Below, one piece after another: positions 1 to 46,402 of a stretch of 46,402 nt of DNA. Below the pieces are notes generated by a model. The model saw only the letters and a program-made list of their open reading frames with translations, had not been told where the DNA came from and did not search any database. The DNA comes from Candidatus Acidiferrales bacterium (GTDB lineage Bacteria > Acidobacteriota > Terriglobia > Acidiferrales > UBA7541): positions 1 through 46,402 of the forward strand of contig JANWJR010000057.1 of the NCBI GenBank assembly GCA_025451835.1, given 5' to 3'. The first letter of the stretch is position 1. Each line of letters begins with the position of its first letter. A program made the position numbers and the translations under genes.

Positions 1-215
1 CCGAAGGCGTGACGTTCATTCCCCCGCAGCTTGCCGAAAAAGTCGCGGACGACTCGGAAATGGATCGCATGGTCGACGAATGGGGCCACATGATGCTTCG
101 CGAAGGCAAATACACGCCGGGGCAAATTGACTCCAGATGGACCAAAGAAATGATCGGGCAATTTAACAAATGGCTCGAACGAAAAGGCTCGAAGCTGCGG
201 ATGCCGGAAAAATAA
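1..215 (+). CDS. RraA-family protein, C-terminal end (partial at window edge)
   Basis: The reading frame is open from the window edge and ends at a TAA, giving about 70 residues. The segment GVTFIPPQLAEKV followed by LREGKYTPGQID and a charged helix resembles, from memory, the C-terminal tail of RraA-family proteins (aldolase-like fold, related to HMG/CHA aldolases and to the RNase E inhibitor RraA). The catalytic part lies outside the window, so activity cannot be judged. It converges with the SelA-like gene at 317-1558. A second, full-length RraA-like gene lies at 6200-6988, so the locus has two members. The identification rests on the tail alone and is moderate. Confidence 0.55.
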   Translation, partial: EGVTFIPPQLAEKVADDSEMDRMVDEWGHMMLREGKYTPGQIDSRWTKEMIGQFNKWLERKGSKLRMPEK

Positions 216-316
216 GGAATCGCGAAAGAGCACGCGTTTACTCACGGGCAAACGCCACGGCAGCCCCGGCGGATAATCGAACCTTCGCGGGCCCACGGAA
301 AATGTGGTCCGATCGC

Positions 317-1558
317 TCACGCCGAATGCGCACGAAACAACTTAACGAGATTGTCCGCGATAATTTTGTCCTCGCCCAGTTGCAGCATGAACGAATTCAT
401 GCCCAGGCCAATTTCCGTGCGTTCCAGGACAATCGACGGGTTCCCTTTTCGAAGCGATTGGTGAGCTTCGTCTGGCGTGAGATTGATCCGGCGCGGGTCC
501 CAATCGATATGCATCGTCGGAACGTGATTCGCGATGTCCGGCTCAAAGTACGCGGTGCTGACGCCTTCCACTTTGGTGACTTCGTGCGACACGGTGTCCA
601 ATCGCTTCCACCACTCTCTGGTCAATGCGTCGTGATCTTCGTTTAGATACAGCTCGAGAGCCTTCACCATTCCGACGATTTCTTCCTTGCCTACTTTTTG
701 ACCGCGGCCGAGTGTGTCCTCGTAGGGGCTATTGTTCAGCGCGGCGTAGCCGATCAGTTCCTTGCGTCCGATCAACAAGCCGGCGCATTGCGGCCCACGC
801 ATGGCCTTGCCACCACTGAACGTGACGAGGTCGTAGCCCATATTGGCGTAGTCCCAGAGATGCGAAACTGGCGGCGTGTCCGCCGCGGCGTCAATCATTG
901 CCGGAATGTTGTTTTCCTTCGATAGCTTCAGCCATTCATCCACTTTGATCTGTCCCGTGGCATTCGCAAAATTCGAGAAGTGCATCATGGCCGTTCGTGG
1001 GCTCAACGCTCTTTTGAAATCCTCGCGGGTTTCGATCTCGATCAATTTGATACCTGTGCCGCGAAGCTGATGGTCGAAAGGATTGCGATGCGATTTCTGA
1101 ATTATGACTTCCGACTTCATTCCGGCGAGATCGGGCAATTGCCGGATGAGCGAGTCATCGTCACGAGTCAAAATACCCGCGAGGCCAGACTGAATCGCTC
1201 CCGCGGCGCCGGAACTGACAAATGCCGTGTAGCCATCCGGCAGCTTGAGCATTTCTGCAATTTTCTTGCCTGCGGCAATTTCCAGGGCCGGAATGCTGAC
1301 AAAATGCTTGGTGGCTTGCGCCATCACGGCTTCGACTTCCGGCCGAATCAGTGACCCGCCAAGCATCGTCATTGTTCCCTGGCCATTGATGACCGTCGTG
1401 ACGCCCAGCTCCTCATATACGTTTCCCGTCCCTCCGAAGCCGGACAGTTTCGCGCTCTGCGGCAACGACGAAGCAAATAGTCTTATGCCGCTGGCCGCAG
1501 CGCCGATCGTCGCACCGAGGCCTCCCAAGAAAGTCCGGCGATTCCATTTCATTCCCAT
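317..1558 (-). CDS. Exported SelA-like PLP-dependent enzyme
   Basis: This 413-residue protein has the fold-type I PLP layout of the SelA / D-glucosaminate-6-phosphate ammonia-lyase group. The N-terminus NRRTFLGGLGATIGA (about 6-20) is a twin-arginine signal, unusual because the family is normally cytoplasmic. After it come a substrate-side segment (about 47-75), a phosphate-binding SSGAAGA (115-121), Asp223 in MIDAAAD as the likely pyridine-nitrogen partner, and Lys251 in FSGGKAMRG as the likely Schiff-base lysine. AAGGAG lies about 8 bases before the ATG. It follows the RidA gene by 21 bases and is last in the minus-strand operon. Beta-elimination of an amino or hydroxy acid, with RidA clearing the enamine, would fit but is inference. 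Selenocysteine synthesis is unlikely given the export signal. Confidence 0.82.
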   Translation of the reverse strand: MGMKWNRRTFLGGLGATIGAAASGIRLFASSLPQSAKLSGFGGTGNVYEELGVTTVINGQGTMTMLGGSLIRPEVEAVMAQATKHFVSIPALEIAAGKKIAEMLKLPDGYTAFVSSGAAGAIQSGLAGILTRDDDSLIRQLPDLAGMKSEVIIQKSHRNPFDHQLRGTGIKLIEIETREDFKRALSPRTAMMHFSNFANATGQIKVDEWLKLSKENNIPAMIDAAADTPPVSHLWDYANMGYDLVTFSGGKAMRGPQCAGLLIGRKELIGYAALNNSPYEDTLGRGQKVGKEEIVGMVKALELYLNEDHDALTREWWKRLDTVSHEVTKVEGVSTAYFEPDIANHVPTMHIDWDPRRINLTPDEAHQSLRKGNPSIVLERTEIGLGMNSFMLQLGEDKIIADNLVKLFRAHSA

Positions 1559-1579
1559 GTCTGCGCTCCTTTTGTACCG

Positions 1580-2098
1580 CTACTTACGGGTGACCGCCGC
1601 GATGCAATTCACTTCGAGCAACGACTTGCCGGGAACTCCGGCCACGGCAACGGTTGTGCGAGCCGGGCCGCCGTGCGGGAAGTACGTTTTGAAAACTTTA
1701 TTCATGCCGTCGTAGTAATCGAGGTTTCCGAGATAGACAGTCAGCTGGAGAATGCTATCCATCGTGCCGCCGCCCGCTTCCACCAAATTCTTGACGTTAT
1801 CCATCACCTTCTTGGTGTGTGTCTCGATGTCCGCTCCCTGCACCGAGCCAGCATCATTCGCGCCCTGGCCGGAGATGTAGATCAGCCCGTTGTGAACGAT
1901 CAAGGACGTGATCATTTGCTTGCCGCTGGCCGGCTTGCCGTTGTAATCGAGTTTTTGAACGTCGCCATTTGATTGCGCGCCAGGTTCCTGGGCCGCCGGC
2001 GCTTCCGACCCAAAAACCGCTCCCGGCAAACCCAATCCCGAAAACAAAGAAGCGAGCCGCACCGCAAAATTCCTTCGCGTAAACGCATTCGATATCAT
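1580..2098 (-). CDS. Exported RidA-family enamine/imine deaminase
   Basis: This 172-residue protein belongs to the RidA (YjgF/YER057c/UK114) family, which hydrolyses reactive enamine or imine intermediates to keto acids. The conserved Arg is seen in GGPARTTVAV and the Glu in LLEVNCIA, so the active-site pair looks intact. The first 35 residues contain TRRNFAVRLASLFSG, a Tat-like signal. RidA proteins are usually about 130 residues and cytoplasmic, so export is notable. The frame extends upstream to 2254, but ATG at 2098 has a strong GGAGGAGGAAGG ribosome site and overlaps the PQQ dehydrogenase stop as ATGA, so I chose it. The SelA-like enzyme follows directly, suggesting that RidA handles its product. 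Confidence 0.85.
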   Translation of the reverse strand: MISNAFTRRNFAVRLASLFSGLGLPGAVFGSEAPAAQEPGAQSNGDVQKLDYNGKPASGKQMITSLIVHNGLIYISGQGANDAGSVQGADIETHTKKVMDNVKNLVEAGGGTMDSILQLTVYLGNLDYYDGMNKVFKTYFPHGGPARTTVAVAGVPGKSLLEVNCIAAVTRK

Positions 2099-3777
2099 CG
2101 TTCCTTCCTCCTCCGACGATTTTGGATCTGCAAGTCCCAGGGCAACGCAAAGGTGAACAAATCGTTCCCGGACGCAATGGCAACGTACTGCTTCCCGTTT
2201 ATGGCATAGCTCATCGGCGACGCATGAATGTCCTGACCGATGCGGAAATGCCAAAGCGGTTTTCCGGTCCGCCCGTCAACCGCCTCGAAGGTTTCGGCAT
2301 CATCGCCGAAGAAAACGACTCCGCCCGCTGTCGCCATGGCGCCCCCCGAAGAATGCCCGAAACCCGCCTGCGGATATCGCCATGCAAATTTGTCCGTATC
2401 AAGATCAAACGCAAGCAGGATCTTTTGTCTTCGTTCTCCGGCGGGATGCTTCACGCCGGTCGAGTAATAGGTTCGCCCCTGTGCGAAGTCCTGAGGCTTG
2501 AGAAAATATATGGAACAGTCCTCCATCGCAAAAAAATAGAACAGGTGAGAGGACGGGTCGTAGGAGGGTGAATACCAGTTCGTGGCACCCTCGAATCCCG
2601 GGCAAGTAATAGTTCCATCGGCAGACGGCTGTACGTCCGTTCGAATCGGGCGTCCCTGGGAATCAATCCCTTTCGCCCAGTTTAATTTTTTAACGAACCG
2701 GGTCGCCGAAAGGAATTTGCCGTTGGTTCGGTCGAGAACGTAAAGAAAGCCGTTGCGGTTCGCTTCGACAAGAAGTTTGCGGTTCTCTCCACGATACGCC
2801 GCATCGAGGAGAACGGGCGTCTCGGTGGCATCGTAATCAAACAGATCGTGGGGAGTGAATTGAAAATGCCATTTGAGTTTGCCGGTGTCGGGATCAAGCG
2901 CCAGCACGCAGTCGGTGTAAAGATCGTCGCCCGGGCGAACGTTCCCGTCAAAGTCCGGCGAAGGATTGCTGGTACCCCAGTAGAGTGTGTCGAGCTCCGG
3001 ATCGTACGTGCCGGGCATCCAAGTGGTTCCGCCGCCATGTTTGTATATATCGCCTGGCCAGCTCGACGACCCCGGCTCACCAGGAGCCGGTATGGTCCAA
3101 AACCGCCAGGCAAGTTTCCCGGTCTGCGCGTCAAACGCCGCGATGAAGCCGCGCACGCCATCGTCGCCGCCGGAAGTTCCCACCAGTACCTTGTCCTTGA
3201 CCACCAGCGGCGCGCTGGTCGCTCCGTAATTCTTGTTCCAGTCCGCGTAGGCAACGTCCCACAGCAGATTCCCGGAGCGCGCATCGAGGCAAAGCAAATG
3301 CGCGTTGTCCGTTTCGATATAAACGCGATCGTGCCAAACACCCACGCCGCGGCTATGATGCTGCGATGCATCGTCGATCAGCCCTTCGGAGACGGCTCGG
3401 GAGTAATGCCAGATCATGCTGCCGGTGCGGGCATCGAGCGCGAAGGCGTCGTTTCCCGAAGTCATAAGCATGATCCCATCCACGACGATGGGGGTTGCCT
3501 CGAGTTCGCTTTCTGCTTGCGGCACGTGGAAGACCCACTCCGCACGCAATTGGTTCACATTCGTCGCATTGATCTGATCGAGGCCCGAATAGCGCCGTCC
3601 GGTATAGTCACCGTTGTACGAGAGCCAATTCGACCCGACCGGCTGACGCATCAATTCCTCGGAATGGACGTCGATCGTCGTTGAAATCGTCGCGGCACTC
3701 TTGTCTTGTGCGAGGCTAAATCCCGCCACGCAGGCGCAAATCGCCGCACCGCATGCGATCTTTGCCGCCGCGCGCAT
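2095..3777 (-). CDS. PQQ-dependent dehydrogenase (quinoprotein), periplasmic
   Basis: This 560-residue quinoprotein is of the alcohol/sugar dehydrogenase type: a signal peptide (1-23, cleavage after SLAQ), then an eight-bladed propeller with repeated tryptophan-docking motifs such as ALDARTGSMIWHY, CLDARSGNLLWDV and ALDPDTGKLKWHF. N271 in GTSNP and D284 in RPGDD match the metal-binding Asn and catalytic Asp of the family. The position of the usual metal-ligand Glu appears to be Asp205 in SGGDDGVRG. No vicinal Cys-Cys pair and no fused cytochrome domain are seen, so electrons must pass to a separate carrier; the di-heme cytochrome at 11701-12573 is a candidate. The start lies 3 bases after the DUF4380 stop, with GGGAGG upstream. 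The substrate is unknown. Confidence 0.88.
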   Translation of the reverse strand: MRAAAKIACGAAICACVAGFSLAQDKSAATISTTIDVHSEELMRQPVGSNWLSYNGDYTGRRYSGLDQINATNVNQLRAEWVFHVPQAESELEATPIVVDGIMLMTSGNDAFALDARTGSMIWHYSRAVSEGLIDDASQHHSRGVGVWHDRVYIETDNAHLLCLDARSGNLLWDVAYADWNKNYGATSAPLVVKDKVLVGTSGGDDGVRGFIAAFDAQTGKLAWRFWTIPAPGEPGSSSWPGDIYKHGGGTTWMPGTYDPELDTLYWGTSNPSPDFDGNVRPGDDLYTDCVLALDPDTGKLKWHFQFTPHDLFDYDATETPVLLDAAYRGENRKLLVEANRNGFLYVLDRTNGKFLSATRFVKKLNWAKGIDSQGRPIRTDVQPSADGTITCPGFEGATNWYSPSYDPSSHLFYFFAMEDCSIYFLKPQDFAQGRTYYSTGVKHPAGERRQKILLAFDLDTDKFAWRYPQAGFGHSSGGAMATAGGVVFFGDDAETFEAVDGRTGKPLWHFRIGQDIHASPMSYAINGKQYVAIASGNDLFTFALPWDLQIQNRRRRKER

Positions 3778-3780
3778 CCG

Positions 3781-5190
3781 CTAGGAGCCTCCCGCCACAC
3801 GCGCTGTGTTCGCGTCACCCAACGACCCGCGATCCACGCCGCGCTCGTCGGACAATCGGACTGAAATCCGCGCGGTTCCTGAAGGCACTCGAATTTTCTG
3901 GTGAAGACTCACCAACTCGGCAGGATTGGCCGGTTGCAGAGGCGCCGCACTCAATTCCGAGCCGCTTTCGTCATATAGGTGCGCGACGAGCTTCCCGGAG
4001 TAGAACACTCCGAACGATCCCGATAGGGTTACCTGATTCGCCTCCCTCGACGCGCTGAGAGGCTCGCTGACCACACCCGCTGCTGCCACCGTAACGAATT
4101 TGTCGCCGACACGCGTCGGAAGCCACTCGGTATCCATCGCGTACGTTTCATCTGGGTTCAAGCGCACGATCGGACTGTTCAATTCCGCTTCCATGTAATA
4201 CGAACGATCCTCCGCAGCCAACCGGACGACGGGCATGCCTTTGCCATCCACTTCCACGCCAGGCCCGTTCTTATAGAAGATCACAGTGGCCTTGCCGGGA
4301 TAATCAGCGTCCGGCCGGTATTTAAATCTTTCCACCATTGCAAAGTGCGCCGACTTATCGGCCACAGCGATCCAGTCTCCGGGCGAATCGATCCACACTT
4401 CGCTTTGCAGGTAGAGCCAATGCAGCGCGAACAAATTTCCGCTAAGCGAAAACGACGGATCCTCAGCGAGGCCCGACCGGACATGATAGCGGTCGAGGTA
4501 GGCGCTGTGGGAATTCGCCGGAGCGAACGCCCAGAAATCGCGATTGAAGTCCGCAGGCTGCCGCGCATCCGCCGTGTCGTACTGCGTCACCGACTGCATC
4601 GACCATTCAATCGGATGCTTCGAGATATTCTTCATCACCGCATGAAAAGAAATCTCGGGCGAATTGCTTTCAACGCTGAGCTCCCGCGAATACTGCAAAC
4701 CCGTTTTCGGATCGGGAGGCCCGTCCAATCGTACCGTACAGCGGCTTCCTCGCGAGAGAACGCCGAATGCATATTCTCCGTCGTCCAGTTCGTCCGATAT
4801 GGGGCCTGGCCAGTGATGATCGTCCTGCGATCCTTCGGGCATCGGCCAGATTTTATCGCCGCCGTAATTGATCCACCCACCTTTCGCGCCAGCTTGCGAA
4901 GGAGGAATGTACTGACCCTGATATTGGGGATTCACGAATAGATATGGATGGCCGGCGAACGTCACCTGTATCACACGGCCTCCTAGTTGCGGCGTGATGA
5001 CGATTTCGACGCTTCCATTCACGATCCGTTGTGCTTTCCAGCCGTCAAAGTCAGTTGATTCAATGCTGCAACCCGCACGATTCGACGGCTGGACCGATGG
5101 CGCAGTCCGAGCCTGCGCCGGCACCAGATAGCATGCCGCGATCCCCGCCATCAGGCCCGCGCACCCAGTCCATCCGAAAAAATGTTTCAT
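3781..5190 (-). CDS. Exported DUF4380 protein (aldose-epimerase-like fold expected)
   Basis: This 469-residue protein begins with a signal sequence (1-27); GIAAC could be a lipobox, or cleavage could follow AQA. The segments ITPQLGGRVIQV (about 66-77), WINYGGDKIWPMPEG (about 106-120) and WPGPISDELDDGEY match my recall of DUF4380, whose members resemble galactose-mutarotase-fold carbohydrate-binding proteins. The C-terminal 100 residues look like a beta-sandwich extension. The gene overlaps the IclR stop by 4 bases (ATGA) and is followed 3 bases later by the PQQ dehydrogenase, so the three are translationally linked. A sugar-binding or epimerase role is inference; no catalytic His/Glu pair was assigned. 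Confidence 0.72.
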   Translation of the reverse strand: MKHFFGWTGCAGLMAGIAACYLVPAQARTAPSVQPSNRAGCSIESTDFDGWKAQRIVNGSVEIVITPQLGGRVIQVTFAGHPYLFVNPQYQGQYIPPSQAGAKGGWINYGGDKIWPMPEGSQDDHHWPGPISDELDDGEYAFGVLSRGSRCTVRLDGPPDPKTGLQYSRELSVESNSPEISFHAVMKNISKHPIEWSMQSVTQYDTADARQPADFNRDFWAFAPANSHSAYLDRYHVRSGLAEDPSFSLSGNLFALHWLYLQSEVWIDSPGDWIAVADKSAHFAMVERFKYRPDADYPGKATVIFYKNGPGVEVDGKGMPVVRLAAEDRSYYMEAELNSPIVRLNPDETYAMDTEWLPTRVGDKFVTVAAAGVVSEPLSASREANQVTLSGSFGVFYSGKLVAHLYDESGSELSAAPLQPANPAELVSLHQKIRVPSGTARISVRLSDERGVDRGSLGDANTARVAGGS

Positions 5191-6059
5191 TTTCGTGCGG
5201 CTCTAGGAGCGGGGTTGCGGACGTCATCGGCAGAGTCCCTATCTCCCGCGTTCACGCTCCCGCGGATGACCCGCAGTTTTTCTCCGCTGCCGTAGCCGAG
5301 TTCCCCCGAAATTCTCACCCCTGCCTCTTGGATCAAGGGCGCGAGTTCCCGCAACCGGGCCGTGGACATGCGAACGGCAGGTCCCGTAATACTAAGGCTC
5401 GCATTGACCGCGCCGGTGTGATCCCAGACGGGCGCGGCGATGCACCGTATGTGAGCTTCGTGTTCCTCCATATCGCACGCGTATCCATTTCTCCGCACCC
5501 GCTGCAGTTGCGTCTGCAATTCCTGAAGGCTTCCGATAGTGCTCGCCGTAAATCGCTTGAGGTCCAGAAGTTCGAGAATTTTGGCGAGTTCTTGCTCCGG
5601 CAGATAAGCGAGCAAAACCTTCCCAACTGCCGAGCAATGCAGAGGCACGGTAGCGCCAATGCGCGAATAGATGCGAAGAGGCTCAGGTGAATCAAGCTTC
5701 TCCAAATAAACCGCCGACAAACCGTGGCGAACCGTCAAGTGAACCGTTTCACGGGTTCGGCGGTTGAGTTCCTCGAGGAACGGCCGGCTCAGCGCGCGCA
5801 TATCCATTTGGCCGATCGCCGCCTGCCCCAGCGAGACGCACGCGATGCCCAGGTGATAACTCCCGGATCCGTCGCAGTTCAAGAATCCCGAAGATTCCAG
5901 GTTCACGAGAAAACGGTGCAGCGTGCTGGTCGGCAGTCCCGAAAGCTGGGCGAGCTGCGTCGCGCTGAGGCCGCCGTCAGCCTTTGCAAAGAGGCTGAGC
6001 AATCGCAGACCTCGCTGGAGAGATGTGATGTTGTAATCGCGCTTGCCTGTGACGCCCAT
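5187..6059 (-). CDS. IclR-family transcriptional regulator
   Basis: This 290-residue regulator has an N-terminal winged helix-turn-helix (about 12-70, with LSATQLAQLSGLPTSTLHRF as the helix-turn-helix) followed by the IclR effector-binding domain (about 80-265, including HCSAVGKVLLAYLP and YACDMEEHEAHIRCIAAPV). IclR proteins sense small organic acids or aromatics and control neighbouring catabolic operons. It is the first gene of a run continuing through DUF4380, PQQ dehydrogenase, RidA and the SelA-like enzyme, overlapping the next gene by ATGA. GGAAGGAATTT precedes the ATG. A palindrome CGATATCG lies about 80 bases upstream and may be its own operator. Confidence 0.93.
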   Translation of the reverse strand: MGVTGKRDYNITSLQRGLRLLSLFAKADGGLSATQLAQLSGLPTSTLHRFLVNLESSGFLNCDGSGSYHLGIACVSLGQAAIGQMDMRALSRPFLEELNRRTRETVHLTVRHGLSAVYLEKLDSPEPLRIYSRIGATVPLHCSAVGKVLLAYLPEQELAKILELLDLKRFTASTIGSLQELQTQLQRVRRNGYACDMEEHEAHIRCIAAPVWDHTGAVNASLSITGPAVRMSTARLRELAPLIQEAGVRISGELGYGSGEKLRVIRGSVNAGDRDSADDVRNPAPRAARK

Positions 6060-6128
6060 AAATTCCTTCCCGGCCGATTCTCCGCCCGCCCTTCCAATGA
6101 ATGAAAGTCCTGCTTATCTGGTGAAAAT

Positions 6129-6146
6129 GCTGATATACGATATCGG
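6129..6146. promoter_or_regulatory. Candidate IclR operator overlapping a possible promoter
   Basis: The sequence gctgatatacgatatcgg holds the perfect palindrome CGATATCG (6138-6145) and a GATAT direct repeat (6132 and 6139). On the minus strand, TTGAAT followed after 15 bases by TATATC overlaps it and could be the promoter of the IclR operon. The position, 70-85 bases before the IclR start, suits autoregulation. The link to IclR binding is inference. Confidence 0.3.
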
Positions 6147-6199
6147 GGCAACATTCAAGCTTTTTTTGACTGCATCGGGCTCGCCGGCTGCCGTCTCCC

Positions 6200-6988
6200 T
6201 CACAGCCGCCCAAATTTCTTGACCGCTTCCTCGATTGATTTGAGCTTCTCGATGTAGGCGTACATCGAGTGCTCCTTAAAATCCATCTCCTGAGCGAGCG
6301 CTAGAACTTCGGCTGCTTTCTGCCTGGGCACCACAACGACTCCATCGGTATCCGCCACTATTATGTCCGAACCGTTCACGCCGACGCCGTCGCAGACCAC
6401 CGGAACATTCGCGCCCGCGAATCGATAGTGATGAACCGACGTCGACGGAACGATGCCAACGGCGTAGACCGGAAAGCGGATCTTCGTGAGATACGCCACA
6501 TCGCGAACGCCGCCGTCAATCACAGCGCCTGCGTAATCGCGCGCGGACATCGCCGTTCCCATCAACCCGCCCATCCCGGCAATATCCGTTCCGTCTTCAA
6601 CAACCATTACATACACGGAGTCCGGGCCGCCTTGATCGATCGCAGCGAGCATTCCATGCAGCGCATTGGGATCCTGATTTCCCTCATCTTTTTTCAGTTC
6701 CACGGTAACGGCGTAGCCAGCGAACTTGGACGGAAAAATCGGCCGCATGCGGTGAGACATGTACATGCGCCGGCCCAAGATTTGTTCCACGGCGTCTGAG
6801 ACGGAAGCGACCTCGACGTGGCGAAATCCGTCCAGCAGCGTCCCGTCCTCATTTGCGGCCGACTGGCTGGAAGAAGATTGCGCGAACAAATGAGCCGTCA
6901 CCGTGAGTCCTGCGGCCGATAGCAGCACAATCGCAATCACGGCAATTCGAATCCGCGTTCGTCGCGAAAAATGAAAATGCTTGTTCAT
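6200..6988 (-). CDS. Exported RraA-family (aldolase-like) protein
   Basis: The 262-residue protein has a twin-arginine-containing N-terminus (RRTRIRIAVIAIVLLSAAG, then AHLFAQ), so it is probably exported or anchored. The core follows RraA/HMG-aldolase: GRRMYMSHRM, MVVEDGTDIAGMGGLMGTAM, then VIDGGVRDVAYL and FPVYAVG. R162 and D163 match the Arg-Asp of the class II pyruvate-aldolase signature RD-x2-E/D, but the last position is Tyr166, not an acid, so aldolase chemistry is doubtful. Start 6988 was chosen over 7069 because GGGAGGC lies 7 bases upstream. It precedes the IclR gene with a 140-base gap. Function beyond the fold is not known. Confidence 0.8.
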   Translation of the reverse strand: MNKHFHFSRRTRIRIAVIAIVLLSAAGLTVTAHLFAQSSSSQSAANEDGTLLDGFRHVEVASVSDAVEQILGRRMYMSHRMRPIFPSKFAGYAVTVELKKDEGNQDPNALHGMLAAIDQGGPDSVYVMVVEDGTDIAGMGGLMGTAMSARDYAGAVIDGGVRDVAYLTKIRFPVYAVGIVPSTSVHHYRFAGANVPVVCDGVGVNGSDIIVADTDGVVVVPRQKAAEVLALAQEMDFKEHSMYAYIEKLKSIEEAVKKFGRL

Positions 6989-7155
6989 CAGCGCCTCCCG
7001 TGTTGTATATAATGCGCGCACTTTATCACCGTTCCAGAAGGGTTTGAAGTATGTCTTCTGCGTGGGCAACCCGGCGTCCTGAACGGCGAAGCTCGCCGCG
7101 ATCCGCCTCGGAAATTCGATTTAGTGCGGGAAAAAACTTGAGATAGGAGATTTCG
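6989..7155. promoter_or_regulatory. Divergent intergenic region, exported RraA / exported RidA
   Basis: This 167-base region separates the minus-strand RraA-like gene from the plus-strand RidA gene. It contains tatataat at 7006-7013 (TATAAT in the plus direction; TATACA can be read on the minus strand at 7003-7008), but no good -35 element at 17 bases was found in either direction. AGGAG before the RidA ATG is a clear ribosome site. The two outward genes may share control. Confidence 0.3.
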
Positions 7156-7650
7156 ATGAGCGTAAAAACTGGAATTGTGAAGTTCGGAATCGTTGGTGTT
7201 GCATTGGCTTCGGTGTTTCTGCTCGGCGCCTCGCGCAGTGCGGATTCCCGTTTTAAACGCGCAATTAGCCTGTCGCCTGCCGGACAAAACTTGCCGTTTA
7301 GCGATGGCATCGTCGCAGGCAATACGCTTTACATCGCGGGACAACAGGGCGCGGACGAGAACGGCAAATTAAAGGACGGAATCGGGCCGCAAACTCACGG
7401 CGCACTCGAGGCCGTTCAGAAAGTTGTCAAATCGGCGGGATTTGAAATGAAAGACATTGTTTCCGTGACGGTCTACCTGGCGGATATCAACGACTTCGCG
7501 GAAATGAACAAAGCGTATAGCAGCATTATGCCCGATCCCAAGCCGGCGCGGGCCACGGTCCAAGCGGCCGCTCTCGTGGGTGGCGCAAAGATTGAAATTT
7601 CGGCGATCGCAGTCAGAGATCCGCGGGCGTTCCAAAATATTCAGCGATGA
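7156..7650 (+). CDS. Exported RidA-family protein (second copy)
   Basis: The 164-residue protein starts with a Sec signal or membrane anchor (about 5-25, VKFGIVGVALASVFLLG) and then has a complete RidA domain: FSDGIVAGNTLYIAGQQG, VTVYLADINDF, the key Arg in KPARATVQAA and the Glu in KIEISAIAV. It is divergent from the copy at 1580-2098, which has a Tat-like leader, so these look like separate exported deaminases rather than a recent duplication. The ATG follows ATAGGAGATTTCG. The divergent neighbour is RraA-like and the downstream gene is a TonB-dependent receptor with its own promoter. Its substrate is unknown. Confidence 0.85.
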   Translation: MSVKTGIVKFGIVGVALASVFLLGASRSADSRFKRAISLSPAGQNLPFSDGIVAGNTLYIAGQQGADENGKLKDGIGPQTHGALEAVQKVVKSAGFEMKDIVSVTVYLADINDFAEMNKAYSSIMPDPKPARATVQAAALVGGAKIEISAIAVRDPRAFQNIQR

Positions 7651-7810
7651 CCGACGGGCAACGCGGATTCGCCGCGGCGGATGAAGTCGGCTGGATCCAT
7701 GAGGATTCGACGGTCGTTGTGCCGAAACGTGTTTCGCGCTCGTGTGCCGCCAGGCGTGTGAATCCGGAGACTGTTTGGTGATTCAATGAACTTAAATAAA
7801 AAAGTACGAG

Positions 7811-7837
7811 TTGACACGTCCTGGAAAGTGATATAAC
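7811..7837 (+). promoter_or_regulatory. Sigma70-type promoter of the TonB-dependent receptor
   Basis: A perfect TTGACA (7811-7816) is followed after 15 bases by TATAAC (7832-7837). It lies 115 bases before the receptor ATG at 7953, in a 302-base stretch without another gene. No operator was recognised. The short 15-base spacer is slightly unfavourable. Confidence 0.6.
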
Positions 7838-7952
7838 TACGCGCTGGGTGGTGTCTCCAGGCTCTCAAAATCGAAATGTGCTTTTTCATCTGGTGAGAAT
7901 GTGCGGGCCGCTGCGGATTTTGCGCGCGGCTCCTTCCATGAGGAGGAATAGA

Positions 7953-10900
7953 ATGCAAGCCTTTCGAAAATCCCTTCCCGCGCTCCTGCTGGTTCTCTTG
8001 CTGGGGGCCGGAACAGCGTGGGCCAGCATCACTGGCAGTATCTCGGGCATCGTCACCGATCCCAGCGGTGCGGTGGTTCCCGGCGCCGTCGTCACGGCAA
8101 CCGAGACGGCGACGGGAGTCGCGTCCACCGTGCAAACGGATGGAAGCGGCTATTACAGCTTCCCTAACCTCTCGGTTGGCAACTATACGCTTCAAATTCA
8201 GGCCGGCGGTTTCAAGCTTTTCCAACAAACCGCCATTCACATTGACGCCAATTCGGCAATTCGCGTGGACGCGAACCTCGAAGTAGGCGAGGCTAGCGAA
8301 AAAGTGACGGTCCGCAGCGACGTGGTGCAGGTCGAAACGCAAAGCACCCAGATGGGCGAGGTCATTAACAGCCAGAAAATTCTGAGCGTTCCTCTGAATG
8401 GCCGCGACTTCACAGACCTTCTGGATCTCCAGCCCGGCGTCGTTCCAAGCGCCTATGCATCTCAAGCGGCAGGGCTTAACGACCGCACGGTGAGCGGCAG
8501 CAACGGTCTGAACGCCGGAAATCAATCAATTAATGGACAGCGAGAAGCGGCCAATGGGTTCATGGTCAACGGTGCCAACGTCAACGAAGGTAAGAACAAC
8601 GGAACAGCGCTAATACCCAACCTCGACTCGATCGAAGAGTTTCGAATCATAACCAACAATTTCGACGCCGAATATGGCAATTACAGCGGCGGCCAGATCA
8701 ACGTCGTCACGAAATCGGGGACGAATTCCTATCACGGCAGCCTATTCGAATTTAATCGCAACACAGCGTTCAATGCTCGGAATTTCTTCGATGTTGGCCC
8801 GGCGGGCAAATTAATCCAAAACCAATTCGGGGGCACATTCGGCGGCCCGATCAGGAAGGACAAGACGTTCCTTTTTGCCGACTATCAGGGCACCAGGCTC
8901 ATTTTTGGCCAGACACAAAGCACAATAGTTCCTAGTGTTCAGGACCGAACAGGCAATTTGTCTGACGGTCTTACAGGAACTCTCGGCGGTGCGGTAACAA
9001 GCGACCCGCTTAGCAACCCCAACTCCTGGGCCAACGTGCTTTCAAGTCGTCTCGGATATCAAGTTCTGCCCAATGAGCCCTATTTCGCGCCCGGGTGCAA
9101 CACCACGAACGCGAGCTCCCCAACTGGATGCGTCTTCCCAACCCAGACGATTCCCCAAGGCGCGTGGTCGTCCGCCGCAAAGGGCATCCTTCCTTTTATC
9201 CCAAAACCGAATATTGCCCTTACAAGCTCTGGAACCAACTTTACTACTTCTGCCTTCGAGCAAAGGCTTCGGGATGACAAGGCCGGAGTACGGGTCGATC
9301 AAAATACCGAACGATTCGGGCTGCTTTCCGCTTATTGGCACGTCGACGACGATGTGACAAACGATCCCTACCCCAACGGCGGCGCTACCGTTCCTGGCTT
9401 CAATTCGGTCAGCTATTCGCGCGCCCAGGTTCTCGTCTTGGGTGCGACCAAGACTTTAAGCTCCACAGCCGTCAATGAATTTCGTTTTAGCTGGCTGCGA
9501 AGTGCCAATCACCTTTTCACGCCAGAAGGAGGTCTGGGACCGTCGCTTAGCTCGCTTGGGTTTGTCGGGGGATTCAGCACGCCGGGCGGCATTGGGCCGA
9601 TTGAGTCGAGTCTCGAAGGAGTGCCCAGCGTAGGATTCAATAACTTTACGATTGGCGTTCCGTCGGATACGACGAGGCAATTCAACAACACGTTCCAATG
9701 GCAGGACAACTATTCGAAGATCTTCGGCAGGCACAGCCTGAAGTTCGGCGGCCAATTTCATTACGATCAAATTAATGACAGAAACTTCTTCGGAGAAAAC
9801 GGCGATTTCACGTTCAGTGGCAGCGAAACCGGGTCAGATTTTGCCGACTTTCTGCTTGGAGCGCCTTCGGGCTTCATCCAGGCAAGCGAGCAGATCCTCG
9901 ATTCCCGATCGAAATATATGGGACTCTACGCGCAAGATAGCTGGCGGGCGACCGACAACCTCACACTGAATTACGGGTTGCGCTGGGAGTTCAGCAACCC
10001 TTGGTATGATACTGGAAATAAGATTGAGACTCTTATACCTGGCGAACAGTCTGTCGTGTTTCCCGGAGCGCCGACCGGCTACCTCGTACCCGGCGACCCC
10101 GGGGTGCCGAGCACCCTAGCACCGACCCGCTACCATAATTTTTCTCCCCGGCTTGGGCTTGCCTACTCACCTGGGGCGCAATCGGGGTTGCTCGCAAAGC
10201 TAACAGGTGGTCCAGGAAAAACCAGCATTCGCATGGGTTACGGAATTTTTTACACCACTGTGGAAGACCTCACGCAATTCCAGGAGATTGGCGATCCGCC
10301 GTACGGATTGTTTTTTGGAAGCCCCACGCCTCCGCTGTTCGAAGCGCCCTATAGCGATCGAAGTTCTGGCACCCTTGGACCTCAAAGATTCCCGTTTGTC
10401 TTTCCGCCGGCGGGAGTAAGTGCAAAAAATCCGGATACGACGTTTAATTGGGCGGGAGTCGAGCCGATTTCCGGCACGCTTTTGTACAAGCCCAGCAACG
10501 TGACCCCGTATTCGGAGGACTACGAGCTGTCGTTGGAGCGGCAGTTTGGCTCGAACACAGTGATGAGCCTCAGCTTCGTAGGAAACCAAGCACATCATCT
10601 CATCACCGAGTTGGAAGCGAATCCCGGCAATCCAGCCCTTTGCCTGCAGTTAATTCAGGACGGTGCCACTCCCACATGCGGCAGCTTCGGCGAAGGAGCC
10701 GCGTACACACTGCCGCCTGGAACGCCATTCCCTTCTGCGGCAACACCGAACGTGCAAACCACGGGCCCGTGTGCATCCGGGCCTGGGACATGCAATATTG
10801 TGAACACAACATTCACACGCCTAGGGCCTCTGTTTGGAAACAATCCATACGAGGCAACTATTGCGCATTCGGCCTACAACTCGCTTCAGGCCAGCGTGCG

Positions 10901-11612
10901 CCACACAAGCGGTCTCTCGACGTTTCTCCTTGGATATACCTACAGCAAATGTATGGATAACGCGTCCGGTCTGCAGGAGGGCGTCAATCCGTTCAATCCC
11001 GAGGAGAGCATGTCTCTCTGCGTTTTCGACGTGACCCATAATTTCGTCGCCAGCTACGAATTGCAACTTCCGTTCGATCGAGCCTTCCACGCAACGTCTG
11101 GCTTCGCCAACAAAATCGCGGGCGGATGGTCCATTTCGGGGATCACGTCGTACGTGACTGGCCTTCCTGTGAGCATCTCAAGTAACAGCGACAATTCCTT
11201 TACTGGAACCCAGAACACCGAAGCGCCTTTCGATCTGCCGGATCTTGCGCCCGGCAAAATCCTTGCTAACACGAATCCCAGAACCAATGCGGGACCGTAT
11301 TTTAATGTGGGACTATTTAGCGCCGAACCGCTCGGAGGAATCGGAAATTCAAGGAGGCGCTTCTTTCATGGACCGGGGCTAAACAACTGGGACCTGGCGC
11401 TTTTGAAAAACACGAAAATCACGGAATCGAAGTCGCTGGAGTTTAGATTCGAAGCATTTAATGCTTTCAACCACACTCAGTTTCAAAATCCAAACGGCCT
11501 GTTCGATTCGTTGGTTACGAGCCCCAGCGGCACTCCGGTCGCTGGCTTTGGATTCGTCACGGGCGCCCAAAGTCCGCGCGTCTTGCAGGCGGCTCTGAAG
11601 TTCCTGTTCTGA
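7953..11612 (+). CDS. Large TonB-dependent, Oar-like outer-membrane receptor
   Basis: This 1219-residue protein has a signal peptide (1-25, ending TAWAS), a carboxypeptidase-regulatory-like beta domain (about 27-110, GSISGIVTDPSGAVVPGA), a TonB plug (about 120-270, with LNGRDFTDLLDLQPG and GGQINVVTKSGTNSYHG) and a long beta-barrel ending in aromatic FLF. Such Oar-like receptors import large ligands, often glycans or peptides, with TonB energy. Several closely spaced Cys pairs (CNTTN...GCVF, CASGPGTC) sit in predicted extracellular loops. The frame reaches back to 7848, but ATG 7953 follows AGGAGGA and begins the signal peptide. Located between exported catabolic enzymes, it probably brings in their substrate. 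Confidence 0.9.
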   Translation: MQAFRKSLPALLLVLLLGAGTAWASITGSISGIVTDPSGAVVPGAVVTATETATGVASTVQTDGSGYYSFPNLSVGNYTLQIQAGGFKLFQQTAIHIDANSAIRVDANLEVGEASEKVTVRSDVVQVETQSTQMGEVINSQKILSVPLNGRDFTDLLDLQPGVVPSAYASQAAGLNDRTVSGSNGLNAGNQSINGQREAANGFMVNGANVNEGKNNGTALIPNLDSIEEFRIITNNFDAEYGNYSGGQINVVTKSGTNSYHGSLFEFNRNTAFNARNFFDVGPAGKLIQNQFGGTFGGPIRKDKTFLFADYQGTRLIFGQTQSTIVPSVQDRTGNLSDGLTGTLGGAVTSDPLSNPNSWANVLSSRLGYQVLPNEPYFAPGCNTTNASSPTGCVFPTQTIPQGAWSSAAKGILPFIPKPNIALTSSGTNFTTSAFEQRLRDDKAGVRVDQNTERFGLLSAYWHVDDDVTNDPYPNGGATVPGFNSVSYSRAQVLVLGATKTLSSTAVNEFRFSWLRSANHLFTPEGGLGPSLSSLGFVGGFSTPGGIGPIESSLEGVPSVGFNNFTIGVPSDTTRQFNNTFQWQDNYSKIFGRHSLKFGGQFHYDQINDRNFFGENGDFTFSGSETGSDFADFLLGAPSGFIQASEQILDSRSKYMGLYAQDSWRATDNLTLNYGLRWEFSNPWYDTGNKIETLIPGEQSVVFPGAPTGYLVPGDPGVPSTLAPTRYHNFSPRLGLAYSPGAQSGLLAKLTGGPGKTSIRMGYGIFYTTVEDLTQFQEIGDPPYGLFFGSPTPPLFEAPYSDRSSGTLGPQRFPFVFPPAGVSAKNPDTTFNWAGVEPISGTLLYKPSNVTPYSEDYELSLERQFGSNTVMSLSFVGNQAHHLITELEANPGNPALCLQLIQDGATPTCGSFGEGAAYTLPPGTPFPSAATPNVQTTGPCASGPGTCNIVNTTFTRLGPLFGNNPYEATIAHSAYNSLQASVRHTSGLSTFLLGYTYSKCMDNASGLQEGVNPFNPEESMSLCVFDVTHNFVASYELQLPFDRAFHATSGFANKIAGGWSISGITSYVTGLPVSISSNSDNSFTGTQNTEAPFDLPDLAPGKILANTNPRTNAGPYFNVGLFSAEPLGGIGNSRRRFFHGPGLNNWDLALLKNTKITESKSLEFRFEAFNAFNHTQFQNPNGLFDSLVTSPSGTPVAGFGFVTGAQSPRVLQAALKFLF

Positions 11613-11700
11613 GAGGACGCGTCGGATTTACGGTTTGCGGCGTCGCGGATGTCGATCGACCTATTCTGAAATTGGGATCGACAGCCGTCGGCTGCAGCGC

Positions 11701-12573
11701 ATGGAGGCGGCGATATCCCTCGTTGCAAAGAGAATATCCTGGATTTTGGCGGCGATTCTGTTTCTTGGGGTCGGTGCCGGAGATTTTCGAGCGGATTCTC
11801 CCCAGGATCAAGCGCCCAAAAACTCATTTTCAACGTCATCGGCCGCCGGAAAAATCGATTTCATCTCACGTTGTGCCGGTTGCCACGGCCTTGACGGTCG
11901 AGGCGGCGAGCACGCGCCCAACATTGCCACCAAGCCCGACGTCCAGCATAAGTCTGACGGCGCGCTCTTCGCGATCGTCCGCGACGGAATACCGTCGGCA
12001 GGGATGCCGGCTTTTCGCGCGCTACTCGACGCAGCTCGAATCAAGGCCACCGTTGATTATCTTCGCGTCCTGCAGGGCCAGCACGCGGCTTTCCCGCTTC
12101 CCGGCGATCCAATGAAAGGCCGGGCGCTTTTTTCGGCCTCCGCCGGCTGTTCAGGATGCCACATGGTAAATGGCCACGGAGGCTTCATCGGTCCCGACCT
12201 GTCCGTTTACGCGGGCGATCACTCCGCGGAAGAAATTCGCGAGGCAATCGTGCATCCGGAGCAGGACCCCGATCCGCGCAGCAAAGCGGTCGCTGTGGTT
12301 ACGCGCGACGGCCAAAAATTCGCCGGTGTTCTTCGCAACGAAGACAATTTTTCGCTGCAAGTGCAGTCTCTCGACGGCGCATTTCACTCGCTCGAAAAAT
12401 CGGACCTGAAGAGCATCGAAATCGGGCCGCAGCCAGTCATGCCGCGAGACTACGGCTCAAAGCTTAGCTCCAGCCAGATTGACGATCTCGTGAGTTACCT
12501 GACGCGCGTGGCTCAAACGAATGCACCGGCAGTATCAGAGCAGCCCGATTCGCGGCACGACGAGGATCAATAA
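11701..12573 (+). CDS. Di-heme cytochrome c with TIGR02603-like C-terminus
   Basis: The 290-residue exported protein carries two c-type heme sites, C58-AG-C61-H62 and C150-SG-C153-H154, with Met102 in GMPAF as a likely axial ligand of the first heme. The part after the second heme (GPDLSVYAG, then VVTRDGQKFAGVLRNEDNF and MPRDYGSKLSSSQIDDLVSYL) resembles the putative heme-binding domain TIGR02603 known from Planctomycetes and Verrucomicrobia. A membrane-type leader lies at 9-30. A longer start at 11635 is possible; 11701 gives the better signal peptide. Located 88 bases after the receptor, it is a likely electron acceptor for the PQQ dehydrogenase at 2095-3777, though this is inference. Confidence 0.85.
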   Translation: MEAAISLVAKRISWILAAILFLGVGAGDFRADSPQDQAPKNSFSTSSAAGKIDFISRCAGCHGLDGRGGEHAPNIATKPDVQHKSDGALFAIVRDGIPSAGMPAFRALLDAARIKATVDYLRVLQGQHAAFPLPGDPMKGRALFSASAGCSGCHMVNGHGGFIGPDLSVYAGDHSAEEIREAIVHPEQDPDPRSKAVAVVTRDGQKFAGVLRNEDNFSLQVQSLDGAFHSLEKSDLKSIEIGPQPVMPRDYGSKLSSSQIDDLVSYLTRVAQTNAPAVSEQPDSRHDEDQ

Positions 12574-12629
12574 AGCATTTACGTTTGCTCTCGGGCACCG
12601 ATCGAGCAGCAACATCCATCGAGGACAGA

Positions 12630-13613
12630 ATGCCGGGAAAAAACAGACTAGCAATTGCGGCCGTTGCGCTTCTCTTCATCTGGCTCGTGCCAGGCTATCC
12701 CAGGGCTGACGAGGCTAAGCGAAGTTTCGGACTGCAAGCACAATCGCCGCAATTCTGGAAACTCGTCGCTCGCGACGCCAAGCTCGCAACCGTGGCGACT
12801 GGCTTCGGATTCACCGAAGGACCGGTCTGGGATTCGTCAGGCTTTCTCTACGTCAGCGACGAAACCCTGAACAAGATTTTCCGCGTCCAGATGGATGGAC
12901 AGAAAAAAGAAGTGATTTCTCTTGGCGATCCCGACGGCAACACCTACGACAGGCATCACCGGCTGATCGATTGCGCCAGCGTCCTGCGCGCCATCATCGT
13001 GGTTACTCCCGGCGGGCATTACACCACGCTGACCGACCATTTCCAGGGCATGCGCTACAACAGCCCCAATGACGTGATCGTCGGCCCGGACCATGCGCTT
13101 TATTTCACCGACCCGACGCTCGATTTGCCAGCCGGACAAAAGCAGGAAACACCCTATCAGGGCGTCTATCGGCTCGACGAGCAAGGCAACGTGCGCCTTC
13201 TGACAAAAGAATTGTCGCAGCCGAACGGCCTCGGATTCTCGCCCGACGGAAAACTCTTCTACGTTGACGATAGCGAGCAAAGAAATATCCGCGTCTACGA
13301 TTTCCACTCCGACGCCACTATTTCGAATGGCCGCATCTTCGGCCAGGAGCCCGGCGGCAAGGACGACGGAGTACCCGACGGCATGAAACTCGATCACGCC
13401 GGAAACATCTTCGTCACCGGCCCGAAAGGGATTTGGATCTGGGATCCGCAGGGGCGTCATCTCGGCACAATCGCTATGCCCGAACAGCCCGCCAATCTTG
13501 CGTGGGGCGACAAGGATTACGGCACGCTTTACATCACAGCGACCACTTCGGTGTATCGGCTGCGAACGAAAACTCACGGATTTGTCCCTTACCTGATGCC
13601 CTCACAAAAGTAA
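12630..13613 (+). CDS. Exported SMP-30/gluconolactonase-like protein
   Basis: The 327-residue six-bladed propeller starts with a signal peptide (1-26, VALLFIWLVPGYPRA). SMP-30 family landmarks are the metal-ligand Glu in GFTEGPVWD, Asn in YNSPNDVIV, Asn in SQPNGLGFSPDGK and Asp in DGVPDGMKLD, all present, so lactonase activity is plausible. The usual cytoplasmic enzyme opens sugar lactones; an exported version beside a PQQ dehydrogenase would act on lactones made in the periplasm. ATG 12630 was preferred over 12585 because GAGGA precedes it and the signal peptide follows. It lies 56 bases after the cytochrome gene. Confidence 0.85.
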   Translation: MPGKNRLAIAAVALLFIWLVPGYPRADEAKRSFGLQAQSPQFWKLVARDAKLATVATGFGFTEGPVWDSSGFLYVSDETLNKIFRVQMDGQKKEVISLGDPDGNTYDRHHRLIDCASVLRAIIVVTPGGHYTTLTDHFQGMRYNSPNDVIVGPDHALYFTDPTLDLPAGQKQETPYQGVYRLDEQGNVRLLTKELSQPNGLGFSPDGKLFYVDDSEQRNIRVYDFHSDATISNGRIFGQEPGGKDDGVPDGMKLDHAGNIFVTGPKGIWIWDPQGRHLGTIAMPEQPANLAWGDKDYGTLYITATTSVYRLRTKTHGFVPYLMPSQK

Positions 13614-13703
13614 CGCGGACAGCCGCCTCCCAAATTTTATTCACCTCGCACGACGTAGCGCCAATCGGTGGTAGCCTTATCCGCTGCTGGAGATTGGATT
13701 CGC

Positions 13704-14687
13704 ATGCGAAAGCCCATCGTCGTCGTCGGAAGCATCAATCTGGATTTCGTGGCGAGCGCCGACCACGTTCCATTGCCCGGAGAAACTCTTACCGGCCGCG
13801 ATTTTGCGACGTTCTACGGCGGAAAAGGCGCCAACCAGGCCGTCGCGATCGCGAGGCTGGGTCATCCAGTCAGCATGATTGCGAAGGTAGGCGATGATTC
13901 CTTCGGGCCCACGCTAAAACGCGCCTTGCGCGAAGCGGGTGTTGATGTAGGGCCTGTCGCAGCCGCAAGAGGCTCTTCAGGCGTGGCCCTCATCAATATT
14001 GGCCGGGACGGTCACAACAGCATCGTGGTCATTCCCGGTGCGAACGGCAAAGTTCAGCCTGCGGACATTACGAAAAACACCGCGTTGCTGCGCCGGGCTG
14101 GAATGCTCCTCGCGCAACTTGAAATTCCTCTCGAAACCGTCGAGACGCTCTCCGTATTCGCCCATCGCCACGATATTCCGCTGATGCTTGATCCCGCTCC
14201 TGCGCGCGAGTTGCCGTCGGGCCTTTTGCGGAACATCGCGTGGATCACGCCAAACGAAAACGAGACGCGAATTCTGTGCGGCCTCAATGCAAACGAGAAC
14301 GTCTCTTCCGCAACGGCCGCCCGCTGTGCCGAAATGCTGCTCGCTCGAGGTCCGAAAAATGTGATTATCAAAATGGCCGAGCAAGGCTCGTACCTCGCTA
14401 CAGCCACCGGTTTGCGGGAGATGGCGCCGGCGTTCCGGGTAAAGGCTGTCGATACGACGGCGGCCGGCGATGCTTTCAACGCTGGTTTCGCGGTAGGCAT
14501 TCTCTCCGGCAAGCAGCCGCTCGATGCCGCGCGTTACGCCGCGGCCGTCGCGGCAATTTCGGTGACGCGTCCGGGAGCCCAGCCGTCGATGCCATCCGCG
14601 CGGGAGGTTGCGAAATTCCTTGCGCTTCCCGCAAACAGATCCATCGCCGGCAGACCCTTCACGGCGAGGCCGAAAGCGACGCCATGA
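13704..14687 (+). CDS. rbsK: Ribokinase-like PfkB sugar kinase
   Basis: The 327-residue cytoplasmic kinase shows the PfkB signatures: GSINLDFVA at the N-terminus, the substrate-binding YGGKGANQAVAIARLG (about 34-49), and DTTAAGDAFNAGFAVG (about 251-266) with the catalytic Asp and anion hole. Length and order fit ribokinase best, although related kinases for other sugars cannot be excluded. It has no signal peptide, unlike the upstream enzymes, so it would act after uptake. ATG 13704 was preferred over 13668 from the start of the conserved fold. Its stop overlaps the next gene by ATGA. Confidence 0.85.
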   Translation: MRKPIVVVGSINLDFVASADHVPLPGETLTGRDFATFYGGKGANQAVAIARLGHPVSMIAKVGDDSFGPTLKRALREAGVDVGPVAAARGSSGVALINIGRDGHNSIVVIPGANGKVQPADITKNTALLRRAGMLLAQLEIPLETVETLSVFAHRHDIPLMLDPAPARELPSGLLRNIAWITPNENETRILCGLNANENVSSATAARCAEMLLARGPKNVIIKMAEQGSYLATATGLREMAPAFRVKAVDTTAAGDAFNAGFAVGILSGKQPLDAARYAAAVAAISVTRPGAQPSMPSAREVAKFLALPANRSIAGRPFTARPKATP

Positions 14688-15556
14688 AATCCGTCTGGAA
14701 GGCAATCGCAAGCAATGTAAGCAAATCCAGCGCCGGCGCGGATAAGCTTCAGTGGGCCTGCGCACTCGCTCAATTGCAAGAACACCGCAGCACGTTGCTC
14801 GCGGAGCCACGCAACAGCGATGACCGGCGCCTTCTCAAATTCGGCTACCGCGTCTATTCCCAAGCCGACGAAGACGGCATCCTTCACGAAATTTTCAGGC
14901 GGGTCGGCGAGGGCAACCGCACGTTCGTCGAACTCGGCAGCGGGGACGGCCTCGAAAACAATACCTTGTTTCTACTCGTTCAAGGCTGGCGCGGTCTTTG
15001 GATCGAAGGATCGGCGCGCAGGGCCGCTGCAGCCGCGAAAAACGTCCGCTCCTGCATTGCGCAAGACCAACTTCGCGTGCAGCATCACGTCGTCACGGCC
15101 GCCAACGTCGATCGCGCGATCCAGAAGCTCGGCCCGGGCGAAGATGTCTCGCTTCTCTCGATCGACCTCGATGGCAACGACTATCACATCCTTTGCGCGA
15201 TACGCTCGATTTCGCCGCGAGCGATCGTTGCCGAATACAACGCGAAATTTCCGCGGGACATGCACTGGGTGATGGAATACCGCGAAACGCATCGCTGGGA
15301 TTCGACGGATTACTTCGGCGCGTCGCTCAAAGCGCTCGAAAGTTTGCTGGCCGGGCGCGGGTATTCGCTCGTCGGCTGCAATCTGCTCGGCACAAACGGA
15401 TTTTTTGTCCGCAACGATTTGGTATCCGATGCCTTTTGCCGGCCCTTCACTGCGGAGAATCACTACGAGCCGCCGAGATACTATCTTCGCGCGGCCTATC
15501 AGTCCGGCTTCCCTCCGGGGTTCGGGCCTTTTCGTTCTGAGGTGCCGGGACGGTGA
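14684..15556 (+). CDS. FkbM-like SAM-dependent methyltransferase domain protein
   Basis: The 290-residue protein has a methyltransferase core: YSQADEDGILHEIF, then FVELGSGDGLENNT as motif I, LWIEGS as the acidic strand, and LLSIDLDGNDYHIL as a later strand. This pattern resembles FkbM-type proteins found in glycan clusters. The frame extends far upstream inside the kinase gene, but the ATG at 14684 overlaps the kinase stop as ATGA and begins just before the conserved region. The coupling to a sugar kinase is odd for a glycan methyltransferase. It is followed by a convergent regulator gene, with no clear terminator between. Acceptor unknown. Confidence 0.7.
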   Translation: MKSVWKAIASNVSKSSAGADKLQWACALAQLQEHRSTLLAEPRNSDDRRLLKFGYRVYSQADEDGILHEIFRRVGEGNRTFVELGSGDGLENNTLFLLVQGWRGLWIEGSARRAAAAAKNVRSCIAQDQLRVQHHVVTAANVDRAIQKLGPGEDVSLLSIDLDGNDYHILCAIRSISPRAIVAEYNAKFPRDMHWVMEYRETHRWDSTDYFGASLKALESLLAGRGYSLVGCNLLGTNGFFVRNDLVSDAFCRPFTAENHYEPPRYYLRAAYQSGFPPGFGPFRSEVPGR

Positions 15557-15632
15557 ATGTAAAAAGACGAAAGAATCGTAGGGGTCAAAGATTGCGCGCG
15601 CGGTTTATTTCAAAATTGTTTGCGGGCACGAT

Positions 15633-16343
15633 CTAGCTCATGGCCGCGCGTTTTGCGGTCCCGTTTTGCCGTTGCTGAAGGCAATAGAGCACCAGTTCGA
15701 CTCGTGTTGAAACGCCGACTTTGTTGAAGATCCTGAATAGGTAGTTGCGCACCGTGTGCTCGCTGAGTTTGAGCTCGCTCGATATCTGACGATTCGTCAA
15801 GCCATCCGCGACCAGCCTGACCACCTCTTCCTCACGATTCGAAAGCAGATTCGTCCCGTGCGCGTCCTGAATGTGAAACGGCATGGCGTGTCCCAGGGCG
15901 TCGAGCACGTATCCGAGTTGCTCGCTATTCGCCCACACTTGCCCCTGATGCACGGCATGAATGCACTTGCACAGGGTTTCGAGCGGCTCGTCTCGGCCGA
16001 TCACGCCGTGCGCGCCGCAGCGAAAAGCATCGACGATAAACTCCCGCTCCCGCAATTCAAGCAGCAGGATTGCGCGTGTCCTTATCTGCAGTGAATGAAG
16101 CTCGCGCAGCACGCGATAGCCTTCCAGCGAACCGTCACGGAGTTGCGCGCTAATCACCGCGACGTCGGGCTCGCGTTCTTTCAGTATTGCTAGAGTGCGC
16201 GCGGAATCCGCCGCGCTCGCAACGATCGCCACGCGGTGCCGTTTTGGTCGAAATGCGCTTTCGACCAACTGACAATTCATCGGATTTGCTTCTGCCACTA
16301 CAACAGTTACAACGGGACTCCGCGACTGCAGCGCCTTCGCCAT
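15633..16343 (-). CDS. LuxR-type regulator with a degenerate receiver domain
   Basis: The 236-residue protein has an N-terminal receiver-like domain (about 12-130) and a C-terminal GerE/LuxR helix-turn-helix (about 165-228, LSNREEEVVRLVADGLTNRQ and SEHTVRNYLFRI). The receiver has lost the phosphorylation chemistry: the acidic pair reads E18-A19, the phosphoacceptor position is Ser65 in VAVISAQL, the Thr/Ser switch is a Leu, and the usual Lys is Arg117. It is therefore probably not controlled by a histidine kinase. ATG 16343 follows AGAGGA; the longer frame to 16412 would begin inside a promoter at 16384-16412. It points away from the exopolysaccharide genes and may regulate them. Confidence 0.88.
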   Translation of the reverse strand: MAKALQSRSPVVTVVVAEANPMNCQLVESAFRPKRHRVAIVASAADSARTLAILKEREPDVAVISAQLRDGSLEGYRVLRELHSLQIRTRAILLLELREREFIVDAFRCGAHGVIGRDEPLETLCKCIHAVHQGQVWANSEQLGYVLDALGHAMPFHIQDAHGTNLLSNREEEVVRLVADGLTNRQISSELKLSEHTVRNYLFRIFNKVGVSTRVELVLYCLQQRQNGTAKRAAMS

Positions 16344-16383
16344 CTGGTTCCTCTGTCGCGATGGAGTCTGGAAGGGTGCGTCG

Positions 16384-16412
16384 ATTCTAGTAGCACGGCG
16401 GTCTAATGACAA
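16384..16412 (-). promoter_or_regulatory. Sigma70-type promoter of the LuxR-type regulator
   Basis: On the minus strand, TTGTCA (16407-16412 on the plus strand as TGACAA) is followed after exactly 17 bases by TAGAAT (16384-16389 as ATTCTA). Transcription would begin near 16377, about 35 bases before ATG 16343. This supports the shorter start of the regulator. Confidence 0.6.
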
Positions 16413-16985
16413 TATAAAAGTGCACGTAACCTCTAAATAAACCTTGCTACGAAAGCGACCGTACCAGGTGATGTGTTTGCCTTTTGCAACGCGTCAAAGT
16501 TCCAAAAGCGTTCGCTGAATTCGGCCTCTCGAATGTCGCCATCGTTAGGACCGCCTCTCTTCTTGATCCGGGTCGATGTCTTGCGCAGAGCATTGAGTGG
16601 TCTGCTGCCGGACCGTAACAGCCTCAAGGCGAATCTTGCTTTATCTTGCTGAAGCCCATCGAGATATCAGGCGAAAGCAATGTGTGGCGACGCGGGTTGC
16701 GTAGTAGTTTTTGGGATCGCTTCGTCTCAGTAGTGCGCGCTGATCACATGCGGTCTTTACTGCGACCATCAGCAAAAGACCCGAAGATTTTTGTTCGTGG
16801 GAACCGGGAACATATCACCGCTGCAACCGCTAGCCTTGGCCCTGCCGTCGTTAACGAATGGAACCTCCCCGAGGGACAATTGCCTTCGCGAAACCGATCC
16901 AACTGTAGCCTTTCGCTCAGGGCCACACTACATCCTCCTTTACGGAACGTTAGACCACTTGTGCCGCTTCGGCACAGGACGTAGC
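16413..16985. other. Long gene-free region before the polysaccharide genes
   Basis: No convincing gene is seen in these 573 bases; open frames here lack conserved features and good ribosome sites. The end holds a compact hairpin, gtgccg-ctt-cggcac (16961-16975), lying just before AGGAC and the ATG at 16986. The stretch probably contains the promoter and a long leader of the PilZ-GumC operon. No known riboswitch could be recognised. Confidence 0.5.
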
Positions 16986-17477
16986 ATGCGCTTCCAAACT
17001 CCGATGCAGAACTCAGCCAAATCACAACTCCGAATTCGCCCCTCGCAGAAGCGCGGCGACACAACGCATGCCGAACCAAATCACGGTGAGAATCACCATG
17101 AATTGATGAGAGATGCGATCGTCGCCGATCAGCGTACGGCTGGCCGTTATGCTCTTAATGCTCGTGTGAACTTCAGTTGGACCGGCCGCAACAGGGAGCG
17201 TCGCGAGGCCCGTGGAAATACCCGCGATGTGAGTCGAAAGGGTGCCTACGTCATTGCGGTTGAGTGTCCTCCTCCGGGAACTGCCGTGGCATTAAGCATT
17301 CTTTTACCGGCGATAGCAGGGGAATCGCGAGCATCGAGAATTGATTCGGATGCCTGCGTGGTTCGAGTCGAATCGCCGCGAAGCACGGAATTCAGGGGCG
17401 GTTTTGCGGTCGCCATCCACCGCACGGACTTACGCGCCGCATGCGATCTTGAACCCGGTGGAAAGAAGACGGAATGA
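16986..17477 (+). CDS. PilZ-domain protein
   Basis: The 163-residue product has a PilZ-like domain from about residue 45 to 155: DQRTAGRYALNARVNFSW supplies the RxxxR-type segment (R at 48 and 52 region), and GNTRDVSRKGAYVIA matches the D/NxSxxG motif, so cyclic-di-GMP binding is plausible. The start is uncertain: ATG 16986 has AGGAC nearby, while ATG 17106 lies closer to the conserved part but lacks a clear ribosome site. Its stop overlaps the next gene as ATGA, tying it to the chain-length protein. It may couple c-di-GMP to exopolysaccharide assembly (inference). Confidence 0.75.
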   Translation: MRFQTPMQNSAKSQLRIRPSQKRGDTTHAEPNHGENHHELMRDAIVADQRTAGRYALNARVNFSWTGRNRERREARGNTRDVSRKGAYVIAVECPPPGTAVALSILLPAIAGESRASRIDSDACVVRVESPRSTEFRGGFAVAIHRTDLRAACDLEPGGKKTE

Positions 17478-19006
17478 ACGGTTTGGCATCTCGATCCGAT
17501 AACCGTCACATCGCAACAATAACGCCGCGCGACATCGTGTCTCCCATCTTTCGCCAGCGTCGGCTCGCGTTAATCGTGTTCATCGGTATATTTCTCGGCG
17601 CCCTTCTCGCGGCTTTTCTGACGCCGCCCGAATACGAAGCCGAGATGAAAATTCTCGTAAATCGCGAGCGCGTCGATCCGGTGGTCACGCCCAATCCCGA
17701 CGTGCCTGTCAGCGCGCTGCCTCTCGCCTCGGTCAGCGAAGAAGATTTGAACTCGGAAGTTGAGCTCATCAAGAGCCACGATCTGCTCGAAAAAGTAGTC
17801 CTCGCCTGTGGCTTGGAATCACAGCGCAATCCGCGTTGGTTCGATCGCGCAATTGACTTCCTTCATGGCGCGCGGCCAGGCAATGCGACGCGCCTTGCTC
17901 GCGCCGTGCAGACTCTCGAAAGCCGGCTTGTGGTGGAACCGCTGAAGAAAACCACGTTGATCCGCTTGTCTTACAAATCCCGCGATCCTCGGCAATCCGC
18001 GCGCGTGCTGAATGCCCTGGGCACGCTGTATCAGGAAAAACACGCTGCCGTGCATCGTCCGCCCGGGACCTTCCGTTTCTTCGATCAGGAAGCCACTCGC
18101 TACCGCCGCGAGCTCGCCGCGGCGGAATCGCAGCTCATCCATTTTGATGGCCGCGAAGGCGTTCTCGACGCCGCAGGCCAGAAGCAACTGGCGCTTCAGC
18201 AGTTGAGCCAGTTCGAATCCCAACTGCAGCAGGCGCAGGCAAATGCCAGCGAATCACGCCAGCGCGTTCGGGAGCTGACGTTGCTGGAGTCTACAACTCC
18301 GGAGCGGCAAACAACCGTGGTCAAGAAGGCTGGGAACGCTCAGCTGCTCGCGGATCTGGAAGACACTTTGCTGAAGCTCGAATTGCAGCACACCGACATG
18401 CTCGTCAAATATTCACCCAAATATCCGCTGGTGCAAGACGTGGAAACTCAGATCGCTGATACTCGCGCCGCCATCGCACGCGCGCAAGAGTCGCCCATCG
18501 AGGAAACGACCACGGATCGCATCCCGGCCAAGGATTGGATGGCCACCGAAATGGTGAAGGCCGAAACCGATCATGCCGGGTTCGAAGCGCAGGTCGCGGC
18601 CTACGCTCATGTTGCCCGTTATTATCAAGGTGTGGCGCAAACGCTCGACGAAAAAGGGTCCGAGCAAGGGGACTTAATCCGCAACGTTAAAACCGCGGAG
18701 GACAATTACAGCCTGTATCTGCGCAAGCGGGAAGACGCGCGGATCTCTGACGCGCTCGACAGTCAACGAATCGTTAACGTATCGATCGCCGAGGCAGCCA
18801 TCGTGCCTGCTTTTCCGGCCATGAATCTGGGATGGCTGTTGATTGGCGCGCTCTTCGGCGCCGGAAGTTTGAGCGTTGCCTCGGCCTACGCCGCGGACCG
18901 CTTGGATCCCAGATTCAGGACACCGGATGAACTACGCCGCTACCTCGATGTGAACGTTCTGGCGGCGATTCCAACGGCCGTTGCTCGGCCAGAGGAGAAC
19001 GCATGA
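17474..19006 (+). CDS. GumC/Wzz-type polysaccharide chain-length protein
   Basis: The 510-residue inner-membrane protein has the polysaccharide co-polymerase layout: cytoplasmic N-terminus, TM1 (about 30-52, LALIVFIGIFLGALLAAFL), a periplasmic Wzz domain (PPEYEAEMKILVNRER), a long coiled-coil stretch (about 200-400, rich in Gln, Glu and Ala) and TM2 (about 455-475, LGWLLIGALFGAGSL). It ends soon after DRLDPRFRTPDELRRYLDVNVLAAIP and has no fused kinase; the next gene, overlapping by ATGA, supplies a CpsD-like ATPase. It would set chain length and help export of the Wzx/Wzy polymer. Confidence 0.9.
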   Translation: MNGLASRSDNRHIATITPRDIVSPIFRQRRLALIVFIGIFLGALLAAFLTPPEYEAEMKILVNRERVDPVVTPNPDVPVSALPLASVSEEDLNSEVELIKSHDLLEKVVLACGLESQRNPRWFDRAIDFLHGARPGNATRLARAVQTLESRLVVEPLKKTTLIRLSYKSRDPRQSARVLNALGTLYQEKHAAVHRPPGTFRFFDQEATRYRRELAAAESQLIHFDGREGVLDAAGQKQLALQQLSQFESQLQQAQANASESRQRVRELTLLESTTPERQTTVVKKAGNAQLLADLEDTLLKLELQHTDMLVKYSPKYPLVQDVETQIADTRAAIARAQESPIEETTTDRIPAKDWMATEMVKAETDHAGFEAQVAAYAHVARYYQGVAQTLDEKGSEQGDLIRNVKTAEDNYSLYLRKREDARISDALDSQRIVNVSIAEAAIVPAFPAMNLGWLLIGALFGAGSLSVASAYAADRLDPRFRTPDELRRYLDVNVLAAIPTAVARPEENA

Positions 19007-19755
19007 GCCGGAGTTTCGATATTCCGGATAGATCTGAAGCACGCGCCGATCCATTCACTCCCGTGGCTTCACCAGCGCCTCGGGCCCCCGGTGCCTCCGT
19101 TCGGCCAATAAGTCTTGTAAATCGCACGCCGGAGCATGGCGAAGTCTTGAAGCTCGTTCAGCGTATTTTTATTCTTCCGGGTCCGTCTGCGGCTCCTCGA
19201 ATCGTCGCATTCAGCGGGATCGAACCCGGAGATGGATGCAGTTGGGTTTGCATACACGCAGCCCATGAACTGGCGGAGCAGGCTGCCGGCACTGTCTGTC
19301 TTGTGGACGCAAACCTGCGGTCTCCGGCATTCCACGAGCACTTTCGACTCGAAAACGGCTCTGACTTTGCTTCATCGCCTCGCACGCTGCCGCCACCGGG
19401 CGAATTCGTGCGAAAACTTCCTGGCCGCAACTTCTCACTTATCGGCGTGGATGGCGCAGACCTGGACATTGCCAGTGCGCTTAATCCCCTGCGGATGAAG
19501 TCGTTTATGGCCGGCTTGCGGCGCCAATTTGACTACACTCTGGTTGATACGCCCGCGCTCAGCATTTGTAACGATGCTGTCTTGCTGGGTCAGGTAGCGG
19601 ACGGAATCGTGCTCGTCGTAGGGTCCAATTCAACTCGTCGCGAGACGGCGCGAATTGCAAAAGAGGGTTTGCGGGCAGCGAATGTGCCGGTACTGGGTGC
19701 GGTTCTAAACAAACGAACGTTTCCGATCCCCGAGCGGCTTTATCGACGACTGTAA
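19003..19755 (+). CDS. CpsD/CapB-like ATPase with degenerate P-loop
   Basis: The 250-residue cytoplasmic protein aligns with bacterial tyrosine kinases of the CpsD/CapB/Wzc type, which cycle with a chain-length partner. A Walker A-prime motif (VCLVDANLRSP, Asp102) and Walker B (FDYTLVDTPAL, Asp182) are present, but the P-loop reads PGDGCSW at 75-81 instead of PGEGKST: Lys is replaced by Cys79. The C-terminus ends in RRL with no tyrosine cluster. It is therefore probably not an active autokinase and may act as a structural or nucleotide-sensing partner of GumC, with which it overlaps by ATGA. Confidence 0.85.
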   Translation: MSRSFDIPDRSEARADPFTPVASPAPRAPGASVRPISLVNRTPEHGEVLKLVQRIFILPGPSAAPRIVAFSGIEPGDGCSWVCIHAAHELAEQAAGTVCLVDANLRSPAFHEHFRLENGSDFASSPRTLPPPGEFVRKLPGRNFSLIGVDGADLDIASALNPLRMKSFMAGLRRQFDYTLVDTPALSICNDAVLLGQVADGIVLVVGSNSTRRETARIAKEGLRAANVPVLGAVLNKRTFPIPERLYRRL

Positions 19756-19955
19756 AACGGGCACTGGGGTCGGCTTGAGCCGCCACAACGTGGGATACAG
19801 CGCGCGCGGAATCGTCCGCTGTGACTGAGAAGAGCGGAGCTTTGCCTTAACCGAACGGCGATTGCTCCGCGCCGATAGGCCGCTTCGAACACATCGGCCA
19901 CACCAGGACAGCTGCCAATCGAACTGTGCCAGACTCCGCTTTCGAAGTCGGAATT

Positions 19956-21227
19956 ATGCCAGTAACAGCCGAAATCCCAACTCCCGGCCGCGACCACATT
20001 AGAATTCCGCTTTCGCGTCCGGATATAGGCGAACGCGAGATCGAATATGTCACTCGCGTTCTTCGCTCCGGCCAGCTCAGCCTTGGTCCATGCCTCGCCG
20101 AATTCGAAGAGAGCTTCGCAGCATACGCAGGCACGCGCTATGCCGTCGCGGTCAATAGCGGCACGTCCGCGCTTCATCTCGCCGTAAAGGCGCTCGGAAT
20201 CGGCCCGGGAGACGAAGTCTTTACGTCGTCCTTCAGCTTTGTGGCCTCGGCGAATTGTCTGCTCTATGAGGGCGCACGGCCCGTCTTCGTCGACGTTCAC
20301 CCGGACACCCTGAATCTGAATCCCGCCCAACTCTGGGCAACGATCACGCGTGAATACACTTGGGAGCCGCGCGATCGCCGGCTGGTGAACCGCCTCTCAG
20401 GGCGCGTGGCCAAGGCAATTCTGCCGATCCACGTCTTCGGTCTTCCGTGCGATATGGCGCCCATCGTCGCCATCGCACGCGAGTTCAACCTTCGCATCCT
20501 CGAGGATGCATGCGAGGCCGTCGGCGCCGAATATTGCGGCAGACGCGTTGGCACGTTCGGCCATGCTGGCGTCTTTGCCTTCTACCCAAACAAGCAGATG
20601 ACAACCGCTGAGGGCGGCATGCTTGTGACGAACGATTCCGAAATCGCCCGGTTATGCCGCAGCCTTCGCAACCAGGGCCGCGATGATAGCGATGGCTGGC
20701 TGCATCACGTCCGTCTTGGCTATAACTATCGCCTCAGCGATCTTCATGCGGCCCTCGGGCTGGCCCAATTGGACCGCATCGAGGAGTTACTCGCCGACCG
20801 AGCGCGAGTTGCTCGAGCCTATTCCGCCCGCCTCGCAGGCTGTCCATTGCTCTCCATCCCGGAGAACGCGCCGGACGCCAAACGCAGTTGGTTCGTCTAC
20901 GTCATTCAATTGCAGCGACCATCGCCAAGGCCCGCTCGCGATCGCCTGAAGGCTGCATTGCGTGCGCGAGGCATCGCCTCCGCCGCGTATTTTCCGCCAA
21001 TTCACCGCCAGCCTTATTTTCGCGGCTATGCGCCCATGTCGCGCTCTTTCCTGCCGCACACCGAAGCAGCTTCTGGCAGGTGCCTCTCTCTTCCGTTTTT
21101 CTCCGCCATGACTGATTCGCAGGTGGACGAAGTATGCGCCGCGGTAATCGAGATTCTTTCGCAGATTCACGCGGATTACTCCGAAGTGCAAGAGCACCCG
21201 ACCGAGGTTGCACGGTCCGCGTTCTGA
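19956..21227 (+). CDS. DegT/DnrJ/EryC1/StrS sugar aminotransferase
   Basis: The 423-residue PLP enzyme belongs to the family that transaminates nucleotide-linked keto sugars. Visible landmarks are NSGTSALHLAVKALGIGPGD (67-86), Asp184 in ILEDACEA as the pyridine-nitrogen partner, and Lys213 in FYPNKQMTTAEGG as the Schiff-base lysine. The C-terminal YFPPIHRQPYF and LPFFSAMTDSQVDEV are typical. It supplies an amino sugar for the repeat unit; no dehydratase partner is in the window. ATG 19956 was preferred to 19926 from conservation only; no strong ribosome site is seen. The 200 bases before it hold nothing recognisable. Confidence 0.9.
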   Translation: MPVTAEIPTPGRDHIRIPLSRPDIGEREIEYVTRVLRSGQLSLGPCLAEFEESFAAYAGTRYAVAVNSGTSALHLAVKALGIGPGDEVFTSSFSFVASANCLLYEGARPVFVDVHPDTLNLNPAQLWATITREYTWEPRDRRLVNRLSGRVAKAILPIHVFGLPCDMAPIVAIAREFNLRILEDACEAVGAEYCGRRVGTFGHAGVFAFYPNKQMTTAEGGMLVTNDSEIARLCRSLRNQGRDDSDGWLHHVRLGYNYRLSDLHAALGLAQLDRIEELLADRARVARAYSARLAGCPLLSIPENAPDAKRSWFVYVIQLQRPSPRPARDRLKAALRARGIASAAYFPPIHRQPYFRGYAPMSRSFLPHTEAASGRCLSLPFFSAMTDSQVDEVCAAVIEILSQIHADYSEVQEHPTEVARSAF

Positions 21228-21244
21228 CGTTCGCGGACGCTTAA

Positions 21245-22201
21245 ATGTCATCGGCAAATCACATTCGTATTTCTGGAATCGCACGTTCGCTCCCCAAGAG
21301 CGCGACCGCCAAAGGAATCGACGCTGCCAAGGTTTGCCCCCTGTGTGGGTCGCACGAAACACGTTTTGCATTCGCCGAGAATCATGTCGCGCTCCGCACT
21401 TGCTGCCATTGCGATTTGTTTTTCGTCTCGCCCTATCCGGCGAGCGAAAGCCAGCACGTCCGCGTGGCTTCCGGCTCCCAAGCAGAGATTGAAATCCTCG
21501 ATTTGCAGCGCCGCTACCAGGGCGAGAAGCTGTACTATGGTCGCCACTTTCCACTGATCGCCGAGGAATGCACCGGAGCGAAATTTCTTCTCGATGTTGG
21601 CTGCGGCGCTGGACACCTGCTGGAACGGCTCGCATCGCAACCAGGACTATATCGCGCGGGAATCGAGCTGAATCCGCAGGCCGCTCAATTTGCGCGGCGC
21701 ACGGCCGGGTGCGAAATCATCGAAACTCCATTTGAAAAATTTCAGGCAGCGCGGCGATTTGACGTAATTACCTTGATCAACGTGTTCTCGCATATTCCAT
21801 CTTTCGAACGGATGTTTTATGCGCTGCGCGAATCATTACAGCCCGGCGGAAAAGTGGTTCTCAGGACCACCGAAATGGCTCCGAACGTTCATCGCTGGAG
21901 CCAGCTCCACTGGGGAATACCTGACGACATTCATTTCCTGGGGCTCCGAACGCTCGACCTGCTCGCCCAGAAATACGGATTCACGGTCACACGCCGTATA
22001 TGCACCCCCTACGATGACGAGCTCTTTCTGCCATCGCGATGGCGGCAGACGGGCCGCAGCCGGCTTGTAAATCTTGCGAAGATTGCCGGGTTGCGGACAC
22101 CCTTTGCACTGCCGGCCCTGAAAAAGTTATACACCCGGACGTTCGGCGGTCGCCTTTTCCTCTCGTTTATCGTTCTCAGGCCTATCTCTAACGGCAATTA
22201 G
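21245..22201 (+). CDS. SAM methyltransferase with N-terminal zinc ribbon
   Basis: The 318-residue protein has a four-cysteine zinc-ribbon-like start (CPLCG at about 32-36 and CCHCDLFF at about 54-61), then a class I methyltransferase domain: FLLDVGCGAGHLLERL as motif I, AGIELNPQAAQFARR as motif II, and DVITLINVFSHIPSFERMFYAL as the motif IV region. This architecture is common in glycan and natural-product clusters, where such enzymes methylate sugars. It begins 18 bases after the aminotransferase stop, consistent with acting on the same amino sugar or on the growing glycan. Confidence 0.85.
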   Translation: MSSANHIRISGIARSLPKSATAKGIDAAKVCPLCGSHETRFAFAENHVALRTCCHCDLFFVSPYPASESQHVRVASGSQAEIEILDLQRRYQGEKLYYGRHFPLIAEECTGAKFLLDVGCGAGHLLERLASQPGLYRAGIELNPQAAQFARRTAGCEIIETPFEKFQAARRFDVITLINVFSHIPSFERMFYALRESLQPGGKVVLRTTEMAPNVHRWSQLHWGIPDDIHFLGLRTLDLLAQKYGFTVTRRICTPYDDELFLPSRWRQTGRSRLVNLAKIAGLRTPFALPALKKLYTRTFGGRLFLSFIVLRPISNGN

Positions 22202-22252
22202 CCGGCTCACGCAGCGCGAATGGAAGCCCTAAACAAAGCGGAGGCAGGAGTG

Positions 22253-23275
22253 ATGCGATCTCCATTCGTCGTGCGGACGATTCGGAAGCATCCGCATCTT
22301 TACTCCGCGGTCTGCAAAGCGCGATTGCTATACTCTCGCCGCATCGCGGGCGCCGGGGCGCGTTCGCTCTTCCGCCAAAACCGCAGGCTCTTCTCGATGA
22401 ACGAGTTCGAAAGTCAACAGGTGGAAAACCTTCGGACCCATGGTTACGCGCTCGCGCCCTCTTTTTTTTCAAAATCCGTGATGGACGAAATTCACACCAA
22501 AGCCGATGCGATGTTTCACGGTCTCGCAATCGATCCCGAACGTGCGTATTCGGTTCAGACTGGCCAGCGCGCCAATCTTGCGGGACTTTCCTACAACGAG
22601 CTAGCCGCCACCGAAAAAATGATCGCCCTGCGCAATCCGTTGATCCGCATCCCCGAATTGCTCGCCATCGCCTTTCACGAAAGCATTTTGAAAATCGCGG
22701 CCAATTTCCTCGGCGCCGTTCCGCCTCTTTATCGCGTCACGCTCGTCCGCGATTTTCCGCATGCGCGGCCGCTGCATTCGAGCAACTTCCACAAGGACAA
22801 CGACGAAGCAGACTCGCTGCAAATTTTCATTTACCTCGTGGACATCGACGACGCTCACGGGCCGCTCGTCTACATTCCCGGTTCGAACCGCTACGACGTG
22901 CGTTCCTGCCGCCCGCGGCTTGCGCGCGACCTCGGGATTCCTGCCAATGACGGCCGCCTCAGCGACGAAGAAGTGCTCCGCGTCTACCCGCGCGAATCGT
23001 GGGTCACTCTCCGCACCGATCGCGGAAGCCTCGCAGCCATTCATGGCAATGGTATCCACAAAGGGCCGGCATGGACGCGGCCCGGCGACCCCGGTAATCA
23101 GCCGCGTACCGCGATCAAGCTCGATCTGCACGGTTACAAAGCGGCTGTTGCGCGCGATCGGCGCGAAAACCGCATTCGCAGAGCGGATTTCGATCGTATG
23201 ACCGAACTTCAACGACTTTTCGCCCATGCCACGTTCACGGAAGAGCGCAGAAAAGTCCTGGCTCACGCAGGCTAA
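22253..23275 (+). CDS. Phytanoyl-CoA dioxygenase (PhyH) family oxygenase
   Basis: The 340-residue protein belongs to the non-heme Fe(II)/2-oxoglutarate PhyH family. The iron triad is visible: His180 and Asp182 in NFHKDND, and a distal His (His264 or His269) in AAIHGNGIHKG, with Arg285 in QPRTAIK as the likely 2-oxoglutarate anchor. The double-stranded beta-helix core is FIYLVDIDDAHGPLVYIPG. The start is a choice: ATG 22253 follows GGAGGCAGGAG; ATG 22220 lacks a ribosome site. In this cluster it probably hydroxylates or oxidises a sugar or lipid-linked intermediate; the substrate is unknown. Confidence 0.85.
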   Translation: MRSPFVVRTIRKHPHLYSAVCKARLLYSRRIAGAGARSLFRQNRRLFSMNEFESQQVENLRTHGYALAPSFFSKSVMDEIHTKADAMFHGLAIDPERAYSVQTGQRANLAGLSYNELAATEKMIALRNPLIRIPELLAIAFHESILKIAANFLGAVPPLYRVTLVRDFPHARPLHSSNFHKDNDEADSLQIFIYLVDIDDAHGPLVYIPGSNRYDVRSCRPRLARDLGIPANDGRLSDEEVLRVYPRESWVTLRTDRGSLAAIHGNGIHKGPAWTRPGDPGNQPRTAIKLDLHGYKAAVARDRRENRIRRADFDRMTELQRLFAHATFTEERRKVLAHAG

Positions 23276-23296
23276 GTCAATGAAGGACCAAGGCAC

Positions 23297-24151
23297 ATGA
23301 TGCTCCGCGCCACTGCTTCGCGAGCTAGCGTCCTGCTCGCAAAAAATCCCGGGCTTTTTTGCCGGATGATGGTTGCAAAACTCGCCACCACGCGACGTAT
23401 GCCGCCGCTCCCCGCGCGGAAGGAAATCAACGGCGTAACTTTTGAATACGATCTCGCCGCTTATCGAGGCCTTGCGCCGATGTATTTCGGTTCATACGCG
23501 CTGTTGGTGGTTGAAGCCATGAAACGCTTCCTCGGGCCGGGCGGTGTCTTCATCGATGTCGGCTCGAACATCGGATATCTTTCGGCGATTGCCGCCGGAC
23601 TTGTGGGCGCCCAAGGCGAGGTCCACGCGTTCGAGCCCGCGCTTCCCTATTTCGAAAGATTGCGTCGCCTCGCGCAACTGAATCCCGGTTACAACATAAT
23701 CGTCAATCCCTGTGGCGTCGGAGAGCAGGCGGGTCACGCGAAGATTTACATCACGCGCGAAGCCGGGCAGAACACCGTGGTCCCTGCGTACAAATCGGGT
23801 CCCGAAATCATCGACACGCAGGATATCCCCGTCATCCGGCTCGATTGCTATATCGAGCAGCACCGCATCGAGCGTATCTCGCTGATCAAGATCGACGCCG
23901 AGGGATTCGAATTCCCTATTCTCAAGGGACTCCAGCGTTACTTTGCAACTACCGGACACCGTCCGCCGATCGTTTGCGAAATTGCTCCGCGTGCTTACCC
24001 GCTCATGGGAAACGCTCTGTCGGAGCTGTCGGATTACATGAAAGAGCAGGGATACGCGGCGTTCGATTTGATCGATGCCTCAACCCCCGTCGACATTACT
24101 GAGATCAAGCACGTCGATGATGTCCTATTTCTCGCACGGAGAGCGGCGTAG
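23297..24151 (+). CDS. FkbM-family methyltransferase
   Basis: The 284-residue protein has the FkbM-type methyltransferase fold: FIDVGSNIGYLSAIAAGL (about 77-94) as the SAM-binding motif I, VHAFEPALPYFERL as motif II, and LIKIDAEGFEFPILKGL (about 196-212), a hallmark of FkbM proteins, with ICEI-like PPIVCEIAP after it. FkbM enzymes O-methylate hydroxyl groups of sugars or macrolides. It lies 21 bases after the PhyH oxygenase and 6 bases before the polymerase, so a hydroxylated position made by PhyH could be its acceptor (inference). Confidence 0.88.
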   Translation: MMLRATASRASVLLAKNPGLFCRMMVAKLATTRRMPPLPARKEINGVTFEYDLAAYRGLAPMYFGSYALLVVEAMKRFLGPGGVFIDVGSNIGYLSAIAAGLVGAQGEVHAFEPALPYFERLRRLAQLNPGYNIIVNPCGVGEQAGHAKIYITREAGQNTVVPAYKSGPEIIDTQDIPVIRLDCYIEQHRIERISLIKIDAEGFEFPILKGLQRYFATTGHRPPIVCEIAPRAYPLMGNALSELSDYMKEQGYAAFDLIDASTPVDITEIKHVDDVLFLARRAA

Positions 24152-24157
24152 ACGACA

Positions 24158-25543
24158 ATGAACGCCGAACGCACGTTCCGCGCATTTCCGCTCAACAATT
24201 TCTCTGCATCCGTCTGGCAGATTGCCACGCTAATCACGGCGATTGCCGTTGGCTTCGTATTCTTCTCGCTTGAGGTTGCCCCAACCGCGATTTTTGCAGC
24301 GACCCTCGGCATCGCTGCTGCCATTGCTTTGATCTTCTATCCGGAAGTGGCGCTCGCACTCTATGTAGTTGTAGGCGACGTCAAAGGCGACGACCGCATC
24401 GCGTCGCTACTTCCCGTGGATTTCACGATTGCTCTGGCCGCAATTCTTCTCATCGGAGTCGCCGTCAACCTCTTGCGTAAAAAGCCCGTGCTGTCGCCGC
24501 CGCCGGTCTATTTCCTGTACGTTGTCCTCGTCGCGATCATGGCGGCGAGCCTGACGTACACTCCCGCGCTCGGCGCAGGCGTTGAAAAGCTCGGGCGATT
24601 CCTCACATTCACAGCCGTCGTCATCGTTGCGCCGTTTTTCGTTCTCGGGACCCGCCGCGCGATGACGCGATTTCTCGGCGGCTTCTGCGTCGCGGCTTTC
24701 GCCATTTGTGCTTGTTCACTCACTGGTCTCGAAGGAACGGAGCGCCTCGAATCCCTCAGTGGCAACACGATCGGCCTGGGCCACGTTGCCTGCGCATTGT
24801 TGATTGTGATTTGGTTTGGCGTTTTGCCTCAACTCTCATTTCGCGGAAGAGTCCTGTTGTATCCGCTGCTTGCGGTTCCGGCAATAGCGCTGATCGGCTC
24901 CGGCTCGCGGGGCTCCGTCATTGCGTTGGGCCTAGCCCTTCTGCTCGGCATTTATTTCTACCGCCGCCTTGCGCTCGATCTCCTCTGCCTTGCGACGCTA
25001 GGACTACTAGCTCTGCCGCTCGCCGGCCTTCCGCGAGCGTCGCTCGATTATTTGGCAACGCTCACTCAAAGCACGAATCTCGAAGGCCTGCTCAGCTTTC
25101 GAACCGCCTTGCTGTCTTACGGTTGGAACCTGTTGCAGCGCCATCCGCTATTCGGGGCCGGGCTGGCCGGCTACCGCTATTCCTCGCCGAATCCCGGCCT
25201 GTACAAATGGCCCCACAACATCTTTCTCGAGGTCGCTTGTGAGATCGGCATTCCCGCCGCGATGCTGGTTTTCGCAATTTTCTTCAGCGCGATTCGCGAG
25301 GCGTTCCGCCAAGCCATGGATCGCCTGACTCCGGGCTTTGCGTTTTCGCTGCTCGCGGCAGCGCTCTTGCTCTCCGGAATCATCAACGGACTTAACACGG
25401 GCGACATTAATTCCGACCGTCTCACGTGGCTCTTCGTCGCTCTGGTATTCGTGGTGCGCGGACTTCGCCACAACCTGCACGGCGATTCTTCAGAACACAG
25501 GAGCTTTCAGAACGTGAACCATTTTTCGACGGCCTGCGAATGA
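24158..25543 (+). CDS. O-antigen polymerase/ligase family membrane protein (Wzy/WaaL)
   Basis: The 461-residue protein has about eleven hydrophobic segments across its length, and a periplasmic loop region near residues 300-350 containing RTALLSYGWNLLQRHPLFGAGLAGYRY and HNIFLEVACEIG, the most conserved part of the O-antigen ligase superfamily. Arg at 253 in IGSGSRGSVIALGLA is also typical. It would polymerise lipid-linked repeat units in the periplasm, or ligate the polymer; within a Wzx/GumC cluster a Wzy-like polymerase is more likely. Its stop overlaps the following glycosyltransferase as ATGA. Confidence 0.85.
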   Translation: MNAERTFRAFPLNNFSASVWQIATLITAIAVGFVFFSLEVAPTAIFAATLGIAAAIALIFYPEVALALYVVVGDVKGDDRIASLLPVDFTIALAAILLIGVAVNLLRKKPVLSPPPVYFLYVVLVAIMAASLTYTPALGAGVEKLGRFLTFTAVVIVAPFFVLGTRRAMTRFLGGFCVAAFAICACSLTGLEGTERLESLSGNTIGLGHVACALLIVIWFGVLPQLSFRGRVLLYPLLAVPAIALIGSGSRGSVIALGLALLLGIYFYRRLALDLLCLATLGLLALPLAGLPRASLDYLATLTQSTNLEGLLSFRTALLSYGWNLLQRHPLFGAGLAGYRYSSPNPGLYKWPHNIFLEVACEIGIPAAMLVFAIFFSAIREAFRQAMDRLTPGFAFSLLAAALLLSGIINGLNTGDINSDRLTWLFVALVFVVRGLRHNLHGDSSEHRSFQNVNHFSTACE

Positions 25544-26751
25544 CTTCTACATTGCCCGCGGAAATTGATACAGCCCGGCCGGCCGGCGCGGTGTTTCGTG
25601 CGCAAACACGTCACCTGGCGGCCATAACGCTATGCCACTTTTCGACGGCGCACACGCAACTGAAGAGCCGCTCGTTCCATCGCCAGTTTCTGCCGCTCGC
25701 GGCAGCGGGCTTCCGCGTTCGATATATTTCTCCTGCCGGCCACACGGGAACCTGCGGCGGCATCGAATTCGTGACTCTTCGCAAGCGCAAAAGCCGCCTC
25801 GCGCGCTTTCTTGGTAGTGAGCCGCTCGTCCGCAAGCTGCTTCAGCAGCGCGCCGGCGTTTATCATTTTCAGGATCCGGAGCTTCTCCCCACTGCGCTCC
25901 TGTTGAAGCTCGTGTTTCGCAAACGCGTTGTGTACGACGCATACGAAGATTTCCCTTCGATGGCTCTCGATAAGGAGTCGATTCCTAAAGCGCTCCGCTC
26001 CTCATCCGCAAAGCTCGTTCGTGCTATCGAAAAACTCGCTGCGTGCTGCTTTGACGGCGTGATAACTGCTGACCCGTGCACCCTGCGGCGTCTGGCCCAT
26101 ACTGGGCGAAGCCGCAAACTGGTCTTTTACAATTTTCCAAATCTCGATTTCTTCCCGCATCCTGCTCCGCAACCAAAGCCCTTTGACGTCGTCTATCGGG
26201 GTGGATTATCCGAACGAGCCGGCACGTTCCTGCTTCTCGATGCGGCAGCCGCACTTGCGCGCCAAGGCCTCGGCATACGCGTGCTTCTTATCGGATACTT
26301 CGATAACGCCGCAGCCGAAAATACTCTTTGCCGGCGAATTCGTGCTCTCGATCTTGATTCCGGCATCGAGATTCAGGGACGAATTGGTCACGAACAAATG
26401 GCGGCGGCCTTGAGTCAGGCGCGCATCGGGGTGAGTCCGCTCTGCGCCACGCCTAAGTTTCTTCTGAACATTCCCGTGAAAATCTTCGAATACTGGGCCT
26501 GCGGCTTGCCGGTAATCGCAAGCGATCTGCCGCCGATCCGCCCGTTCTTTCGCAACACGCAAGCTGGCCTCTTGTTCCCTCCCGGAGATGCGCAGGAGCT
26601 GGCGCGGTCCATCCGATGGATGTTGGATCATCCGTGTACAGCGGAACGGATGGGCTGCCGCGGTCGCTCGGCGATCGTCGAAAGATTTAACAATCGCAAC
26701 GAAACACAAAAACTTGTCAGATTTTGCCTGACCATCGCGGATAATCACTGA
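25540..26751 (+). CDS. GT4-type glycosyltransferase
   Basis: The 403-residue protein has a two-domain GT-B fold. The N-terminal domain carries FHRQFLPLAAAGFRVRYISP and YDAYEDFPSMA; the C-terminal domain has VVYRGGLSERAGTFLLLDAA, then EIQGRIGHEQMAAALSQARIG and PVKIFEYWACGLPVIASD, with the conserved Glu (E of IFEYW) that contacts the nucleotide sugar, and GLLFPPGDAQELARSI. It adds a sugar to the repeat unit at the inner membrane. The start at 25540 overlaps the polymerase stop (ATGA), and 38 codons of upstream open frame are therefore left out. Confidence 0.88.
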   Translation: MTSTLPAEIDTARPAGAVFRAQTRHLAAITLCHFSTAHTQLKSRSFHRQFLPLAAAGFRVRYISPAGHTGTCGGIEFVTLRKRKSRLARFLGSEPLVRKLLQQRAGVYHFQDPELLPTALLLKLVFRKRVVYDAYEDFPSMALDKESIPKALRSSSAKLVRAIEKLAACCFDGVITADPCTLRRLAHTGRSRKLVFYNFPNLDFFPHPAPQPKPFDVVYRGGLSERAGTFLLLDAAAALARQGLGIRVLLIGYFDNAAAENTLCRRIRALDLDSGIEIQGRIGHEQMAAALSQARIGVSPLCATPKFLLNIPVKIFEYWACGLPVIASDLPPIRPFFRNTQAGLLFPPGDAQELARSIRWMLDHPCTAERMGCRGRSAIVERFNNRNETQKLVRFCLTIADNH

Positions 26752-26769
26752 TCGGGATCCGACGAACAC

Positions 26770-28167
26770 ATGCTCGAACCTCTCATTCGCGCAAACATCC
26801 CGCGCCTTCAACCGCTATACCACCGCGCGCCATCGCCGCTGCGCAATTTCCTTACCGGCGCTCGGGGATGGTTTCTGGCGCGGCTCCGCTACGCTCCAGA
26901 AACTCTCGCCATGCTGGAAACGTTTCGATCGCACGAATCGTGGTCTGCCGGCGACATTGCCGCGTACCAGCTAAGCCATCTCCAGGAAATCGTCGAGCAC
27001 GCTCGCGCCACGGTTCCCTTTTGCGCCGATTACCCCCGTGGGCCCATTCGCAGCCTCGAAGACCTTCGCCGCTTTCCCATCCTCGAACGCGAAACGGTTC
27101 GTCAAGGCATTGACCATCTGCTTTCGCGCAAGATTCCGCCGAATTCCCGTATTCGCGCCGGAACCACCGGTACCACCGGCGCCAATTTGAAAGTGGCATA
27201 CACGGAAGCGCTGGCCCGCGCAAATTGGGCCATTCTCCTGCGCCAGTGGCAATGGGCCGGAGTTGCGCCGCTCGAAAAACGAATCACGCTCTTTGGTGCG
27301 CAAATCATTCCTCCCGCACGCACCGCGCCGCCGTTCTGGACTCGCAACGCACCCGAACGCCAAATCCTCATGAGCATCTTTCATCTCTCGAAAGGCGCCG
27401 CGCCCGCATACCTCGGCTTTCTGCAATCGCATCGCGGCATTGTGCTCGAAGGATTTCCATCCGTGCTCGCCATTCTCGCTGATTTCATCCTCGAACGTGG
27501 CGAGCCCGTCCCGATGCGGGTTGTTTTCACCAGCGGCGAGCCGCTCTATCCCGATACTCGCGCGAAAATTGCCGCCGCATTTGCGACGCGTGTGTTCGAT
27601 AGCTACGGCATGACCGAATACTGCGGCTCGATCCAGGAATGCGAGCGCGGCGGCATGCATCTGATCCCCGAATTCGGATTTCTGGAAATCCTCAACAATC
27701 GGGACGAGCCGGCCGCCCCTGGCGAGGAGGGCCATTTCGTCTGGACCGGCTTTCTCAATCGTGCGATGCCGCTAATTCGTTATCGGATCGGCGATCGCGG
27801 CGCCTGGCAGGCGGATTCGCCATGTCCGTGCGGCCGCGCGTTCCCGTTGGTAATGCCAACGATCACCCGAGAAAGCGACACGCTTCGTTGTCCGGACGGC
27901 CGCATCTTCTCGCCGCGCGCGCTGAATCAGCTTCTCAAGCAATCGAGCTCGCTGCGATTCTGCCAGTTCGTGCACGACCGCCCTGAGCGCATCATCGTCC
28001 GAGCAGTGCCGGGCGCCGGGACGCCGGTCGAAGAAACCGCCGCCATTCGCGACCGCCTCCAGGCTCTACTCGGGCCTGCAATGCACGTCGTATCCGAAAT
28101 CGCAACTGCTCCCCTCGCGCGGCCGGGCGGCAAGATACCTCTCATCGTCGATCAGGTGCAGGGATGA
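26770..28167 (+). CDS. PaaK/CapK-like adenylate-forming enzyme
   Basis: The 465-residue protein resembles phenylacetate-CoA ligase and CapK. The ATP-binding P-loop is AGTTGTTGANLKVA (about 128-141), the A5-type motif is DSYGMTEYCG, the hinge motif is IRYRIGDRG, and the C-terminal catalytic lysine is probably that in RPGGKIPLIV. A PCPCG motif after the hinge could bind metal. CapK-like members in glycan clusters are thought to activate acids for attachment to sugars, but this is not proven. It lies 18 bases after the glycosyltransferase, and its stop overlaps the deacetylase gene as ATGA. Confidence 0.85.
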   Translation: MLEPLIRANIPRLQPLYHRAPSPLRNFLTGARGWFLARLRYAPETLAMLETFRSHESWSAGDIAAYQLSHLQEIVEHARATVPFCADYPRGPIRSLEDLRRFPILERETVRQGIDHLLSRKIPPNSRIRAGTTGTTGANLKVAYTEALARANWAILLRQWQWAGVAPLEKRITLFGAQIIPPARTAPPFWTRNAPERQILMSIFHLSKGAAPAYLGFLQSHRGIVLEGFPSVLAILADFILERGEPVPMRVVFTSGEPLYPDTRAKIAAAFATRVFDSYGMTEYCGSIQECERGGMHLIPEFGFLEILNNRDEPAAPGEEGHFVWTGFLNRAMPLIRYRIGDRGAWQADSPCPCGRAFPLVMPTITRESDTLRCPDGRIFSPRALNQLLKQSSSLRFCQFVHDRPERIIVRAVPGAGTPVEETAAIRDRLQALLGPAMHVVSEIATAPLARPGGKIPLIVDQVQG

Positions 28168-29075
28168 CTGCGTGCCGGCTCATCGTCAACGCGGACGACT
28201 TCGGAATGACCCGCGCCATCTCCGATGGAATTTGCATCGCGCATGAACGCGGCTTTCTCACCAGCGCGTCGCTCATGCCCAACATGCCCGCCGCTGAATA
28301 CGCGGTTGCACGCCTTGCAAACGCTCCCGGCCTGGCGGTAGGTGTCCACCTCAATATCTGCCAGGGCAGGCCGATTCTGCATCCATGCGAGGTACGCTCG
28401 CTGCTGGACTCCGGTGGATTCTTTTATGCTCCCCACGTGATGGCTCGCAAACTTTGGCGCTGGCAAATCAGCGGAACAGAGCTCGAAGCAGAATTCCGCG
28501 AGCAGATACGCTGGCTGAAGTATCGCGGGATCACGCCGAGCCACGCCGACTCGCACCATCACATGCATATCTATCCGGCTGCTCTCAAGCCGTTCGCGCG
28601 CGCGCTAGCCGCGGAGGGAATTTACCGGGCGCGCGCTCCCCGCTGCAGCCATTGGCCACGTACCGGCAGCATTGGCGGTCCCCATGGCGGGGGAATTGTC
28701 CGCAAACTTTTCGTTCAAAGCTACCGGGCGGCCGTCCAGTTTGGCGTGTTAAGTGAAATCCAGTCGCCTGATAGCCGAGTTACCTTCGCGGCTCGCGATC
28801 GTGCAAACGGCAGCACGATCGAATTACGATGGAAATCCATGCTCGAAAACCTGCCCCCTGGAACCTTCGAATTTGCATGCCATCCGGGCCTTGCCGGACA
28901 AGATTCAATTGAAGGAGACGGCTTGGCTTCGCAGCGCGAAAGGGAGTTGCGCTGCCTCGTGGACCCAGGGTTGCGAAAGATCATCGATCGCCGCGGAATC
29001 CAATTGATCACATACGAAGAATTGTCCGCCCCGCGCCTCGCATGTCGCGCGACACCCGAGGCCGTTCGAGCATGA
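28164..29075 (+). CDS. YdjC/ChbG-type carbohydrate deacetylase (HpnK-like)
   Basis: The 303-residue protein has the YdjC/ChbG signatures: LIVNADDFGMTRAIS at the N-terminus with the Asp pair, AVGVHLNICQGRP with a metal His, and THADSHHHMHIYP-like PSHADSHHHMHIYPAAL with further metal His residues, and a late EFACHPG. ChbG removes acetyl groups from N-acetylated sugars, using a divalent metal; HpnK is a hopanoid-cluster relative. In this setting it would trim N-acetyl sugars in the glycan or lipid-linked intermediate. It overlaps both neighbours by ATGA, so its product is made together with the CapK-like enzyme and the GT2. Confidence 0.88.
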   Translation: MTACRLIVNADDFGMTRAISDGICIAHERGFLTSASLMPNMPAAEYAVARLANAPGLAVGVHLNICQGRPILHPCEVRSLLDSGGFFYAPHVMARKLWRWQISGTELEAEFREQIRWLKYRGITPSHADSHHHMHIYPAALKPFARALAAEGIYRARAPRCSHWPRTGSIGGPHGGGIVRKLFVQSYRAAVQFGVLSEIQSPDSRVTFAARDRANGSTIELRWKSMLENLPPGTFEFACHPGLAGQDSIEGDGLASQRERELRCLVDPGLRKIIDRRGIQLITYEELSAPRLACRATPEAVRA

Positions 29076-30241
29076 CGTTGCCGCTAAGTCCAGCGCTGAT
29101 GTTCTTTTGGGTCTGCCTGGCCGTCGTTGCCTACGTGTATCTCGGTTATCCACTCCTGCTGGCCCTCGGAGCATTCGGTAAGCCGCTGCCGGTCAACAAA
29201 GCGCCCATCCACCCACTCATCAGTATCATCATCCCGGCGCGCAATGAAGAATTGGTGATCGAAGCAAAGCTCCAAAATCTGCTGGCTTCGGAATATCCGC
29301 GCGACCAGCTCGAGATCTTGATCGGCAGCGACGGCTCGTCCGACCGCACCGGAGAAATCGCCGGGCGCTTTGCGGGTAATGGCGTCGGAGTGATTTCGTT
29401 TCCTCAGCAGGTCGGCAAGAGCGCCATCCAGAACGGCCTCGTCCCCGCCGCGTCCGGCTCGATCCTGGTCTTCACGGATGCAGATTGCTTCTTTTCACCC
29501 GGCACGTTGTCCAGTGTGATCGAGAACTTTGCGGACTCGCGCGTCGGCCTGGTGACGGCGCGTCCTCGGTATCAAAACGAGGGTGAAACCGATATCACCG
29601 CGAACGAATGCCTGTACCTGCGGTACGAAACCTGGATTCGCAACCAGGAAAGCGAGCGCGGAATCCTTGCCATGGGTTCAGGTTCGCTTCTGGCCATGCG
29701 CCGCTCGCTATGGCAGCCGCTCCATCCGAATCTGGGAGAAGACTTCGTGCTGCCTCTTGCAGTGGCCAGGGCAGGTTTGCGCGAGATTCTCGAAAGACGA
29801 GCTATTGTTACCACGCGTTTGACGCAAACCGGCCCGGCGTCGATGCTTCAATTGAAATCGCGAATCATCAGCAAGGATTTTCCGGGCCTGCTCGCAAATG
29901 CGGGCCTCTTGAACCCGGTGAAATATGGACGGGTTGCCTTGGCGCTGTGGTCCCACAAACTCCTTCGCTGGTTCGTTCCGATCTTTCTGATCGCACTCTT
30001 TAGCAGCAATCTGCTCCTGCTCGGGCGCCCATTCTTTGAAATCGCATTCCTGTTGCAGGCTTCGTTCTATGCCCTTGCTCTGGCGGGATGTCTGCTTCGC
30101 GAACGCTCGCCGCGGCTCGTCTCGATTCCCTTTTCTTTCTGTCTCGTAAATTTGGCGGCACTCGGCGGCATGTTCAAATGCCTCGCGCGCAAGCCTTCGG
30201 GCCAATGGGATCCTCTGCGAGCAAGACATCCGGCCGCATGA
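29072..30241 (+). CDS. GT2 family membrane glycosyltransferase
   Basis: The 389-residue protein has an N-terminal membrane segment (about 5-30), a GT-A domain with ISIIIPARNEELVIEAKL, IGSDGSSDRTGEIAG, and VFTDADCFFSP (DxD for metal and nucleotide), then GEDFVLPLAVARAG, and QLKSRIISKDFPGL in the place of the QxxRW region of processive enzymes. Two to three membrane helices close the protein (about 300-380). It resembles membrane-anchored GT2 enzymes of cellulose-synthase/hyaluronan-synthase type. The start at 29072 overlaps the deacetylase stop as ATGA; a longer start at 29042 is less likely. Confidence 0.85.
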   Translation: MTLPLSPALMFFWVCLAVVAYVYLGYPLLLALGAFGKPLPVNKAPIHPLISIIIPARNEELVIEAKLQNLLASEYPRDQLEILIGSDGSSDRTGEIAGRFAGNGVGVISFPQQVGKSAIQNGLVPAASGSILVFTDADCFFSPGTLSSVIENFADSRVGLVTARPRYQNEGETDITANECLYLRYETWIRNQESERGILAMGSGSLLAMRRSLWQPLHPNLGEDFVLPLAVARAGLREILERRAIVTTRLTQTGPASMLQLKSRIISKDFPGLLANAGLLNPVKYGRVALALWSHKLLRWFVPIFLIALFSSNLLLLGRPFFEIAFLLQASFYALALAGCLLRERSPRLVSIPFSFCLVNLAALGGMFKCLARKPSGQWDPLRARHPAA

Positions 30242-30275
30242 CGCTTGCCTAAGCGGCCATTCGCATTCGTTCCTC

Positions 30276-31766
30276 ATGGAAAAAAAACAGATTCTTTTGA
30301 ACGCGCTGACTACCTTGGTTCAGGTGGTCGGCACCGCCGGCGCACTTTTCTTTCTGTACCGTTTTCTGATTCGCACGATTGGAATCGAGCGTCTTGGAAT
30401 CTGGTCCCTGGTACTCGCCACCACTTCCGTCGTCACGCTGGCGAATCAGGGATTCTCCACCAGCATCGTCAAATTTGTCGCGAAGTATGTCGCGAAGCAG
30501 CAAGCCGAAGACGTCTCAGCGCTCGTTCAGACGGCGTTGCTTTCCATCGGGATCGGGCTTGCCGTGATCTCGATCGGGCTTTACCCGGCGGCAAGATGGT
30601 TTTTGCGAATCGTTCTGCCGCGCGCGTATCTCGCGGAAGCCGCTGCGATTCTGCCTTACGCCCTGGCCTCGCTCTGGATCAATCTGCTCGCCGGCATCGT
30701 GCAGGCAGGCCTCGCCGGGCACGAACTCATCACTCATCGCAACTACGTCGTGCTCGGAAGCTCCGTCGGCTACTTGGTGCTGGCGTGGCTTTTCGTGCCA
30801 CCATTTGGCCTGCTCGGCCTCGCCTACTCGCAGACCATCGTTGCCGCAGGCGGCTTCCTGATCGCCTGGGTCTTGCTCCGCCGATGCATTCCTCTTCTTC
30901 CATTCATCCCACGGCGTTGGAGCCTCGCGCTCTTCCGGGAAATGGCTAACTATGGGCTCCAGTTCCAGCTCATCACGATCAGCCAGGCCGTGCGCGAACC
31001 CGCCACTAAAGCCCTCCTGGCGAAATTCGGCGGGCTTGCGATGACTGGCTTCTACGACATGGCCATGCGCTGGGTGATCACATTTCGTGAGCTCATCGTG
31101 CAGGCCAATCAGGTTTTAGTGCCTACCGTCGCGAGCCTGCAGGAGCGCGATCCTAGGTCTGTGCCGGTGATTTATCGCGAGTCCTATCGACTGATTTTCT
31201 TTCTCGCGGTCCCGACCTTCGCCTTCCTCACCGCCATGGCTCCGGTCGTTTCGCGAATATGGCTCGGCCATTACGAACCCTTATTCGTGCGATTCGTGGG
31301 GCTGCTTGCAGTCGGCTGGCTCGTAAATATTTTGAGCAACCCCGCATACGTAGTCGATGTCGGAACGGGCAAGCTGAAATGGGTTTCAATCGGTTGCGGC
31401 GTTACGGCGATTCTGAACATTTCTATCGGCTTTGTTGCCGGGAAATATCTGGGAGGCGATGCTGTCGTCGTAAGTTCCGTTGGGTGCCTGATTCTCGGCT
31501 ACGCCATCGTGCTCGCATCGTATCACCTGACGAATCGCGTCCCGTTTGCGGCGCTCTGGCCGAATAAGAGCGCGGGAATACTTGCTTCGAGCCTGGTCGC
31601 GGCTTTGATCTTTCTTCCGCTCTTTCGCGCATCGGCTCGCTTCCGTTTGTTTCCTTTTCCGATCGCCGCAAGCCTTGCGCTCATTGCCCTCCTGTTCGTT
31701 CCGATGTGGATTCATCCCATGCGCAAACGCTTGATGGATTGGGTTCTGTCTCGGTCGCCCGCGTGA
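30276..31766 (+). CDS. Wzx-type polysaccharide flippase
   Basis: The 496-residue protein has about 12-14 hydrophobic helices and the MOP-superfamily look of Wzx flippases: the N-terminal LNALTTLVQVVGTAGALFFL and LGIWSLVLATTSVVTLANQG, a matching half starting near GFYDMAMRWVITFREL, and a cytoplasmic end rich in Arg. It moves undecaprenyl-linked repeat units across the inner membrane for Wzy polymerisation. It lies between the GT2 and the CapA-like gene, with 34- and 16-base gaps. The assignment is by hydropathy and motif resemblance, not alignment. Confidence 0.85.
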   Translation: MEKKQILLNALTTLVQVVGTAGALFFLYRFLIRTIGIERLGIWSLVLATTSVVTLANQGFSTSIVKFVAKYVAKQQAEDVSALVQTALLSIGIGLAVISIGLYPAARWFLRIVLPRAYLAEAAAILPYALASLWINLLAGIVQAGLAGHELITHRNYVVLGSSVGYLVLAWLFVPPFGLLGLAYSQTIVAAGGFLIAWVLLRRCIPLLPFIPRRWSLALFREMANYGLQFQLITISQAVREPATKALLAKFGGLAMTGFYDMAMRWVITFRELIVQANQVLVPTVASLQERDPRSVPVIYRESYRLIFFLAVPTFAFLTAMAPVVSRIWLGHYEPLFVRFVGLLAVGWLVNILSNPAYVVDVGTGKLKWVSIGCGVTAILNISIGFVAGKYLGGDAVVVSSVGCLILGYAIVLASYHLTNRVPFAALWPNKSAGILASSLVAALIFLPLFRASARFRLFPFPIAASLALIALLFVPMWIHPMRKRLMDWVLSRSPA

Positions 31767-31782
31767 TTTCACGCCAGCCCTA

Positions 31783-32934
31783 ATGAGCCTGCCAAATCAC
31801 ATCGTCTGGAGATCGGAACGAAACCAGCCGGTTGTCGCCCGTGTCGCGGTTGCCGGAGATTTCTTGCCCGCCGGGAAGCTAGCGCTTCCGGCAAATGCAA
31901 ATTGGCGTAATATGGCCAAGCCCATCGAGCGATATTTTGATGACGTCGCCCTCACGTTCGCCAATCTCGAGTGCGCCATCAATAGCGAAGGACTTGCGCC
32001 GCGCGTACTCTGCGGAATCGGCCAAATCGTCGAAGCCCACGAGGCCGCACTCGATTATCTCGACTCGATTCAGGCTCGTATCATCGGCCTCGCCAACAAT
32101 CATGCATATGACTTCGGTGCCGCCGGCATCGAAAGAACGCGCGCGGCGATCGATCGCCGCAAAACGAATGCGATCGGCGCCGGGCATCATTTGGACTCCC
32201 CGCCGGAAATCTGTTTGTGGGAAGGGCCGGAATCCATACGGGTTGGTTTCTGGAGCGCCGCAAAAGCAACTCTCGATCCCGCAACCCGCTCGCGCGAAGG
32301 GGTGGAACCCGCCACTGTCGAACGCGCCCGGGCGGCATGCAACGAAATGTCGGCTCGGCACGCGAACGTTCGCATCGCCCTCCTGCACGTGGGGTGTCTT
32401 CGCACCAACCGGCCGGACCCGGAAGACGTTCGCTTGATGGATTCAATCGCCCAATGCGGCTTCGATATCGTGGCGGCTTCGCATTCGCATCGCATCAGCG
32501 GTTACCGCGAGATCCCCGGCCCTCGCGGCCGTACATCATTTTGTTTCTATGGCCTCGGCAGCCTGGTATCCGGGTATGTCGCTGACCCTATCGAACGAGA
32601 AGGGCTCGTCGTCGTGGCCGGATTGACGGCGGCAGGCGATTTAGCTCGCGTCGAGCTGCGCCCCATTCTGCTTCAAGAAAACGGTTTCGGTTCTGTTCCC
32701 AACGAACGCGCCAGTGAAACCATCCTCAACCGATTTCGCAATCTCTCGAGCGAAATTGAGGACGCATCCTTTATCCGTCGGTTCTATGAGGACGTCTCGC
32801 CCGGATTGACGCAACTTTACCTTCGCGACGTTCGAACGGCCTACCGTCAGGCGGGCGCGCGTGGTCTGGCGCGCAAGGCCAGCCGTCTGCGCCTGCGTCA
32901 CCTGCGCCGCTTGGTGCACAAGATTGTTCGGTGA
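31783..32934 (+). CDS. CapA-like metallophosphatase-fold capsule protein
   Basis: The 383-residue protein matches the CapA/PGA_cap family with metallophosphatase fold: VAGDFLPAG (Asp metal ligand), FANLECAI (Asn-Glu), GLANNHAYDFG (Asn-His), ALLHVGC (His), and AASHSHRISGY (His-x-His). No signal peptide or membrane anchor is seen at the N-terminus, unlike CapA proteins of poly-gamma-glutamate capsules. The PgsB/CapB ligase and PgsC are absent, so poly-glutamate synthesis is unlikely; a role in modifying or processing the glycan is more probable. The stop overlaps the next gene as GTGA. Confidence 0.85.
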   Translation: MSLPNHIVWRSERNQPVVARVAVAGDFLPAGKLALPANANWRNMAKPIERYFDDVALTFANLECAINSEGLAPRVLCGIGQIVEAHEAALDYLDSIQARIIGLANNHAYDFGAAGIERTRAAIDRRKTNAIGAGHHLDSPPEICLWEGPESIRVGFWSAAKATLDPATRSREGVEPATVERARAACNEMSARHANVRIALLHVGCLRTNRPDPEDVRLMDSIAQCGFDIVAASHSHRISGYREIPGPRGRTSFCFYGLGSLVSGYVADPIEREGLVVVAGLTAAGDLARVELRPILLQENGFGSVPNERASETILNRFRNLSSEIEDASFIRRFYEDVSPGLTQLYLRDVRTAYRQAGARGLARKASRLRLRHLRRLVHKIVR

Positions 32935-34073
32935 GTGAAATGCCAAGTTCCACAAATTCAGTTTTTGGTTACGGGCAGGGTTGGATGGTCGGCGCCATCG
33001 CGTTCGCCGTCGCAGCTTTGTCACTCCCCCTCGTGATTCGATTCTGCGCTCGCTGGCGGTTTTATGATTCACCGGGGCCGCTGAAGATCCACTCGCATCA
33101 GGTTTCCAGGCTCGGCGGTATCTCGATAGGCCTCGCCATCTTGGCCGGAGCCGTCATCGTTGCTCCAACCTCTGGCTATGCTTTGTGGCCGTTCCTTGCG
33201 GCTCTCATCCTGGTCTGGTTGGCGGGATTGATCGACGATTTTCGCGGTCTTTCACCCGCCTTTCGGATTGCGGCACAAATCGCCGCTGCGATTCTCCTGT
33301 GGCATGGCGGATGGCGGATTCCCTTCGAGGGCGCACCCGGCCTCGTCGGGCAGTGCATCCTTGTAGTGCTGTTCGTCAGCGCCTTCAATTTCCTCGACGG
33401 CACCGACGGCTTGGCGGCGGGAATCGCGGCAATCATCGCACTCGGATATGAAATTCTGCCGGGATTCGCCGCGAATCACGTGGATTCCGCCCTCGCCTGG
33501 GCCGTCGCCGGTTCCTGCCTTGGCTTTCTGTTGTTTAATTTTCCGCCGGCGAAAATCTTTATGGGAGACTCCGGGAGCAACGTTCTCGGGTTCGCGACGA
33601 TATTTCTCGATCTCTGTTTTTATCGGTCCCTCGGCATTCGCTTCGACACAGGCTCTGCCGATGGGGCGGACTTCACTCGGACAGCCGCCGCAGCCTTGAT
33701 TTTCCCGCTCTTTATCGCGGCCCTTCCCCTTCTCGATGCGGTGCTCGCGGTGCTACGCCGCTTGCTTAACCGACGTTCCCCGTTTTGCGGCGATCGCCGG
33801 CACTTTTATGACTTGTTAATGGTGCGCGGCTGGTCGAACCGTAAGGTGGCGCTCGCGTGTTATGCCGTTACAGGGACGCTGGTTATCGTTGCCCGATCCG
33901 AAATAAAGGACGACACTGGATACCCGATCGCACTGTTTGCGTTGGTTCTGGTAATCCTCCTGTTTGTAGCGATTCCTCTGGGTTCGTTGCGAATGAAAGA
34001 TCGGGTTGGACGGTGGAGCGCGGCGCCTCATGCACCCAAGGCCTTGCCGCGCCAGGAATCAGGATTGGGTTGA
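32931..34073 (+). CDS. Undecaprenyl-phosphate sugar-1-phosphate transferase (WecA/MraY family)
   Basis: The 380-residue membrane protein has about ten helices and the family motifs: RLGGISIGLAI (60-70), AGLIDDFRGLSP with D102-D103, FNFLDGTDGLAAG (152-164), IFMGDSGSNVLGF and HFYDLLMVRGWS near the C-terminus. It joins the first sugar phosphate to undecaprenyl phosphate, and is the only initiating enzyme in the cluster. Start is GTG at 32931, coupled to the CapA-like stop; ATG 32940 is the alternative. Its end overlaps the convergent gene at 34059 by 15 bases. Confidence 0.9.
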   Translation: MSEMPSSTNSVFGYGQGWMVGAIAFAVAALSLPLVIRFCARWRFYDSPGPLKIHSHQVSRLGGISIGLAILAGAVIVAPTSGYALWPFLAALILVWLAGLIDDFRGLSPAFRIAAQIAAAILLWHGGWRIPFEGAPGLVGQCILVVLFVSAFNFLDGTDGLAAGIAAIIALGYEILPGFAANHVDSALAWAVAGSCLGFLLFNFPPAKIFMGDSGSNVLGFATIFLDLCFYRSLGIRFDTGSADGADFTRTAAAALIFPLFIAALPLLDAVLAVLRRLLNRRSPFCGDRRHFYDLLMVRGWSNRKVALACYAVTGTLVIVARSEIKDDTGYPIALFALVLVILLFVAIPLGSLRMKDRVGRWSAAPHAPKALPRQESGLG

Positions 34074-37000
34074 TTGGGTGGAGATAATCGTTCTGGTGCC
34101 GCGGCGATTTCGCTCCTGAGGCGAGGATTGCTTTTGTAAATTCCCGAGCTGGACGAGTAGCCGGCGCAGCTTGGCGCGTTCTTCGAGTTCCATCTCCACC
34201 ACTTCGAATGCCCGCGCCTGAGTGTTTGCTCCGCGCACGATGGTCTGCGCCTTCACTGGCTTTTGATCCGTGCTGATCCGCAGGCTCACCACGCTCCCCG
34301 GATGCAAGCTTTGTACGCATAGGGCCACTCCGCCACCCAACGCCATTTCCGGAATTTCAAGGCTGCAATTGTCCTTTAGGTTCGTCGTTTCCGCAGAGAC
34401 CGGTCGTTCCAGCCGCAGCCTCGGATAGCGCCGCTGCCGGATCGCGGGAGAGTTCGGATCCGCATCCAGCGGCTCAATCGAAAGCTCCGCGACGCTCAGT
34501 CCGCTGCGCGGAACGAAACTTCGCAGCCATTCGGAATCAATCTTTGCCATTGCTTGCGCGGCCACCAGTCGCAATTCGCTCGGGCTGGCCCAGCGCCACG
34601 CCTTGCGGCCTTCGGAAATTTTTCGCAGAACGCTTTCCGCTCCGGCTGTTCGCAGGCGCCCCAGCGCTTCAATCGCTTTGAGGCGCAGGTAATCGGTCCC
34701 GTCTTTCGGCAGATCGCCTTCCGCCAGCCTCACCAGCCGCATGTCCGCAAGTTGTTCGCCGCTCAATCCTATTTCGTCCACGGCAAGCGGTCGTATCAGA
34801 CGGTCGAGTTGATCGAAGAGCGACAGCAGCAGCCTGCCTCGCTCGGAAGCGCCGCTTCCCGCTATTTGCCGTACCACGCGGTCGTGCGCCGTCCGCTTCC
34901 ACTCTTTCATCCGGGCAGGCAGCACGTTTTCCACTGTGTCCAGGTCCATGCGCGTGAGCAAACCGATTGCATCGATCGCGTCGTTTGGCTCCCCGTGCCG
35001 AAGCTGCTTCCGCAAATGATCGAGCCCCTCGGCTCCCAGCGCTTGCATCATCGAGATCAGAAGCTCGCAATCGTCGCGAAAACCCGCACGGCTGAATCGC
35101 ATGGCAAGTTGCGCTGACGCCGGTCCCGGCATGCGCCGCAACAGTTCGGATAATCCAATCGGAAGCGTGCCGTTTCGCAGCGTTTCGTCGATGAATTCGG
35201 GCAACCGGTCTTCGACCGCAATCCTCGGCCGCATGGTCTTTCCCACGCCTGGCCGTTCCGATTCTACGTAGTCGATCAACTCCACAGCCCGCTGTATCGC
35301 GGGATAAGCGCGCTTCGTTGTGGCTTCCTGCGTCAGCCGCACGAACGCCGCGCCCACCAGGCTTTGCAGTTCCGAGTCGTGCTCTTCGGCGAGCTGCACG
35401 CCGGTCTGGCGGATCGTGCTTATCAGCAATCGTTCGCTGCACTTCGCGTAGAGTCCGGCAAGCTCAGCCAGACCCATGGCCGCGTGGCCCCGCGATTCCG
35501 GCGATTGTGCCGTTATGCAGCTTGCATACGTTCCCAGAACGCTTTCCGCTGCGTCCTTCTCGCCGCGCGACAGCAGGCCTTCGACATATTCCCGCACCTT
35601 CGCTGGCGGAACGCACCACGCCTCCGGCGATTCCAGCACGGCCTTCTTCTTCTCGTCGGGAACCTGCGCCCAGAACTGCTGCGCCAGCATGTCCGTGTGC
35701 GATTGCACGTCGAGCCCCGCGCGCTTCATCCGTTCTTCGTATACGCCCAGAATCTTGCGCAGGCCGTCCAGCTCTCCGCTCATTTCATTCAGCAGATTCC
35801 GGACCGAGTTCACTTCGATGTCGCCGCGCTCGTAGCTCTCCAGCGCAAACCGGATCGCGATGTGCTCCGCAAGTTTCAAAAGCGTCGGCTTATCGGCTGA
35901 TTCCGTGGGGGATTGCGCGGCCAGCGCCGACAGTGCTTGGCTCACCGTGAATCGAGCGCGCCGGGGCAGCGTCGAAAGACGCGATTGAAATGCATTCGGA
36001 TCGAGCTTGTCCTTCGCGGAATCAGTCGTGCGAGCAATCTGAGCGAGCACTTGAAGAATTCCCTGCAGTTCATCTTCGTGCAGAGTCATCAGGCCGGTTT
36101 CAACCGCCATTGAACCTGTCGCACCCCGTGCGGCCCGGCTCCCGCGAATTCCCGCCGTAGCATTCGTCCACCGGCCCGCCGTGGCGCCATCACCTTCATT
36201 GCCCCCGGTGCTGCCTGCTCGCCATTTGCGCGTGCCGGATCCGCCTCGGGGTGCGGCTCCGGTTCCAGACCCGCCCGCACGGCCATCTTGTCCGGGCGCG
36301 CCGCCTCTGCCTATCGCCGGCCGATGCGCCCCTTCCACGCCCCAGCCGTCAGAAGTTCCCACTGCTTCGAGATTGACGTTCGGTCCCCGACCGGTACCGC
36401 CCAAAAAGCCGCCGCCCGGCGCACTACCCGAAATTCCAGCAACGCTTCCGCTGATTTTCGGCGAGCCTTTGTCTCCGCTCGGATTCGCCAAGTCTTTATT
36501 CAACCAGAAACCTCCGGCGTTCGGCTCGAGCGGGCTACCTTCACCCTCGCTGCCAACGATATTCCATGCGCCTGGCGACCCCGCCCCGGCTCCAACCACG
36601 CCGCTGCCGTTGGTTGATTCATTGCCGTCTTTTTTGAGCCAAAATCCTCCGGCGTTCGGATCAAGCTTACGCCCGCCACCGCTGCCGCCGACGATATTCC
36701 ATGTCCCAGACCCTGTCCCGGACGATCCGGAACCGTCTCCGGTTGGTGCGTGTTCCGCGCCCGCACCGCTCTCGCTAACCGGAGTCATTGAGCCTAGTAA
36801 AGAAGCTGCATTGGCTTGGAGCAGATTCGGGTCGCCTGAATAGTTACCAAGTGCCGGCGAACCGTTTCCACCGGCGTCGGCGGCTCCCGAACCACCACGG
36901 CCGTCGCCGAATCCGGAACCTGACCCTAAGCCGGATCCTGAACCCGAGCCAGCAGACCCTGCGTCGCCGTCGCTGTAGCCGCCTGTTCCATGGCCGCCCG

Positions 37001-37781
37001 GTCCAGCGCTCCCGTATCCAAACCTTCCGCCTGACCCGCCGTCGCCGGGTCCATTTCCAAGCCCGACGGCGCCGCTCCCAAGTTCATCTATCCCACGCGG
37101 CCCGGGTCCGCCCGATCCGTCGCCTGAGCTTTTCGTGCCCTCCGCCGCGACGATAAGTTGTAGCAATCTCTCCGGATCGCTGAAGAGTTCATTGGCCTGC
37201 TCGGAATCAAGCCCCAGCGTGCGCGCCGTTAATTGCGCGGCAATCGTCGACTTGGCCACGGCTGAATCGGCCGGCACGAAGCAAACTTCGTTCACGTGAA
37301 TGTGTGGATCGCCCTGCAACGCGGCTTTGAGTTGCTCTGCTAATTGCGTCGGTTTGGCTCCCGTACCGGTTGGAAATCCGCGCGCCAGCCGCCCCAGGCT
37401 GGCCTGGGTCATCTTGGGGGAGAAATGAATGCTCGCTATGCCCGCTGCAGAAAGCATCCGTGCGAAGCTCTTTTCGGAGGCGGCGGATTCCAGCGGTGTT
37501 CCGTCAAGGAGAAGCTGCTCTCCGGAAACGGCCAGCAGCAGGCCGGCCTGATCGTCCGTGCCGGAGCCCAACGCGGTTCGCAGCTCGTTCCAAGCCGTGT
37601 CGTATTGTTTCACCGTGCGAGGATGTCCAAAGTCATACATCCTGGCGAACTTGAGTAAGATATTCAGGCTGCGCACAAAGCCGCGCGCTGCTGCCGGTCG
37701 AGTTTGCGAGTGTGTCGTCACGGTGTGGGGCAGACGCCCCGCCTCTGCTGTAAATATGAGGCTTAGCCCATGCCGAGACAA
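34059..37781 (-). CDS. Large protein: helical N-domain, Gly-rich linker, HEAT-like repeats, PilZ-like C-terminus
   Basis: This 1240-residue protein has four parts. Residues about 30-210 form an alpha-rich domain (RSLNILLKFARMYDFGH). Residues about 215-555 are a Gly/Ser/Asp-rich linker with two copies of WNIVG...PNAGGFW. Residues about 560-1130 are helical, HEAT-like, with LRLKAIEALGRLRTAGAESV typical of a repeat. Residues about 1140-1215 resemble a degenerate PilZ domain (YPRLRLERPVS, MALGGGVALCV). The start is uncertain: TTG at 37781 opens the frame but GTG at V22 or ATG at M48 is possible. The gene ends 15 bases inside the convergent WecA-like gene. The function is unknown; a c-di-GMP-linked scaffold is inference. 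Confidence 0.75.
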   Translation of the reverse strand: MSRHGLSLIFTAEAGRLPHTVTTHSQTRPAAARGFVRSLNILLKFARMYDFGHPRTVKQYDTAWNELRTALGSGTDDQAGLLLAVSGEQLLLDGTPLESAASEKSFARMLSAAGIASIHFSPKMTQASLGRLARGFPTGTGAKPTQLAEQLKAALQGDPHIHVNEVCFVPADSAVAKSTIAAQLTARTLGLDSEQANELFSDPERLLQLIVAAEGTKSSGDGSGGPGPRGIDELGSGAVGLGNGPGDGGSGGRFGYGSAGPGGHGTGGYSDGDAGSAGSGSGSGLGSGSGFGDGRGGSGAADAGGNGSPALGNYSGDPNLLQANAASLLGSMTPVSESGAGAEHAPTGDGSGSSGTGSGTWNIVGGSGGGRKLDPNAGGFWLKKDGNESTNGSGVVGAGAGSPGAWNIVGSEGEGSPLEPNAGGFWLNKDLANPSGDKGSPKISGSVAGISGSAPGGGFLGGTGRGPNVNLEAVGTSDGWGVEGAHRPAIGRGGAPGQDGRAGGSGTGAAPRGGSGTRKWRAGSTGGNEGDGATAGRWTNATAGIRGSRAARGATGSMAVETGLMTLHEDELQGILQVLAQIARTTDSAKDKLDPNAFQSRLSTLPRRARFTVSQALSALAAQSPTESADKPTLLKLAEHIAIRFALESYERGDIEVNSVRNLLNEMSGELDGLRKILGVYEERMKRAGLDVQSHTDMLAQQFWAQVPDEKKKAVLESPEAWCVPPAKVREYVEGLLSRGEKDAAESVLGTYASCITAQSPESRGHAAMGLAELAGLYAKCSERLLISTIRQTGVQLAEEHDSELQSLVGAAFVRLTQEATTKRAYPAIQRAVELIDYVESERPGVGKTMRPRIAVEDRLPEFIDETLRNGTLPIGLSELLRRMPGPASAQLAMRFSRAGFRDDCELLISMMQALGAEGLDHLRKQLRHGEPNDAIDAIGLLTRMDLDTVENVLPARMKEWKRTAHDRVVRQIAGSGASERGRLLLSLFDQLDRLIRPLAVDEIGLSGEQLADMRLVRLAEGDLPKDGTDYLRLKAIEALGRLRTAGAESVLRKISEGRKAWRWASPSELRLVAAQAMAKIDSEWLRSFVPRSGLSVAELSIEPLDADPNSPAIRQRRYPRLRLERPVSAETTNLKDNCSLEIPEMALGGGVALCVQSLHPGSVVSLRISTDQKPVKAQTIVRGANTQARAFEVVEMELEERAKLRRLLVQLGNLQKQSSPQERNRRGTRTIISTQSTQS
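36496..36710 (-). repeat. Two copies of an 80-base direct repeat within the glycine-rich linker
   Basis: Copies at 36496-36575 and 36631-36710 are offset by exactly 135 bases (45 codons). Shared blocks are acgatattccatg (36556 and 36691) and cctccggcgttcgg (36511 and 36646). On the minus strand each encodes WNIVG, a variable part, then PNAGGFWL and KD. Flanking linker codons are not conserved between copies. Confidence 0.85.
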
Positions 37782-37864
37782 TGGTACGCGTGTCCTGTTT
37801 GGTACTACCGTCTAGTCCTATGTTATTGGTGGGACGAAGGTTCTGGCACTTAAAGGCCGCGGAA

Positions 37865-38575
37865 TCAGCTTTTCAACCAGCGTTCAAGCTCTATCACTCG
37901 TCCAAGAATCGCGAGCGCCCCGAGCTCGGTGAGCTGGGCCCCACGATGGCGTCGTTCCTCGCTCCGGCGAGGCAGTATGCCAACGAATGGCATCCCCGCC
38001 GACCGAGCGGCCATCGCGTCATCCACGTTATCACCAACATACAGCGCAATCGATGGGTCGCGTCCATCGAGGATTTTCAACAGGCCCTCGGGAGCGGGCT
38101 TTGGCGCTTGGACGTCATGCACGTTGACAATCCGCCCGAAAAATTCTCGCGTTTTCTGGCGGTCCAGCGTGTAATCGAGCTCCCATTTGTCTCTCCCGGT
38201 GAAAATCGCCAATTCCGCCATTTTTGCCAGCCGCCGCAAGTTCGCCTTCGGCAGCAGCCATACCTCCCGCGACGCGTTCCCGCTGCCATTCTCGCCCCAA
38301 TAGAACTCGATGAACTTGCGTTTTACGTCCGCGTATTCGTGATTTCCTCCGAGTGAGTTCACCCACGCATGCGAAAGCTTCCAGTCGTCGTTGAATCCTG
38401 GCTTGTTCTTCCATTGATGCAGTTGCGCCAGCGTCACGCGCTTTCCGGTAAAATGCCGCACCGTTTCCAGCACCGTCCGCATGTACGACTCACGCGTGCC
38501 CACCAGCACACCATCCACGTCGAAGATAATCAGGGACGGCTGCGGCTTCTTCAGTTTTGATTTTGGAAGGCTCAA
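37865..38575 (-). CDS. HAD-superfamily hydrolase
   Basis: The 236-residue cytoplasmic protein shows all HAD motifs: FDVDGVLV (motif I, nucleophile Asp and second Asp), FTGRDKWEL (motif II Thr), KPAPEG (motif III Lys) and VGDNVDDAMAARSAG (motif IV acids). The cap region (FTGKRVTLAQLHQWKNKPGF) is like the TIGR01548 type of phosphoglycolate-phosphatase-like enzymes. It would act on a small phosphate ester. The start is TTG at 38575 without a clear ribosome site; no later start fits before motif I. It sits 22 bases after the arginase-fold gene and 83 bases before the large HEAT-like gene, in the same direction. Confidence 0.85.
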   Translation of the reverse strand: MSLPKSKLKKPQPSLIIFDVDGVLVGTRESYMRTVLETVRHFTGKRVTLAQLHQWKNKPGFNDDWKLSHAWVNSLGGNHEYADVKRKFIEFYWGENGSGNASREVWLLPKANLRRLAKMAELAIFTGRDKWELDYTLDRQKTREFFGRIVNVHDVQAPKPAPEGLLKILDGRDPSIALYVGDNVDDAMAARSAGMPFVGILPRRSEERRHRGAQLTELGALAILGRVIELERWLKS

Positions 38576-38597
38576 GAATTTTTGCGCGGGGATTTCT

Positions 38598-39824
38598 TCA
38601 AGATTGGGATGAATCCGAGCGGGCAGGTTCGCCCGTCGCGTCCGATTCCCGCGATTCCGAATTTGGGATGCTTTCGTCGAACGCCGAAATTTTTTCGTTG
38701 GGCTTGGAATCCGCCGCTTTCGGCTCCGGAGCTTCTTCGAGCGATTCCGAGGACCACGCGTCGCCGGGAGCCGCGGCTGCCACGGCCTTCTCGGTCGTCT
38801 CGGACTCTGGCTTCAAAGGTTCAGAAGTCGACGCGGGCGCAGCGGAAACCGGAGCCGCCATTTCGGCGGGCGCACTTGTGCTGGTCCCCGCGGTCGCCGG
38901 CGCAGCCCGCAGGGCTTCGAGTCGCACCGCCAGAACGTCCACGAGAAGATTCACGATCACCTTCGCGCCGCTGCCGTCCGGATCTTTTTCCGGATTGTAG
39001 GCAGTCACTTCGATCGCCGCAAGATGCTTCTGCTTCGCGAACACTTCCAGCGCTTCGCGTACTTCCGCCAGCGACAGCCCGCCGGATCCCGGATAATTCG
39101 TCGCCTGGAAATCGGCGATCACGTCCACATCGAAGTGCAGGATGAATTCGTTGCCGTTCCCGTGGATCCGTGCAATCGCTTCTTCGGCGGCGGCCGCCGC
39201 CCCCTTCCGTCGTACGTCCTCCGCCAGATAACGGCGCAAAGGCGAGCGCCGCAAGACGTCCTCTTCGGGCTGATCGAGCCGTGCCACGCCAAAAAGCGCT
39301 AGGTCCGGTTCACGCACCAGAGGGGGTTCGCTCCAGAAGCGAATCATCTCCGCGGCGCCGCGTCCGGTCAAATGCGACACCACCATGCCGTCCACGCATC
39401 CGGACGGAGTCGTCGCCGGCGTGTTCAAATCCGCGTCGCCATCCATATAGATCATGCTGATGTGGCGGAAGTAGCGGCGCGCTCCGGCCACCGTCGCCAG
39501 AGCTACCGAACAATCGCCGCTTAGGATCAACGGTAGCGCGCCCGATTTCACGGCCGCTTCCATTCGAGGTTTCAGCGCTTCGATCGATTTCAGAATGGCG
39601 GGAATATTTCTCGCGCGCGGACTTTCTTCATCGAGCTTGTATACCTGAGGAGGGTCATCGCCCAGATCGCTGATTTCGTAGCCGACCGCGCGAAGCCGCT
39701 CCGCCAACCCAGCGGCTCGTAAGGCTGCGGGGGCCTTTTCGTGGCCGGGCGACATCGCCGCCGCGCTCGTCGGCGCGCCCAGCAAAGCAATCTTATTCGC
39801 TTGCCGGGCGATTCTAGCGGCCAC
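38598..39824 (-). CDS. Arginase/agmatinase-fold protein with altered metal ligands
   Basis: Residues 10-305 follow the ureohydrolase fold: LSGDCSVALA (101-110), IYMDGDADLNTP (125-136), HFDVDVIADF (230-239) and EVTAYNPEKD near 272-281. In arginase the metal ligands are His, Asp, His, Asp, Asp and Asp. Here the first His is Cys105 (GDCS in place of GDHS) and the second His is Asp130 (DGDAD in place of DAHAD); D128, D132, D232 and D234 remain. The last 100 residues are Ala/Pro/Ser/Glu-rich and probably disordered. Start is GTG at 39824 after AAGGAGCGG; ATG 39828 is out of frame. The substrate cannot be named. Confidence 0.75.
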   Translation of the reverse strand: MAARIARQANKIALLGAPTSAAAMSPGHEKAPAALRAAGLAERLRAVGYEISDLGDDPPQVYKLDEESPRARNIPAILKSIEALKPRMEAAVKSGALPLILSGDCSVALATVAGARRYFRHISMIYMDGDADLNTPATTPSGCVDGMVVSHLTGRGAAEMIRFWSEPPLVREPDLALFGVARLDQPEEDVLRRSPLRRYLAEDVRRKGAAAAAEEAIARIHGNGNEFILHFDVDVIADFQATNYPGSGGLSLAEVREALEVFAKQKHLAAIEVTAYNPEKDPDGSGAKVIVNLLVDVLAVRLEALRAAPATAGTSTSAPAEMAAPVSAAPASTSEPLKPESETTEKAVAAAAPGDAWSSESLEEAPEPKAADSKPNEKISAFDESIPNSESRESDATGEPARSDSSQS

Positions 39825-39895
39825 TCATCCGCTCCTTGTATTTCGCACGCATCGTTTCCGAGTTAAGAACCATCGGCCGCGTTCTGCAACTCACT

Positions 39896-39982
39896 TTTGT
39901 CATTCTGAGCGAAGCGAAGAATCTCTCTTCCTTGCCTCGTGCGCTCGTAAACCGCGGACTTAGCCTCGCCCTTCAGGATGGT
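39896..39982. repeat. Acidobacterial-type dispersed repeat with inverted ends
   Basis: The left end reads tgtcattctgagcgaagcg and the right end reads cgcccttcaggatg. The end of the element, cttcaggatg, is an imperfect inverted complement of the start, cattctgag. This short-repeat type is recalled as common in acidobacterial genomes between genes. It lies between the arginase-fold gene and ispH, and only one copy was noticed in the window. Confidence 0.45.
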
Positions 39983-40001
39983 ATGCCGCGCAACGCGGCA
40001 T
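39983..40001 (-). terminator. Hairpin at the end of ispH
   Basis: ATGCCGCG-CAA-CGCGGCAT forms a perfect 8-base stem with a 3-base loop directly after the ispH stop codon. No T-run follows on the minus strand, so it could stall or stabilise the transcript end rather than act as a classical intrinsic terminator. It may also be part of the adjoining repeat. Confidence 0.4.
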
Positions 40002-40002
40002 C

Positions 40003-41049
40003 TCACCGTGCCGAGGGTCCGCGCTTCGCCGCGAGCTCCGCCGGCAACGTGAACCGCACATCCTCGCGAATCAAATCCAAATCGCGCTGGTTCGTAAATC
40101 CGAAATTCGAAAGCCGCTGGCTCACCTGCTCCACCAGCACCTCCGGCGCCGACGCTCCCGCGGTCAATCCGAGCGTCTTCACTCCTTCGAGCCAGGAAGC
40201 GTCAATGTCGTTCGCATCCTCGATCAACCGCGACGCCACTCCGGCGCGGTTCGCCACTTCCACCAGCCTGTTCGAATTCGAACTGTTCGCCGAACCAACC
40301 ACCAGAATCAATTCCACTTCCCGCGTCAGCGCCTCGACCGCTTCCTGCCGATTCTGCGTCGCGTAGCAAATATCGTCCGACGCAGGACCAACGATCGCTG
40401 GAAATCTCTGCCGCAACCGCGCGACAATTTCTTGCGTGTCGTAGAGCGAAAGCGTCGTCTGCGTCAAAAACGCCAGCCGGTTCGGATCCCGCACTTCGAG
40501 CCGGTCCACTTCCTCCACGCTCCCCACCACCACGGTCTGCTGCGGCGCTTCCCCGGACGTTCCCACAATTTCCTGATGGTCCCGGTGCCCGATCAAAATC
40601 AGCGTGCGGCCCTCGCGCGCAAATTTCAGAGCTTCCAGATGAACTTTCGTCACCAGCGGGCACGTCGCGTCGATCACTTTCAGCTGGCGCTCCTGGGCTT
40701 CGGTGCGCACTCGCGGCGGCACGCCGTGCGCGCTGAACACCAGCACCGCGCCCGTCGGCACTTCCTCGATCGATTCCACGAAAATCGCGCCCCGCCGCCG
40801 AAGCTGATCCACCACGTAACGGTTGTGCACGATTTCGTGATGCACGTACACCGGATTGCCGTAAGCCTCGAGCGCCAGCTCAACGATATCCACCGCGCGT
40901 ACCACGCCGGCACAAAACCCTCGCGGCCGCACCCGCACCAGCGTCTTCGCTCCCGTCACGGTGGCCGCATCCCCGTTCGCGGCAGTTCCCTGCCCGGCCG
41001 CGTCTCGCCCGTTGGCTATGCCTTGAATGTTTGTCAGCGTCAATTCCAT
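40003..41049 (-). CDS. ispH: 4-hydroxy-3-methylbut-2-enyl diphosphate reductase
   Basis: The 348-residue enzyme catalyses the last step of the MEP isoprenoid pathway, giving IPP and DMAPP. The three iron-sulfur cysteines are C46 in PRGFCAGV, C130 in DATCP and C228 in ICYATQ. Other family motifs are HHEIVHN, SAHGVPP, GHRDHQEI with Glu160 as the proton-relay Glu, TQTTLS, SSNS and GASAPE. The N-terminal 35 residues are longer than usual. The products feed undecaprenyl phosphate, the carrier used by the polysaccharide genes upstream in this window, but no operon link is evident. ATG 41049 has GCGGAG directly before it, which is too close, so the start is uncertain. Confidence 0.97.
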   Translation of the reverse strand: MELTLTNIQGIANGRDAAGQGTAANGDAATVTGAKTLVRVRPRGFCAGVVRAVDIVELALEAYGNPVYVHHEIVHNRYVVDQLRRRGAIFVESIEEVPTGAVLVFSAHGVPPRVRTEAQERQLKVIDATCPLVTKVHLEALKFAREGRTLILIGHRDHQEIVGTSGEAPQQTVVVGSVEEVDRLEVRDPNRLAFLTQTTLSLYDTQEIVARLRQRFPAIVGPASDDICYATQNRQEAVEALTREVELILVVGSANSSNSNRLVEVANRAGVASRLIEDANDIDASWLEGVKTLGLTAGASAPEVLVEQVSQRLSNFGFTNQRDLDLIREDVRFTLPAELAAKRGPSAR

Positions 41050-41288
41050 CTCCGCAAAGTCTTCATTTTACACGAACCGCGCCGCTCCCCGCCACTTTGT
41101 TCGCCATCGGGTAGGGGGCTACTTTGATCTTCGAATGTAAGTCGGAATCCTTGAAATCCCGCTCGGGACCCAATTCGTATATTTCGCGTGCATCTCCTTG
41201 CACCCCATGCATTCCGCCCGGGGAGTAGCGCGCTTCGCTTTCCCGGTCGTTTCCGTAGGCAGCGTCTGGAAAATGATACAATCCCTTC

Positions 41289-41615
41289 GTGCGAACCCAC
41301 GCATCGCGGATCGCGGCGGCGATTATGTTGCTGACCTGTGTGGTGTGTCCGGTCGTCGAATTATTCGACTTCTGGGACAAGACCATGCAAACCGGAACCG
41401 ACACGGAATATGCGTTCGTCTTCCTTGCCTTGTGCGTGGGTTTGCTCTATTCGTTTGCCGGCGTGATTTCTAAATTTTTCCTCGCTCTTCCGGCGGTCGA
41501 CGCGCCTTCCTGCACGGCGGAAGCGTCTTCCTTCCATTTCCGTCCCGGTGCCGCGGTCACGCCCGTGCTCATTCCAATCAGCCCGCCCGCTCTCTCCGTC
41601 TCGCTGCGTATCTAA
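41289..41615 (+). CDS. Small predicted membrane protein of unknown function
   Basis: The 108-residue product has two hydrophobic segments (about 8-22 with AAIMLLTCVVCPVVE, and about 43-62 with FVFLALCVGLLYSFAG), separated by FDFWDKTMQTGTDTEY. I recall similar small proteins in Acidobacteriota genomes, without a function. The C-terminal 45 residues are Pro/Ala-rich. The start is GTG at 41289, or ATG at 41325 at the first helix. The 240 bases before it overlap no other convincing gene. Confidence is moderate because of its length and lack of a known domain. Confidence 0.5.
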   Translation: MRTHASRIAAAIMLLTCVVCPVVELFDFWDKTMQTGTDTEYAFVFLALCVGLLYSFAGVISKFFLALPAVDAPSCTAEASSFHFRPGAAVTPVLIPISPPALSVSLRI

Positions 41616-41772
41616 AATTCGTAATCTCGCCTCTGCTCTTCCGCGGAAGGCTCTCGTCTGTTTAAGCGAGCGCTCTTATCCGTGAGCATTCATACAAAAA
41701 AACTTGTCGCGAAATCTTTCTGATTCAAGGTTCTTGCAAAGGTTCGCGATATTTGAATTCAGGGAGCGTACC

Positions 41773-44700
41773 ATGGCTCTGCGTCTTCATTCCTCGTGGC
41801 TGGCCCGTCGGAAAACGGCGTTTTTTTTCGGAATTGCGATCGTAGGGTTGCTAGGCGTTCCCAGCGCCGCGGCGCAAAGCTCCCGAACGGCGGCGACATT
41901 ATCGGGAACTGTCACTGATGCTAGCGAGTCCGCGGTGCCGGGCAGCCAAATCACGTTACGCAATACATCGACGAACCAGGCGCGCACATCTATTAGCGAT
42001 GATCGCGGATTTTTCCGTTTTGGTGAAGTTCCGGTCGGCGAATACGAGATAAAAGTCCTTCATTCCGGATTCGCGCCCTATCGAAGCACCGGTATCGTTC
42101 TCTCGCTCGGCCGGACCCTTCGAATTGATGTAGTTCTGGTTCCGGCGTCGGCTTCGACTGAAGTGATCGTACACGCCCGCCCGCAGGCCCTCGATCCGTC
42201 ACAGACCTCCGTTGTGTCGTCTATCGACGGGGAACGAATCGAGGAGCTCCCCGTCCGCTCGCGCAATTATCTCGATTTCGTTCTTCTCGCTCCCGGCGTG
42301 TCATCTTCTCCCACCCCGCCTCCGGGCAGCGGGGCCACCCAGCTTGCCGGCAGCGGCTTTACCTTCGGAGGATTGCGCACGCGCAGCAACAATATTTCGA
42401 TTGATGGCCTGGACAACAACGACGAATACACCGGCTCCAGCCGCATCGAGATATCGCCTGAAATCGTCGAAGAGTTTCAGGTGGTCAATAACGGTCTCTC
42501 GGCGGAATCCGGAGGCGCTTCCGGTGGTTCGATCAACGTCATCAGCCGTTCCGGGTCCAACGCCGTTCACGGTGACGCGTTCATCTTCGCGCAGGACAGC
42601 GCCTTTAACGCTCGTGATCCGTTCGAGTCCGATTCCAGGAAACCGTCATTCCGGCGCTTTCGCGAAGGCTTCGCTCTCGGCGGACCCTTGGTAAGGAATC
42701 GAACGTTCTACTACGCCGCGGTCGAGCAGGAACACAATCGCGGCCAAAATGGATCGGACATAAACCCAAGCGCGTCCGCGGCCATCAACACGTTCCTCGC
42801 GACGGGAGCTTTTCCGCGCCTGGCGACTCGCGAGATCGCTACCGGCTTTTTTCCCATCGCGCGCGCTGAGACGGAAGCGGCCGGCCGCCTCGATCACCAG
42901 CTCGCGAGTAACACCTCGCTGATGCTTCGCTACGCCTTCACAAACAACAAGGAAGCGGGCGACGCGTTCAACACCAGCGGGTTAGTGGACGCCAGCGGCC
43001 GCGGCAGCAGCTTCATCAGCGACAATTCACTTTCTGGCTCGCTGACCAGCGTCTTCGGCTCTCAAGCCGTCGGCGATTTGCGCTTTCAAGCCGCCACTCG
43101 CCGCGCCGTTCTCCGCGCCAATCAAGCCTTCGGTCCGGAAATCGACATCGTCGGCCTGGCAACTTTCGGCCGCCCCTATGGCGCGGATAGCGAACGCCGC
43201 GAGAATAACTATCAGGGCGGCTATACCTACACGCGCACGCAAGGGCGTCATCTTTGGAAAGTCGGAGCTACGGTCAATCGTGTGGGCCTCCGCGCTTCGA
43301 TTGGCGACGGCTTCGCCGGCGTTTACCTCTTCGGAACTCTTCAGGATTTCCTGGCCGGCCGTCCCGATCAATTCCGGCAAGCCTTTGGCGAGACCATCGT
43401 CAACAGCCCCGTGGAATCCGTCGGCGCATTCCTGCAGGATCGTTGGTCCATCGCGCCTCGGCTGACCCTGGACATGGGCGTGCGCTACGATTTCGAGCAT
43501 TTGCCCGCCGGATTCAGCGGAAACACCCGAAATTTCAGTCCGCGCGTGGGTCTGGCATGGAATCCCGTGTCGAGGTTGGTGCTGCGAGCCGGGTATGGAA
43601 TCTTCTTCGACCGTTACGTGCTCGCGAATCTTGCTCGCGCTATCCAGAAAAACGGCGTCTCGGCGTTCGAGCAGGTCGCCGACGGCCAAGCAGCGGCAAA
43701 TCTGTTTCTAACCTCTGGGGGAGGGCCGCTGTCTGCGCCAGCACCCGGCATCACGCCTTCCATTTATCGCGCCGATCCTAACCTGCCCACGTCCTACAGC
43801 CAGCAGGCCAGCTCGGGAGCCCAATACTTGATAGCCCCGAATCTCACTCTGCGCGCGGACTATCTCTTCGTTCGTGGCGTGCATCTCTCCCGGACGCGGA
43901 ACGTCAACCTCCTGGCGCCAGCGGTCCTCACTCTGGCCAATGCCGCCAGTCTGGATATTCCCAACCCAACTCCGCAGCAAATCGGGCGCGAAGTCTTCGG
44001 GCCCGGCCGGCTTAATCCGGCGTTCAACGATATTTATCAATTGGAGGATTCCGCGGGTTCGAGCTACAACGGCATTTCCTTCACCCTCGAACGCCGCATG
44101 AACGAAGAGCTCGAATTCTCGGCCAGCTATACTCTTTCAAAGGCCTACGACGACGCGTCGGATTTCGACGAGCAGCCGCAGAATCCCTTCGACCTCGCCG
44201 CCGAGCGATCCTTGTCGTTGCAACAGCAGCAGCAGCGCTTCGTCTTCAACGCCCTCTGGGATTTGCCCATTGGCGATGAAGACGAAGATGCCGGAAAGCC
44301 CAAGGGCAATCCGGGCTGGCTCACGCGCGCGTTCAGCCATATCGAGCTTGCCCCGATTTTCACGGCCGGCAGCGCTCGCCCCGTGGATCCATTGACCGGC
44401 TTGGATTCCAATCGCAGCAATCCTTTTCCGCTATCAGCCCGTCCGCTTGGATCCGCAAGAAATTCCCTGGAAACGCCCGCGTCGATCGCCATGGATTTCC
44501 GCATTGTGAAATATTTTCCATTCGGTGAATTCGCGCATCTCGACTTGGTTGCTGAATCGTTCAATGTCTTCAATCACCCGAATGTCTCGCAGATCAACCC
44601 GTATTTCGGATCGGGTCCGGCGTCGCTGCCCAGTTTCGGAGACCCCATCGACGGAACCGGCGCCCGCCGCATCGAGTTCTCCGTCGACTTCGAGTTCTGA
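41773..44700 (+). CDS. Second TonB-dependent, Oar-like receptor
   Basis: The 975-residue outer-membrane protein has a signal peptide (about 1-36, IAIVGLLGVPSAAAQ), a carboxypeptidase-regulatory-like domain (about 40-120, LSGTVTDASESAVPGSQ), a plug domain with RSRNYLDFVLLAPGVSSS, DGLDNNDEYTG and GGSINVISRSGSNAVHG, and a beta-barrel ending in FDFEF. The carboxypeptidase-like domain is followed directly by the plug, as in the receptor at 7953-11612; the two share the same order but differ in sequence. A TTG-start extension to 41704 is open, but ATG 41773 has AGGGAGC and begins the signal peptide. Its ligand is unknown. Confidence 0.9.
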   Translation: MALRLHSSWLARRKTAFFFGIAIVGLLGVPSAAAQSSRTAATLSGTVTDASESAVPGSQITLRNTSTNQARTSISDDRGFFRFGEVPVGEYEIKVLHSGFAPYRSTGIVLSLGRTLRIDVVLVPASASTEVIVHARPQALDPSQTSVVSSIDGERIEELPVRSRNYLDFVLLAPGVSSSPTPPPGSGATQLAGSGFTFGGLRTRSNNISIDGLDNNDEYTGSSRIEISPEIVEEFQVVNNGLSAESGGASGGSINVISRSGSNAVHGDAFIFAQDSAFNARDPFESDSRKPSFRRFREGFALGGPLVRNRTFYYAAVEQEHNRGQNGSDINPSASAAINTFLATGAFPRLATREIATGFFPIARAETEAAGRLDHQLASNTSLMLRYAFTNNKEAGDAFNTSGLVDASGRGSSFISDNSLSGSLTSVFGSQAVGDLRFQAATRRAVLRANQAFGPEIDIVGLATFGRPYGADSERRENNYQGGYTYTRTQGRHLWKVGATVNRVGLRASIGDGFAGVYLFGTLQDFLAGRPDQFRQAFGETIVNSPVESVGAFLQDRWSIAPRLTLDMGVRYDFEHLPAGFSGNTRNFSPRVGLAWNPVSRLVLRAGYGIFFDRYVLANLARAIQKNGVSAFEQVADGQAAANLFLTSGGGPLSAPAPGITPSIYRADPNLPTSYSQQASSGAQYLIAPNLTLRADYLFVRGVHLSRTRNVNLLAPAVLTLANAASLDIPNPTPQQIGREVFGPGRLNPAFNDIYQLEDSAGSSYNGISFTLERRMNEELEFSASYTLSKAYDDASDFDEQPQNPFDLAAERSLSLQQQQQRFVFNALWDLPIGDEDEDAGKPKGNPGWLTRAFSHIELAPIFTAGSARPVDPLTGLDSNRSNPFPLSARPLGSARNSLETPASIAMDFRIVKYFPFGEFAHLDLVAESFNVFNHPNVSQINPYFGSGPASLPSFGDPIDGTGARRIEFSVDFEF

Positions 44701-44930
44701 AGGAATATGCGGCACCGCGGCGAGCCTTCGTTCCGTTAACTGACCGGGTCCAGGCTTACACGGTCGGCTACGACCACGATTTTGATTTCGTTCCGCGGGT
44801 AGCTTCTGCTATCGGCGCGCAATTCGTCGCCTATCGCGTCGCGGATACGCTGCAGCCGATCTACGGATCACATCCCGTGGGCGTCGCCATATTCGTGCGC
44901 CTCCGGCCATTTTCAGGAAATAATCGATGA
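44701..44930 (+). pseudogene. Orphan C-terminal end of an outer-membrane protein gene
   Basis: After the receptor stop, a second frame is open without a start codon and ends at TGA 44928-44930. It encodes about 76 residues including VQAYTVGYDHDF, AIGAQFVAYR, LQPIYGSHPVGVAIFVRLRP. This resembles, from memory, the C-terminal strands of a porin-like outer-membrane protein in Acidobacteriota. No ribosome site or start is present, and the rest of the gene is missing, so it looks like the 3' remnant of a deleted or replaced gene. The receptor upstream sits where the missing part would be, which suggests a rearrangement at this junction. Confidence 0.5.
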
Positions 44931-45069
44931 GTGAAAACCTGACGATTCCTCGCGCCAGGCAACCTTCGTAACGCAAAGGACGAGTTTCCGGCGCTCGTCG
45001 CGTAAGCCTGTTCGACTCGCCCCTGGGATTTGCTCGATTGAACTTGCTTGACTGAACCGAGGATACCGC

Positions 45070-45095
45070 CGAGCGGGCCGGATAAAGCCCGCTCG
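45070..45095 (-). terminator. Hairpin downstream of the secreted protein gene
   Basis: CGAGCGGGC (45070-45078) pairs perfectly with GCCCGCTCG (45087-45095) around an 8-base loop, 17 bases after the stop codon of the minus-strand gene. No T-run follows on the minus strand, so a classical intrinsic terminator is not proven. Confidence 0.45.
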
Positions 45096-45111
45096 CGCTG
45101 TGCTGAACGCG

Positions 45112-45756
45112 TTACTTCTTTTCGATCTCCTCTTTTAGATGCTTCGCGCAAGCCTCGGCCGTCGTTTGCTGCCCATGCAACGTATTCTTCTTGTTCACGG
45201 CGTAAGCGAACACGATGGCGCCCGAAGTGCGATCGAACATCTGCACGCTCGCGGCATCGTCCGAGTGAATTTGCCCGGTAAACGCCATTTTTGCCCATCC
45301 CGCTTTCTTCTCATCCGACGTTCCTCTGATGATGTACCGAGCCTGACCCTCGCTTGCCACCGGGATCAGCGGCACGTCCTTCTTCTCCAATGCAGCGGCC
45401 AGGTAGTTCTCGAAGCCGTTCATCGGCTCGATGTAGACCGATGAACCCGGCATGATCTTCGTGCTCGCCGGCCCGGCAGCGGGAGCCGCTGCAGTCGGAA
45501 CATCCGATTGCGTCGCAGGAGCAATTGGCATTGCTGGGGGCGCGGGTGAATTCGGCACGGCGACCGCTGCCGGCGTTGCCTGAGAAGCCGGAACTGGCTT
45601 GCAAGCCATGCCGTTTACCAGAGTTTCGTCAGGAGCCAGAAAATTGCCGCTCGATGCAAGCGTGCGGCACTGCATCTGCACGGTCGTGGACTGCTGCTGC
45701 GCGAGGGCGGGCCCAGCGGCGAGCAAGAAGACAAAGAGTACAGGCAAGTGTTTCAT
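45112..45756 (-). CDS. Secreted Ala/Pro-rich protein of unknown function
   Basis: The 214-residue protein has a clear signal peptide (1-19, VFLLAAGPALA), a short Cys-containing part (CRTLASSG, GMACKPVPAS), an Ala/Pro-rich linker (about 55-95), and a C-terminal domain (about 98-210) with PGSSVYIEPMNGFENYLAAAL, then DEKKAGWAKMAFTGQIHS and AEACAKHLKEEIEK. I recall this last domain as a conserved acidobacterial family without a named role. ATG 45756 follows GGAGGA. It sits alone between an outer-membrane gene remnant and an SDR gene on the other strand. A function in the periplasm or outer membrane is likely but unproven. Confidence 0.7.
   Translation of the reverse strand: MKHLPVLFVFLLAAGPALAQQQSTTVQMQCRTLASSGNFLAPDETLVNGMACKPVPASQATPAAVAVPNSPAPPAMPIAPATQSDVPTAAAPAAGPASTKIMPGSSVYIEPMNGFENYLAAALEKKDVPLIPVASEGQARYIIRGTSDEKKAGWAKMAFTGQIHSDDAASVQMFDRTSGAIVFAYAVNKKNTLHGQQTTAEACAKHLKEEIEKK

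Positions 45757-46402
<646 letters not shown>

Follow-up and report, generated by a model that had tools for sequence, protein, structure and literature searches.

What is the protein encoded on the reverse strand at positions 34059-37781 of the window (the whole 46,402-nucleotide stretch of Candidatus Acidiferrales DNA analysed here), and is it still controlled by c-di-GMP? An earlier note on this DNA had read in its 1240 residues a fusion of a helical N-terminal domain, a 340-residue glycine-rich linker, a HEAT-like part and a degenerate PilZ-like end, and had proposed a c-di-GMP-responsive scaffold. The order of these parts stands: Pfam, AlphaFold models and structure matches give an α/β N-domain, then a Gly-rich linker, a solenoid of HEAT/ARM-like type and, at the C-terminus, a PilZ domain. 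The view that no named family has this order also holds for Pfam and NCBIfam, whole-protein scans of which matched no family model, and the partial literature covered by a search for PilZ together with HEAT repeats did not describe such an architecture. Judged from the sequences, chance is ruled out as the origin of the domain order, since orthologs across the family share it in full and the linker is in frame in each complete member of the long-linker clade (clade A, see below).

The open reading frame of 1240 codons (34059-37781, minus strand, stop included) is conserved among relatives, but its full length probably overstates the product. Several relatives have stop codons 5' of residue 21, while an ATG lies at this column or at most two codons away in most of 15 relatives, which makes the GTG at 37721-37719 the likely start and the coding sequence probably 34062..37721 (minus strand; about 1220 residues; residue numbers below refer to the 1240-residue frame). 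The TTG first assumed to be the start falls within a conserved 29-bp element, TAGTACCAAACAGGACACGCGTACCATTG (37779..37807, minus strand; half-sites TAGTAC and GTACCA), for which the pattern TAGTAC-N14-GTACCATTG gives a single match in each of 16 out of 20 genomes of the genus, its reversed control matching none, and which sits 5' of the HEAT-PilZ gene in every locus read. The element abuts what we infer from sequence to be a sigma70-like promoter (37753..37781, minus strand; -35 TTGTCT, 17-bp spacer, -10 CATATT), whose spacing is kept 5' of several orthologs, and it is possibly a dedicated activator site; sigma54 was ruled out for it by spacing. Rfam found no riboswitch within the window. Between a GAGG and the start codon lies a short GGGGC-N4-GCCCC hairpin (37719-37748, minus strand), also present in several relatives (L002-L004, L006 and L009), through which a remote ribosome-binding site could come within reach of the start.

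The N-terminal domain (residues 25-217; 37131..37709, minus strand), delimited by alignment and an AlphaFold model, is not all-helical as had been supposed: the model, of moderate confidence (pLDDT 75.7), is mixed α/β. It resembled nothing above chance among PDB sequences and gave no Foldseek match at E<=0.001. Of the 149 Acidobacteriota genomes sampled, 44 encode diverged relatives of this domain, and fusions in other Acidobacteriota join it to HEAT repeats in several cases and to an HD-GYP-type HD domain in one. No membrane-like segment is present anywhere in the protein, the highest 19-residue Kyte-Doolittle mean being 1.2.

The reading of the central part as HEAT-like is borne out. Residues 569-1100 (34482..36077, minus strand) are assigned to a HEAT/ARM-like α-solenoid on the strength of model helices, HEAT_2 matches in relatives and structure matches. 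The AlphaFold model of the C-part, built with 89 sequences (pLDDT 86.5, pTM 0.80), has a helical solenoid of about 30 consecutive helices in stacked pairs, at high confidence from model residue 150 onward, and then a six-stranded barrel with a helix. Structures of ARM, importin and alphaRep proteins match its solenoid; over long spans the rmsd is high. Among 27 relatives, 19 match Pfam HEAT_2 (best E 8e-9), and two relatives reach the cut-off of 27.7 bits (L149, 28.4; L025, 27.8), whereas the window protein stays below it at 10.9 bits.

As to the C-terminal end, its predicted fold is that of PilZ, and its own sequence score comes just short of the family threshold. Pfam PilZ matches the last 133 residues with E=1.6e-4 and 22.4 bits, where the cut-off is 22.5, and relatives exceed this cut-off over the same columns (up to 43.1 bits, E down to 5.5e-11), the family being matched in 12 of 27 relatives. 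In the C-part model, strands 568-642 and helix 645-658 form the six-stranded barrel with its C-terminal helix, and VIA-align superposes model residues 560-663 on more than 10 solved PilZ chains (Z 10-13.4, rmsd mostly 1.9-2.8 Å). The best of these matches have Z ~13 and rmsd 1.9-2.3 Å over 95-100 residues, and the PilZ domains matched include those of BcsA, MapZ, MotI/DgrA, Alg44 and YcgR. Together with motif counts, this places the domain at residues 1114-1216 (34134..34442, minus strand).

Whether this domain still binds c-di-GMP is a separate matter. The canonical binding motifs are RxxxR and (D/N)xSxxG (PMC12943098; PMC10333796), and binding sites vary, with RxxxR a main indicator (PMC10333796). 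RxxxR is present ahead of the first strand (R1117/R1121) and invariant in all 89 aligned rows, as is the glycine at C-part position 596 (89/89). The second motif reads E1145-M-A-L-G-G1150, so that the end had rightly been called degenerate. Its serine (C-part position 593) is found in 0/35 clade A rows vs 53/54 of the others, and just 2/89 rows, both distant, have D or N at its first position. Since one distant relative, L169, keeps RxxxR and a complete D-M-S-L-G-G, the site was probably eroded stepwise. The source genome (2.22 Mb, 79.5% complete) encodes diguanylate cyclase domains (6 GGDEF matches, with GGDEF or GGEEF in 5/5 inspected) and canonical PilZ proteins (13 PilZ matches, about 5 of 7 read being canonical by pattern), and it therefore probably makes c-di-GMP; the loss of the site is thus specific to this family lineage rather than pathway-wide. 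The case for direct c-di-GMP control of the window protein is weakened by these motif comparisons.

Members of the HEAT-PilZ family are frequent in Ca. Acidiferrales (Acidobacteriota), where a genome usually has several paralogs, and their sequences come for the most part from metagenome assemblies. The window protein has a match in 78 of 89 genomes of the same taxonomic family, often in several paralogs, and the C-part is also present in other Terriglobia families. No second paralog was found in the source genome, of which incompleteness may be the cause. Linker lengths were compared in 107 near-complete proteins, 46 of clade A and 61 others. Clade A, supported at 100/99 (bootstrap/SH-aLRT, 49-row tree) and recovered as one group in 200/200 bootstrap trees, carries linkers that span 88-447 residues (with a median of 184), whereas outside it the short form is the rule (about none to 179, median 50). 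Linkers of more than 120 residues in L146, L147 and a few others outside the clade indicate that moderate lengthening occurred more than once. Relatives with and without a long linker thus both exist, all clade A members having one, and by sequence the window gene is a long-linker (clade A) paralog of an Acidobacteriota family with N-domain, solenoid and PilZ.

Its own linker is indeed rich in Gly (32%) and Ser (12%), with the length corrected to about 338 residues (218-555; 36117..37130, minus strand). Bacterial Gly-rich disordered regions usually have no assigned role. This one carries two copies of a WNIVG...GFW[LF] module, WNIVGGSGGGRKLDPNAGGFWLKKD (residues 361-385; 36627..36701, minus strand) and, from the same search, WNIVGSEGEGSPLEPNAGGFWLNKD (residues 406-430; 36492..36566, minus strand). 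One or two copies of the module are present in 15 of 17 orthologs from the genus of the window gene (g1) and its neighbour, where shuffling predicts close to 0; the internal spacing is almost fixed and duplication frequent. Across 95 genomes of the order, no protein other than these carried the module at E<0.001. Near the C-terminal end of the linker, RWTNATAGIR (residues 537-546; 36144..36173, minus strand) represents a Trp motif, [RK]WxxA[ST]AxxR, that in a slightly looser pattern occurs in 43/46 clade A members, with 0.14 expected by shuffling, and in 0/45 members outside the clade with a linker of more than 20 residues. These conserved motifs argue that the linker is not a featureless spacer. 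Antisense to it runs a proline-rich frame of 220 residues (36181-36843, plus strand), a shadow of the Gly-rich sequence and probably no gene.

The neighbourhood does not fix a function, no neighbour being constant across loci. In the genus of the window gene, the upstream order ispH, arginase-like gene, HAD gene and then the HEAT-PilZ gene is seen in 13-14 of 18 loci, some of them incomplete. The arginase-like protein of the window (38598-39824, minus strand) has a low-complexity Glu/Ser/Pro/Ala-rich C-terminal extension reaching about 100 residues past its enzyme domain. The polysaccharide cluster that, in the earlier note, the gene was said to follow does adjoin it on the opposite strand, but the arrangement is only convergent, a homologue of its WecA-like gene is found in 9 of these 18 loci (some incomplete), and other genera have different neighbours; it was set aside as a functional partner. 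At loci of the genus g2 type, A is followed by B in 27/37 and secA lies downstream in 26/37; in genus g2 (L051-L087), a tandem of both paralogs frequently precedes secA, mrp, a gamma-carbonic-anhydrase-like gene and hisS. This secA neighbourhood was not seen in the genus of the window gene and was not used as evidence for its function. The distant HEAT-PilZ paralogs L165, L172 and L173 lie near Ser/Thr kinase genes, with a gene for an FHA-GAF-guanylate cyclase protein between at L172.

The reading we prefer, to which we give an even chance, is that a c-di-GMP-type PilZ protein gave rise to a cytosolic scaffold whose site is now degenerate and whose linker is a motif-bearing tether. The protein would be soluble and cytosolic, its solenoid would bind partners, the N-domain would be held on the flexible tether of some 340 residues, and the short Trp motifs of the tether might dock either on partners or on the protein itself. 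In clade A, PilZ would serve mainly as a protein-interaction module, or as a weak or altered sensor, rather than as a standard c-di-GMP receptor. What gives the protein this look of a sensor turned scaffold is that part of the binding site was lost on the same branch on which the long glycine-rich tether was gained. The same fact tells against it, since linker expansion and serine loss on one branch make their association a single event, and the invariance of RxxxR speaks for a surviving role of some kind in ligand binding or structure. A scaffold that does respond to c-di-GMP, which would bind by way of RxxxR and the glycines that never vary and would change the contacts made with partners by the solenoid or the tethered N-domain, is a credible but somewhat doubtful reading: it has in its favour the unbroken conservation of RxxxR and glycine 596, the variability of known sites, the GGDEF and canonical PilZ proteins of the genome and the N-domain relatives with an HD-GYP-type HD domain, and it has against it the replacement of D/N by E and of S by A, the clade-wide absence of the serine and a full motif in only one distant relative.

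It could also be that the clade A pocket has switched to a different nucleotide or metabolite, held by RxxxR and an altered second motif; the invariant arginines and glycines fit this, as do the new residues seen consistently in clade A (E, then N/A/T/G). This is very improbable, and no conserved nucleotide-synthesis neighbour was found at the loci examined. Neutral low-complexity expansion, leaving a passive spacer without specific function, would fit a linker that varies from 88 to 447 residues within clade A, its Gly-rich composition and the weak tandem repeats in its DNA (36868-36950); the Trp motif (43/46 vs 0/45) and the often duplicated, near-fixed WNIVG/GFW module (15/17) make it unlikely. 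Quite unlikely, too, is that PilZ has become peptide-gated, the Trp motifs of the clade A tether docking in the vacated PilZ pocket or a solenoid groove; were this true, the tether itself would set the on/off state once set by c-di-GMP.

The family offers a natural experiment in which a sensor motif decays stepwise while a long motif-bearing disordered tether appears, and the coexistence of short- and long-linker paralogs in many genomes makes a change from receptor to scaffold directly testable. The conserved short motifs likewise make their role in bacterial Gly-rich disordered regions testable, in a family for which neither Pfam nor NCBIfam has a full-length model and which is widespread among soil Acidobacteriota that have been little studied.

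Several known kinds of protein come near the window protein. The short-linker paralogs (clade B beside secA, and the f2 and f92 forms) have its three folded parts in unchanged order and differ by a linker of about 0-180 residues (median 50), the PilZ serine (53/54) and the absence of the Trp motif. The distant paralog C (L165, L172, L173) also has N-domain, HEAT-like part and PilZ (E 1e-10 to 5.5e-11), but lacks the linker and lies near a Ser/Thr kinase gene. With HEAT repeat proteins (PF13646, PF02985) the window protein shares an α-solenoid, matched by HEAT_2 in most relatives; it differs in staying under the Pfam cut-off and in being fused to PilZ and the N-domain. Finally, like the PilZ proteins of PF07238 (YcgR, MapZ, Alg44, BcsA, MotI/DgrA), it has the PilZ fold (Z ~13, rmsd 1.9-2.3 Å) and keeps RxxxR, but its second motif is degenerate (E-M-A-L-G-G) and the domain follows a Gly-rich tether and a HEAT/ARM solenoid in one fused chain.
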